In this document: positions 1-64,000 of the stretch, one piece after another
Position numbering within the stretch: the first letter of the stretch is position 1
Layout of the letters: every line of letters starts with the position of its first letter
DNA from: Plumapathes pennacea
Lineage: Eukaryota; Cnidaria; Anthozoa; Antipatharia; Myriopathidae
Reading direction: 5' to 3'
Assembly: GCA_964036295.1 (NCBI GenBank)
Contig: OZ038471.1
Location: 12,542,184 to 12,606,183, forward strand
Length of the DNA stretch: 64,000 nucleotides
Translations under genes and position numbers: made by a program
The notes under the pieces: generated by a model
What the model was told of the DNA's origin: nothing
Database searches by the model: none
Seen by the model: the letters and a program-made list of their open reading frames with translations, nothing else

Positions 1-167
1 ACGCGTCGTTATGACTTTTATGTCATTATAAGCACAAAAAAGTACAGCGAAACACAACGCTCAAGTAGGACAGTTGAACAAGTCATTGTTCACCTCGTAC
101 TTAGTCTTTAGTTGCTTTCATGAGCTTTAGATTTTGGAGCAAATTACCAGTCGGTATATATAATGAA

Positions 168-555
168 ATCTGGCATTGTTCTTTTTTATAAATAGTAAAA
201 TTAAGGACATTAGAACAACAGGTAATGTAACTCCTGTTCTAATCCTAGGGTCACTATGCTTGCTCACTATGTCCAGGACACAACTCCTTGAGTCAGACGG
301 TTCATAATCAGTTAATCGATTATTTTAAAGCTTATGAAGTATATCCCGTGGAAGCAATGTTTCGAGTGCAAGTGATTTTAATTTCTTACTTTACCTTCCC
401 TAAACCGTTTAGTGATTGTTTGTTGTCTAGTGCTGATGTTTTTCGGCTTAGCTTGATTGGCAGTTTACACGGGGCATCATATAGCCCATAGGGCATGCTC
501 AGTCAGTACAAGTTCTTCAGCAGATACTCTCGCACTAAGAGTAGCATTTAGTCAG
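168..555 (+). repeat. Direct repeat, copy 1 of 2 (about 390 bp)
   Basis: This segment matches 1,561-1,933 in the same orientation. Shared stretches include TAATGTAACTCCTGTTCT, GCAATGTTTCGAGTGCAAG and the closing CTCGCACTAAGAGTAGCATT. The copies differ by substitutions and small indels, so the duplication is old. No terminal repeats or coding sequence were recognised; the class is unknown. Confidence 0.75.
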
Positions 556-1224
556 AACTGCAGCGAGGAAATTCCCCTGACATACCATCTCTGCGCAGTG
601 AAGCTGCGCTCGGCTAGACTATTCAATTTGTCCAGGGGACAGACTTTCACTAATAGGCTGAACCGGGGCAGAACGAAATTTATGATGTAAACTTTGCACC
701 ACTTTCAAATAAAAGAGATGTGTTGTTTGCTCTCTATAAACTTGTCGGAACTTGCTCTGGGAGACTAACTTGGCGACTGTTTTGTATGAATACTGACAGT
801 AGATGATGCGGAGAGTATATTACAATTCGAATGCTAGTGATGTGGCTGAGGGGAGCTGGCACGTATCAAGGGTATCATGAGCCGGATCCATATGTTCTTT
901 TGTAGTTATTCTCTTTTTTTTTTGGTACACGCGCCATGTTTTTGCCAACATTCACGCGGGACTGAATCTCGGCTCATTATGTATTCACTTTTAAGCGAGA
1001 TGGCTGGCCTAATACCATTTTTACTGGCTTTTATTTTGAACAATGCTTTCAATGTCAAGGCAGTGAAGTACGAGGATGCCGCTGACAGAAAACACATTCC
1101 AGTTTCTCGGCCGCGAAGCGCAACGTATTTTTCATTATAGGGGATTGGGGGTGGGGCATGTCCGGCCTTTGCTTGATTCGTTACCGTTTAATCATAAACA
1201 ATTTGGGCTTTATATCAGCAAATT

Positions 1225-1254
1225 TCACAGGGTTTTGTTTTTCGTTTTGTTTTG

Positions 1255-1285
<31 letters not shown>

Positions 1286-1340
1286 GTTTTGTTTTGTTTT
1301 GTTTTTGTTGTTGTTGTTTTTTTTTGGGGGGGGGGGGAGT
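1225..1340 (+). repeat. TTTTG microsatellite followed by poly-G
   Basis: An uninterrupted run of TTTTG/GTTTT units is followed by TTG units and then a run of about 11 G. On the minus strand it translates as a Lys/Gln/Asn-rich artefact. Confidence 0.95.
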
Positions 1341-1560
1341 AGAGAGGAGGCCGCCCAAGTAAATTCGACTTAGGTTGGTTAGTTTTCTTGCAAAAAGAAA
1401 AACTCGAAAAGGAGAAGAACAAATAGAGGGCGGAAAATGATGAAAGAGAAGGAGAAACTTCGAAGACAACAAAAACAAGCGACTAACTGACGACAGAGGA
1501 GAAGTCAGAAAAGATCACTCATTCACTTGTTGATAAGTCCAAGCAGCAGTCCAATATCAC

Positions 1561-1933
1561 GGAATCTGGCGATGTTTTTTATAACCAGTAAGCTTAAGGA
1601 CACTAGAACAACAGATAATGTAACTCCTGTTCTGATCCTGGGCTTGCTTGCTCGCTATGTCCAGCATACAACTCCCTGGGTCAGAGAGCTCATAACCAGT
1701 TACTCGATTTCTTTTAAAGCTTATGCAGAGGCAATGTTTCGAGTGCAAGTGATTTTAACTTTTATTTTATCTTCGCTAAACCGTTTATTGATCGTTTGTT
1801 GTATAGTGATGTGTTTCGGCTCAGTTTGATTGGCAGTTGACACGCGGCATCATATAGCCCATAGGGTATGCTCAGTCAGTACAAGTTCTTCAGCAGATAC
1901 TCTCGCACTAAGAGTAGCATTTAGTCAGAACCC
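1561..1933 (+). repeat. Direct repeat, copy 2 of 2
   Basis: Same repeat as 168-555. It ends at the same point (TAGCATTTAGTCAGAAC), after which the flanks diverge. The common right boundary suggests two insertions of one dispersed element, or a local duplication. Confidence 0.75.
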
Positions 1934-2149
1934 GGGCAAAACCACAAAGTTCTTTGAAGAAACTAACTAATGAAAGGATCCATTTTATAACGCATTCCTT
2001 CAGTTTCAAAATATAAAACAGCCGCTCAAGGAACAAAAGAGGTTCTGATTACTTCATTTGAACTTGGCGGCGTCGTTTTGCCAAATTGAACTGACGGCGA
2101 AAATGCCAAGATTGCTAATGTCGGATGAAAATAGTAAATTTAATCGTGT

Positions 2150-2795
2150 CAAAGAGATGCCCAAGGGATTATTAAATTATTCCGCCATAAAAGAAAACAA
2201 CAACAACAACAACAACTACAAAGGTTTCTTTCGGCGAAATTAGAGTAACACAAAGCCAGTTTCGGGAAACTGGGTACGAAAAATATCATGAGCCGACGAT
2301 CAACGGCAGCGGTTTATCTTGGGACAGTATAAATTCAAGATGGCGGAAGGAATGCAACTGTTCGATCTTATGACATTTCTGGCCTTACAGAAGAACGAGA
2401 CCACGGCCAAATTGCTACCTGTGATTAATATGACCTGGGAAAGCTCTCTTTAAAGACCGGGTTATCAAAAGCTTCGCGCATTTTGATATGTACAAGGATG
2501 AAAAGTCATCGTCCGAGAAATGAGAATCGAATCCATTTTCAATACAGAACAGGGGAGTAAGTGGCGAGTGTCGGAGCGACTGGAAGCGACCTGGAATTGC
2601 CACAACGACAAGAAAATACACGTAGAAACAAGGTATGTAAGTCTCGGCTTTATTACTCCGTAAAATTCGAGTTTAGTGTATGTTCCATATAACGTGCAAT
2701 TCATTAAGTAAAAGCCAAAAGCAATGCTTGGTTACCTCACAGACAGCCCAGGCTTCAGGGGTCTGTCTGTCTGTCACGCAGTGATATGTGATACC
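2150..2795 (+). repeat. 640-bp dispersed repeat, copy 1
   Basis: Matches 20,861-21,495 in direct orientation, including an internal CAA-rich tract, AGTATAAATTCAAGATGGCG and a GTCTGTCTGTCTGTC block. The sequence after the repeat differs because copy 1 is followed at once by the 1.5-kb element at 2,802. Comparison with copy 2 (GATACCTTTGTTATTATG) shows the pre-insertion state. No coding potential was recognised. Confidence 0.85.
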
Positions 2796-2801
2796 CTTTT
2801 T

Positions 2802-4315
2802 GCTCGCGGGGTGTGGCCCCGGCGAGCTTAAAAATGGAGTTTTTTTTCTTCTGGGTCGAGAATCAGCACACGGTGATTGGTTCATATGATCACGTGATAT
2901 GCGATGACGTAACCGCCGCCCGGTTGGCTCAGTTGGTTGAGTGCCGGTCTTTCGTGCGGGAGGTCGCGGGTTCGAACCCCGGCCGGACCAGCACTCAGGG
3001 TCTTAAAATAATTGAAGAGAAGATGCTGCCTTTGTTTCTAACAGCAGATGGTAAGATCTTCACTTGGCTCGGCTGACTACGTAAAATGGCGGTCCCGTCT
3101 CCCTATACTTCTATACTTGATGACAGGGGGACGTAAAAGAACCACTGAGGACGTAAACAAATCTCTGGCAGTGACCACCCCCAGTGCCTGTTTTCCACAG
3201 TAATATGGCGAAGTCAAATTGTCGCTGAAAAGCCCCTTGAGGGGAGCATCAATAAAAATATGTATGTATGTATGTAATTGACTTCGCTAAACAACTCAAG
3301 ATGTGGCCAGTGAATTGCTCGTTACTTGTGTGTAAAAGTTAACTGCATCCCATCCAAACTCAACACCATTGGGCTCTGTGGAACATGCACGGATAAATTG
3401 GATTTTAGGGAACGATTTTGGCTTGCGTTCTTTAGTTCACCGCGGAAGCTTTGAGAATAGCCGTAAACTAAATGTTTGATGGATACCGCTCGGGGATTGC
3501 AAATTTCTCTGTCGCCGCTAAATATTTAGTCCCGACGAAACTTTCTGTGGCGGCACGAAATACTTCTGGGAAGATAACAGGCCGAAAACGGAAACCAAAG
3601 CTACGATGAGCTTTAGCCGCAAAACAATGGCGATTTATGCTTTACTTTGTACATGACATCTGTTGCCTCATAAAATTCTTCTGCTTATCGTACTTTGCCT
3701 GTTGAAATGTTTCTTTCATTCGATCATGTAGCCTTTGTTTCGCAATGGTCATTGTATACCAGATATGAAAAATACACCGAAATAGTCCTGAGCATTGAGT
3801 TTGCAGTTCACAAATGACTGAACACACTGTGAACAAAACCGCAATAATACTGACGTAAACAAGTGTCGTGTTACATTCCTCGCTTGTTACAGAACACGAA
3901 AACTCGAAAGCCTGATAGAAGAAACGTATTCAGTTAATAAAAGAAAACACAAAAGTATTGAAGCGAAGGCTGGATTAATCGTGGCCTCTCGTTAGAAATA
4001 AGAGTCGCAGTCAAACTGTCAAAAATCAATTGTGCATAAAAAGATATGTCACGCATTCTCAAAATGCAGGGTCGCTCAACCTTTAAGAAGCAAGTGTATG
4101 AGTGTTGTAATGATAATTTATAGTTTAATCAGGTTTCATTTGAGCAAGGTGTCAACAGCCAAGTTCTCTATAACTGTGTGATATTTTTCTGGTGAGAAAC
4201 TGGAAGTCTCTCTTGGGAGTTCCACTCTTGTCCCTACTTTCCATTTTAGTATATTCTGGTCTCGACGCAACTCACGCCGCGAGCTCACTGGCAATGCCAG
4301 TCTAGTTATTTCGAA
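2802..4315 (+). mobile_element. 1.5-kb unclassified mobile element, copy 1
   Basis: Starts GCTCGCGGGGTGTGGCCCC and ends near GCCAGTCTAGTT. A second copy in reverse orientation occupies 23,222-30,545 once the Ty3/gypsy insertion is removed (about 1,495 bp). Both copies share the same two ends, while their flanks differ, so this is a transposed unit. The ends share GCTCGCGG in inverted orientation (near 2,803 and near 4,285), a weak terminal similarity. It contains a tRNA-like region with pol III boxes (2,917-2,990) and a 64-codon minus-strand frame at 3,642-3,836 with no recognised domain. No transposase was found, so it is probably non-autonomous. The class is not determined. Confidence 0.75.
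2917..2990 (+). repeat. tRNA-like SINE head with A and B boxes
   Basis: Box A-like TGGCTCAGTTGG lies at 2,925-2,936 and box B-like GGTTCGAACCC at 2,969-2,979, the spacing of an internal pol III promoter. The segment ends GGCCGGACCA. The acceptor-stem halves do not pair well, so it is not a functional tRNA gene. The similarity continues about 300 bp downstream to an ATGT repeat near 3,260-3,276, the usual layout of a tRNA-derived SINE with a simple-repeat tail. The same unit is at 30,055-30,422 on the minus strand. Confidence 0.75.
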
Positions 4316-4649
4316 AAACATAACCGTTGGTGATTATAAAGAAATGTATGCCTGGGTATTTTGGTCATTCGCTGAGCGGTAGTCTTCGGGATCTAGTGAA
4401 ACTAAAAAGTGGCTAAATAAGTTTAGGGACCGCTCTTTTATTACGTCCCTGGGGGGAGGCGATGGTTTTCTAAAAATTCTGTTGTCAGAACTTTGCACCC
4501 CCACCGTAATTTTCAGTTCTAAATTTAGATACCCACCTTCAATTGCAATTTTAAAAAAGTACACTCCCCCTCCCCACCCCCACCCTGTAAAACCATCCAT
4601 CATTTTACAATAACACGTCAGTTTCTCGCTTTGTGATTGGCTAATTTTC

Positions 4650-5115
4650 ATTATCAATAAGAGGACAGACACATAAAATCGAGTGCTGACGACAGTGATT
4701 TGGACGAAGAAGGTGAATTCAGCTTCAATTTTACCTCAGTTCTTGCAAGTGACATTCGGCATTTGAAGTAGAGAACCAGAAGTGTTCAGAGGCGAATTTC
4801 CTTGAGCTTTGTCTTGAAATTGTCGAGAAAACCGCAGCAGAAAAGCGTCTAGTTTTATTTCTTTCCAACTTCTTTGACAAAATTTTCTTTTGCACGCGCA
4901 AAATGCTCACGTCAAACTGTCACTTTTTGGCCAATGAAATGTCTTGAATTTCAACCTCGACCAATTAGAAAGCGGGAAAAGTTGTTGACAACATTTCGGT
5001 CAAATCGAACAAAATCCAGTTTTCTTGCGTATTTTCCCCGCGTCGTCGCTTGAGTTTTGTTATTGTAAAAAACAAATTGACGCCAGTTTTTTATGTGTCT
5101 GTCCTCTTTTTGATC
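4650..5115. mobile_element. MITE-like element with AAGAGGACAGACACATAAAA termini
   Basis: About 36 bp at the left end (containing AGAGGACAGACACATAAAA, near 4,660) recurs in reverse complement at the right end (near 5,090-5,113). The interior has no open frame of note. A third copy of the terminus follows at about 5,185-5,215 and forms the adjacent hairpin. Confidence 0.65.
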
Positions 5116-5227
5116 ATGAAACGCGTCATAACATTGTCATAAAGTTGAAAAACTTTTTGACAATGTTATGACGCGTTTCATGATCAATAAGAGGACAGAC
5201 ACATAAAAAACTGACGTCAATTTGTTA
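5070..5227. repeat. Long near-perfect hairpin, arms about 75 bp
   Basis: The sequence from about 5,070 to 5,147 is repeated in reverse complement from about 5,150 to 5,227, with only a few mismatches and a loop of a few bases. It amounts to two MITE termini placed head to head. Confidence 0.85.
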
Positions 5228-5596
5228 ATTGGAGAAGGGCCTGGGAACAACGCTTGGTTACATAGATTTTAAAATGGCGTCTACCGTGATCAAAGGCGTA
5301 TTAAACGAGGCAGACATTTCTTTGAATTGGCAAGAGAAAAGGTCAGACGTTGGACAAAAGCTCACGGAAGCTCACGAAACAAAATAAAATACTACAATAT
5401 CATAAACAAAATTAAATACTACAATATTTAAAAGTATCACTCCTCAAATGTATTCATTACCTTCACCAACAGCATTCTGTAGCCCTTGGGCATCTCTGTC
5501 TATCTCAGGATTACAGTCAACTTTCTGGGGTCTTGGCATTAAATCAAATTACAACATACAACTAATGAAAAACGATTTGGTTCATGCTACTAGCTT

Positions 5597-5893
5597 TCAT
5601 GCCAGTGCTACGGTAATGTGAGTACTTACATCCAACCTTTCACCCTCTGGAGAAATGACAAAGACATAATTGTCCCAACTGAAATCCAAAAACACATCCT
5701 CTTTATCCTCTGTCCCATCAGATTCCGTAAAAATTATCACGTTTGACTCGTGCAGGATATTAAATTTTGCCTTTGCTGCAAACACAAACGGCATACAGTA
5801 CCTCAACCCAAAGTTTGATCTAAATACTATAAACTTCATAAAAGCTGGTAATTTCACCCACCAGATCTCACAAATTCTTCAAAGCAGCATGCT
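5597..5893 (-). CDS. Exon-like open frame, function unknown
   Basis: On the minus strand an open frame of about 85 codons is bounded by a plausible acceptor (AG just upstream of ATTTGTGAGATC, near 5,885) and a strong donor (AGGTTGGAT then GTAAGT, near 5,625). The conceptual peptide contains WWVKLPAFMKF and LDFSWDNYVFVISPEGERLD, a composition typical of a folded protein. I do not recognise the family. It lies inside the repeat-flanked segment 4,430-6,420, so it may be a captured host exon or part of an unrecognised element gene. The splice boundaries are guesses from motifs only. Confidence 0.3.
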
Positions 5894-8189
5894 TTGACTG
5901 CCTTTCTTTTGCTTCTTTGTGTATTCCATACCTTTTAGGTCGACATTTTTTATTGGAAATGACTGCTGACCGTAGAAAACAAACTTGTTCCCAGGCCCCT
6001 CGTCCCACGTCAGCTTTCATCTGGTCGTGTGGATATACTTTCTGTTGATATTTTTATTTGCCGCTGATATTTTTGGTACCTTAGTTGCACATTATCTTAC
6101 CTCACTCCAAACGTCAGCTTGTTGCAATTGCTGAAATGAAAAAAAAAATTGGGGGTAAAGAAGGGAAGAGAAAAGAAGGGAAGGTAGAAAACTCTGACAT
6201 GACCAAGGGTCACTCGGGAACAAAAACCAGTTGCAACAAAATTAAGACATGAGCTAACTGCATAAATACCCTTTCCATTTCTCTGGTAGAACTGCTGGTT
6301 CATCTAGAGAGTATAGCCCAACTCGCTTAAATGATGTCAATTCGGTAGCGAAATGATGCTAACTTCCATCAATGTGTCCGCACATCAATCACTGACTGTC
6401 CGCACACAACCAACCAGCAGACTCGGCAATTAAACATATTTAGCCACTTTTTAGGATTAAGACTGCCATTTGGCGAAGACTAAAATCCCCATACATTTCT
6501 TTATAATCATTAATGGTCATGAGTATCACTATACTGCGAGGGTCTGAAGAAAGACGGAATTGTGCAGTCATGTGAAAACAGCATTTCCGAACGTTTTCTG
6601 GTATTTCCGGACATTTGCATATCCAGTCCAGGTGATTATTACGTTTATGACATACAGAATCTTAAAATCTATCTTCTTTAGATAGGAGGCTAAGGTTTCT
6701 ATAAGAAGTCTAATACACTGGCTACATTTTCTTTCATTACAATTATTTAATATGAAAGACAACAAATCTGAAAATGTATCTTTCTGCTGCTGTGCGTAGA
6801 ATAGACAAGCTTGCTTGGTTAATGTGAAATAGAATGGGCTGGAGGATTTCAGTCTTCTCTCAGTTTTATCAGCACCTTCTCTCCTCTCCTCTATCTCCTC
6901 TTATAACCTGCGCAGTCACTTGCCTATTGCTTTTACAGGATATAAAACGTTGCTTGATACCAGTGAGGAAGACTGCAAACTACTCTGTTTACAAGACGAC
7001 GATTGTGTGACTGTACAGCATATCCGTCCTCTCGCATACTAAGCGGAAAAGCGATCACCTTTAGACACTGTATCCACTCACATACTCAAGTCATAAGCTC
7101 AGAGAAGTTTCTAAAGAATCATTTAATTCCCTTACCAACAGCTGATGCGACCACTTTGTATTGTTTACAACAAAAAGTTTATTTTAACTCGGATTTACAG
7201 AGTAATTATCAACAAGTTAATGTTTTCGATAAATCATGAGCTACTATGAGCAGTAGAAATGAAACTGACATTCAAGTAAAAACGTTTACTTCGTAAAAGG
7301 AAACTCCAAACTGTATATATAGCAACATATAATTACAAAACGATATTAAACGATAGTAATTGTTACAACAGAGCGGTTTTCGGATGGCTGTGGAAAGTAA
7401 GCGTGTGCATGATTGCTTTGGTTTTGCATTTGTTACGCTTTTAGTTTGATCCAAAGTTTCGTGGCATTTTTAACCAATCGGGATCAAGCATTCTCGCTAA
7501 TTGATGTCTTCTTCGAAGTAAAACCAGTAACACACTTGTTGTTTCTTGCTGGCTAAAAGTGTTTTCCTACAGCTTTTTTGATTGGCGTTTGTAACATTAC
7601 CTTGGTTGTGGTTTTACGAAAGTCTTCCGAAAACTGCTCTAATATTAATAATGACTTGCGGGTTGTCAAAAGGTGAAAAACGTGCGCCAGCTCGGGTGTG
7701 AATTAAATTTGAGTTCGACCAAAGGTAACGAAAGTAACCTCAAGTTAAAACGAGTTTACCTAAGTGGGAAGCCGCATGCTAGTTACCAGGCTCATTCTCT
7801 ACCTCGCGTTGAGAGAATATCCCGGGAGCAACGGTGCGAGTAACCTGTTTGTTTCTTTTCCCAGGCGTTAGCTGGTTGCTACGGGAGACGCCAAAGGGTT
7901 CGTCAAAATCTGAAGAGTTGGTGACGAGCTGACCAATCAAGGGGCTAGGGAGATGGACGCTTTCACGAACCTTGCGAATGCGCAAACAATGGAGTAGGCA
8001 ATCACGTAGGTACTATTGAACAGGGTGGGGTAGATGGGGGATTTTTGCACAAGACAAAGACAGCCAACACAATCCTGTAATAGCGGACTAAAAAAACGTC
8101 CCGTGGCAAAATGGAAAAGTTATGCAATTAGATGTAAAATTAAAATAATCTAATCTAGCGTTTACTTCATTCTAAAGAGATAACAGGGT

Positions 8190-8335
8190 TTGCATGGTCG
8201 CGGAAAGTCATGAAATTTGAAATTTTGTATTCCAGGCTTGGAAAAGTCATGGAATTTAGGAACAAGTGTTCAAGTCATGCAAAAAGTCATGGACTTTTGT
8301 GCCCATGGTTCTGTGTGAACCCTGGATATGTACCT
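8190..8335 (+). repeat. Short dispersed repeat with AAGTCATGGA-type units
   Basis: Contains several degenerate internal units: GAAAGTCATGAAATTT, AAAAGTCATGGAATTT, AAAAAGTCATGGACTTTT. It ends in GTGTGAACCCTGGATATG. It looks like a non-coding dispersed repeat. No second full copy was found in the window, so the dispersed nature is inferred from the internal units. Confidence 0.5.
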
Positions 8336-8883
8336 CTATTTCCCTCCAGAATCGTATGGGAGCCTATAGTCGCGAGCGCGGAAGAGTACGATGCTCGGGG
8401 AATGGGACTTCACTTGTAACAAGGCTCCCGTAATATGATTTTGACGAGAAAAGGAGGGACTGGTTGCAATCTTTTCAAAAGTTTAGATGCCGGACTTTCC
8501 ATGACCCGAATCAATGCAAATAAGCAAAAGCCACTGTTTGAGCTAAAGTGCACCGCGTTCGGCTCATAAAAGTTTGTCGCCTGAGCTGGGCCTCCTATGT
8601 AAGGCATAGGTGCTTGAATGTGAATCAGTAGTTGTTAATATAATAATGTTTGTAATGTTCTGGATTGACATATGTCTAAAGTACCATAACTCAGTTGTAA
8701 TTTGAACTGAAAAACTATTAAGGAGTGCAAAAAGTATTTTGCAAATAATACATGACAGAAGCTTTACCTAACAATAATCGGCCCAATTAGTATTAGGTAC
8801 CCCCTTCATTCACAAAAGAAGTTGATACTTCTTAGTGTTTGCACTGGTTATTTGACTAAGTCATACAGCACTACATCGTGGGC

Positions 8884-10359
8884 TCATGACTTACGGAAAG
8901 GAGCGACATCGCCACCGATCAGGACAAAGGGAGCCCAGTAACAGGGATGATCGAACCTCGTGTCGCCTCTCATGGCTGTCATGGCGTTATGGAGTGCTTC
9001 ACTTGCTCTTTTTCCTTCAGTCAGATGCTCGTAGAACTCCTTCATGAAGAACACGGTGGCCTCGTCGCTAATTGCCCAGAGCGACACGAGAACTGCCCGA
9101 GCTCCAGCTCCGAGGAACGCCCGAGCGATGCCGACTACTCCTTCACCTCTGACTTCTCCACGGCCGCTGTGACAACAACTGAGCACAACCAGTGATGCCC
9201 TCATGCACTTGCCTTCAAGATCGGATATAGCCAACATGACATTTTCCTTGGTTTTCCTTGTACCAGGACTTGGGGCAAACAAGATCTCTCCCCTCTCACT
9301 ATCACCATGAGCCGCAATGTGGATTAAATTGGCACTTTCAAATTTTTCCAAGAATTTTAGTTTGGTCGCATATCTCCCAGTGAAGATCTGACCGTTAATG
9401 TGACCAGCAACTGCTTTGGCTTCCAGTTTTGCATTTTTTAGTCTGGGCACAGGGATTGTCTTTCCGTCCTTCTCAATGTAACCCACCTCTGGATCTCCGA
9501 TGATCAAAGGACGGGCTGCACCTTCTGGGTCCTGCGGATGCTCTAAGATCGTTTTCGCTGTTGCTAACGAGGGTACCAGTCTTACTCGCAAGGTTTCTAC
9601 CACGTAGCGTCCGTTTTCGTCCATCAGAGCGGCGAATGGAACCAAAGCGATATGGCCGTCGGGCACGATGACAACAGATGATCCTTTTAAAAGCTGAAGC
9701 ACTGGGTTAAGAAGAATCTGATGCAGTTCTTTTAGCACACTGTTCAGCTCCGCTTCTTTGTCCGAGAAGGAAATTTCTGCCTCACTGCTAGACGGCGTTT
9801 CAGTTGGTTTTTGGTCAGTTTGAGAAGTATCAAGAGGGCGAGCTTGACCTCCAGATAGATGTAAACTAAAAGGCATTGCTAAAGACTGCATTACGAGTCT
9901 GGTATCGTTCTTAGCCTGTTTTGAAACTTCTTCTGGATAAAGAAACGATAACGAGCGGTCTTCACAATCAATGGTGCAACCAGATCTTAGTAAACCCATG
10001 GCCTTCTTAATCAGTGAGTCTAAATTTGTAAGTTTTGAAACTAGACTGTCCTCCAACGAATGTTTCTGAACTTGCAGTGGAGCATTCGCGTTAACTTGCG
10101 TCTGGACATTTCCACAGGGCTGTATCACCCACCTAATGATTCTATCGCCCACGCCGAGTCCATAGAAAAGGACTGTATCACTCAGGGCTTTGACCACCTC
10201 AAGAATTTCACTTAGTTCCAAACATTTGCTTGTAATGACGTCAGCTCGACGGATACGATGACTGGTAAGCATAAGTTGTGCCAAGGCTTTCGAGCGTCCC
10301 CTTTCAGCAATAACGAGAGCTTCTTCGTTCTTGTCTTGGAGGAGGAGAATTCGGATCAT
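8884..10359 (-). CDS. TPR-CHAT protein, C-terminal CHAT protease part
   Basis: This 491-codon frame holds the C-terminal half of a TPR-CHAT protein. CHAT domains are caspase/separase-like cysteine protease folds. The predicted catalytic His is in IHIAAHGD (residue about 351) and the Cys in VVLSCCHSG (residue about 395), followed by the usual [22 protein letters not shown] segment. The domain runs from about residue 205 to the end, and the stop is at 8,884-8,886. The first 30 residues ([20 protein letters not shown] and onward) resemble the helical linker seen between TPRs and CHAT in this family. The ATG at 10,357-10,359 is not a natural start: it lies in the CATCAG target duplication of the 6.7-kb transposon. 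The N-terminal part is the TPR frame at 17,087-19,174, and the two are in the same frame once the transposon and one duplication copy are discounted. As arranged, it would need a new promoter or splicing across the element to be translated. Confidence 0.9.
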
Positions 10360-10362
10360 CAG
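10357..10362. repeat. Target-site duplication CATCAG, left copy
   Basis: The six bases directly outside the left TIR equal the six directly outside the right TIR (17,111-17,116). On the minus strand it reads CTG ATG, two in-frame codons (Leu-Met) of the TPR-CHAT gene. Confidence 0.92.
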
Positions 10363-10722
10363 TATGGTGGCCCATTGTTATCATAGTAAAATTATATACA
10401 AAGTCATTAAAATAGATTTAAATACCTTTAAAAAAATAAGTAAATTTAAAAAAAGCCAAAAAAAACAAATTAATTTGATAAAGAAATAGAAATAAAAATA
10501 AAGTAATTTAAATTAAAAGTTAAAATTAAAAATAAATAAAATGTTTTCAAAAAAAAAAAAAACTGGAGTAAAAAATCCGAATGAAAAAAATGCAACCAAA
10601 AAAAAGCTAAGTGAAAAACGAAAACGAAATCGATTTTCACATGTCCAACATGGCCCAGCGTTATCAAAGCCCGCACTACATCAGGACAGCGACGGTCACT
10701 GACGTCACGTACCGTAGCCTGG
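10363..10722 (+). repeat. Left terminal inverted repeat (about 360 bp)
   Basis: Matches the reverse complement of 16,941-17,110 (outer part) and 15,418-15,601 (inner part). The inner portion is the best conserved, for example CACATGTCCAACATGGCCCA and CCGCACTACATCAGGACAGC. A very A-rich block (10,430-10,605) lies in the middle. A perfect CRE palindrome TGACGTCA is at 10,700-10,707, 48 bp upstream of the kinase start codon. The repeat is therefore likely to carry the kinase promoter. Confidence 0.88.
10700..10707 (+). promoter_or_regulatory. CRE-like TGACGTCA in TIR, upstream of kinase
   Basis: A perfect 8-bp CREB/ATF palindrome lies at the inner edge of the left TIR, just before the kinase start. 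The matching place in the right TIR (about 15,427-15,440) reads CACGTGACATCGTGACC, with an E-box CACGTG instead of an intact CRE. A functional role is inference. Confidence 0.35.
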
Positions 10723-10754
10723 AAGCCTCATCGCACGTGGTTTATCAAACAGCA

Positions 10755-12291
10755 ATGCCGCCTAAACGACAAGGAGTTTGGGATGATTTACAAGCAAAAA
10801 TGAGAGGGAAAAGGACCAGGGCCGATGCAATAGGTCGCCAAAAAAACAAGATAGGATCTGCGCCCCATGAAGTTGTAGTGCAAAAGCTGTCGTCCGAGCC
10901 GGACAACAAGCAGACCTACCGTCCAATTCAACCGCGGGAGTTTGTTCCCTTCGAGTACGAGGAGCTTAACTTAGCTAACTTGAGAAAAGCGTGCGCTCGA
11001 CATTTCAGTCTTCCGGCAAGCGCATGCGACATACTGGTTTCAAACAAGGGGCCATCTTGCACCAACATTGCTCAAATCCCCCACCGAAAGGACAAGGTAT
11101 GTTACATCCTGAATGACAGCTTTACATATTTCACTCACTCACTTCAAAGCGGTCCTCATATTAATTATTGCCTCCCCCCCGAAACCATATACATATACTA
11201 TTATGTAAATGTATTGATCTATCTGAATCTTATCCAAATTATTACTTTTTTATTTCTATTTCTTTCTTATTGTTTTATCTTTTGCTATTTCTTTGTTCAG
11301 GTGTATCTAGTGAGGTTTGTGTTAATGCAAGATCAGGATGGGGTGCAGGAAGAGGAAGAGGAAGAGGAAGAAGGAGAAATCAACAATTCTTTTGATAATT
11401 TTTTCTCTAATACTGGTAGCTTACCGGGGGGACGTAATGCACCACCACCACCACAGGCCAAAAAATTGAGTCTACACAATTTTGGCCTTACTGAAACAAA
11501 GTTTCCTGCATCTGTGTCCATAGATGCACTTCTTATGGCAGGAAAGCTAATTAAACCCCAACCAAAAAACAAAGCAGTTCTTGAGATGGAAAAGTTTGAT
11601 GTTGAAACCCGTGAATGGCAACAAGGTATGAAGTTGGAACTCCTGGTTGACACTCAAAAGTTTTCATCTGGTGCATTCAGAGATGCTTTTAAGGCTGTCA
11701 CCACTGGTAATGTGGAAGGCCAAAGTCAGGTTTGGGTTCTAAAGATGTATAATGAAAAAGCCATGAAAACAATAAAGGAGACCCTCAACACATCCATTGA
11801 AGACCACACACGCAAGCAGGTACAAATGCATGCTGTGGCAAGGCATCTTACCAAAAGCTTTGCCTCAAAGGTGTCTGCTGAATTTGAGGAGTGTTTTCAC
11901 TACAACTATGTGTACTACACAGAGTACAATGACCAACCATGCACAGTGGAAACATTCGTCCCAGGCACCTTCACAAAGTATGTGAACAACAATGGACTGC
12001 ATTTCACCTGCAGCTGGATGCACCACAGAATGTCAACAGTTGTTTGACAAGGCACAATGCTTGGTGCACTACACATACTGTATGACAGACAAGAAGATGA
12101 TGCTGACAGACATCCAAGGATCTGGATATCATCTGTATGACCCAGAAATTGCTACAGATGAGCTTATTGACATGAATGCACAGGAAGTGTATTTCTGCTG
12201 TGGGAACCTCTCCAAGACTGGGATTAACAATTTCCTGCAGGAACATGCATGTAACAGTTACTGCACAATGATGGGATTAGAATCATTTTAG
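10755..12291 (+). CDS. Transposon-borne alpha-kinase, one frameshift
   Basis: Atypical (alpha-kinase/eEF2K/TRPM7-like) Ser/Thr kinase. The start is the ATG at 10,755 (MPPKRQGVWDDLQAKMRGKR), the first ATG past the TIR that is in frame with the domain. Exon 1 is 10,755-11,096 and exon 2 starts at 11,301. The 204-nt GT-AG intron is T-rich and happens to contain no in-frame stop. A basic N-terminus is followed by a conserved non-kinase region (NLRKACARHFSLPASACDIL), an acidic Glu run, and then the kinase domain: GAFRDAF loop, VLKMY lysine strand, VETFVPGTFTKYVNNNG, DIQGSGYHLYDPEIAT, and a C-terminal zinc motif HACNSYC matching the family's H-x-C-x3-C. Near 11,990 the frame must advance by one base to continue (frame stop at 12,045-12,047), so this copy is broken or carries a sequencing error. 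AATAAA is at 12,801. It faces the transposase gene tail to tail inside the same TIRs. Confidence 0.88.
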
Positions 12292-12821
12292 AGTTATGCT
12301 GCCAGTCCCAAGCTAATGAAGGTGGTTGCATGTTGTCATAACCTTCCAGTTACTGTACTACATGGGATTGTATGCAAAACTTACAATGTATTACTGTACA
12401 TCTACTGTACATTTCAGATGGTAATGTTGTGAAATGGGTGTATGTCCATTTCTTTAAATATCTAGCATATCTTCATAATTTTGTTACTGTTACATTAAGA
12501 CAAGAATACATGTACCAGTCGCAATGCCTGGTGTTACAGCATGTACTATGCAGAACTTATTACTGGCCACATCTAATTTGTAAATTTGATTTTAGAAGAT
12601 AAATTTTAATGCAGTAAGAAAGATGATGTTTCAGATGTTGTCCCTTTGCAATGGGCATATGGCCAGTTTTAATATCTAACATCTTCATAATTTTGTTACT
12701 GTTACAAAACAATAATTATTATTAATGGCGTTATTGTTCCATTTTGTAGAATATTCAACCAAAATAATTTATGTTTCAGAACATAAGCCAAAAGTATTAC
12801 AATAAAATGTTTGAATGCACC
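12292..12821 (+). other. Probable kinase 3' UTR
   Basis: No open frame of interest is present. AT-rich sequence runs from the kinase stop to a canonical AATAAA at 12,801-12,806, only about 16 bp before the stop codon of the convergent transposase gene. The two genes are therefore packed tail to tail and their transcripts probably overlap. Confidence 0.55.
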
Positions 12822-15407
12822 TTATTGTGGTGATATATAATGTGCCTTCAGGAATAGATAAGTGTCTGCTGCATCCCCTGGCTTAACACTGGTGACCTCT
12901 GGTATTATGCGTTCGCATTCTGTCCGTACAGCAGGTGGCAGGTAGTCAACGCCAACAGTCATTACACCTGACAATTCTGCCACTTCATCCAGAGCCTCTT
13001 GCAAAACTGGCCAGCCTAAATGATTGAATAATGATGGTACACACATTTCAATATAGCATTACATACATTGTGCTACTGGTTTTTCCTGAGAAACAATAGA
13101 TAGATGATGGTGCAGCTGTTGGTCCCATTTTATAAAATGCATCCTATTATCATTCCACAAGAAGGTTAGACACTGATAGATTAAGTGCTTTGATGTGTTG
13201 ATATGTGCTTGTGGAGAGACAACAGTTTCAAGTTGTAGATTTACTGGATTCACCTGCTATTCAGGTACATACCACAATCTTCAGCACCATATCTTTCAGG
13301 AAAGTTAAATAAATGATTAGGAATGCCCTTTGGTAACTGAGCATCCTTTTGCTTCCTGATCCGATGGGAGTTCCACACAGTTTCTTTGAAAATGTCCATC
13401 TCTGCTTGGATCACAGGAATGAACACAAAGGCCAAAAGGTTTCTAGACCAAGGTGAGAAAACCAGAAGTAAAGTTTCAATTGGGGACCAGTTTATGAAGA
13501 GGGATGGGTTGAGTGACTAAAATATTATCCACGATAGACTTTCACAAGAATGGATTGATTCCTACCCAAAGAGGAGTGTGTGTTGCATTTCTTGGTTTCT
13601 GTGCCTCTTCCACTAGTGAATTTACAGTACATGGACTGGTGTAAACATTACCTGTCAGTCTCATCATTTGGATCATAATGCCCTTGATCTAGCAACATGT
13701 TCAATTGTCGTTTGAAGTACTTCTCAAGACGATTGTGGAGCTCACGCCACCATCTCTCAATCTGCAAAATACAGAAATATAGGTGAATACATGTACAGTA
13801 CATGATCATTAGAAGGTTAATTTTCTACAGGAGGCATATGGAGTGGTCATTATTATGTGAAAGTCCTATACAAAATAAAAATATTCCTGATACCCCACGG
13901 CACCCCCTGGAAATTTGGTGTTGACACATTGAAAGGTTTTTGGAAGCTAGTTGTACTTTACAATGTACATGCTGTGAATACTGAAATTCTGAAAGAAAAA
14001 TAAAACCACCCTTAGAAAAATGATGTTCAACCTTAAAAATATTACTTGATACCTTATTACTTGTTGAGGGACCATATTGAACAGTATCTGCAGGATCGGG
14101 TATGTCGCCATGACCACTTCTTAAAAATGAATGTATTGTTGCCATGTCTCCAGTTTCAGTTCCCTTATCCAACCTCAAACGGTGACTGATGACTGTAATT
14201 GGATCAACATGGGTTGCACTTTAGTGCAGAATACAAAAGAGACTGCAGTACACTGTAGATACTGTAAGCGGATGTGTAGCATGAAGCAGCCGAGAGTACA
14301 TGTCTTTCTACTCCCCTCCTGGATGGGTTGCTAGTCTATCGCAGGGTCACTGTCCCTACTCTATCCTCGTAATGCTGAACGCCAAACGAGGAAGCAGTCC
14401 ATGTTTGGCATCCTGCAAATATATGTACTATCCCTCATGAAAGGCAGGGTATGCTTTGATCTTTTTACCCAAAAAGAAATAAAACAGGGATTCGTTTATA
14501 TTGAACCACTGTCACAACAAACATTTTACTAGTCCCTTGGCACTTTGATATATTGGGGTTCAACTGTATTATTACATAAATTTGGTAGTAAAGGTATACT
14601 GGTACCCACCTTTGGACTCATATAGATACTCCAAGTACCACTTCCCAATTAGCTTAGGATTTGAATTCGATGTCCACAGTTTCAAATAAAGCAGACGTCC
14701 ACTGAATACATCCATCATTCCATAGACAGCGAGGGGAAAGGTGTCTCTAATGAAGGCCATAAGTTTGTCATGACCATCTCCAGAAAATGTGTGATTTGGT
14801 CCCTGGAAGATTATAGGAGCAAGAAGGAGTATTGAATATTAAACATAAACACATGGGTTTTAGGTGATGATGATGATGATTTTCATTTGATAATTTCATT
14901 TTCAAGCAATGAAAATATCTGACTGACAACTCAAGAAATTGGACCTTTAATATCAAAGATCCCTTGTCTACTTACCAAAGAGGTGAATGTGCCAGTCGGG
15001 CCTCTTTTTCTTTTCTTTGGTGCACCAACATTGCGTCTGCATTCTAAACCCTCGGGGTCCACGTCTGTCATAACGTCATACACCAAGCCTCGAGGAACAG
15101 GTAGCTGGTGGTGCTCACGTATTTTTCTTTGCATACCCCGATATCCAAGAAGCCTCCCTGGCCCGTCATTTTCCAGTCTAACTGCTGCCTTGACCTCTTC
15201 TATGTCAACACCATAGTCTATATACTTGATGTTAAAGTGGGCGAGTCTTCTGCTTAGTGTAGGCAAGCTCCACGCGTACTGCGAAAAATCTCGTTGAACA
15301 AAATCCAAAATTTCTTCACGCTTCAGATTCTTCAAGACGTACTGCTGCAGATACGTCTTCAGGTCGTCGTCGTCTTTCCATTCGGGATTTCTTATTCTGG
15401 CCGCCAT
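12822..15407 (-). CDS. Integrase-like DDE transposase, six exons, intact
   Basis: I can assemble a complete 411-residue protein from six exons, all with GT-AG borders and matching phases: 14,976-15,407; 14,606-14,802; 14,053-14,185; 13,652-13,761; 13,273-13,442; 12,822-13,015. The spliced length is 1,236 nt, exactly 412 codons with the stop. The N-terminal 100 residues look like a helix-turn-helix DNA-binding region (LPTLSRRLAHFNIKYIDYGV), followed by a basic patch (GAPKKRKRGPTG). The integrase-type core has the candidate acidic triad D (SGDGHDKLM), D (RLDKGTETG) and E (IERWWRELH), with 39 residues between the last two. Later conserved blocks are ETVWNSHRIRKQKD and NHLFNFPERYGAEDCGWPV. The start ATG at 15,405-15,407 lies just inside the right TIR. 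The protein should cut and join the element ends in the nucleus. It is transcribed in the same direction as the interrupted TPR-CHAT gene. Confidence 0.9.
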
Positions 15408-15417
15408 CTTGTTCCCG

Positions 15418-15601
15418 CGTTACGGCACGTGACATCGTGACCGTCGCTGTCCTGATGTAGTGCGGGCTATGATAACGCTGGGCCATGTTGGACATGTGAA
15501 AATCGATTTCCTTTTCGCTTTTCACTTAGCTTTTTTTGTTTGCATTTTTTTCATTCGGATTTTTTACTCTTCAGTTTTTTTTTTTTTGAAAACATTTTAT
15601 T
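15418..15601 (-). repeat. Right TIR, inner part
   Basis: Reverse complement of about 10,525-10,720 in the left TIR, with few differences. It lies directly upstream of the transposase start codon, so both element genes begin next to the same repeat, consistent with a duplicated promoter. Confidence 0.88.
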
Positions 15602-16940
15602 AACTTTTATTATATGGCACTGATACTACGCACGCTACGATTGGTTAATTTACCGGTCCATACTTTCCTGTACGGACCGCAAATTGATTTTACGCACGTT
15701 CTGATTGGTCAATTTTACCGGTCCATAACTTACTGTAACGGACCGCAAAATCAGTTTGCACATGTGGATCGCAAATGATTACTCGAAAAGTTGCTAAACG
15801 TTTGTCATAAAAGGCCCAGAAGTGCAATGGGAAGTTTAAACGTTCCGGATACTCACTGTTAAGTTATGATGATCGGGGAAAGTTTACAAGCTTGGAAAAT
15901 GACCGTTACGAAGAAGGAAAACGTCCGAGGAAAAAATTGCTTGCGACCTCAGCCGTCATTGACAACAAGTGCTGCAGAGTATGGAGGGTTGTTTCACCCC
16001 TGTGTTAAAATTTGCACACTTGCCAGGAAGAATTTGGAAAGCGAACAATCACCGTGAACAGTTATGACTAAAACCGTGCAAGAATCAAGTTTTGCAGACA
16101 TGTTTGCTCGTCATGGCGCACTGTGAAGACTGTAAATAAATTTTTCACAATGTACGAGAACTCTGTATTTCGAAATCACTGACTGGGACAAAAACGCCGT
16201 GGTGATTTGAGGACGTTTATTTTGCTGGAAGAAACCTAAACGCTCCACGAGGAGGCAGAAAAATTAAGCGGTGAGTTTTGAATAATATAACTTTCAACGA
16301 TGTTTCGGTCGCAGTTTGTGATGAAATGATTTTCTTTTAGTGCCATTTTGCTTTCTACATTATTGTACGTGTAAGAAACTTATTCAAAAGAATAAAAAAT
16401 ACTCTGAGTTACAAAGCAGTTTCTTCTGGAAAGAGATAAGACTGCAGTTTTTTTAAATCTTTAGTGAGCGAGCAAGGGCGAGTTCGAGTCGTTCACCGAA
16501 TAAAGTTCACTGCAGTGTCGTTGTTTGACATACGCTATGGGCCATTTCATTCAGCTCAGAACAAATTAGTATTTATCTAGGCAGTTGGTTCGACAGACGC
16601 TTATTTTCTTTCAAGATTTTCAAATCGGCAGAATTGTAAGCTGTTAACTGAATTTGTTGTGAAAACAAACGTGCGTAATTCATGCCTGATCGCGATTGAT
16701 GTTGTTGAATGAACAAGACGAGTACTCGTTGGGGCCTTGTTTTATGTTTGCCGAAAGATCTAAAGCCATATAATAAATATCTTATTAACCTCGTTTGCTT
16801 GGTCCGTACCGTAAGTTATGGATCCTCGTTTTTTTCGTCGCCTTATGGCCCTCGCGCGAAGCGCGCTCGGGCCATAAGGCGACGAAAAAAACTCGGTCCA
16901 TAACTTACTGTACGGACCGCGCGCTCGGTTAATAAGATCT
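15602..16940 (+). mobile_element. Nested hairpin-ended element in the right TIR
   Basis: About 1.34 kb absent from the corresponding place in the left TIR (about 10,525). It starts with ATTATATGG (15,609-15,617). The reverse complement CCATATAAT recurs at 16,766-16,774 and is followed by a long hairpin (16,780-16,937) ending AATAAGAT. The same architecture is seen at 60,614-61,730 and 61,740-62,840. It shares with the 60.6-kb element the segments GGAAAGCGAACAATC, TTTTATGTTTGC and a donor-like GGTGAGTT. No transposase is visible, so it is probably non-autonomous. Confidence 0.75.
16780..16937. repeat. Terminal hairpin, arms about 75 bp
   Basis: ATCTTATTAACC and GTTTTTTTCGTCGCCTTATG on the left are repeated inverted on the right around the GC-rich centre GCGCGAAGCGCGC near 16,857-16,868. 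There is a small asymmetry in the arms near 16,790. Confidence 0.9.
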
Positions 16941-17110
16941 ATTTAATTTTAACTTGTAATTTAAATTACTTTACTTTTATTTTCATTTCTTTATCAAATT
17001 AATTTGTTTTTTTTTTGGCTTTTTTTAATTTACTTATTTTTTTAAAGGTATTTAAATCTATTTTAATGAGTTTGTATATAATTTTACTATGATAACAATG
17101 GGCCACCATA
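16941..17110 (-). repeat. Right TIR, outer part
   Basis: Reverse complement of 10,363-10,525. The first 40 bases match nearly perfectly. The host TPR frame runs seven codons into it and stops at TAG (17,087-17,089). Confidence 0.9.
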
Positions 17111-19174
17111 CATCAGTTTGTAGGTCTCAATGAAAATATCGATAAATGAGATTTTTGCCAGATCTTTCTTTCCGACATTCTCAAATAGTGTTTCGAAACA
17201 TTTCAACGCCTCTTCACATGCACATCCTCCGTTTTTATACTCCTGTATGATCATATAAAGAAAAGCAAGGTTACGATAAGAAATTGCTTCACTATCTTTT
17301 CTTCTGGTTTGTTTTGCAATACTTAAGCACCGTCTAAAATGTTCTATAGCCTTGTCGTACTGGCCAAGTGAACCATAACAGCTTCCAAGGTTTCCATAAG
17401 CACGTCCTTCTCCTGCCCTGTCCCCAATCTCCTTTGCGATATTCAGGTGCATTTCATAATGCTCTATAGCCTTGTCGTACTGGCCGAATGAATAATAGGA
17501 GTTCCCAAGGTTTCCGTAAGCACTTCCTTCTCTTGCCTTGTCCCCAATCTGTTTTGCGATATTTAGGTGCATTTCACGATGTCTTATAGCCTTGTCGTAC
17601 TGGCCGAGCGAATAATAACATGTTCCCAGGTTTCCATAAGCAAGTCCTTCTCCTGCCTTGTCCCCAATCTGTTTTGCGATGTTAAGGTGCATTTCATGAT
17701 GCTCTAATGCCTTGTCGTATTGGCCGAGTGAACCATAACAGCATCCGAGGTTTCCATAAGCACGTCCTTCCGTTTTGTGCCCAATCTGTTTTGCGATGTT
17801 TAGGTCCATTTCATGATACTCTATTGCCTTGTCGTATTGGCCGAGTGAACCATAACAGCTTCCAAGGTTTCCATAAGCACGTCCTTCTCCTGCCCAGTCC
17901 CCAATCTCTTTTGCGATATGCAGGTGCATTATATGATACTCTATTGCCTTGTTGTACTGACCGAGTGAATAATAAGAGTTCCCAAGGTTTCCATAAGCAC
18001 GTCTTTCCCCTGCCTTGTCCCCAATCTGTTTTGCGGTATTCAGGTTCGTTTCATATAACTTTATAGCCTTGTCGTACTGGCCGAATGAACGATAAGAGAT
18101 CCCAAGGTTTCCATAAACACGTCCTTCTCCTGCTTTGTCCCCAATCTGTTTTGCGATACTAATGTGCATTTCATGATGCTTTATTGCCTTGTCGTGTTGG
18201 CCGAGTGAACCATAACAGCATCCGAGGTTTCCATAAGCACGTCCTTCTTCTGCCTTGTACCCAGTCTGTTTTGCGATATTTAGGTCCATTTCATGATGCT
18301 CTATTGCCTTGTCGTATTGGCCGAGTGAACCATAACAGCTTCCAAGGTTTCCATAAGCACGTCCTTCTCCTGCCCAGTCCCCAATCTCTTTTGCGATATT
18401 CAGGTGCATTATGTGATACTCTATTGCCTTGTTGTATTGGCCGAGTGAATAATAAGAGTTCCCAAGGTTTCCATATGTACGTCTTTCCCCTGCCTTGTCC
18501 CCAATCTGTTTTGCGATATTTAGGTGCATTTCATGATGCTCTATTGCCTTGTCGTATTGGCCGAGTGAACCATAACAGCTTCCAAGGTTTCCAAAAGCAC
18601 GTCCTTCTTCTTCCTTGTACCCAATCTGTTTTGCGATATTTAAGTCCATTTCAAGATGTTCTATTGCCTTGTTGTATTGGCCGAGTGAACCATAACAGCT
18701 TCCAAGGTTTCCATAAGCACGTCCTTCTCCTGCCTTGTCCCCAATCTGCTTTGCGATATTCAGGTGCATATCATGATACTCTATTGCCTTGTTGTACTGG
18801 CCGAGTGAATAATAAGAGGCCCCAAGGTTTCCATAAGCTCGTCCTTCTCCTGCCTTGTTCCCAATCCTTTTTGCGATATTCAGGTGCATTTCATGATGCT
18901 GTATTGCCTTGTTGTACTGGCCGAGTGAATGATAAGAGATCCCAAGGTTTCCATAAACACGTCCTTCTCCTGCCTTATCCCCAATCTTTTTTGCGATATC
19001 CAGGTGTATTTCGTGATGCTTTATAGCTTTGTCATACTGGCCAAGTGAATCATAACATGTGCCGTGGTTTCCATAAGCACGTCCTTCTCCTGCCTTGTCC
19101 CCTATCTGAAGTGCCTTTTCTTCTTTGGCCTTTGCGTTTTTCAGGAAATTCACTTGAGAGTTTATTTTTTCCAT
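17087..19174 (-). CDS. TPR-CHAT protein, N-terminal TPR array
   Basis: This 695-codon frame is almost entirely tetratricopeptide repeats of 40 residues with the pattern EGRAYGNLGSCYGSLGQY. I count 15 canonical units plus one degenerate unit near the C-terminal end. TPR arrays bind protein partners; in TPR-CHAT proteins they are thought to gate the C-terminal protease. The start ATG (19,172-19,174) is preceded by a likely 3' splice site (TTTTCAG, exon starting at about 19,211), so a 5' UTR exon probably lies further upstream. The last seven residues (YGGPLLS) and the stop come from the transposon TIR. The natural continuation is the CHAT frame at 8,884-10,359, giving about 1,178 residues. Unit 12 is one residue short. 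Units 6-8 and 10-12 are near copies of one another, evidence of block duplication. Confidence 0.93.
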   Translation of the reverse strand: MEKINSQVNFLKNAKAKEEKALQIGDKAGEGRAYGNHGTCYDSLGQYDKAIKHHEIHLDIAKKIGDKAGEGRVYGNLGISYHSLGQYNKAIQHHEMHLNIAKRIGNKAGEGRAYGNLGASYYSLGQYNKAIEYHDMHLNIAKQIGDKAGEGRAYGNLGSCYGSLGQYNKAIEHLEMDLNIAKQIGYKEEEGRAFGNLGSCYGSLGQYDKAIEHHEMHLNIAKQIGDKAGERRTYGNLGNSYYSLGQYNKAIEYHIMHLNIAKEIGDWAGEGRAYGNLGSCYGSLGQYDKAIEHHEMDLNIAKQTGYKAEEGRAYGNLGCCYGSLGQHDKAIKHHEMHISIAKQIGDKAGEGRVYGNLGISYRSFGQYDKAIKLYETNLNTAKQIGDKAGERRAYGNLGNSYYSLGQYNKAIEYHIMHLHIAKEIGDWAGEGRAYGNLGSCYGSLGQYDKAIEYHEMDLNIAKQIGHKTEGRAYGNLGCCYGSLGQYDKALEHHEMHLNIAKQIGDKAGEGLAYGNLGTCYYSLGQYDKAIRHREMHLNIAKQIGDKAREGSAYGNLGNSYYSFGQYDKAIEHYEMHLNIAKEIGDRAGEGRAYGNLGSCYGSLGQYDKAIEHFRRCLSIAKQTRRKDSEAISYRNLAFLYMIIQEYKNGGCACEEALKCFETLFENVGKKDLAKISFIDIFIETYKLMYGGPLLS
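17111..17116. repeat. Target-site duplication CATCAG, right copy
   Basis: Identical to 10,357-10,362 and directly adjacent to the right TIR end. In the host frame it encodes Leu-Met. Confidence 0.92.
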
Positions 19175-19211
19175 AATGGTGTGAGTCGATGATATAATGA
19201 ACTGTAATATT

Positions 19212-20110
19212 CTGAAAATGATGATATAATTGTTATCTCTAAGTCAGGTATGGGAACCATTTTCTAAAGAAATTGATTTAAGTATAAACAGTTAACCTAT
19301 AATGTCGATTTCACGTCAAGTAGGGAACTGGCGAATATGTCAATGGTCCTTTTATAACTGTCAATGTTTGTCCAGTCCGTTTTTAGTGACCGAAAGACCT
19401 ATAAATAACTGGTAATGCCATTATTAAGATAAATGTAAAAAATTACCAATAAATTATTATAATTATAAAATAATTACCAATACACCCTTTGTAATAGTTT
19501 ATTTATGCGCTGTTTCTCCCATCAACGAATAAAATATAAACCAGGAAAAGAGAGCAAAAAAAAGTAAAGCAAAGAAATAAAGAAATGCCATTTTGGCAGA
19601 CCCCAAGTTTTTTCCCTGTTAAAATGAAGTTTCCTCGGGTGTCAATGAAACATATCCTCTGCGCCAATGGTGCTTGAAATATCGCAACTACAGCAATGAA
19701 TTTTTCTTCTGGCGTTAGCTTCTTCTCTTTTCTTTATTGCAAACGCGATATATACGGCTAGTCCAGCATGATGATAACAATGATGTTTTATTGATTTCGT
19801 TTGTATCCATTAACGAGCAACTCTACGATGAACAAAAAAATCCACAGAACAGACAAACCGACCTACCTTTCGTCAGGAATGACTCAGGAAGTGAATTGCA
19901 GACTTTTCATCTGTGGAATATAAATATTTCAACACAGCTGTCGCACGTCTTACATCCTTTGATCCGCCAGCCTTTTATATATCAAGTGGATGCGGAAGTT
20001 AGTGTCAGGGCTGGCAGTTGATTATAGGTTCGTATGGCGGTTTCGACCTTCGTTTTCGTACGTTTGTAGCTTATGATAATTTACGAGACGAAACTAATAA
20101 TGCTTATAGT

Positions 20111-20146
<36 letters not shown>

Positions 20147-20860
20147 CAATCAATCCGCCGATGCATAAAGAGCTAATACCTCGGGAAGGCTCTATTGTAC
20201 TTTGTTGTTGGCTGAGCCACTAAGAAACAATAAGTTATCGACTGCATACACCTTACAGTGATGTGGACAAAAAACCCTTCACCTCATATGCAAATTCTTT
20301 CAACCATTCAAGAAGATAATGTATTAGTGTTGTAGTGGGTAGTGATAGTTTGATCAGCTTTCACCTAGACAAGCTATCAAAACTCAAATTTTCCATACCG
20401 AATGATATATCTCAGGTAAGAAAACTGAAGGAGAAATTTGAAACTGATTCTTCTTGGGAGCGAAAGGTTGGGTGTAACAAAAATGAAACTCTCTAAATAA
20501 GGGGGTTTCCTCACAAGTGGTCCATCATTTTCATCTCTGAAATTGTAGACAGTCCATTCTAGTTCTATTTGTTTGTCACAAACTGGAATAAAGTGGCTCC
20601 TAATTTTCGACTCGTGAACCGTTTACTCCCTCAAGTGAAAATTATACTAATCAACTTCAATTTTCTCCTGCAGTTTCTCATCAGAGATATGTGATACAGT
20701 GCGGAGAATTTGCTGCTTGCTAATTCAATCAAACGAAAGGTGATTCACTTATCAATTCTTACTATATCATTCATACATTTTTTTCTTCAATGATTAGGAG
20801 AATTTGTATTTTGAGCTGTATTTTTTTTATGCAGGACTTTACTGGGCTCTGCTCATCAGA
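19212..20860. other. Upstream region of TPR-CHAT gene, no gene seen
   Basis: AT-rich DNA with a pure poly-A tract of about 32 at 20,110-20,141 and, around 20,320-20,830, degenerate repeat sequence (AGATATATCA-like and TCTCCTGCAGTTTCTCATC motifs) that recurs near 34,700-34,900. It presumably includes the TPR-CHAT promoter, but no TATA box or initiator could be assigned. Confidence 0.5.
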
Positions 20861-21495
20861 GATGCCCAAGGGATTATTAAATTATTCTGCCATAAAAGGA
20901 AAAACAACAACAACAAAACAAAAAATTCGGCGAAATTAAACACAAAGCCAGTGTCGGGAAACTGGGTACGAAGAATATCGTGAGCCGACGCTCAACGGCA
21001 GCGGTTTATCTTGGGAAAGTATAAATTCAAGATGGCGGAAGGAATGCAACCGTTCGAAACTTATGACATTTCTGGCCTTACAGAAGGACGAGGCCACGGC
21101 TAAATGGTTACCTGTGATTAATACAGCCTGGGAAAGCTCTCTTTGAAGACCAAGTTATTAAAGACGTAGCTCATTTTGATATGTACGAGGATGAAATTAG
21201 CCATCGTTCAAGAAATGAGAATCAATTCCATTTCCAAGACAGAACAGGGGAGTGAGTGAAGAGTGTCTGAGCGAGTGAAACGACCTGGGATTGCCACAAC
21301 GGCAAGAAAATACACGTTGAAACAAGGTATGTAAGTTTCGGTTTCATTATTCCGTAAAATTCGAGTTTAGTGTATATTCCATATAACGTGCGAATATTTC
21401 ATGTAAGTAAAAGCCAAAGTAATGCTTGGTTACCTCACAGGCAGCCCAGGCTTCAGAGGTCTGTCTGTCTGTCACGCAGTGATATATGTGATACC
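20861..21495 (+). repeat. 640-bp dispersed repeat, copy 2
   Basis: Direct copy of 2,150-2,795 with scattered substitutions. Here the sequence after the repeat is not interrupted by the 1.5-kb element, so this copy preserves the empty target site. Confidence 0.85.
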
Positions 21496-21506
21496 TTTGT
21501 TATTAT

Positions 21507-21672
21507 GAAAAACATGACTGTTGGTGATTATAAAGAAATGTATGAGTTTTTTTGGTCATTCACTGAGAGGTATAGTCTTCGGGAACTGTGGTAAACCTAA
21601 ACAGTGGCACTGCCACTCGGTTAAAGACCAAAATCCCCATACATTTCTTTATAATTATTAACAATCATGAGT
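21507..21672. mobile_element. 165-bp foldback MITE
   Basis: The left arm contains GATTATAAAGAAATGTATG. The right arm is its reverse complement (CATACATTTCTTTATAAT). The centre is ACAGTGGCACTGCCACT. It is the compact relative of the split unit at 4,321-6,530. Confidence 0.8.
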
Positions 21673-22600
21673 ATCACATATCACTGCATGACAGACAGAA
21701 AGACTCCCAAAGCCTGGGCTGCCTGTGGCTACCTGTTTAGATATAGACCACTGTGGCATTTTAAGTGTGAAAGTTTACAGCTTCCTCTTTCTGGTATTCC
21801 CTGGATTTGTTTATGTGGCAATATACTTGTTTTGGAAATTTGTCTCAGGTTGAACACAAAGAAAAAATATTTAGATCTTTGTACTGACCTGACAATAGTC
21901 AGAATTGCTGCTGAAATGTGTGAAACAAATCTTTACTGGCTAGATAAGTAATAGATTTTTCTGCTCCTCTTTAATAGCTACAAAAGATATATGTTCAATG
22001 TACTGTAGCTCCTTTTCAATGATAATCCAAATCACCATTTAGATGAAGCTATTGTTAGATTTAGCTGTCAAGGCAGGAAGCCGTCTGGAAAAGCATTTTT
22101 CTAGCTGTTGACTTGGCACTTAGTGACATTTATTAAATATTACTAATAAATAGTGCAGATAGCTAAGTGTGACCAGCATGGGAGACAGCTAGGTATTTCG
22201 GCTTATACTTCTTGCCGCACTTGATCGGGTCTTTTTGAGAGTCTAATCTGATTAACTCATCCTTCAAATTCTTTTCATATACATTTCTATTCTCTGTATG
22301 TCCAGCATTCTTGGTTAATTGTCCTACAACTTTTGTTTAAATGTTGTGATGCCGCAGAAACTTTGTCGCTGTCATAGTCCTTGGAAGTGTGTTTTTCGGT
22401 GCAATCTTTGTGACTAATATTACACAGAAATGACTTTCAAATCAGGGGCAACGGTTTTATAGTGATTGGTTTTTTGCAGTGAAAAAAATTACAATAGTTA
22501 GACACGCTTGCTCTTAAATCTTGTGCATCAGCCGAGAAGTCTCCAACTTACTTTAATTATTTTTAGGCCTTTAATCCTTCCATGCAAAACCTTGCATGGA
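21673..22600. other. Non-coding stretch, nothing supportable
   Basis: No gene recognised. A segment at about 22,350-22,490 (CCTTGGAAGTGTGTTTTTCGG, ATTGGTTTTTTGCAGTGAAA) recurs in degenerate form at about 30,985-31,110, on the other side of the LINE nest. Confidence 0.5.
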
Positions 22601-22606
22601 AGCAGG

Positions 22607-22640
<34 letters not shown>

Positions 22641-22659
22641 TAATAATAATAATAATAAC

Positions 22660-22711
<52 letters not shown>

Positions 22712-22745
22712 TAATAATAATAACAATAATAATGATAATAATAAT
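22607..22745 (+). repeat. TAA microsatellite, LINE 3' tail
   Basis: About 45 TAA units with occasional TGA and ACA variants. On the minus strand it reads ATT repeats directly downstream of LINE-derived 3' sequence, consistent with the simple-repeat tail of a CR1/L2-like retrotransposon. Confidence 0.85.
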
Positions 22746-23807
22746 ATGTAGTTAATAATAAATAAGTATTTGGAGCTTCATATGAGGTCTCAATGCTCTT
22801 ACAGATAAGCCTAACAGCTAGAAATCCTAAAAAATAACAACCTTACAAATAAAGATACAGTAGAAACCAGCTACAGAGAAAGTTTTGTTTACATTATAAT
22901 AAGTCATAGTAAATTATAAAACCTATTCTAGTGTTTATTATAACCATTAAAACTATATATAAACTAATGAGAACTGAAAAGACGAGTCTTACAGGCTGAT
23001 TTAGAATTTTTCAAAGAATCAATACGTCTAACATTTTCTGGTAATGAGTTCCATAACTTAGTGGTGGCAACAGAGAAGGCCCTATCACCATAATGTATTT
23101 TACAGTATGATATTTCGGAATAGCTAACAGGTTACGGTTCAGCGATCTTAAATTATGCGTAAGCTTGTACCGGTTCAATAGTTAAGTAGTATAAACGAGA
23201 GCCAGACCATGTAAAGCCTAAAAGTAACTAGACTGGCATTGCCAGTGAGCTCGCGGCGTGAGTTGTGTCGAGACCAGAATATACTAAAATGGAAAGTAGG
23301 GAACTCCCAAGAGAGACTTCCAGTTTCTCACCAGAAAAATATCACACAGTTATAGAGAACTTGGCTGTTGACACCTTGCTCAAATGAAACTTGATTAAAC
23401 TATAAATTATCATTACAACACTCATACACTTGCTTCTTAAAGGTTGAGCGACCCTGCATTTTGAGAATGCGTGACATCTTTTTATGCACAATTGATTTTT
23501 GACAGTTTGACTTCGACTCTTATTTCTAACGAGAGGCCACGATCAATCCAGCGTTCGCTTCAATACTTTTGTTTTCTTTTATTAACTGAATACGTTTCTT
23601 CTATCAGGCTTTCGAGTTTTCGTGTTCTGTAACAAGCGAGGAATGTAACACGACACTTGTTTAGGTGTGTTCAGTCATTTGTGAACTGCAAACTCAATGC
23701 TCAGGACTATTTCGGTGTATTTTTCATATCTGGTATACAATGACCATTGCGAAACAAAGGCTACATGATCGAATGAAAGAAACATTTTAACAGGCAAAGT
23801 ACAATAA

Positions 23808-24024
23808 TGTAACGCAATACGTTAGTTAGTTAGTTAGTTAGTTATTAGGTTAATGATCCATCCTGATTGACCGCTGGCAGACGCCACGTTGTTCTTGCGT
23901 AATGTAATCGGATCTAGGTAGCGCATTCCTAAAAAATAAACCAGTTGATTTTCTCTCTGATCTGCGCTAGTGCTTTTGTTGCAACTGCGGCCGTTAATCT
24001 ATATTCACTCGGAAAAACGTTACA
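23808..24024 (+). repeat. 5' LTR, 217 bp
   Basis: TGTAACG...CGTTACA with 7-bp inverted ends. It contains a GTTA tandem array that is two units shorter than in the 3' LTR. Confidence 0.96.
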
Positions 24025-24025
24025 T

Positions 24026-24036
24026 TGGTGGCAGCG
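24026..24036 (+). promoter_or_regulatory. Primer binding site (TGGTGGCAGCG)
   Basis: Starts one base after the 5' LTR with the obligatory TGG complementary to a tRNA CCA end. Which tRNA primes was not determined. Confidence 0.75.
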
Positions 24037-24068
24037 GTTAACAATGGCAAACGTACACACAAATACTG

Positions 24069-25307
24069 ATGACCCGGAGGTCACCTTTGGACCGCTCGAA
24101 ACCGGTAAGCGTTTCGGCACAGCAGACCTGGCCGCGACACGTGTGGACTTCGGACGAGATGACGAAAAGCCATCGCGAAGACATGGCTGACATCACCGCA
24201 CAGTTCTCGAGGGCACTGGAAGAGCAACGACTGCTGCACACGGAGGAGACTCGGGAACTTCGAGCAGAGATTTTCCATCTCAAGTCACTCGAGCGGAGCC
24301 ATGTGCAACCCAAGCCCCCTCCGCCAACTCAACCTGCGTCGACCCAGTCCCCACCCTCATTCGTGGACTGCCACGACGAATTGGCAGATCATCTGGACCA
24401 GCTCCAAACCATGGCAGAGGCAATGAAGGAGACAGCTTCGCGCCCACCAAAGCCAAGCACTGGGAAAAATACGTTCGGAAAGTCGCTGAAGCCAAACACA
24501 TTCGATGGCAACAATTCCTGGGAGGACTACAAAGCCCAGTTCGACCTAATCGCGGAGCTGAATGGCTGGGAGGATGAGACCAAAGCAGTTTACTTGGCGG
24601 CGAGCTTAAAGGGTCACGCCCAGGCCGTCCTCGGGGACCTCAACGAGCACAGTAGGCGGGACTTCAATTCTCTGGTCGCCGCGTTGAGTTCCCGGTTTGG
24701 AGCGGAACACCAAACTGAACTGTACCGGACACAATTAAAAACGTTACTCCGGAAGAAGGACCAGACACTGCCCGAACTTGCACAAACGACGAGGAGGTTA
24801 ACCCGTCAAGCGTACCCCGAGGCAACTGAAGTTACAAGGGAAACACTGGCCCGAGATCACTTTATAGACGCGCTTCCGGACCCAGACGTCCGCTGGCGCA
24901 TCCAGCAGACACGGCCAAAATCCCTAAAGGACGCACTGACGACGGCAGTCGAACTGGAGGCATTCCAGCTAGCCAACCTCCAACGGGGTCAAGCGACTAG
25001 AGCCGTAGTTCCTGCCCCCCAGGATGAGACGACCGAACGTTCCGCTAGCGCAAACACTGCGACATCTGAGAGAAACCCCCTCGACCAGAAGCTAGACACC
25101 ATGGCTGAACTCCTCCAGTCTTTAGTGGTTTCCCTTCAAAGTCCACGACGTTCGCCTGGACGGCAGAACTCTCCCGCACGCTGCTGGACATGTGGAAAAG
25201 CTGGACATTTGCAGAGAAACTGCCAGGAGACCCCCGACCAGAACCAGAACCAGGGAAACGGAAGACAGCCGGATTCGAGGGCCAGAACCCGGCAACACCG
25301 AGACTGA
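24069..25307 (+). CDS. gag: Gag polyprotein of Ty3/gypsy element
   Basis: 412 codons. It forms the particle that packages element RNA in the cytoplasm. An N-terminal helical/coiled-coil-like stretch (EEQRLLHTEETRELRAEIF) and a proline-rich linker are followed by a capsid-like region (FDGNNSWEDYKAQFDLIAEL, then RETLARDHFIDALPDP). Near the C-terminus is one CCHC zinc knuckle, CWTCGKAGHLQRNC. The ATG at 24,069 is the first in this frame. An earlier ATG at 24,044 opens a different frame of 48 codons that overlaps it (see findings). The C-terminus overlaps pol by about 120 nt and contains the slippery heptamer at 25,253-25,259. Confidence 0.92.
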   Translation: MTRRSPLDRSKPVSVSAQQTWPRHVWTSDEMTKSHREDMADITAQFSRALEEQRLLHTEETRELRAEIFHLKSLERSHVQPKPPPPTQPASTQSPPSFVDCHDELADHLDQLQTMAEAMKETASRPPKPSTGKNTFGKSLKPNTFDGNNSWEDYKAQFDLIAELNGWEDETKAVYLAASLKGHAQAVLGDLNEHSRRDFNSLVAALSSRFGAEHQTELYRTQLKTLLRKKDQTLPELAQTTRRLTRQAYPEATEVTRETLARDHFIDALPDPDVRWRIQQTRPKSLKDALTTAVELEAFQLANLQRGQATRAVVPAPQDETTERSASANTATSERNPLDQKLDTMAELLQSLVVSLQSPRRSPGRQNSPARCWTCGKAGHLQRNCQETPDQNQNQGNGRQPDSRARTRQHRD

Positions 25308-27823
25308 ACAGGCCCCACCAGACCCCCCTGCGAGTAAACACGACAACGGAAAACGGACTATTCGTAAAAGGAACTATCGGCGGTGTTCAGACAAACTTCC
25401 TGGTAGACACAGGTTCTAACATTACCATTGTAACACCTGAGGTCTACCAGAAGATTCCCGAGTTGGTGCGCCCTGCCTTAGAGAACGTTGTCTCGACTAT
25501 GTTGTTGGCTGATGGGCGTTCGCTTCCCTTCGCTGGCAAAGCAGCTATCCAAATGCAGCTGGGGCACACAGACGTTGTTCATGAAGTCTGGGTTGCTGAC
25601 ATTGGGCTGGGCGGGATTCTTGAAATGGACTTGATGCGCAGACTAGGGTGTGAGCTTAAATGCAACCGAGGCAACTACCAGCTCATTCTACCAGGAGGAA
25701 GTGTGAAATGTGCACAAAACCTGCTTGGAACCACATGCTGTCGTGTTGCAGTGGGTAAAACCGTCGTGGTACCACCAGGGGCAGAGATGATTGTACCAGG
25801 GAAGTACATGCAACCGAGTATGGCGGCTGGTCCTGGGGTGCTAGAAGGCGCCGAACAATTTGTCAAACGAAACAACTTGCTGGTAGCCAAAACCCTGGTT
25901 GACATGGGAAAGAAAGACGTCCCCTTGCGGCTGTTCAACCCAACTTCAAAACATCAAACGGTGCATAAAGACACAACCGTAGCGTGGTGTGAGCCTGTAC
26001 CTGAAGTGTTGGATGCCAGCGATGCAACGATCACAGTCGCTTCATGTCAGAAACCCGATGGCTGCATGGCAACGGATGCACGTACAGATGTGCCCGACTT
26101 TCTGAAAGACTTGCTGAACCGGAGCTCTCAGCATCTTGACGCTGGTCAGCGAGAGGAGGTCGCAGCTCTTCTGACAGAATTCTCTGATGTGTTCGCCTCC
26201 TCAGACGATGACTTGGGTAGGACCGGAATTGTGAAACACCGGATAGATACTGGAGGGGCAAAGCCGATTCGACAGCCAGCGAGACGGATGCCTATACACC
26301 AGAAGAAAGAAGCAGAGGCGGAGGTAAAGAAGATGCTTGAAAGAGGAGTGATAGAACAGTCTTCTAGCCCGTGGGCTTCCCCGATAGTTCTCGTGAAGAA
26401 AAAGGATGGATCCACTCGCTTCTGTGTTGACTATCGCAGACTAAATGACGTAACAATCAAGGACTCCTATCCACTGCCGCGGATAGACGATTCATTAGAC
26501 GCTCTTGCTGGATCAGAATGGTTTTCGACACTTGACCTGAAGAGTGGCTACTGGCAAGTGGAGATGGAGGAGGGAGATAAGGCAAAGACGGCATTCACTG
26601 CCGGGTCGGGGCTCTATCAGTTTAGAGTGATGCCTTTCGGACTTGCAAATGCGCCCGCAACCTTTGAGCGCCTGATGGAACGAGTGCTCTCCGGCCTGCT
26701 GCCAGAACTGTGCTTAGTCTACCTGGACGACTTAATCATCCATGGCAAGCACTTCAAGGACGAACTGAAGCGACTGAGGAACGTCTTCCTGCGTCTACGA
26801 GCCGCACGCTTGAAGCTGAGTGCCAACAAGTGCCACTTGTTCCAGAGGCGTGTGTCGTATCTGGGACACATTGTCAGCAAAGACGGGGTGTCCACGGATC
26901 CTTCTAAGATCAGGTCTGTTGTGGAATGGCCCATTCCCCAAACAGTAGCACAGGTGCGGAGCTTTTTAGGACTCTGTTCTTACTACAGGCGCTTTGTACA
27001 AGGATTTGCAGATGTTGCCAAACCACTGTACAAGCTAACAGAGCAGAGCAACAGGCCATTCCAGTGGACCAGTGAAAGCGACGAGGCATTCCGGAAGCTC
27101 AAGGAAGCGATGACGCATGCACCTGTCCTGGCGTACCCAACTTGTGAGGGACCCTTCGTGCTGGATACAGATGCTAGCAATCAAGGGATAGGAGCTGTGT
27201 TGTCGCAGTTACAGGACGGGAAGGAGCGTGTGGTTGCGTACTACAGTAGAGTGCTGCACAAGGCGGAAAGAAGATATTGCGTGACGAGGAAAGAGCTCTT
27301 GGGTGTGGTCGAAGGCGTGCGCAACTTCCACCACTATCTGTACGGTAGAAAGTTTCTTGTGCGCACAGACCATGGAGCCCTCCAGTGGCTGTTGAACTTT
27401 AGAAATCCAGAAGGACAACTAGCCAGGTGGTTGGAACAGCTGGGCACGTATGATTTTGAAATCCAACATCGACCAGGCAAGCACCACGGAAATGCGGATG
27501 CACTGTCGAGGAGACCCTGTGGAGCCTGCAAGTACTGTGCGAATGCGGAGCGAAAAGGGAATTTCGCAACCAAGGAGATGCGGAGCTGTGAATGTGGCGG
27601 AGCAACGAGTGCGACCGAACCGACCAAGCATGGCATGGGTGAGGAAGAGACAGAGAGCCTGGTGGAGGCCAGTCCTGCGGCAACGTTGTGCGCCGTGCAG
27701 ACCAGAAGCACAACGACATCCGCCAAGCTGGCGACAGACGGAGAAGTAGCACGTCCAGCTCAGACAAAGAGCCAAGCATGCCCGTGTCCTGGAACAACAC
27801 ACAGTTGCGAAAGGCACAATTAG
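25190..27823 (+). CDS. pol: Pol part 1: protease, reverse transcriptase, RNase H
   Basis: Expressed as a -1 fusion to Gag; the listed start is only the first start-like codon of the frame, since translation enters at about 25,259. Order: aspartic protease (FLVDTGSNITIV), RT (FSTLDLKSGYWQ; catalytic YLDD in CLVYLDDLIIHG) and RNase H (FVLDTDASNQGIGAVL, YSRVLHKAERRY, VRTDHGALQWL). It ends shortly after the GNADALSRRP motif that marks the end of RNase H, then drifts into a Ser/Thr-rich linker and a stop at 27,821-27,823. Integrase continues in the next -1 frame, so the natural polyprotein is broken here in this copy or uses a second recoding event. Confidence 0.93.
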   Translation: MWKSWTFAEKLPGDPRPEPEPGKRKTAGFEGQNPATPRLNRPHQTPLRVNTTTENGLFVKGTIGGVQTNFLVDTGSNITIVTPEVYQKIPELVRPALENVVSTMLLADGRSLPFAGKAAIQMQLGHTDVVHEVWVADIGLGGILEMDLMRRLGCELKCNRGNYQLILPGGSVKCAQNLLGTTCCRVAVGKTVVVPPGAEMIVPGKYMQPSMAAGPGVLEGAEQFVKRNNLLVAKTLVDMGKKDVPLRLFNPTSKHQTVHKDTTVAWCEPVPEVLDASDATITVASCQKPDGCMATDARTDVPDFLKDLLNRSSQHLDAGQREEVAALLTEFSDVFASSDDDLGRTGIVKHRIDTGGAKPIRQPARRMPIHQKKEAEAEVKKMLERGVIEQSSSPWASPIVLVKKKDGSTRFCVDYRRLNDVTIKDSYPLPRIDDSLDALAGSEWFSTLDLKSGYWQVEMEEGDKAKTAFTAGSGLYQFRVMPFGLANAPATFERLMERVLSGLLPELCLVYLDDLIIHGKHFKDELKRLRNVFLRLRAARLKLSANKCHLFQRRVSYLGHIVSKDGVSTDPSKIRSVVEWPIPQTVAQVRSFLGLCSYYRRFVQGFADVAKPLYKLTEQSNRPFQWTSESDEAFRKLKEAMTHAPVLAYPTCEGPFVLDTDASNQGIGAVLSQLQDGKERVVAYYSRVLHKAERRYCVTRKELLGVVEGVRNFHHYLYGRKFLVRTDHGALQWLLNFRNPEGQLARWLEQLGTYDFEIQHRPGKHHGNADALSRRPCGACKYCANAERKGNFATKEMRSCECGGATSATEPTKHGMGEEETESLVEASPAATLCAVQTRSTTTSAKLATDGEVARPAQTKSQACPCPGTTHSCERHN
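25253..25315 (+). promoter_or_regulatory. Programmed -1 frameshift signal (slippery site plus pseudoknot)
   Basis: The heptamer G GGA AAC at 25,253-25,259 is in the gag frame required for a -1 slip. After an 8-nt spacer comes a stem GCCGG (25,268-25,272) with CCGGC (25,289-25,293). Loop bases GGGCC (25,279-25,283) can pair with GGCCC (25,311-25,315), giving an H-type pseudoknot. The gag stop is at 25,305-25,307. pol lies in the -1 frame. Confidence 0.82.
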
Positions 27824-29280
27824 CTGACCAGGAACTCAGACCATTAATTGAGTGGAAGGAGACAGGCGGAAAGCGCCCCGAATGGTCTGACGTCTCCCAC
27901 GCGAAAGCAGAAGTTAAATGCTATTGGGCTCAGTGGGACCGCTTGTACCTGAAAGATGGAGTACTCTATCGGCGATGGGAGTCTGATCGTGGGGACGAAA
28001 TCACGTGGCAGCTGGTTGTACCATTGACGCTAAGGGCTGATATCATGCGACAGCTCCATGACAGTAAGACAGCAGGCCATCTGGGAATCAGTAAGACCCT
28101 GGCAAAGGTGCGCGAGCTATTCTACTGGCGAGGTTGTGGAGGGGATGTCAGACGATGGTGCCAGAGCTGCGACATGTGCGCTTCAAGGAACAGACCCCAG
28201 AAAACACCGAAGGCGCCAATGAAGACATACAATGTTGGTGCACCCCTTGAGAGAGTTGCCTTAGATGTTCTTGGTCCACTGCCGGAAAGTGATCGGGGCA
28301 ACAAGTACATCCTGGTAGTCGCCGATTACTTCACCAAATGGACCGAGGCCTATTCCATGCCCAACCAGGAAGCAACAACGGTGGCTAAACTCCTAGTAGA
28401 AGAGTTTGTGGTCAGGTTTGGGGTCCCCAGACAACTCCATTCGGATCAGGGACGAAATTTTGAATCTGCCGTGTTCCAAGAGATGTGCCTGTTGCTCGAC
28501 ATCGACAAGACTAGAACTACTCCCCTCAGACCACAATCTGATGGCATGGTCGAGAGATACAACCGAACCCTGGAGAACATGCTGTCAAAATTTGTGGCCG
28601 AAAACCAGAGGGATTGGGACGAACACTTGCCGTTCGTTATGATGACTTACCGATCGTCGGTACACGAAACCACCGGATGCAGTCCAAGCGAGTTAATGCT
28701 GGGAAGAAACTTACGCCTGCCCGTCGATCTGCTGTTTTCCAGGCCTCAGGAGGAAACCCTCCATTCCCCCACGGAGTACGCGCACAAGCTTCAGCAGCGA
28801 ATAGAGAAGGCACACGACTTTGCGCGAGAGACACTCAAAATCGAGAGCGAGAGGCAGAAGAGGCATTACGACCACCGGGTGGACCAATGCCTGTACAACG
28901 TGGAAGACGCGGTTTGGTTACACAATCCTACGAGGAAGAAAGGCATCACCCCAAAGTTACAACGTCCTTGGGGTGGGCCTTACTTGGTGACCAAACGCAT
29001 AAGCGACGTGGTGTACCGCATCCAGCTAACTGAGAGGGCAAAACCTAAAGTGGTGCACTTCGACCGACTGAAGCCCTACACTGGCACGAATCCCCCGACC
29101 TGGCTCAATCCAGAGGCTCCGGAAGACCAGCAAGGACCGGGCGGACCAGAAATGGCAGGGAAGTCAAAGGCCCTATCCAACTCGCCAAGCCGCACACACG
29201 CGCCCCGAGTGCCAACTAGACCGCGGCGTACAGTCAAACCACCCAGATGGACACAAAACTATGTGCTGGGCTCGGAATAA
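27688..29280 (+). CDS. pol: Pol part 2: integrase
   Basis: Inserts the element cDNA into host DNA. It contains an HHCC zinc domain (HDSKTAGHLGISKTL through CQSCDMCASRN), then a DDE core with D in ALDVLGPLPE, D in HSDQGRNFES and E in DGMVERYNRTLE, then a C-terminal region with the common VVHFDRLKPY motif. No chromodomain was recognised. The listed start is a GTG in the overlap with the preceding frame and is unlikely to be a real initiation site; this is the distal part of pol. Confidence 0.92.
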   Translation: MRRADQKHNDIRQAGDRRRSSTSSSDKEPSMPVSWNNTQLRKAQLADQELRPLIEWKETGGKRPEWSDVSHAKAEVKCYWAQWDRLYLKDGVLYRRWESDRGDEITWQLVVPLTLRADIMRQLHDSKTAGHLGISKTLAKVRELFYWRGCGGDVRRWCQSCDMCASRNRPQKTPKAPMKTYNVGAPLERVALDVLGPLPESDRGNKYILVVADYFTKWTEAYSMPNQEATTVAKLLVEEFVVRFGVPRQLHSDQGRNFESAVFQEMCLLLDIDKTRTTPLRPQSDGMVERYNRTLENMLSKFVAENQRDWDEHLPFVMMTYRSSVHETTGCSPSELMLGRNLRLPVDLLFSRPQEETLHSPTEYAHKLQQRIEKAHDFARETLKIESERQKRHYDHRVDQCLYNVEDAVWLHNPTRKKGITPKLQRPWGGPYLVTKRISDVVYRIQLTERAKPKVVHFDRLKPYTGTNPPTWLNPEAPEDQQGPGGPEMAGKSKALSNSPSRTHAPRVPTRPRRTVKPPRWTQNYVLGSE

Positions 29281-29397
29281 TATAAAATGACATTGAGCTG
29301 ATGATTCTTGTTCTTCCAAGTTGTTATTTTTCATTGATTACATTATTGTCTGTTGTTGTTATTTGTTGGCCTGATATGAGGACATATCCCTTTTTTC

Positions 29398-29411
29398 AAG
29401 GGAGGGAGTAA
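29398..29411 (+). promoter_or_regulatory. Polypurine tract
   Basis: The purine-rich AAGGGAGGGAGTAA (one T) lies directly upstream of the 3' LTR, the expected plus-strand primer site. Confidence 0.8.
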
Positions 29412-29424
29412 TGTAACGAAATAC

Positions 29425-29456
<32 letters not shown>

Positions 29457-29636
29457 TTAGGCTAATGATCCATCCTGATTGACCGCTGGCAGACGCCACG
29501 TTGTTCTTGCGTAATGTAATCGGATCTAGGTAGCGCATTCCTAAAAAATAAACAAGTTGATTCTCTCTCTGATCTGCGCTAGTGCTTTTGTTGCAACTGC
29601 GGCCGTTAATCTATATTCACTCGGAAAAACGTTACA
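29412..29636 (+). repeat. 3' LTR, 225 bp
   Basis: Identical to the 5' LTR except for four substitutions and two extra GTTA units. Confidence 0.96.
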
Positions 29637-30054
29637 ATAAGCAGAAGAATTTTATGAGAGGCAACAGATGTCATGTACAAAGTAAAGCATAAATCGCCAT
29701 TGTTTTGCGGCTAAAGCTCATCGTAGCTTTGGTTTCCGTTTTCGGCCTGTTATCTTCCCAGAAGTATTTCGTGCCGCCACAGAAAGTTTCGTCGGGACTA
29801 AATATTTAGCGGCGATAGAGAAATTTGCAATCCCCGAGCGGTATCCATCAAACATTTGTTTACGGCTATTCTCAAAGCTTCTGCGGTGAACTTAAGAACA
29901 CAAGCCAAAATCGTTCCCTAAAATCCAGTTTATCCATGCATGTTCCACAGAGCCCAGTGGTGTTGAGTTTGGATGCTGCGATGCAGTAGCTTTTACACAC
30001 AAGTAACGAGCAATTCACTGGCCACATCTCGAGTTGTTTAGCGAAGTCAATTGC

Positions 30055-30422
30055 ATACATACATACATAGACACATATTTATTGATGCTCCCCTCAAGGG
30101 GCTTTTCAGCAACAATTTGGCTTCGCCATTTTACTGTGGAGTACAGGCACTGAGGGTGGTCACTGCCAGAGATTTGTTTACGTCCTCAGTGGTTCTTTTA
30201 CGTCCCCCCTGTCATCAAGTATAGAAGTATCTAGGGAGACGGGACCTCCATTTTACGTAGTCAGCCGAGCCAAGTGAAGATCTTACCATTTGCTGTTAGA
30301 AACAAAGGCAGCATCTTTTCTTCAGTTATTTTAAGATCTGAGTGCTGGTCCGGCCGGGGTTCGAACCCGCGACCTCCCGCACGAAAGACCGGCACTCAAC
30401 CAACTGAGCCAGCCGGGCGGCG
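30055..30422 (-). repeat. tRNA-derived SINE-like unit, copy 2
   Basis: Minus-strand copy of about 2,917-3,276. The tRNA-like head is at 30,346-30,422 with both pol III boxes intact. The body ends in a CATA/ATGT simple repeat at about 30,055-30,068. It is part of the 1.5-kb element in both places, so it was present before that element moved. Confidence 0.75.
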
Positions 30423-31519
30423 GTTTACTTCATAGCATATCACGTGATCATATGAACCAATCACCGTGTGCTGATTCTCGACCCAGAAGAAAAAAAAAAC
30501 TCCATTTTTAAGCTCGCCGGGGCCACACCCCGCGAGCAATTAATAATAACTTAGAGGTAATCCTGGCTTTAACAGGCAGCCAATGGAGCTTACTTAAGAT
30601 GGGAAATATTGACTCAGATTTTATAGATCTAGTGATAAGTGTAGCTGCCGTATTCTGGATATGTTGTAGTTTGTCCAGTTCTGTTCCTGATAAGCCGTAG
30701 ATAATACTCTAGCAAGAGTCAAGTTTGGAGGTGACAAAAGCATGAACAAATCTCTGGCAGTCCACCTGCGTCAAGTGTTATCTAATTTTGCTGATGTTCC
30801 TTATGGCAAAGGAAGCCGACATATTACCGACTCATTCATGCCCGATCGATGGCGGATAACTAGGATAAATCTGCAAAGGTGGAGAAAAACTTGCTGGCTT
30901 TAGGCTTTATTCACACATTTTTTGACACACTTTTGTTCAAGATTCACGATCACCATTTGGTGACTAGCCTGACCCGACAGAACCTTTGTTGCTGAAATAT
31001 TCCTTGGAAGTGTGTGTTTCGGCGCAGTCTTTGTGACTAAGATTTCACGGAAGTAACTGTTGAATCAGGAACAACAGTTTTGTTGTGATTGGCTTTTTGC
31101 AATGAAAGAAACAAATACGAACTTATATTTTCTTATTCTGTATTCGTACACAAATGTTTGATGTGTTATACATTTCCAATGGGAAAGCAGTCAAGCTATT
31201 GACTGCGTGACTTTGTACATCGCTCGCAAGCGGCACGTAGAAGCACTCGGAAAATTAGGGCGCCAAAAGTGCTTGAACATCATATTGGGAGCACCATAGC
31301 TTTAGCACCTGGAAGCACTTAGGAAAACAGGACGCCAAAGATACTGGACATCATATTGGGGGCATCATGACTGAAGGTTACGCTGGGTACAAGGTCATGC
31401 ATATTTAATAAGGCAAGAATTTATCAAAGGCATTACTTTTAAAGGCATGGAATCCCCGAAGTATTCGAGTATTAAAAAGTCTCAGAGGTATTTCCCTACG
31501 ATGGAATTATATTAAAGTC

Positions 31520-31672
31520 AACTCTCTCTAAGCGGACACCTCTCTAAAGCGGACAGCCATGCAGATTTGGTCCTTTGCCAATTTTCACCTATTTCTCTAG
31601 TGAACTCTCTCTAAGGCGGACACTAAATGCTAGTCCCGAGGGTGTCCGCCTTAGAGAGAGTTTACTGTAACA
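31520..31672. mobile_element. MITE with CTCTCTAAGGCGGACAC termini
   Basis: The left end AACTCTCTCTAAGCGGACAC and the right end GTGTCCGCCTTAGAGAGAGT are inverted, with a TA after the right CTG. It resembles pogo/Tigger-type (Tc1/mariner) MITE ends (CAGT...ACTG). Confidence 0.7.
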
Positions 31673-31674
31673 CT

Positions 31675-33090
31675 AGCGGGGCCCCCGTAGAATACGGGTG
31701 ACATCGGATTTTCTTTTTTCTTTTCTTTTTTTCTTCCATTCCTTTTTCCCTTATGAAGTCCATTTCGAGCATCTTGGATTGGATGCAGTTTACAGTGTCA
31801 AAGTACGAATTTCTCTGCAGTGTGTTCCACTCGACCATACCACTTGCCGATCGATCGGCCTTAAAACTCCCCGGTTTTCGCCGAACATGCTGCAGCATCA
31901 GCCCCGTATCCAGTAACCTTACAGCTCAACTTATTTTTGTGAGCTCATTTCCGATTTCGGTAAGGTCAGTGGTCGGCATAATAGGCCAATGTATACAATT
32001 TCTTTCGTTTCTTCTGACCGCAAAATTGGATTTTTGTTGATTTTTGGCGGTTCGCCGAGTGGTACACGCACTAGAGAGAAGTTTGTACTTTACCACTGTA
32101 AACTGCTTTCGAGATGCTCGAAATGGACTTCAAAAAAGAAAAGAAAGAAAGAAAGAAAGAAAGAAAAAGAAAATGAAAAAAATATCCGATCACCGTAGTC
32201 TCATAATAATACGCTAGGATTTCGTCGTGTGTCTGTAACGCTCTTTCACAGGCCTCCCCATAAAAACAAACAAAAAACAAAAAAACAACAACAACATGGC
32301 GGAAACTCAGGAGAGAAAGAGTGTACAATAACAGTGGAATCTCCCTGAGTGACCATCTGCCTCAGCGACCAGCTCTCTTAAGCGACCACTTAATAAATGA
32401 CAGATTGATCACTGAGTCAAAGTTCTATTAGTAAACCTCTCTTAAGCTATCGCGACCACCACTGAGGCTCACCGTTTGAGTTTTTCTGCTGCTTTTTTCT
32501 TCCGGTAAACGACCACTCTGTGCTCCCAAAGAGAACATTTCTGAACAAGGACTAGCTTCCTTGCAGAAACCAGACCGAACAAAACACTAACATATGTAAT
32601 GTAACGTGCAACAGGACACAGGGTTGATTTATTAAAACACAAGTTTTTTGTCACTCACAAAAAACTGTATTATTTGACACTGGTTGTGGCTGAAAGCTGA
32701 ATCTCACTTAGGCCTCCCATGGTGAAAACTTCCCGTAAGGGACCGCCTTCCATAAAAGACCACTTGAAGACAAACGAAGGGTGGTCGCTTTCGGGAGGTT
32801 CCATTGTATTGGCCTCTTATCACTGTTCTTTTGGAAATCGGAAACGAGTTTTGAGAGATAACTATTTTGAACTGTCAGGTTACTGAATATGAGGCTAATG
32901 CTGCCGGATGTTAGAAAAACGGGGATATTTTGATGTCGATCGATTGGCGATTCTCCAACTGGTACACGTACCAGAGAGAAGTTTGTATTTTGACACTCTA
33001 AATTGCGTTTGAGATGCTTGAAATGGACTTCAAAAAGGAAAAACAAATGCGTTCACCGTATTTTACGGGGTCCCGCTGGTTCTATAGATG
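31675..33090. mobile_element. TIR-bounded composite element
   Basis: CTAGCGGGGCCCCCGTAGAA at 31,676 is matched in reverse complement by TTTTACGGGGTCCCGCTGG near 33,060-33,080. An internal motif (GAAATGGACTTCAAAAA) occurs twice direct (about 32,124 and 33,022) and once inverted (about 31,757), so two related units are partly nested. No transposase was recognised. Confidence 0.6.
32329..32811. mobile_element. MITE with CAGTGGAATCTCCC ends
   Basis: The left end CAGTGGAATCTCCC and the right end GGGAGGTTCCATTG are inverted. The interior repeats GCGACCA-type motifs. It is inserted in the composite element. Confidence 0.65.
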
Positions 33091-34217
33091 CTGTAGTACA
33101 AAACATTTACACAATATATATGCTGCTTTGGCTACTTTTTCATCAACCTTGCAGAAAAGGTTCGTGCCCGAAATTATGAACAAAAGTGTAGTTTCGTATT
33201 GTCGCTATGATTCGGAACAGATCGTGTATACACTTCTAATAAATACTTATATAATGACTTAGAGATCCAGGGTAACCTTAAATTAACACATTAAGATCAG
33301 AATTTCTCTGATATATATATATATATTTTTTTTTTTTCTGGCAAATAGTAAGTCTTGAAGAATACTTTTAGATATATAGAGAAGGGATTTTTGTCTCAGA
33401 AATTTGTCTTCAAGGCGCTGTACAGAAAACGAAGAAAACCTCCTTATTAACACTGAAGCCATATTGTTGCGGATGCTTTAACGTTCTGGTTAGGTGCGTT
33501 TACTGATCCTAAAACCTGATTTGACGAATAATCCTATGCTCTGAAGCTTCTGGTATTGTTTTGGCACAAAAGAGTTACCTATGCGATTTGTTTGTCTTTG
33601 ACCAGAAACCAATATCACAAGCCATTATTACCAATATTAAAAATGTTTTTTAGTGAAAGTGTTTTTATCCTCTGAAAATATTCAACACGCACAAGTTCCC
33701 AGCCGAAAAAGCTGACAGCGTTAACGCTCTTACTACTTTTCTACCAACAAAAGCTGTATGTTACCAATGGAAAACCGGCATGCTAATAAGAGCTCGAATT
33801 TTCAGAGTAAAATTGGTAATAAAATCAGGATATGCTGTGTAAAGGATTAGAAATCGTATAGAGGCACTACAGATATAGACTGTGTGAATTTATATCGATT
33901 CCCAATTGAGCTGCCTACTTCCACCTACTAACACAAACGTGTATGGTACATATTGTCTGTCGTCACAAATCAATATTGAAAACTCAAAAGAATACAGTTC
34001 TTGAACGAATGACAAAGCTAAACTGCGTTTTTCACCGGCATTTGGCTTATCTCTGATAAACGCTTTTCATATAGGTGCCACACGTATCTAAACATAATTT
34101 TACGTGCAATATGATATCAAGCAAAGCTAATGATTGACATATACTCATCTGCGACGTGCTTGAATGAACAAATGAGCAAATAAAAGCGCATTCTGTTTAC
34201 AACAGAATTAATCGCGT

Positions 34218-37200
34218 ATGAAAACAAGCATGGGACGTTTCGTTCTTCCTTTGCGTCAAAACGCATGGGAAATTTTGGTTTTTGTTTGGCTTTTGAGCGC
34301 ACCGTTTTCATGTGGATATAAAAGACTAAGAATGGCCCACGTGGTAAGAGAATTTTAATTTGCAATTTAAAATTGAACGTTGTCGTTTTAAAGGAATACT
34401 CTATCCACCTAATTAACATGTCGACGATATTTCTCTTATTAATCACTGAAGAGGTACGAAGCCTTTTGTAAATATGGGCTAAAAAAGCAAATCTATTTAA
34501 GCCATCTCGGAGCCGCAGTCATTCATGATCCGTCATTCCGATCCGTGATGAAAATCTTAAGAGAATGTAAATTATAGAAAAGCAGAACTCCAATAAGAGG
34601 ACACCATCTTGGCAAGGAAAAGTGTCCCCTGACTGGGGGTGTCCCTTGAATGGAGGTAATCAATAAAAGGAAAATATCAGGGTCTTTTAACCCTTTCACT
34701 CCCAGGAGTGATCAGCAATAATTTTCTCCTTCAGTTTTTCACCAAAGATATATCATACAGTATGGTGAACTTGGCTTTTGATAGCTTGCTCAGATGAAAG
34801 CTGATTCAAGTATAAATTCTCTCTACATCTCCCATATAGTTTCAGTCTTCTCGAATAGTTGGGAGAATCTGTACTTAGAGCTTAGGAGTGAAATAGTTAA
34901 TCACACGGTTGTTCTTTTTCAGGTATATCGACACGGAGATCGTGCACCTGGGAACCCTTACCCCACTTATGCACATCTGGATCACTGGCCAGACGGCATT
35001 GGGGAATTAACACAGGTTTGTAATCTTCTTAAGCCTCAGGTTAATGATTTACCAGTAGCCATTACATGTATATGTCCTACTAACCCTGCATACCATGAAT
35101 TCTACGGTCAAGAAAAGAAAAGCTCACAGTAGATATTTATACAGTCGAAGCTCTCGTAGGCGACCTCCTCAGGAGTTCGAAAAAGTGGTGCTTACTACAA
35201 GAATGAGCTCTCGTAAGCGACCACATGTTCAAACAATAGAGGCTGGTCGCTTACAAGAGCTTTCAGCATAAAGCTGCTCGGATGCTCCACCCAAAACTCC
35301 CCCAAACTTTTAATTCGAGACCTTACCAAACGAACCATTAGCGCAATGTCATATTATTACTGTAAATGCGATCAAGTAGTGTTCACTTTTAGTTAATCCC
35401 GGAAAAGGAATAACGATACTGATTGATAAAATATTTTGCTTTGGAGCTAAGCTATGTCGAGACTTGAACCGGGAGTTGTCCAAAATGTCAGCGTGAAGGT
35501 TTTGAACACAATCCCGAAAAACTTTTTCCCCAAAACAAGCAAAACTTTGGATCCTTTTAGCTATTCCTATTCTAAAATAGGTCAATTGAACGCACCCTAA
35601 ATTTCGGAGTTTGGTAACAATTCAAACGGGGTTTCACAATGGTGGTTGTACCTAAAGGGTCGCAGGGAGAGCTTTGACTGTATTCAATAGGACCACATGC
35701 CGTGCTATTGAAAATGGTTAGATGAAATTCCTTGGACTGTCAAAATTGCCAAAATGGCTCGGCCGTGATTGAATTATTTCTAAATACTAAACAGTACGTA
35801 GTCCTGTTGTTTGTCTATTATACTGTACACGAGGAAAACAACTTGAATTTACCTCCTGTGCAACCTCTGCTTTTATACTGGCTGATAAAGTGGCTAAACA
35901 CATCACATCAGTATAATAATGATACAAATTAGCTTGCAATGCAGGCGTATTTCAGTGGCGAATTAGCGCGTTGCGCTCTAGCCGACATATAGGATTAGGG
36001 AAACTGAAGAAGCCTGGGATGAGTACAAAAAGAAACACAGAACAAATTATCCGTACATCCACAGAGCCAACCGGTGTTAAGGTAAAGCAGAGCTGGCGTT
36101 TGAGGGTTGATTGGTGAATCACTAACTTTTCTTCCTGTAGATCGGAATGCGGCAAACTTACGAGCTAGGGAAGTTAATGAGGCTGCGCTACGTCACAGCG
36201 GCTAAACTGTTAAGTTCGGAGTACAAGCATCAGGAGGTAAGTAGAACATTTGTATACATTGATCGATAAATAACATTAAATTCAATATATAGATTTATTA
36301 CACGACTTCACATTTTCGAGTGCAAAAATAAATGCGAAAACGAATGCAAAGATGGGAGCGTATTGCACTCGTCAGAAACCAGATCAACTGGTTTATTAGC
36401 TTACGTGATTAATTTTCGCAATCAAAGCTTACGAACGCGTCATTTTTTGTTCCATTTTGCTCACGGCGAGAACGTTTGCCCTGCTTTGTTTGTCGTATAA
36501 TAAACAATTTATTACACGAAAAGTCGTGCAATACGGCTTTATTTTTACTTGTCAGTTTTATTTTTTCTCGCCTGAAGCAGGCTCGAAAAAATAAAACCGA
36601 CTCGTAAAAATACTCCGCCGTATTGCACTCCTTCCCATTTAATAACCTCTATATACAGTCGAATCCCGCTATTTTGAAGTCGCACGGGACATAAGAAAAA
36701 GTTCGAAATAGCGGGGTTTCGAAATAGCCGATAGTAAATGACTGAAAAAATTTCCAAGGGGATTCAGCTTGATTTCGAAATAACGGGACTTCGAATTAAC
36801 CGAGTTCGAAATAGCGAGGTTCGACTGTATATATCATCATGTCTGCCCTAAAAATAACTTGATACATGAGAATGATACACGCCACTCTAAATAGATCTAG
36901 AAGGCTTCTTAGGCCAGGATCAAACGCCGTACTCCACATGAGCCGAACTCAATGCAAATGAGCAAAATTCATTGTTCAGCAAATTTGCACTGAGTTCGGC
37001 TCATGTGAAGTACGGCGCTTGCCCCTGCCCTTACATTGTTTTTAACAAAATTATGATAACGTAATGTGCAGACTTTTCGTTTTACACAACTCTACTTTAG
37101 CTAAGCTTTGAAAGTTACAATACACATCGTTGCCATAGTTCCTTAGATAAAAATTTGCCCACAGTTCTTACGGCGCAGATTTTCCTCTAAAGTAATGCTG

Positions 37201-38426
37201 GTTGTGGTAACCAAGGGCATTGCTTTTTTCTTTTTTTTCTTTTGTCTTTCGAAGGTTCGGGTTACAAGTAGTGATTTGGATCGAATTCTGATGAGCGCGG
37301 AGACTCAAATGAACGGACTTTATCCACCAAGAGGGAGACAGGTAATTCGGGCTTGAGAGGCAGGAATTTCTTACGTAATTGGTACCATCGAGTCTCACTT
37401 TTATTAGCTTTAGGCAAACAGACTAGTTGCTGCCTTTACATGTTCACAAAAAGTAGAAGCAGCAAAGAAAGGAGCATTTGTGTGATAGCGATGCCAAGTT
37501 AAGATCAATATAGTTTTAGGCCAAAAATTGCCAATCGCGACAACTCAGAGTGGAAAGCTTTATGATAGAAGAAATGCTTAATTAAAACCTCGTCTTGAAA
37601 ACTTGAGATTTCCAAGCCTCCCTTACATGAATTATCGGGAGGAGGAGAGGAAACAAGACAAATAAATTAAAATTTAGACTCTGATCATTAGGTCAGAGTC
37701 TAAATTTTAATCTATCTGTCTTGTTTCCTCTCCTCCTCGTGCTTTTTATTTTTCTTAGAATTTTTGTTTTTTGTTTTCTGTTTTTGTTTCTGTTTTTGTT
37801 TTGTTTTTATACTTCTTGCTGCTGTTCTATTACAGATTTGGCGACATAATCTGGACTGGCAGCCGATCCCAGTGCACACAGTGCCATCAGCTGGGGACCA
37901 TGTAAGTTATATAAGTTATAACAGATTAACAGACAAGTATTTTAGACACCTTTTATTACCTATTTTACATTGAATTTTGCGTAAGCAATAGCTCAAAATA
38001 TTAAAAGTTACTGGTTTTTATTACTAATTTAAGTCTAAATACATACACGGGTGGCATTGGAGATAAGGTCATTTATGCTCACCTGCTTGGTTTCTCGACA
38101 GCTTCATCGTCCTATTGTCAAATCGTGTCCTCGATTTGACCAGTTGGAAGAGCTTTCTCATGCACTCCCAGAATACCAGAAAATTGACCAAGAGGCTAAG
38201 GTAAAGAAAGTTTGTGGGCGCACTACTTTCCTGTTGCCTGTCATCAATGTACAAAACCCATGGAGGGAAGGGGGGGGGGGGGGGGGGGGGAGGGTGGAGA
38301 GGGGGACTCCCATATAAAAAAGGACAGGGACGTTTGTCTCTTACCGCTTACTAGGGTGCTCAACATCAAATGCTGACATATTTATGTGACTTGGTACCGT
38401 TTTGGGATCGGGTGTCTGTTGAATGG

Positions 38427-38457
<31 letters not shown>

Positions 38458-41400
38458 CCAGGAAAACTGATATTAATGCACAAGCTTATAGTCACGTACT
38501 TTTAGTACCTTTCAGGGGTCAAAAATAGCTCGAGCCACGCCCATTTTAGTACCTTTCAGGGATCCACGCGAAAATGCCCGACGAGCATCCCCGTCCTTTT
38601 TATGTGGAAGACCCACCCCCATGTGTCTACTGCACGTTGAAAATGCAAAGAAACGATCACACATTCAATTTTGACCTTCTTTCACGTCCAGTGACCAGAC
38701 AAATTGAAATGGAGACTACTGCCACTTAAACTGCTTCTTAAAGAGCCTGTCTCAACCGTGATCCTTCGCGCGCTCTGGCGCCATTTTCGACTTTACGGAA
38801 ATTCGGTTTTTCAAGTGTTTGATGACAATCCGATTGAATCTTCTTCCATCAATCAGCCGATCAATGAATAATCAAGCTAATCTTTCAACTAAATAGTTCT
38901 ATAATCTTTCTACCCATTTTTTTTGGATTCGTTTGTGTTTTGTACCGAGGTTTTTTCAATATGTATAATGTTCACCGTACCGATCAACCGGCGGCCAAAC
39001 AGCCGCGGAGAGGCAGGCCGCCAAGAGGCGAAAACATACACCAAAGGGAAGGAAGGAAGCCACGGAATGGAAAGAACAAACTCACAGGAGGTTCGCTGGA
39101 CTCTTATTCCATCAATTAAGCGCCATCTCGGATGTTGAAGCTAGCGACCAGGTGCTGCTGTCGACTGCATGCTTAATACATATATCGCGGCCTTCAAAGG
39201 TCAGAGTGGATTTGTGTCTAGTTTCTTGACTCAGCGTGTGGAAATATAAGTGCTTCTAGTTATTTTCATTATTTTCGTGGTTGTTTTCGCTGTTTGTGAT
39301 GAACCTCGAAATACGTCTGCCAGAAGAACCGCCTCAACGCAAAAATTATGTCATTTACCGACAGGACACAAGACTGACAGAGATACACAGGAAAATCATT
39401 CGGATGAGCCTCCAGTAAGGTTCAGAAATGGAAATTCATCTTGCAAATCAACCGAGGTTATGGATGTGATTTCCAAAGTAGTTTTTGTCGTCCGATCTTC
39501 GATATAGAATTTCGGTTGGAAATGCACTAATTAGACATTCAGAATCAAAGGCACATCTTTTCGGCTCAGCTCAGTCAAAGTCAACACAGAAAAATTACCT
39601 GAAATTCAGGTCCAGTGGTTCAAGATTTATCTTTCTAATTAACCGAGGTTTTAAATGTCATTTTGAAAGCTGTTTTCACGTGCTTAGACATAAAATTGCC
39701 ATTTGAAATGCGCTAATCAAATATTCATAATCGCGCGTGTGAAAATGTCTAGACCACTACTTTTGATAACAATATTAGACGCGCGCAGTTAGTTGCAGGA
39801 AATACAGTGTCTTCGCTGTGCAATGCTTCAGACTCGACGATTGACCACAGATAAAACGACGATTGCCATTACTTTCTTCAGGAAAATTGTCCGCTTTCAG
39901 TGCAATGAAGCTGTACAAAGAGTGTTGACGTCACACGCCAAATGTAAACAATAATATACGCGCGCGAAGGATCACGGTTGAGACAGGCTCTTTAAAAAGA
40001 ACAGCAGTAGAACAGGTTGGAGAAATATCAGTGACCTTAAAACGAGAAAAATGCTGGTGTATCAACTAAAAATTGATTGAGGTACTGGAACGCCGTAAGA
40101 GTAACAGTAGCTGACGTTTCGCGGATAAGCCCTTTGTCAGAGCGAATGAGAGGATTATGGATAACGGGGGTTAAATATGGAAGAAACTGACTTCAGAGGA
40201 AAAGCATGAATTTTTTGATTGGCTGCTGTTGACTGAGCACAAAAAGTCAAAGTAATCAGTAAATGTATGTGTCCCCACTGCTGAAAACGCGTCATGCGAA
40301 ATTTTTGCGGCGAATTCCATTTATAACACCAAGCACCAGTTTTTACTCGTACTGCTGTTCTCTGTCTCTGGCTAAGTTGGGATTTATCTTAAGGAACAAA
40401 AATTATTTATCCATTCCATTTTTATTGATATATCATTTAGAGCTTTTTAAATATTGTTATATAATATTAGCTATTGGCTAGTCTGTGTTATTGGTCAATT
40501 TTTCCTTTTCCAGAATAAACTTTGCCTCTTATTTTTTGAAAATCTACAGAGTTTTTTCAAGTGGCTTGCACCTTTTGCTGGGAAGCTGTATGATCTGTCA
40601 ACCGATAAAATACTTTTTTCAGTATACGACGCCATGCGCGTAGACGTAAGTAGCCATGTAATATAGACATGAATGTTTTACTGGAAAATATACCGTGCGT
40701 AAAATCCATACGAAACTACATCCGGGACCCGAGTGGTGTATTTTCCATATCCTTACTAGTGAAGATATCAATGGCATCATTTCTCGCTTTTGCAAGGTTG
40801 TTTGTGCATTTTCTCTTTTAAACTCTCGTGTCTGTATAATAAAAAGAAAATTACACGGCGGCTTGAAAATATGGATTATGCTGTATCATCTCGTGGTAAA
40901 AACAATATTTTTACTCGCTCGCGCAGCGCTCGTTTGTAAAATATTGTTTTTACGACTCGAAAATAAGATTTACATCTTCGTGCCGCCGTGTAATATCCTC
41001 TATTTAATGATAGTGTAAGATGACTGACTCGGCTTTGATTTGGTATGTGATCATGCTAAAGGATATTAAAATACCGTTATCCAGTAATAATTACATATAC
41101 ATGTAATAGGACTACATGCTGTCCAATTTGGTAATAATTGGTAATAATTGGATGAGAAAAATTCCGAGGACTGCCAAAATTGGACGAGGCCGCAGGCCGA
41201 GTCCAATTTGGCAGTCAGAGGAATTTTTCGAATTCAATTATTACCAAATTGGACAGCACGTAGTCCTGTTATGTGTTAATTATATTGTATACGAGAAATA
41301 AATAATAAGTGCTATGTTTGAAAAGGCATTTATTGTATATACTGTAATGTCAACTGCAAAGTGGCTTCCATGAAGTTTTAGCTGAAAATGTTTAACACTA

Positions 41401-44400
41401 AAATTGCCCCATTCATATACAAATGCACATACTGTAAAACATTATTTGAAGAATATCACAAAATTGAAATAAAATAACTTATGCTTCTCTAAGGATGCAC
41501 GAGTGTCACGCCAGATAAATCATTAATTGAAATCACAACAATTGACAATAATAAATGCATCAAATTAGAATGTCATAACACTGAGGTGTCTGAGCCAGAA
41601 GCCAAAGCTTTGATTCTCTTCCACATTCTGCCTTGATTCTCGTCCACGTTCTACCTTGATTCTCTTCCACATTCTACCTTGATTTTCTTCCACATTTTAC
41701 CTTGATTCTCTTCCACATTGAGTAAATAATTGCGAGCCCTTAGGCATTTTCCTACTAAATCCTTTACGCTAGATGGAAAATGTTGCACATTAAGTACCGA
41801 CTTTCAAGAAATAGATGTTACAGGTATTTTTATTTTACAGTATAATACGAAGGTTTTTAGGTTATACAGTATAACTATATATCATAACGAGCACTCCATT
41901 TACTTCGCTAGCAACCGCTCATTGCATCTTTTTTTAACTAAATTTAATCATTTTTAGATGCTTCACAACTTACCACTTCCGTCTTGGGCCAGTAAATTCG
42001 TAGTTGAAAAACTGGAAGAGATTGCCACATTCCAATTCAATTGGTACCTAAAGGGTCCTGCCAAACAAAGACTTCTAGGAGGTAAGGCTTAATCTTTCAG
42101 TTTGCGACTTAAATGAGGGCAGATATATCGAATACAAGAATCAATTTTTTGGGTCAGCGGGAGTCTGCATTTAGTTTGATTCTGCTAAGGTCGACGTTTG
42201 ACCCCGTGCTAATTTGCTCTGCAATAGGCATAGACAAGTGACTCACCCGCCCTAAAGTTTCCCACCTCTTTAAATGCCTAAAGTGGAAAGAAAAGCAACG
42301 AAAAAATGAAAAATATGTCATCTTTGAGGCGTTAAATTTGGCGGCGGTAAATGTCCGACTTTAGGCTATTTGCATTAATGAATCCCGTGGTGCAGTAGCA
42401 TTTTCAAATTGTAAAATTTAGGTCCAAAGCTATTCGATATCATTTCAGTACCCATAAAAGCCTTAAGCAGACTTCATCAGTAGCAACATTTCTGTTGACA
42501 CCTCTGTTGGTTCCTAGGACCGCTGGTTGGCGACGTAGTGAAAAACATGAAGGGCTACAAAGAAGACCCGAGCAAAGTGAAAAAAATGTACATTTACTCA
42601 GGGGTAAGGGCGAGTACTATAGTGAGGTTTAGGGGTGGATTCGGGCTGGTTTCTGGCAGTGGGTATCCAGTCACCTATCAGCTTATACTTTTTATTTTTA
42701 CATAACCCCCTCTAGGCGACCAGTTATCCAGGGGGGGGGGGGGGGGGGGGGGGTCTTCCACATAAAAGTGACGGGGATACTCGTCGGGAATTTTCGTTTC
42801 GACTCTTACAGGTGCTAAAATGAGCGTGGTTCGAGCTTAATTTGACCCCTAAAAGGTATCAATAAAAACATACCAAGAATGTAAAGTTTCGATGCCTTTA
42901 ATTGCTTCAAAGAGGATATCATCAAGCACTTTATCCCTTGCTGTTTTCAAACAAAAAGAGTTCATTCGACTGACACCTGACCCCTAAACGGTACCACGTC
43001 ACATAAAAATGTCAGCGTTTGATGTTAAGCACCCTAAGCGGTAACAAATCTGTAATATTGACCTCTAAGCGGAACAACGAGCATTCCCGTCCCTTTTTAT
43101 ATGAGAGTACCCCCCCTGCCCAGTTATGTAGAGCTGGTTACTGAAAGACGCAATTTAATCGTGCGATGTTTAAGGTCTTGTTCCATGGTTTCTACACGTT
43201 CGTCTTTGTAGATTCAAAGTTGCTTATGGGCTTTGACACACAATTTTGTGTAGAGCTATGGTGTCTTCACTTTTACCCTCGCGCTCGTTCACCGACTTAC
43301 AAAAACATCCCAAAGACTGACACTGAAAATAGTTGTGATTCAGCGTCTAAAACTGTGTTTCTCGTTATAGCATGGCGACACATTAGCTGCTCCGATGGCC
43401 GCACTTGGTTTATATGACGATATTATTCCACCGTATTGCTCCGCTCTGATGTTTGAACTCTATGGATATGATGACGGGTAAGCTACAAAAAGCCCTCCGG
43501 GGGAGGGGGTACTCCCATATATAAGCCATATAGGTATGTGCCGCCCCAAAGGGTTTCGTTTTCAAGCATTTTTACTCTGGTAAGAAAAGTCCTCGAATAC
43601 AACCTCCCAAAATTACTTAATTAGGTAATTTGCTGTAATTGTTTGGATTTGAAGTACAGTGGCCATGAGCACAGAACAAGAGCTGTATTCACTAAACTTT
43701 TCGTAAGAATGTTCGTACGAATAAATAGTCACGACGTTTGTACAAAAGTTCGTGAGAGCTAGTCACCAAACTTCCGTACAAAGTTCTTAGCCATACGTTG
43801 CGTAAAGTGGCATCAAGAATTCAATAAGCAAATCGCTGCGAAGTTTACATTTCACACAAACCTTGGCCATGATACTTTAGAACAGACAAAAAATATTAAA
43901 GAATGTTAAAGAACTGCATTATTTTATTGCTCTGACTGACACAAAACAATACAAAACAACTTTACAGAGGTTCTTCTAAACCTCATCCCTCGATTAAGCA
44001 GTCTGCAAATGTCTCGTTACCGAGCGAGTTGCGTGTAGTTTTTCTGGACGTTTCTCTGTTCAAAGGCATAAAAAGAGGTGATTTGTTTCTAGAAGTATAT
44101 AAAAAGGGTCACCATTTCGAGCTCAGATTGATATTTGAAAAGATAAGGGTTTGAAAACCAGGTGGGAGTCCGTATAAAATTTCTTCAAGTTCCCCGGTCC
44201 TTCCCGTGGGGTTCTATAAAACGATATGTTCAGTTTTATTCTCTTTGTAGGAGTGACCTTAGCGTCAGAATATATTACCGTTTTGGAAAAGAAAACTACC
44301 TTCGTCAACTCAAACTGCCAGGCTGTACTCTAGACTGTCCTCTGGATCAATTCATAAGGTAATGTATAGTGTAACGTATTTGTCAATATTTAAATCGTGA

Positions 44401-44610
44401 AAGGTCATCTGTTTTTCGGTCACTTCAATTACAAAAGATGATAAGTGAGGCTTCAATAGGTCCTAAAGCCTTTCACTCTTAAGCTCTGATTACAAAACCT
44501 CCTAAACATTTACATCCATGTTCACATGGTTACTAAATTATGTTGTATATGGCCATTACAGTCAAACTGCCGCAGTTATTCCCCAAGACATAGACGCGGA
44601 ATGTAAATGA
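34218..44610 (+). CDS. Acid phosphatase-like gene, copy A (12 exons)
   Basis: Secreted or lysosomal histidine acid phosphatase family (prostatic/lysosomal acid phosphatase type). Exons: 34,218-34,343; 34,923-35,015; 36,141-36,236; 37,255-37,341; 37,836-37,901; 38,102-38,200; 40,514-40,645; 41,958-42,081; 42,518-42,603; 43,371-43,477; 44,251-44,358; 44,562-44,610. All borders are GT-AG and phases agree; 1,173 nt gives 390 residues, the usual family length. Exon 1 encodes a signal peptide (WEILVFVWLLSAPFSCG). Exon 2 has the active-site RHGDRAP. Exon 4 reads VTSSDLDRILMSA, where family members have an Arg in RST(S)D. Exons 9/10 join as YSGHGDTLAA, where the family has S-x-H-D. Conserved cysteines of the C-terminus (LPGCTLDCPL, AECK) are kept. 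Two expected catalytic residues are therefore altered and activity is doubtful. Copy B is its recent duplicate. Confidence 0.92.
34590..34690. repeat. Intronic repeat (GGACACC-type MITE fragment)
   Basis: CTCCAATAAGAGGACACCATC and GGGGGTGTCCCTTGAATGGAGG form weak inverted ends in intron 1 of copy A. The counterpart in copy B is at 46,650-46,735, so it predates the duplication. Confidence 0.5.
35138..35272. mobile_element. MITE in intron 2 of copy A
   Basis: ACAGTCGAAGCTCTCGTAGG at the left and GTCGCTTACAAGAGCTTTC at the right form inverted ends. An allelic-like copy is in copy B at about 47,030-47,150. Confidence 0.6.
36490..36650. repeat. Hairpin with GCCTGAAGCAGGC centre
   Basis: Arms around 36,520-36,570 and 36,580-36,630 (CAATACGGC / GCCGTATTG; ATTTTTAC / GTAAAAAT) surround a GC-rich loop. 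It is preceded by GTATAATAAACAATTTATTAC, the same layout as the terminal hairpins near 61.6 and 62.7 kb. It is absent from the matching intron of copy B. Confidence 0.7.
36655..36836. mobile_element. pogo/Tigger-like MITE
   Basis: TATACAGTCGAATCCCGC on the left is inverted as GCGAGGTTCGACTGTATA on the right, with TA flanks. The interior repeats TTCGAAATA-type motifs. It lies in intron 3 of copy A. Confidence 0.8.
36925..37018. repeat. Short hairpin with GAGTTCGGCTCATGTG arm
   Basis: CACATGAGCCGAACTCA on the left and TGAGTTCGGCTCATGTG on the right pair perfectly around ATGCAAATGAGC-like sequence. A diverged relative is at about 8,495-8,590. Confidence 0.75.
38742..39991. mobile_element. TTAA-flanked 1,250-bp transposon in intron 6 of copy A
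   Basis: Perfect 32-bp inverted ends begin AGAGCCTGTCTCAACCGTGA. TTAA lies directly outside both (38,738-38,741 and 39,992-39,995). Copy B has the uninterrupted TTAA (near 50,308), a clear empty site. TTAA duplications are the mark of the piggyBac group. No full transposase is present, only short frames: 38,961-39,119 with an AT-hook-like PRRGRPPRG, and one starting at 39,299 with a possible donor site near 39,414. Non-autonomous; inserted after the A/B duplication. Confidence 0.88.
38961..39119 (+). CDS. Small AT-hook-like open frame in TTAA element
   Basis: 52 codons with a basic peptide including PRRGRPPRGE, which matches the AT-hook core (RGRP) that binds the minor groove of AT-rich DNA. 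It sits inside the TTAA-flanked element. It may be a chance frame or a remnant of the DNA-binding part of a lost transposase. No splice signals or promoter were assigned. Confidence 0.25.
   Translation: MYNVHRTDQPAAKQPRRGRPPRGENIHQREGRKPRNGKNKLTGGSLDSYSIN
40060..40320 (-). pseudogene. Penelope-type terminal relic with degenerate hammerhead
   Basis: The minus strand carries CTGACAA (40,134-40,140), a short GC stem region and GAAACGTC (ending near 40,113), the spacing of a hammerhead ribozyme as found at Penelope-like element ends. The core G is changed to A (expected CTGANGA), so it is probably inactive. The same relic is in copy B at about 50,385-50,640. Confidence 0.5.
41104..41268. repeat. 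Hairpin with AGGACTACATGCTGTCCAA arm
   Basis: The left arm (41,109-41,150) and right arm (41,220-41,266) are inverted copies around GAGGCCGCAGGCCGAG. A degenerate relative is at about 35,686-35,812. It lies in intron 7 of copy A and is absent from copy B. Confidence 0.8.
41608..41719 (+). repeat. 23-bp minisatellite, about 5 units
   Basis: Units read CTTGATTCTCTTCCACATTC plus TAC, with one or two substitutions each. In intron 7 of copy A only. Confidence 0.92.
42725..43115. mobile_element. Poly-G-flanked repeat in intron 9 of copy A
   Basis: A run of about 22 G (from 42,731) is followed by TCTTCCACATAAAAGTGACG. The far end reads CCGTCCCTTTTTATATGAGA then a C run. Relatives are at 38,265-38,640, 49,915-50,165 and 53,672-54,060. 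They look like one MITE family whose ends include homopolymer G/C. Confidence 0.55.
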
Positions 44611-46286
44611 TAGTCATGAAGCCTTTCATGCCCGTACCTTTGGAATCATGGCAGTCCAGGGAGATACAAGGATCACCGTAGGATCTCAGAACTCTAAACA
44701 TGCGATCAGGCCCCTCCCCTGAAAATTGTAAATGGTTTGCTTTTTCAATAATCACATTAAACTCAAAATGCTAACAAGAAAGCCCATGAAATAGTTATTC
44801 ATAGTCCAAATGATCACTGCATATCTAAACGGCAAAACTATTGTTGCTGCCTCCTGGTAGTAACTATATAGGGGAGTGTAGCTTTTCAAGATTTCTGTTT
44901 TCCTGTTCTAAAATAGCAAAGATCTTTCGCTTGTCACTTTCATATTTTCGACTACCTTGGTCTGAGGTTTACGTCGGAATTTGACGACGATATTGTGGTA
45001 GTTAGTGTTGTGGCTGATGAGTTTAGCAAAGTTTCAGTTAATGTCGTGTTCAGTCTGTCGGTGGTGCTCAGAAATGTCGATTCTTCTGGTAGCTCGTTTG
45101 TCTTTAGCAAGTAAATGTCAACAAACTGCTAACGTTCCATTTAAATTATTTAACTTGAAATTAAGCCAAGACACACCACCATTTTCAAGCGGAAATTACT
45201 CAATCAAATTACAGTCTTTTTGCTTACACGTCTATCAAACCCCAAAAACCTGGAGGGGGATTCCTGTCCATGGGCCCAGCATAAAAAAAATAAAAAATAA
45301 AAACTCACTCGAGACCCTCACCGGCACCACAATTAAAAGTTTTAAAACTAAAGTATTTTCACTGTGAAAGACCGACGCTATTGACATTCAACGTTACTAC
45401 CGACTAAGATATGGGTTCAACAGTCTCTGTTATTGCAGGAGATTGATTTTGTGCTGCAACACATCAAGGAACGCGTCCTCGCAACCTACGAACAAATGCT
45501 GCCTATTGTCTGGCTACGATACGTTGACGATATCTTTACTGCGCTGTGCACAACAACTTTGAAACGTTCCACAAACACCTTAACGACCAAAATCCCGACA
45601 TACAGTTTACTAAAGAAGTCGAAGATAACAGAAACTTCCGTTATTAGGTACTGACAACAACGACAAGCTTCGGCAACAGTTTGCAGAAAACTGACAGACT
45701 ACTTGACCAGTCTTCTTACAACCCCACTTCACACAAGGCAACCACATTCAAAACGCTGACAAAACAGGCGCAATTACTTTATAACGCTCCCGAAGACTTA
45801 CTTAAGAGGAGACCAGGAAAGGTTTTGCCTTTTGAATTGGAAAAAAATGTAAAGCAATATTTTTACGTGTCATCTGACATATTGTGGCAAGTAAGCCAAT
45901 AAAATCAACTGGAAAATGTATTGGGGTGATAAGACGTGTCTGATAAATATTTAAAGAAAACAACGATGTTCGTGCTAATACTGAAGAGGACTTTAAAGTG
46001 TTTAGTTCAGATTTGTATGATGATAGTTTGTCTTCAAAGGTGCGTTAAAAGTTGAAGTCGATTCAGATTGATCAAGATGCTTTGTCCTTTTCATCACTAC
46101 GGTTTTGATAAGCACTCGTCAAATAGTCCCTCAATGTATGCTATACACAAGCTCTAAAAGCATGCGTGCAATATAATTTCAAATATCAAGCAAAGCTAAT
46201 GATTGACATATACTCATCCGCGACATGCTGGAATGAACAAATGAGCAATTAAAAGCGCATTCTGTTTACAACAGAATTAATCGCGT
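44611..46286. other. Spacer between copies A and B with Penelope relic
   Basis: Holds the 3' flank of copy A, a Penelope-type RT relic (45,230-45,905) and the upstream region of copy B (from about 46,170, matching 34,090 onward). No other gene is seen. Confidence 0.6.
45230..45905 (+). pseudogene. Penelope-like RT relic
   Basis: Broken frames give the conserved RT segment WLRYVDDIFTAL (the YVDD active site) and, after frame breaks, the downstream TDRLLDQSSYNPTSHKATT segment typical of Penelope-like elements. Frameshifts and the lost N-terminus show that it is dead. A more decayed equivalent lies after copy B, so the insertion predates the duplication. Confidence 0.75.
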
Positions 46287-48362
46287 ATGAAAACAAGCAT
46301 GGGACGTTTCGCTCTTCCTTTGCGTCAAAACGTATGGGAAATTTTGTTTTTTGTCTGGCTTTTAAGCGCACCGTTTTCATTTGGATATAAAAAACTAAAA
46401 ATGGCCCACGTGGTAAGATAATTTTATATTTTTGCAATTTAAAATTGAACATAATTGTTTTAGAGGAATACTCTATCAACCTAATTAACTTGTCGACGAT
46501 ATTTCTTTTATTAATTACTGAAGAGGTACGAAGCCTTTGTAAATATGCGCTAAAAAAGAAACCTATTTGAGTTACCTCGGAGCCGCAGTCATTCATGATC
46601 CGTCATTCGGATCCGTAATGAAAATCTTTAGAGAATATAGATTATAGGAAAGTGGAACCTACAATAAGGGGACACCATCGGGACAAGATAAAGGGCCCCC
46701 TGAAGGAAAGTGTCCCTTGAATGGAGGTAAACAATAGAAGGAATGTATCAGGGTCTTTTTTTCTTTTTGGGGACAAGGGTGTTCCATTTTAATGACAATT
46801 TAATCACACGATCGTTCTCTTTCAGGTATATCGCCATGGAGATCGTGCACCTGAAAACCCTTACCCCACTTATGCACATCTGGACAAATGGCGAGACGGT
46901 ATTGGGCAATTAACACAGGTAAGCCTCAGGTTAATGATTTCCCAGTAGCCATTACATGTATATGCCCTGCTAACCTTGCATACCATGAATTCTACGGTCA
47001 AGAAAAGAAAAGCTCACAGTAGATATTTATACAGACGAAGCTGCCGCAGGCGACCTCCACGAGAGTTCGGAAAAGTGGCGCTTACTACAAGAATGAGCTC
47101 TCGTAAGCGACCACACGCTGAAACAACAGAGGCTGGTCGCTTAGAAGAGCGAGTTTTAAGATTGTAGCCACATTAGAGCTTTCAGCATAAAACCGCTCGG
47201 ATGCTCCACCCAAAAAACTCCCTCGAGGTTTTCGAGACCTTACCAAACGAACCATTAGCGCAATTTCATGTTATTACTATCAATTCGATCATGTAGTATT
47301 CACTTTTAGTTAATTTCGGAAAAAGAATAGCGATACTGATTGATAAAATATTTTGCTTTGGAGCTAAATTATGTCGAGGCTTGTACCAGGTGCTGTTTAA
47401 AATGCGTGAAGGTTTTGAAGGCAATCCCGTAAAAATGTTTCCCAAAAACAAGCAAAACTTTAGATAAATTTAGCTATTCCTATTCCAATATTATAATAAA
47501 CAGTACGTAGTCCTGTTATTTGTCTGTTATACTGTACACGAGGAAAACAACTTGAATTTACCTCCTGTGCAACCTCTGCTTTTATACTGACTGTCAAAAT
47601 GGCTAAACACATCACATCAGTATAATAATGATACAAATTAGCCTGTAATGTAGGCGTATTTTAGTGGCGAATTAGCGCGTTGTGCTCTAGCCGCCATACT
47701 GGATTAAGGATACTGAGGAGGCCTGGGATGAGCACAAAAGTATAAAGGCGTTTGAGGTTTGATTGGTGAATAACTAACTTTCCCCCTCGTAGATTGGAAT
47801 GCGGCAAACGTACGAGCTAGGAAAGTTATTAAGGCTGCGCTACGTCACAGCGGCGAAATTGTTAAGTTCGGAGTACAAGCATCAGGAGGTAAGTAGAACA
47901 TTTGTGTGCATTGATATATCGTCGATAATTATGACCCATCAAATATTTCCCCTCACGCGTGATTGGCGAAATCGCGACACGTGACCGAATAATGTCCGCT
48001 CACAAGCGGACATTATCAGCGAATAATGCCCGCCTGGCGAACTATTGCTGTTTATTGACAATATCCGAACACAGTTTTATATATTAATCACAAACAATCA
48101 TTACAAGATGACTACCGAGGAGGATATTAATTCATTTGTCGAAAAAGCAGTTCCAGAAAGCACCAAAGAACTTCACAGTCCTTGCGCCATTATTTGCGCT
48201 GCGAGAGGAAATATTTGAAGGATAATAAAGACAATAAACTACTTTTGGCTTCGGAAATATGCAAGTATAATTGTCCTTGGATATTATCTGTTCCTCGAAG
48301 CTCAAAGTTACCCTCGAATATATATATATATCGAGCTTCTATATCTTGTATTGTGACTATGT

Positions 48363-48444
<82 letters not shown>

Positions 48445-51400
48445 TATAACATAGTCACGATACAAGCCGCACGCTGATTGGTCGAAAACCGTGGTTTGCC
48501 AGAGTATAAACCACACTACCACACTTACCCGTGGTTTATAAGTTATAAACCACGCTTACGTCATCCTCTGGCAAAGAAGAGAAAATAATGCGAGAATGGA
48601 GTCACCAATGCCCAACTTCGAGATAAAATTTTGCTTTAAATGAAGACACCGGCTAGTATGGTTCCCCGTGAATCGGTAAAGAACGTGACCTCAGCAAAAA
48701 GCACTTCAACAGTTTGGAGAGGGAAAATCTATGTCGAAGAACGGCAAGTTTCTTGTCAGCGTCGTGGAAAGCGACTCGGTTTAAGCACTGTCCCTAAGTA
48801 CAGCATATTTGGGAGTCACAATTACATCAGTACAATTACATCACTTAGCAATATATATATATATCATCATGTCTGCCAAAAACTTTCTCCAAGGTTTTCA
48901 GATTATTGGCACTTAGTTGAAAATTTGCCCACAGTTCTTACGGTGCAGATTTTCCTCCAAAAAAATGCTGGTTGTGGTAACTAAGGGCATTGTTTTTTTG
49001 TTTTTTTTTCTTTTGTTTTTTTTTTTTTTGAAGGTTCGGGTTACAAGTAGTGATGTAGATCGAATTCTGATGAGCGCGGAGACTCAGTTGAACGGACTTT
49101 ATCCACCAAGGGGGAGACAGGTAATTTGTTACGAGTAATTGGTGCCATCGAGTCTTACTTTTATTTCTTAAAAGTAAAGCTTTAGGCAAAAAGACTAGTT
49201 GCTCCTTTTACATGTTCACAGCAAGTAGAAGTAGCAAAGAATAAAGCGTTTGTGTGATAGCGATGGCAAGTTCAGATCAATACAGTTTTAGGCAGGCCAA
49301 GAATTGCCAATCGCAATAACTCAGAGTGGAAAGCTTATGACAGGAGAAATGCTTGATTAGAACCTTGTCTTGAAAACTTGAAATTTCCAAGCCTCCCTTA
49401 CATGATAATAATCCGAGTCTGTCTTGTTTCCTCTCCTCCTATTACAGATTTGGCGACATAATCTGGACTGGCAGCCGATCCCGGTACACACTGTGCCATC
49501 AGCTGGGGACCATGTAAGTTATATCAGATTAATGGAGAAGTATTTTAGACAATTTTTATTAGCTCTTTCACATTGAATTCTGCGTGAGCAATAGTTCAAA
49601 ATATTAAAAGTTACTGCTTTTTATCACTAATTGGGGGAAGTCTAAATACATACACGGGTGACATTGAGATCAAGTCGAGAATTGCATCAGGCATAATTTA
49701 TGTTTACCTGCTTGGTTTCTCGACAGCTTCATCGTCCAATTGTCAAATCATGTCCTCGATTCGACCTGTTGGAAAGGTTTTCTCATGCACTCCCGAATAC
49801 CAGAAAATTGATCAAGAGGCTAAGGTAAAGAAAGTTTGTGGTCGCAATTCTTTCCTGTTGTCTGTACTTGATATACACATTCATCACAAATGATGTCATC
49901 AATGTTCAAAACCCGTGGAGGGGGGAGGGGGGGGGGAGGGGGGGGGGAAAGGGCTCTCACATATGAAAAAGGACGGGGACGTTTGTTTCTTAGGGTCAAA
50001 TTCACGGGTTTTGGTACCGCTTAGGGTGCTCAACATCAAACGCTGACATATTTATGTGACGGCACCACGTAATTTCGGGATTGGGTGTCCTTCGAATGGA
50101 TTTTCTACGCCACTAGAGAAAACTGTTATTAGTGCACAAGCTTCTAGTCACGTAATTTTAGGACCTTTTAGGGGTCAATGACCAAACAAGCGCAATGCAT
50201 GGGCAACCTTAGAACCTGAAATTATTTGAAATGGAGACCTACTGCCCACTTAATATGCTGTCGATGCGCTTTTTCACGAACATTTGCGAAAAACATAGAA
50301 GCTTCTTAAAAAGGGAAGCAGGAGAACAGGTTGGAGAAGCATCAGTTACCTCAAGACGATAAAAACGCTGGTGTATCAATTAAAAGTTGATTGAGGTACT
50401 GGAACGCCGTAAGAGTAACAGTAGCTGACGTTTCGCGGATAAGCCCTTTGTCAGAGCGAATGAGAGGATTATGGGTATAGGGGGTTTAATATGGAAGAAA
50501 CTGACCTCATAGGAAAAGCATGAATATTTTGGTTGGCTGCTGTTGACTGAGCACAAAAGGTCAAATTGATCAGTTGAGGTATGTGTCCCCACTGCTGAAA
50601 ACGCGTCACGCGAAATTTTTGCGGCGAATTCCATCTATAACACCAAGCACCAGTTTTTTACTCATACTGCTGTTCTCTGTCAAATGAGATCGACACCCTT
50701 AAAGGCTAAGTTGGGATTTATCTTAAGAAATGAATATTATTTACCCATTCTACACTTTCTCATCTTTATCTTTAGTGTATTTTTATTGGTATATCATAGA
50801 AGCCTTTTTAATATTGTTATACAGGATTAGCTATTGGCTAGTCTGTGTTATTGGTCAATTTTTTCCTTTTCCAGAATAAACTTTGCCTTATTCTTTGAAA
50901 ATCTACAGAGGTTTTTCAAGTGGCTTGCACCTTTTGCTGGGAAGCTGTATGATCTGTCAACCGATATAATATCTTTTTCAGTATACGACGCCATGCGCGT
51001 AGACGTAAGTAGCCATGTAATATAGACACGAGTGTTTTACTGGAAAAAATACCGTGCGTAAAATCCATACGAAACTACATCCGGGGCCCGAGTGGCGTAT
51101 TTTCCCTATCCATACTAGTGAAGATGTCGATGGCATCATTTCTCGCTTTTGCAAGGTTGTTTGTGCATTTTCTCTTTTAAACTCTCGTGTCTGTATAATG
51201 AAAAGAAAATTGCACGGCGGCTTGAAGACATGGATTTTGCTGTATTATCTCGTTTACTTGTAAAAACAGCAGCGCTCGTTTGTAAAATAGTTTTTACCAC
51301 TCGAAATGCAAGATGACTGATTCGGCTTTGATTTGGGATGTGATCATGCTAAAGGATGTTAAAATACCGCTGTACGGTAATATTTGTATATCTTCCGAGA

Positions 51401-54400
51401 AAAACGTTTATGAAAAAAATTGCTTCAAATGGATTTTTGAAAACCAGAAAGGGTTTGGCATCCACTCCCCCCCCCCCCTCCCCCCCCCTCCCCTTCTCGT
51501 ACACGTGAGGGGCATTCTGTTGGAGTAAATAACTGCAAGCCCTTAGACATTTTCCTACTAAAGCCTTTACGCTAGATGGAAAATGTTGCACATCAAGTAC
51601 CGCCTTTAGAGAAATAAATATGTTACAGGTATTCTTATTTTTCAGTTGATACATAGTTTTTTTAGGTTATACAGTATAACTATGTATCATAACGAGCACT
51701 CCATTTACTTCGCTAGCAACGGCTCATTGCATTTTCGTATCAGCTTTTTTAACTAAATTTAATCATTTTTAGTTGCTTCACAACTTACCACTTCCGTCTT
51801 GGGCCAGTAAATTCGTAGTTGAAAAACTGGAAGAGATTGCCACATTCCAATTCAACTGGTACCTAAAGGGTCCTGCCAAGCAAAGACTTCTAGGAGGTAA
51901 GGTTTAATCTCTCAGTTTGCGACTTAAATGATGGCAGATAAAATCGAATGCAAGAATCAATATTTTGGGTCGGCGGGAGTTTGCATTTAGTTTGATTCAT
52001 GCTAAGATCGACGTTTGACCCAGAGTCGATCTTATGCCGTTCTAGTTGACTCCTTCGATTAGATCGACTGAGGCTATCAAAAATTAATCACTCGTTCCTG
52101 ATATATGTAATGTGTAACTGTAAATAATTTTACAAGGCTGAAAAAAAAATTAACAATTATTCGCCGAAGTGGAGGTGAATATCGGTGGATGTTTACCGAG
52201 CCATTTCGGCGAGGTAAATATCCACCGCTTATTCACCGACACTGAGACGAATAATTGTTTTAGTATATACCACACAAGTTTAATAGCCAACTGCCAAATA
52301 GCTCTTTTATTTCCGACAAGGGAATTGGGCTCGCGCGCCATTTTGTTTTACCGGAAGCCGCCGGGAGGTGAATAGTACTTGATATTCCGTGATTGAGGAG
52401 CCAATCAGAGCGCGCGAAAAGCACTATTTACTTGTGTGGCATATACTAAATTTAAATATATCTAAGATAAACTCACTGGGACCCTGTTAAATGCAATCAG
52501 CCACAGTAATATAGACACGAGTGTTTTACTGGAAAAAATACCGTGCGTAAAATCCATACGAATACAAGGACTTACCAAAGACTTACACTGGAAAGCTGGT
52601 ACACAAACTTAGAACGGAAATCTCTCAACAGATGCTAACAATTACCAAACGACTGACAGATGACATCGAACGCAACAGAACGAAGAATAGACAAATCGAC
52701 AGGACAACAGAACATCAACTGACCAATAACGAAATACAACCAAGCCGACTCGACCAACCTGGCATAAGAAAAAAAACGGACCAATCACTTAAACGACCAG
52801 AGACATAAATACCGCCACCTGACGAATCCTTTCACTTGACTCTGAAGATGACTTCTTCTCAGGGAGTCGAAACGTCAGTCACCAACAGCAGTCTTCCTGG
52901 AGACTACTCTAACCCGGACGATCACAACCAACCTACTGTTCACACTCCTGGGTTCAAACCCTTTGCCAATATACTCTTATCTTACATGATTATTTAGCCA
53001 ATCATAACGCGCGTAGTATCATAGTTATTCTATAATAAGAAATGGCGCGCAGCGCGTAACCCGGATGTGATTAAAGGCTTATGAGCAACGATACAATTTT
53101 CCTATGAAATCGTTTAAGAACTAAAAGTACAACGCCTATAGGTCTCATCTTTAACCCCGTGCTATTTTGCTCTGCATTAGGCATAGACAAGTGACTTACC
53201 CGCCCTAAAGTTTCCCACCTCTTTAAATGCCTAAAGTGGAAAGAAAGCAAGGAAAAAATGAAAAATATGTCATCTTTGAGGCGTTAAATTTGGCGGCGGT
53301 AAATGTCGGACTTTAGGCTATTTTCATTAATACATCCCGTGGTGCAGTAGCATTTTCAAATTGTAAAATTTAGGTCTAAAGCTATTCGATATCATTTCAG
53401 TACCCATAAAAATCTTGAACAGACCTCATCAGTAGCAACATTTCTGTTGACACCTCTGTTGGTTCCTAGGACCGCTGGTTGGCGACGTAGTGAAAAACAT
53501 GAAGGGCTACAAAGAAGACCCGAGCAAAGTGAAAAAAATGTACATTTACTCAGGGGTAAGGCCGAGTACTATAGTGAGGTTTAGGGGTGGATTCGAGCTG
53601 GTTTTGGGCAGTGGGTATCCAGTCACCTATCAGCTCATACTTTTTTTTTCTACATAATCCCCTCTAGGCGACCAGTTATCGGGGGGGGGGGGTCTCCCAC
53701 ATAAAAGTGACGGGGATACTCGTCGGGAATTTTTGTTTTGACTTCTTAGAGGTGCTAAAATGAGCGTGGTTCGAGCTTAATTTGACCCCTAAAAGGTATC
53801 AATAAAAACATACCAAGAATGTAAAGTTTCGATGCCTTTAATTGCTTCAAAGAGGATATCATCAAGCACTTTATCCCTTGCTGTTTTCAAATAAAAAGAG
53901 TTCAGTCGACTGACACCTGACCCCTAAACGGTACCACGTCACATAAAAATGTCATCATTTGATGTTGAGCACCCTGAGTGGTACCAAATCTGTAATATTG
54001 ACCTCTAAGCGGAACAACGAGCATTCCCGTCCCTTTTTATATGAGAGTACCCCCCCCCTCTCCGGCAAGTTATGTAGGTCTGGTTACTGAAAGACGCAAT
54101 TTACTAATCGTGCGATGTTTAAGGTCTTGTTCCATGATGTCTACACATTCGCCTTTGTGGATTCAAAGTTGCTTATGGGCTTTGACACACGATTTTGTGT
54201 AGAGCTATGGTGTCTTCACTTTTACCCTCGCGCTCGTTCACCGACTCAAAAACATCCCAAAATAGTTGTGATTCAGATTCTAAAGCTGTGTTTCTCGTTA
54301 TAGCATGCCGACACATTAGCTGCTCCGATGGCCGCACTTGGTTTATATTACGATATTATTCCACCGTACTGCTCCGCTCTGATGTTTGAACTCTATGGAT

Positions 54401-55530
54401 ATGATGACGGGTAAGTTACAAAAAAAAACCCGGGGGAGGGGGTACTCCCATATATAAGCCATATAGGTATGTGCCGCGTTTTCAAGCATTTTTACTCTGG
54501 TAAGAAAAATCCTCGAATACAACCTCCCAAAATTACTTAATTAGGTAATTTGCTGTAATTGTTTGGATTTGAATTACAGTGGCCATGAGCAGAGAACAAG
54601 AGCTGTATTCACCAAACTTTTCGTAAGAATGTTCGTACGAATAAATAGTCACGACGTTTGTACAAAAGTTCGTGAGTGCTAGTCACCAAACTTCCGTACA
54701 AAGTTCTTAGCCATACGTTGCGTAAAGTGGCATCAAGAATTCAATAAGCAAATCGCTGCGAAGTTTACATTTCACACAAACCTTGGCCATGATACTTTAG
54801 AACAGACAAAAAATATTAAAGAATGTTAAAGAACTGCATTATTTTATTGCTCTGACTGACACAAAACAATACAAAACAACTTTACAGAGGTTCTTCTAAA
54901 CCTCATCCCTCGATTAAGCAGTTTGCAAATGTCTCATTACCGAGCGAGTTGCGTGTAGTTTTTCTGGACGCTTCTCAGTTTAAAGGCATAAAAAGGGGTG
55001 ATTTGTTTCTAGAAGTGTATAAAAAGGGTCACCATTTCGAGCTCAGATTGATATTTGAAAAGATAAGGGTTTGAAAACCAGGTGGGAGTCCGTATAAAAA
55101 TTCTTCAAGTCCCCCGGTCCTTCCCGGGGGGTTCTATAAAACGATATGTTCAGTTTTATTCTCTTTGTAGGAGTGACCTTAGCGTCAGAATATATTACCG
55201 TTTCGGAAAAGAAAACTACCTTCGTCAACTCAAACTGCCAGGCTGTACTCTAGACTGTCCTCTGGATCAATTCATAAGGTAATGTATAGTGTAACGTATT
55301 TGTCAATATTTAAATCATGAAAGGTCATCTGTTTTTCGGTCACTTCAATTACAAAAGATGATAAGTGAGGCTTCAATAGGTCCTAAAGCCTTTCACTCTT
55401 AAGCTCTGATTACAAAACCTCCTAACCATTTACATCCATGTTCACATGGTTACTAAATTGTATTGTATATGGCCATTACAGTCAAACTGCCGCAGTTATT
55501 CCCCAAGACTCAGACGCGGAATGTAAATGA
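46287..55530 (+). CDS. Acid phosphatase-like gene, copy B (12 exons)
   Basis: Recent duplicate of copy A; introns are also alignable. Exons: 46,287-46,412; 46,826-46,918; 47,793-47,888; 49,034-49,120; 49,448-49,513; 49,727-49,824; 50,875-51,004; 51,773-51,896; 53,470-53,555; 54,304-54,410; 55,171-55,278; 55,482-55,530. 1,170 nt gives 389 residues. Exon 6 is one base shorter than in A and exon 7 two bases shorter; together they restore the frame, so about 14 residues at the junction are replaced by the basic stretch NTRKLIKRLR plus INFA. RHGDRAP is intact. Exon 4 reads VTSSDVDR (expected Arg missing, as in A), and exon 10 starts HADT where the family has HD. A signal peptide is present (WEILFFVWLLSAPFSFG). 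It is either an altered or non-catalytic paralogue, or a gene on the way to loss. Confidence 0.88.
48341..48466. repeat. TA microsatellite inside a hairpin
   Basis: About 38 TA units (48,366-48,441) lie between inverted arms: TTGTATTGTGACTATGTTAT on the left and its near reverse complement on the right. It could extrude as a cruciform. In intron 3 of copy B, absent from copy A. Confidence 0.9.
50385..50640 (-). pseudogene. Penelope-type terminal relic, copy B
   Basis: Counterpart of 40,060-40,320 with the same degenerate hammerhead-like motif (CTGACAA at 50,448-50,454 and GAAAC at 50,430-50,434, minus strand). Confidence 0.5.
52020..53150. mobile_element. Composite insertion in intron 8 of copy B
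   Basis: About 1.13 kb absent at the same place in copy A (42,205). From left to right it holds a short inverted-repeat element (about 52,148-52,262, ACAATTATTCG ends), a 57-bp copy of intron 7 sequence (52,506-52,562), and a Penelope 3' end with a hammerhead-like core (about 52,563-52,975). Confidence 0.8.
52842..52876 (+). ncRNA. Candidate hammerhead ribozyme core (Penelope type)
   Basis: CTGAAGA (52,842-52,848) fits the invariant CUGANGA. GAAAC (52,869-52,873) fits the second core strand and is followed by GTC, the usual cleavage triplet. Between them GACT and AGTC can form stem II. Flanking GACT/AGTC could form a short stem I. One unpaired T next to the first core strand weakens the fit. 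Known Penelope-like elements carry such ribozymes in their terminal repeats. Confidence 0.45.
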
Positions 55531-57983
55531 TAGTCTTGAAGCCTTTCATACCTGTGCCTTTGGAATCATGGCAGTTCAGAGAGATACAAGGATCACCGTA
55601 GGATCTCAGAACCCTAAACATGCGATCAGACCCCTCCCCTGAAAATTGTAAATGGTTTGCTTTTTCAATAATTACATTAAACTCAAAATGCTAACAAGAA
55701 AGCCCATGAAATAGTTATTCATAGTCCAAATGATCACTGCATATCTAAACGGCAAAACTATTGTTGCTGCCTCCTGGTAGTAACTATATAGGGGAGTGTA
55801 GCTTTTCAAGATTTCTGTTTTCCTGTTTTCCTAAAATAGCAAAGACCTTTCGCCTGTCACTTTAATTTTTCGACCACCTTGGTCTATAGTTAACATCGGA
55901 ACTTGACTACGATATTGTTGTAGTTAGTGTTGTGGCTGATGCATTCAGCAAAGTACCATTTCAGTCGTGTTCAGTCTGTCGGTGGTGTTTAGAAATGTCG
56001 CTGTTTCTGTTAGCTCGTTTGTTTTTATAGCAAGTACATATCAACAAACTGCTCACTTTACAATTAAATTTATTTAACTTGAAGCTCACCCAAGACACAC
56101 CGCTTTCACGTGAACATTATCCAATCAAAGTACAGTTCTTTTGCTTACACGTCAATCAAACCCCTAAATCCTGGAGCTGGATTCCTGCCCACGGGCCCAG
56201 CATACAAAAACTCACCCGAAACCCTCACCGGCACTACAACTAAAACTGAACACAGTCTTTTCACTGAGAAAGGCCTGCCTATCTGGCTACGATTACGTTG
56301 ATGATATTTTTAATGCTGTACACAACGACATTTACACCTTCCACAAACACCTCAACGACCAAAACCCGACATATAGTTTACTAAGAAAATCAAAGATAAC
56401 GGAAAACTTCCGTTATTAGATACAACAACGACAAGCTTCGAGCAGTTTACAGAAAACCGAAACACTACCACTTGACCAAGCTTCTTACAACCCTACTTCA
56501 CAATCAAAACGCTAATGAAACGAGCGCAACTACTTTGTAACTCTCCCGACGACTTACTTGAGAAGACCAGGAAAGGGAGTAGGTGTGAAGCAATATTTTT
56601 ACGTGTCATCTGACATATTGTGGGAGCCGTGGCCAAAGTCCTTCAATTTTTTGGCAAGTAAGCCAATAAAACCAACTGGAAGATGTATGAGGGAGATATA
56701 TTTGATTTTAAGACGTGTCTGACCAACATTTAAATTTAAAGAAAATGACAACGTTCGTGCTAATACTGAAGAGGACTTTAAAGTCTTTAGCGATATCGTT
56801 TTCTCATCAAATAGCGCAGATTTGTATGATGATATAGTTTGTCTTCTACCACAAGAAAGAAACAATAAAGCTTCATTTTGCAAAAAGTTAAAGAATGCAA
56901 ACTTGAGGAAAATATCTGGATTCACATATTACTTATGACGAAAATGAAAGTACACGAAAGTTCGAATTCGCGGGTTTGCAACCTTCGATTCTCAAATCCC
57001 CAAGATGTATAAATGATTCACAAAGTTGCGTTTAGAAGTTGAAGTCGATTCAGACCGATCAAGATGTTATCGAGCACAAACGATGTTCCTAATTATATTC
57101 ACGAAACAACACAAGCCAACATGGAATTCGGTGTGCAGCTTGGACTTCTTGAGCTTGAGTGTTTATTACCGTCCGCACAACTGATTTAGGAATGGAAAAA
57201 CATAATGACAATATAAGTATTGTAGAAGAATAAAAATATATGGAACTGGCACATGTCCAAAAGCACTCAAGCTAAGCCTTCTGTGCGCTGCCTGATACAA
57301 AAACCCAAAAACCCAGTGGGAAAAAAAACAAGGAACGTATTTCCCAACCATGATGCAGGCGTACAACCTCTGGGGGTTAGAGGGATATGTAAGGGCTAGT
57401 TAACAAAAAAACTAAAAATTAAACTTGGAAGTTCGAGAGCTGAGATGACTAACAATGCAACAGCAACAGTGTCGGTTAATGTCATAATGACGCATGTGCG
57501 TTACATGCCATCAAGAAATTATTTACATTCTATGTCGCTGCCACTTTCAATTTAGCTCCGCCAAATATATATACATTTTCTTTGCTGTTTTACATCACAA
57601 CGATTTTGATAAGCCCTCGACAAATAGACTTCCCAATGTGTACTATAAGCATAAGCTCTAAAAGCATGCGTGCACATGCTTTTAAATATCTATAACTGGG
57701 CAAACATCTTTAACTATAAAATAGACTTGTGACTATATTTTAGTCTATAGCCAGGCAGAAGCAACAAAATAAATGTATTTTGTCTCTAATTCCTGGGACC
57801 TTCAAAATGCATCGCCTACTGTATATGATAATCTTTGAAATCTTCATCTGCAGACTTGCAACTCCAGCTACTTGAGCCATCTATTGTTCAAGTGATCTCA
57901 GTCACAGCTGTGTCATTTCAACAGCTGTGGAAATAACACATGGCAACCGAACGTAAGTGTTCGGCATTCAGTCTCTGAATGGT
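55531..57983. other. Spacer between copies B and C
   Basis: Apart from the Penelope relic no feature can be supported. AT-rich, with short frames lacking domains. The last few hundred bases presumably include the copy C promoter. Confidence 0.5.
56270..56620 (+). pseudogene. Penelope-like RT relic after copy B
   Basis: Decayed equivalent of 45,430-45,905. The YVDDIF region survives only as a frame-broken remnant (GGCTACGATTACGTTGATGA), followed by AACACCTCAACGACC and TTTACTAAG segments. Confidence 0.6.
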
Positions 57984-58219
57984 ATGCCAACGAGCATGGG
58001 GTCTTTCGTTCTCTCTTCGCGTCCAGGTTTATGCGGAATTTTGCTTTTTGCTTGCCTTCTGAGTGAACCGTTTTCATGTGCAAGTAAGAAGCTGCTAATG
58101 GCTCACGTGGTAAGAAAGCATAGTTCGGACGTTTTACCATATTTGTGTCGCTTGGCTCTACGGCCTTTTTTTTCTTTTTTTTTTTTTTTTTTTCGATGGC
58201 TCATGTCGCTTAAGCTCAG

Positions 58220-58430
58220 GTGTTACACTGGCTGGCTCATTTGCAACGCCGATTTGCTCCAAAATCCACGCAACGGTGTTGCAAGTTTTTAAATAACTTT
58301 CAAAAACCTGCAACGCGTTGCAGCACTGCAAACATCAGCAAAACATCGTTCGCAATGGAGTGTTACACCTGAACGATTTTTAGCGCGCAACATTGTATCG
58401 TTGCAAATCGGCCAGTGTAACACCATGCCA
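58220..58430. mobile_element. MITE with GTGTTACACTGGC ends
   Basis: GGTGTTACACTGGC at the left and GCCAGTGTAACACC at the right form perfect 14-bp inverted ends in intron 1 of copy C. The interior repeats TGCAACG motifs. No target duplication could be confirmed. Confidence 0.75.
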
Positions 58431-59385
58431 CCTTTATAACCACACTAAATTTCATCGACCAACCCGGAACATAAAGGAAGCAGCTCGAAATGTAAAGTAC
58501 TGTACGTGTAGCTCTCTGCGGTCACTGTTAAAATTATTAATAGTTACACAGGTGCGGTGAAATTCAAAGGCACAGCACTCGTGTTTAGCGAGCAGAGTAA
58601 GCGTGCAAATATTGTAGGGGAAAAGCTCCAATAGAGCTACAATATATTTAAAAATGACCACAAGGCTTTAAAAGAGCACGTACACACCGAGTTACGTACT
58701 ATATAACTGCAGGTTTACGCTAGATATTCAACCTACTTGAACAATTTAGCTGTCAGTTACCTGTCGCAGTGAAATTACACGCCCATGACGCATGCTTTGT
58801 CCTGCAATCACGTGACTCGACAAACGACAAACGCAATTGTGTGTACCAACTTTTTTCTGTTTCCAGCCCTTGCTTTTGAGTAGGAGGGCGTCGGCGGTGC
58901 AACAAAATATTGTACCTCTACGTTATTGTGAATGGATCTCTGTGTGGGGGAGCCCTCAAAAGAATAATGTATGGCGAGGTTTCTCCAACACTTTCAACCC
59001 CTTACATTTAAGAATATTATCCTCAATACCAATTTAATTATTGGTCTTATTTTCCCAGATGTATCGCCATGGAGATCGTGCACCAGCAAGGCCATACCCC
59101 ACTTATGCACATCTACACAAATGGCCAGACGGCATTGGGCAATTAACACAGGTTTGAATATTTATTAATTATGTGTGTCTAAATAATGCACTCGGTTTTA
59201 GAATAGCAAAGATCGTAAAGACTTTTAAATGTGGTTGGGAGCTCATGAAGACATTTTCGTGTAATGGTAATAAATGGAAAAAAGGTAATAATGCCTAACT
59301 AAAACCATACAAATTCGTAGATCGGAGTGTAAAACGAAACCAAGAACTCGGCGGCCCAAGGGGTTTATTTTGAAACGAAAAAGCA

Positions 59386-59386
59386 C

Positions 59387-59430
<44 letters not shown>
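59386..59430 (+). repeat. CA microsatellite
   Basis: About 20 uninterrupted CA/AC units in intron 2 of copy C. Confidence 0.95.
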
Positions 59431-60613
59431 ATACTGACAAATTGAATGTCGGCACACAAGGAACAGCCTCATTCAGAAGTCAAACCAAATACTTTGGGGT
59501 AATAAGTGCGATTAATTTTTTTTTTTTTTTATTCTATTTCATTGAAGTAAGCTCGACCTGCCACTGTCTTTGCGAGAATGCCTGAGATATCGTATTTCTA
59601 GTAATTTTCTAAATTATTAACCATATTGACTTCACATCATAATTGTCACCGAATTATTTAAAACAATGAACCTCTGGAAATCTCTTGAAGCAAAAATACA
59701 TAAATAATGTCAGAAGTTTGCTAGCAAATCATCAACTTCTCTTTTTGCAGATAGGAATGCGGCAATCGTACGAGTTGGGGAAATAAATGAGGATGCGGTA
59801 CGTTGAAGCATCTAAGCTTTTGAGCTCGTCTTACGGCATCAGGAGGTAAATCCATGATGTTATACGATTTGGACTTGGAATAGCGGTGGGGAGAGCGTGA
59901 GGGGCAAGCAATCATATTGCGTTCCACTCGAAGAGTGAAATCTCACCCGTTATGTTGAGCAAAACAGAAATACATTGTAGTAGGTAAATGTTTTTGCAAA
60001 ATTATCGCAAAAGAAATCAAAGGTTTTGTGTAAAGGGCCCTTTAATCCACAGTGCTTTGCGCGCCGAAATCCCTGATCCTCCATTTGTAGGACACCCGAA
60101 AGTCGAGAAATGAATAGAAATCCACCTCCACTATCCAACCCAGTTGAGCAGAACACTAATTTATTTAGACCTAAGAGTGCAACTTTACGTTTTTTCGTGT
60201 CGATAACCAACTTCAGCTGGATGTTTTAAACATTTGTAGATTAAACACTGAAAAAAACACTGAATTTGCTGAGAGAACCCTGTTAAATGTTAGTAGCAAA
60301 CTGCTTTTATTTCTTGTAGAGCGAAAGGGGGCGAAGAAAGTTTCCCAGTCTGTTTTTTGTTTTTGTTTTTTGTTTTTTGTTTTTTGTTTTCCTTTTCATT
60401 GTAAGTAAATAAGCTCTCCCAATATTAGCAGGCCGTCGTGTGTCCATGTCACTCTGAAGAAACTAAAATTTGTTTTTATTTGCTCCAGTTTTTTTTTTTT
60501 TTTCGTATACACGCATATGTCAAAAATGATATTTTAATTTAGGAGCAAGTCATTTCAAATTTTTAAACTAAATACATAGATAAAGATAACTGCTTGTCGT
60601 AATAATGGTCATT

Positions 60614-61735
60614 ATTATATGACTGTGACGTAGTTTTACCATATAAGGTCGCAACAGAGTGCCGGTACGGGAGCGTATTACACACTTCAAATCCGTATTA
60701 CACTGTAGAATACCGGTTTGACCGGTTTAGACGCGCGCGTATCACAAATGAATCAAAGATTTTTCTGAGTGCAAGGTAAAACGGTGCAACGAAAGTCTGA
60801 CTTTTCAGATACAAGACCCTTCCATCGAAAGAAACTGTTACTGGATAATTTGTCAAGGAAGAGAAAGCACAGTTCAGTTGGTGGAAAGCGAACAATCGCC
60901 ATGGAAAAACGGCAGTTCTGACTCCGTAAAATTTTCCGCACGATGCCGTCATTGTAAACACTGCAAAATGATTTTCGCCGTGTACGAACACTGTTTTGTG
61001 AGTGGTTCCTTTGCTGGAAGTGGTCTTAAACTTTCTACAACCAGGCAGGAAATCGGTGAGTTGTTAGTAATCTAACTTGACAACGTGTCGGCGGTAAAAA
61101 TCCTAGTTGTGTTATGAAAGTTTCAGATTCTTCAACGTACACATTCGCTGGCTCTGTTCTTGTGTTTATTCCTTAACTACTCCGAGAAAATAAAAATCCT
61201 GTTTTGAGTACAAAGCTGCTTGCTATTGAAGAACAAAAATGTGTAAAAGTTTAAGCGAAGTGATCGATTTCAACCGCTCGAAGCACGTTTTTTCGCTGAA
61301 TATTTATTCTGTCGAAGCAAGCAATTTTTCGTCTCCAGCGCATTTATCTCAGCACATTTAATCTGAATTGAACTTCGATCATTTGGTGGCATAACTTCTT
61401 TAATTTTCTCTGTCAAGATTTTTAAATCGATGACCGGATTGGAAGCTGTACGTGATTCTTTGTGTAAATGAGTGTGCGTACATTTTGCCTGGGATTGAAT
61501 GAAAACAGTTTTGCTCGAAGTCTCTGTTTTATGTTTGCTGAAATATATTTTATATAAAGGTAAAACTACGTCACAGTCATATAATAAATCCCTCATTCGA
61601 TGGTTTAGTGCGTAATACGGACCGGCATTTTACTCGTTACTCGCATTTTTCCTCGCCCCGCGGCGGGGCTCGGAAAAATACGAGCAATTCGTAAAATACC
61701 GGCCCGTATTACGCGCTAAACCATCGAATAAGATG
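60614..61735 (+). mobile_element. Hairpin-ended element, copy ii
   Basis: Starts ATTATATGACTGTGACGTAG. The exact reverse complement occurs at 61,559-61,585 and is followed by a long hairpin (61,594-61,730) ending AATAAGAT. Same layout as 15,602-16,940. The internal GGAAAGCGAACAATCGCC and donor-like CGGTGAGTT are shared with that element. An inverted copy begins at 63,285. Confidence 0.8.
61594..61730. repeat. Terminal hairpin of copy ii
   Basis: ATTCGATGGTTTAG and CGTAATACGG on the left are inverted on the right around a CCCCGCGGCGGGG centre. Arms about 65 bp, few mismatches. Confidence 0.9.
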
Positions 61736-61739
61736 TATT

Positions 61740-62840
61740 TATTATACAACTCCCTTAGTAACGTGAAAATACCGCATAGTAACGTGCGAATAACTCCATA
61801 GACACGTAAAAAAGATACAGCCGTATTCAACGTTGCTAAGGGAATTTTTTTTTTCTTCATTCGTTGCCGTTAATTCTTTTCTTTCGCTTTTCGTATAAAA
61901 GTCGCCCTGTGCACAGCTGGTATTTACATCACTTCTAGAGATTATTAAGCAAAGAAAGAAGCACAGAATTTAAACTGACCTGGCTTACTGTCCGATACGC
62001 AAAATCGAACACGAGACCAGCTTCTTCGTCAGAAAATCAACTGAATTTACCGCAACATAACTAATCTTCCGTTCCACAAAATGTCATACCACACAACACA
62101 GTTCGGTTATCAGGCCATAGTGTTTCCAGCCAGATCAATATTTCTGAGAGCAGTTTAAGAATCCCTGTCAATCTCGAAACGAGTTCTTGTCGGCATTCAA
62201 CACGACAGCCGTTGGATTTGCCTCGGCGTGTAATTCCAGTCCAAGATCTATGGCATCGACAATAATTACCTCTATCGAGAAACGGCAATGCGAACTGTAC
62301 CACCCACTGGTCACAGGATAAAGTCCTTTTCATACTTCATAAACGAGGAGAAGGCGAGAACTGGCTGTTTGTTGATTCATGGCACTCGACGAAAATGAAA
62401 ATGTTGACACATCTCGTTCGTCCAATTTGTTCTGTTTATGACCACATTATGTGATGTAGTATCTCAGATCTCCCCGCAAACTTTGCTTAAAGTACCTCTT
62501 TCAGCTTCAATGTTACTCGGCTCAGAAAACAACGACTAGAAGTACTGCAAGTACAAAATCCGCGCTTGCTTACACTGCACACGGCACTAAACTTGATTGA
62601 CATATCGCGCGCGGAAAACATGTCACTTTGGTCACACAACGTACCGCGATTTAAAAATAATTTACATCTTTTACTAAGGGAGTTGTATAATAAATAACTT
62701 ATTAGACACTTAGGCGTGTAGTACGGCTGTATATTTTTACTCGTCGTTTGTATTTTGGCTCGCCGAAGCGGCTCGCCAAAATACTGCACGACTCGTAAAA
62801 ATATACAGCCGTACTACACGCCTAAGTGTCTAATAAGATA
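61740..62840 (+). mobile_element. Hairpin-ended element, copy iii
   Basis: Starts TTATACAACTCCCTTAGTAA. The reverse complement is at 62,671-62,694, followed by a hairpin (62,699-62,840; arm TTAGACACTTAGGCGTG; centre GCCGAAGCGGC) ending AATAAGAT. Same architecture as copy ii but with unrelated terminal sequence. It abuts copy ii on one side and acid phosphatase copy C exon 4 on the other. No coding sequence was recognised. Confidence 0.75.
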
Positions 62841-62949
62841 TATTTATGCTTTTTTATTGAAGATTGAGGTTCGAAGTAGTGAAATGGATCGAATTCTAGT
62901 GAGTACACAAACTCAGTTGAACGGACTGTATCCACCCAAAGGGAGGCAG

Positions 62950-64000
62950 GTGGGTTATGAATTACACTGGAAAATTCTATCCTCTTACATACTGTGTAAA
63001 TAACGCAAACAGGTTATGTAAATCATAGTTTACATATAATTTACGCTACGTGTAAACACATTTACTTGTAAAACGTGTAAAACGTGTTTTACACATATTT
63101 TATATTTTCTACAGTTATAAAATGTGTGTAAATAGAGAATAATACGTGGGAGCGCAGAGATATGGAATTTATCTTCGAGTGTTCATCTCGATATCTCACG
63201 AGTGAGCGAAGCGAACGAGTGAGATATCAAGATGAACACGAGAAGATAAATTTCATATCTCTAAGCGTCCATGTATTAATACATCTTATTCGATGGTTTA
63301 GCGCGTAATACGGGCCGGTATTTTACGAGTTGCACGTATTTTTCCGAGCCCCGCCGCGGGGCGAGGAAAAATGCGAGTAACGAGTAAAATGCCGGTCCGT
63401 ATTACGCGCTAAACCATCGAATGAGGGATTTATTATATGACTGTGACGTAGTTTTACCTTTATATAAAATATATTTCAGCAAACATAAAACAGAGACTTC
63501 GAGCAAAACTGTTTTCATTCAATCCCAGGCAAAATGTGCGCACACTGATCATTTCACAAAGATTCACTTACAGCTTCCAATCCGGTCATCGATTTAAAAA
63601 TCTTGACAGAGAAAATTAAAGAAGTTATGCCACCAAATGATCGAAGTTCAATTCAGATTAAATGTGCTGAGATATTAATGCGCTGGAAACGAAAATGCTT
63701 GCTTCGACAGAATAAATATTCAGCGAACAAACGTGCTTCGAGCGGTTGAAATCGATCACTTCGCTTAAACTTTTAACCATTTTTGTTCTTCAGTAGCAAG
63801 CAGCTTTGTACTCAAAACAGGGTTTTTATTTTCTCGGAGTAGCTAAGGAATAAACACAAGAACAGAGCCAGCGAATGTGTACGTTGAAGAATCTGAAACT
63901 TTCATAACACAACTAGGATTTTTACCGCCGACACGTTGCATGTCAAGATTATTAACAACTCACCGATTTCCTGCCTGGTTGTAGAAAGTTTAAGACCCCT
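62950..64000. other. Intron of copy C with hairpins, to window end
   Basis: Contains a short hairpin at about 63,170-63,258 (GAGATATC arms, centre GTGAGCGAAGCGAAC) and the inverted copy of the 60.6-kb element from 63,285. No phosphatase exon 5 is visible before the window ends. Confidence 0.6.
63285..64000 (-). mobile_element. Hairpin-ended element, copy iv, cut by window end
   Basis: Reverse-oriented copy of 60,614-61,735: hairpin first (63,285-63,425), then ATTATATGACTGTGACGTAG (63,432), then the interior in reverse order to the window end. Together with copy ii it forms a large inverted repeat around exon 4 of acid phosphatase copy C. Confidence 0.85.

What the first reader, a model, noticed from the sequence alone, without database searches (positions are those of the whole stretch)
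10363..17110. A DNA transposon carrying an alpha-kinase alongside its DDE transposase
Seen: long TIRs, a 6-bp target duplication, one intact integrase-like transposase gene and one alpha-kinase gene, tail to tail, with nothing else inside apart from a later nested element. Alpha-kinases (eEF2K/TRPM7 type) are not a standard transposon component that I know of. The kinase has a basic N-terminus and its own conserved extra domain, which suggests a settled element gene rather than a random captured fragment. Inference: the kinase may regulate transposition, for example by phosphorylating the transposase or a host factor. It could also explain why some genomes have many alpha-kinase genes. The superfamily (IS3EU-like) is from memory.
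Basis: partly seen in the sequence, partly recalled or inferred. Interest (0 to 1): 0.92.

Follow-up and report, generated by a model that had tools for sequence, protein, structure and literature searches.

The report
Jumping gene carrying a protein kinase
This is a real, recently active DNA transposon that carries a protein-kinase gene beside its transposase, and the same two-gene layout recurs in many related transposons of this animal genome, so some large kinase gene families may be transposon cargo rather than host signalling genes.

Summary
Window 10363-17110 is an IS3EU-type DNA transposon: ~350-bp TIRs, perfect 6-bp TSD (CATCAG), a six-exon DDE transposase and a two-exon alpha-kinase, tail to tail. 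It sits inside a TPR-CHAT coding exon; joined flanks give one 1,201-residue frame. Correction: the window's kinase is frameshifted. The TIR search found four more full copies (99.3-99.8% identical), all four with an intact kinase, three of four with an intact transposase.

The pairing is general. Six of six further kinase loci fetched have the same TIR-kinase/transposase-TIR layout. Genome-wide, 36 of 62 close transposase loci have a kinase within 6 kb (chance about 0.2). Catalytic residues are conserved and two comparisons show purifying selection: a settled element gene.

It is not wholly new: a 2025 paper says in two sentences that TET-bearing fungal IS3EU elements have transposase and alpha-kinase genes in opposite orientation. 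New, as far as my searches reach: the animal elements' anatomy, the selection evidence, and a more distant lineage with the same layout but a HECT ubiquitin-ligase-like gene instead (6 of 15 loci). Most likely the slot holds a trans-acting protein-modifying enzyme that helps the element against its host or tunes its transposase. No substrate is known.

The parts
10357..10362 (.). Target-site duplication, left copy (CATCAG)
10363..10716 (+). Left terminal inverted repeat, about 354 bp (starts TATGGTGGCCCATTG)
   Evidence: pairs with the right end of copy L010 at 93.8%
10755..11096 (+). Alpha-kinase gene, exon 1 (ATG about 39 bp inside the TIR; basic N-terminus and start of the conserved N-terminal region)
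11097..11300 (+). Kinase intron (GT...AG), inferred from reading frame and homologues, not from RNA
11301..12291 (+). Alpha-kinase gene, exon 2 with the catalytic domain; in this copy broken by a 2-nt deletion near 11997 (frameshift)
   Evidence: intact in L010-L013
12822..13015 (-). Transposase exon 6 (with stop)
13273..13442 (-). Transposase exon 5
13652..13761 (-). Transposase exon 4 (catalytic E257, by alignment)
14053..14192 (-). Transposase exon 3 (catalytic D217)
14610..14802 (-). Transposase exon 2 (catalytic D153)
14976..15407 (-). Transposase exon 1 (N-terminal helical, helix-turn-helix-like region; ATG about 14 bp inside the TIR)
15421..15605 (-). Right terminal inverted repeat, inner part (interrupted by the nested insert)
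15606..16941 (.). Later nested insertion, 1,336 bp, absent from the four other full copies; not part of the element
16942..17110 (-). Right terminal inverted repeat, outer part (ends CAATGGGCCACCATA)
17111..17116 (.). Target-site duplication, right copy (CATCAG)
8884..10359 (-). Host gene interrupted by the insertion: CHAT part
17087..19174 (-). Host gene interrupted by the insertion: TPR part (listed ORF reads into the TIR)

Best explanation
SHOWN: a two-gene IS3EU-like DNA transposon (cut-and-paste type by its transposase, TIRs and TSDs) in which a conserved alpha-kinase gene is a stable component, convergent with the transposase, each gene starting just inside one of two near-identical TIRs. 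INFERRED from this layout: both genes are driven by the same TIR-borne promoter, and transposase bound to the TIRs could regulate both. INFERRED mechanism: the kinase is made together with the transposase, enters the nucleus (basic N-terminus), is positioned by its own conserved N-terminal region, and acts in trans as a protein-modifying accessory. I think it more likely that it phosphorylates host proteins that restrain the element (silencing, chromatin or repair factors), about 0.45, than that it phosphorylates the transposase to tune its activity or stability, about 0.30. The identity of the element and the kinase as a settled component: about 0.95.
Against: No substrate, expression or activity data. 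Co-inheritance and selection do not tell a host target from the transposase as target. 26 of 62 close transposase loci have no kinase within 6 kb; 18 of these 26 have an in-frame stop in a matched row (against 12 of 36 with a kinase; my count), so they are decayed more often, but stops are not confined to them. Kinase-less derivatives (L027, L028, L041) have transposed, so the kinase is not needed in cis. A seventh kinase locus, L016-L018, has an old left end, a kinase piece and a transposase on the same strand, with no matching right end found. The L021/L022 pair shows weak constraint (dN/dS 0.61 kinase, 1.6 transposase) and L021 has Glu for the conserved Gln. Nuclear entry is only a guess from a basic N-terminus (11 K/R, 3 D/E in 36 residues).
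Confidence: 0.5

Rival explanations
1. The kinase directly phosphorylates its own transposase (or the transposase-TIR complex) and so sets the rate, timing or cell-cycle stage of transposition; the HECT gene of the other lineage would do the same by ubiquitination.
For: Pairing and correlated divergence of the two proteins; both modifiers sit beside the transposase, each gene near a TIR.
Against: Correlated divergence is also expected from simple linkage; a ligase would have to replace a kinase on the same substrate; no phosphosite conservation was tested.
Confidence: 0.3
2. Passenger: a host alpha-kinase gene captured once and carried along, with no benefit to the element.
For: Alpha-kinases also exist as host genes (established knowledge); kinase-less derivatives transpose (L027, L028, L041).
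Against: Catalytic Lys, Asp, Gln invariant across 50 relatives, 6:1 synonymous excess between L024 and L025, pairing kept across families at 34-54% kinase identity to the window family.
Confidence: 0.05
3. Chance neighbours or assembly artefact: a kinase gene and a transposon that happen to adjoin.
For: None found.
Against: Five full copies at different places with the same two genes and different TSDs; 36 of 62 versus 0.22 expected.
Confidence: 0.01
4. The kinase benefits the host or the carrying cell (for example as an immune or stress kinase), and the transposon gains indirectly.
For: This copy lies in a TPR-CHAT gene, a gene class that I recall as expanded in cnidarians.
Against: One insertion that breaks a host gene is no sign of benefit; kinase kept in several element families.
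Confidence: 0.1

Closest known systems
IS3EU superfamily DNA transposons (Repbase name; IS3EU/GingerRoot in PMC10045372)
   Same: TA..TA termini, TAYGG..CCRTA ends, usually 6-bp TSDs; transposase of the integrase-core, IS3-like kind
   Different: The passages that I read describe transposase and termini; the animal two-gene anatomy, its selection and the HECT variant were not in them
TET+ IS3EU elements of rust fungi and Tuber (PMC12730594)
   Same: Transposase and alpha-kinase genes in opposite orientations within one IS3EU element (section 4.1)
   Different: Those have a TET/JBP gene between the two; here there are 530 bp without such a gene. The term alpha-kinase occurs twice in that text, both in section 4.1, with no analysis of its function
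Styx element of Zymoseptoria (PMC10853768)
   Same: IS3EU-related, proposed to descend from an element encoding two proteins, one the transposase
   Different: The second protein is not named in the passages I read; Styx has four coding sequences
Alpha-kinases TRPM7/ChaK, MHCK-A, eEF2K
   Same: Catalytic fold and residues
   Different: No channel, coiled coil, WD or calmodulin-binding part recognised (such parts are recalled); own N-terminal region without a consistent Pfam match

Membership tests
IS3EU superfamily | 6-bp target-site duplication | tested here: met
   Six of six window-family TIR-bounded copies; 4 of 6 other kinase elements, one imperfect, one none
IS3EU superfamily | TA..TA termini, TAYGG..CCRTA ends | tested here: met
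   TATGG..CCATA in the six window-family copies and in L022-L026; L021 left end reads TATAG; description from PMC12730594 and PMC10045372
IS3EU superfamily | DDE transposase with integrase core and IS3-like helix-turn-helix | tested here: met
   PF24764 in 51 of 51 relatives, HTH_21 in 17 of 51 at E up to 0.1 (51 of the 120 listed, my choice); D153, D217, E257; Foldseek matches TnsB, HIV integrase, Mu transposase. HTH_21 as an IS3-type domain is recalled
IS3EU superfamily | Transposase groups with Repbase IS3EU transposases in a tree | not testable with these tools
   Repbase sequences are not held
Alpha-kinase family (PF02816) | Profile match above the curated cut-off and alpha-kinase fold | tested here: met
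Alpha-kinase family (PF02816) | Catalytic Lys, Asp-x-Gln-Gly and Zn ligands | tested here: met
   K262, D385, Q387, H371, H430, C432, C436 in L010; K, D, Q invariant and the Zn ligands at least 90% in A1. Assignment of roles is recalled. Exception: L021 reads DIEG
Alpha-kinase family (PF02816) | Kinase activity | not testable with these tools
   needs biochemistry
TET+ IS3EU (rust type) | TET/JBP gene between transposase and kinase | tested here: not met
   530 bp between the stop codons in the window; no ORF of 80 aa or more lies between them

The most novel reading that the evidence does not exclude
IS3EU transposons have a modular accessory slot opposite the transposase, filled by enzymes that modify proteins: an alpha-kinase in one transposase clade, a HECT-type ubiquitin ligase in a related clade. 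The elements would thus carry post-translational effectors, and alpha-kinase gene expansions in cnidarian (and perhaps rust-fungus) genomes would be transposon cargo rather than host signalling genes.
Probability: 0.5. Interest if true: 0.8.

Novelty: new variant of a known kind. Interest (0 to 1): 0.62.

Why it matters
As far as I recall, few eukaryotic DNA transposons carry a regulatory enzyme of their own; the case I could read about is DNA demethylation (TET/JBP, PMC12730594). A transposon-borne protein kinase conserved over many element families, with a ubiquitin-ligase-like gene in the same place in a related clade, would be a second, protein-level strategy. It also makes an open question testable: why alpha-kinases are so numerous in some genomes. 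A table row in PMC4469406 gives 79 and 39 alpha-kinases for two species (column heads not seen, I take them to be rusts). Gene counts that feed signalling or pathogenicity arguments may need masking for IS3EU.

Tried and rejected
Scans of viral contigs for transposase and kinase relatives and of genome contigs for the transposase: pattern hits, none confirmed. Relatives in solved structures for the transposase by sequence: none at E up to 1. Pfam for the kinase N-terminal region: nothing consistent; the whole-chain fold search is filled by kinases and hardly tests it, so its fold stays open. Cross-species linkage through equal longest-contig lengths: 4 shared lengths among 55 kinase and 64 transposase lengths above 10 kb, chance about 0.005 under a crude log-uniform model (120 of 120 kinase rows and 109 of 120 transposase rows typed; nine of the missing have no contig, two I left out by slip); one is a 12-Mb Ciona contig, which says nothing about distance; a 2,842-base coincidence between searches was not counted. 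No promoter was searched for. Distant transposase loci L034-L037: no HECT hit by tblastn at 1e-4; L034 and L036 have minus-strand ORFs without a Pfam match above cut-off. PMC6505742 was opened for the term 'alpha kinase' and is about eIF2-alpha kinase.

Test against my reading: of the 26 kinase-less close transposase loci, 18 have an in-frame stop in a matched row. Of the eight loci without a stop I looked at seven (two are halves of L027, one belongs to L028, four are L038-L041): derivatives or fragments, no complete transposase gene between TIRs. C8:7802791 was not looked at, nor most of the 18 (one of them is the other half of L028, one is in L016/L017). L040 has a kinase fragment beside its transposase fragment that the genome search had not listed.

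Limits of the counts: the genome search scored 95 of 115 kinase candidates and 101 of 370 transposase candidates, so totals are lower bounds. The 45% identity split and the 6-kb limit were set by me, the split after seeing the list (gap 43-49%). Contig lengths of C3, C7 and C10 in the random control were rounded guesses. Of the two nearest pairs that are not convergent, both also have a convergent kinase within 6 kb by the coordinates. Some elements are counted twice (C10:9528674/9536215, C1:14753217/14754712, C6:1839778/1840892). The six loci were picked by me among high-scoring hits with long matches; they are no random sample. Searches stopped with an error after part of their output; replace them.
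Full report
What is there. Window 10363-17110 starts TATGGTGGCCCATTG and ends with its complement; CATCAG flanks it on both sides. The TIRs are about 350 bp (351 in copy L010). The insertion splits a host TPR-CHAT coding exon: joining the flanks without one TSD copy gives an open frame of 1,201 residues running from TPR into CHAT.

Copies. A 30-base TIR probe finds 15 places, 0 for the reversed control. Besides the window they bound five further elements: L010-L013 (5,410-5,418 bp) and L009 (2.8 kb, internally deleted); the other three places are single ends (L014, L015, L016). All six elements, window included, have perfect and different 6-bp TSDs (CACCTG, CACAAG, GTTGAC, CAGTAG, CTGTAT, CATCAG). 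Full copies are 99.3-99.8% identical, so the family moved recently. The 1,336-bp insert in the window copy is absent from the other four.

Genes. Kinase: two exons, 444 residues, open in L010, L011, L012 and L013; in the window a 2-nt deletion near 11997 shifts the frame. Transposase: six exons, 412 residues, open in the window, L010, L012 and L013, with a stop in L011. Start codons lie about 39 and 14 bp inside the TIRs and the genes converge with 530 bp between stops. Splice sites are inferred from frames and homologues, not from RNA. Pfam gives PF02816 (1.1e-32) and PF24764 (6e-18). Best relatives: kinase 51% to an Exaiptasia protein named TRPM6 by its source; transposase 67% to an uncharacterized Dendronephthya protein. 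The host is therefore probably a cnidarian (inference).

Is the pairing general? I fetched six other kinase loci, chosen among high-scoring non-window hits (six of six asked). All six have a convergent transposase and long TIRs; L022, L023, L025, L026 have perfect TSDs (GACAAC, CTATTG, GACGTG, GACTGG), L024 an imperfect one, L021 none and a TATAG left end. A seventh kinase locus, fetched earlier because of its TIR (L016-L018), does not show the layout: old left end, kinase piece, and a transposase on the same strand 6.5 kb on. Genome-wide, clustering the matches gives 67 kinase and 77 transposase loci. Of 62 transposase loci at 45% identity or more, 36 have a kinase within 6 kb, 34 with the nearest convergent, and the two others with another convergent kinase in reach; of 15 more distant transposase loci, 0 (coordinates). 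Random placement gives 0.22 on average, at most 3. 38 of 67 kinase loci have a transposase within 6 kb, 29 have not. Against: 26 of 62 transposase loci have no kinase. Of these 26, 18 have an in-frame stop in a matched row, against 12 of the 36 with a kinase (my count). L027 and L028 are two copies of a 2.5-kb kinase-less derivative with perfect TSDs (CTGGAG, GAAATG) and a transposase cut at about residue 288; the TIRs include transposase exon 1. L041 is a 1.3-kb derivative with TSD GTGTTG; L038-L040 are fragments, L040 beside a kinase fragment. So cargo-less derivatives move, but no intact kinase-less autonomous element was found among those I looked at.

Co-inheritance and selection. Over nine kinase/transposase pairs (five from this genome, four from contigs matched by length only) identities correlate: Mantel r 0.53, 8 of 20000 permutations. 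The trees agree on window+L023. L021, Ciona and the 3.1-Mb contig group in the transposase tree (0.80) and are left unresolved in the kinase tree (0.161). The trees disagree on L024/L026 and on the 64-kb and 85-kb contigs (each pair sisters only in the kinase tree). An earlier five-pair run gave r 0.69. Codon counts: L024/L025 kinase 6 synonymous, 1 nonsynonymous; window family/L023 dN 0.36 with saturated dS; L021/L022 show little constraint.

The related lineage. The distant transposases (30-43%) include L029/L030, two copies 98-99% identical, with a convergent HECT ORF (PF00632, 1.8e-8) and ends TACGG..CCGTA with a 6-bp TSD TAAAGC in the C2 copy. HECT matches (48 rows, 49 of 49 candidates scored) lie within 6 kb of 6 of 15 distant transposase loci, all six convergent, and of 0 of 62 close ones; random mean 0.04, maximum 2. 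L033 has a weaker HECT relative (42%, no Pfam match on its own). For 9 of 15 the partner, if any, is unknown. So the same slot holds at least two unrelated protein-modifying enzymes. That the two transposase groups are close relatives is inferred from identity and Pfam, not from a tree.

What is known. [quoted passage not shown] PMC10853768 (passages): Styx from an IS3EU ancestor with two proteins. PMC4469406 (one passage): alpha-kinase counts by species. PMC5295586 (one passage): the family in a domain table (2.34, 3.5e-2; head not seen). PMC4150398 (passages): one alpha-kinase under diversifying selection, 'transpos' absent. Searches: 'alpha-kinase' + 'DNA transposon' + 'transposase' gave only PMC12730594; with 'coral' + 'transposon' none (38); 'alpha-type protein kinase' + 'transposase' none (79); 'alpha kinase' + 'transposase' 18 papers, 17 listed, none opened, titles unrelated (80); searches list 20 of 588, 20 of 73 and 20 of 43. 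For HECT: 'IS3EU' + 'HECT' none (106); one search lists 8, none opened. Only open-licence PMC text was searched; Repbase could not be read and may describe such genes.

Verdict. Mechanism remains inference.

Noticed in passing
L029:871-3995, L030, L033 (G000 C12:4816870-4819796, C2:22349146-22351864, C9:8440915-8443929): More distant transposase lineage with a convergent HECT ubiquitin-ligase-like gene in place of the kinase, 6-bp TSD TAAAGC in one copy.
   Followed up: partly
window 8884-10359 and 17087-19174: The element interrupts a TPR-CHAT gene; joined flanks give one 1,201-residue open frame.
   Followed up: yes
TSDs of ten kinase-family elements: Target sites look like SWNNWS: G/C at 19 of 20 outer positions and A/T at 19 of 20 next positions (small sample, pattern seen before it was tested).
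   Followed up: partly
L027:1898-4410 and L028:1954-4487: Kinase-less 2.5-kb derivative with ~700-bp TIRs that include transposase exon 1 at both ends, two copies with different TSDs; L041:4483-5781 is a similar 1.3-kb one.
   Followed up: partly
window 15606-16941: Nested 1,336-bp insert with internal CGGTCC...GGACCG repeats and no ORF of 80 aa or more; class not determined.
   Followed up: no
C10:9528674-9538889: A window-family copy (kinase 96%) that the TIR search missed; its transposase exons are about 7 kb apart, so it probably holds a further insertion.
   Followed up: no
L026:35-772: ORF next to a kinase element that resembles a Harbinger-type nuclease (recalled, not searched).
   Followed up: no
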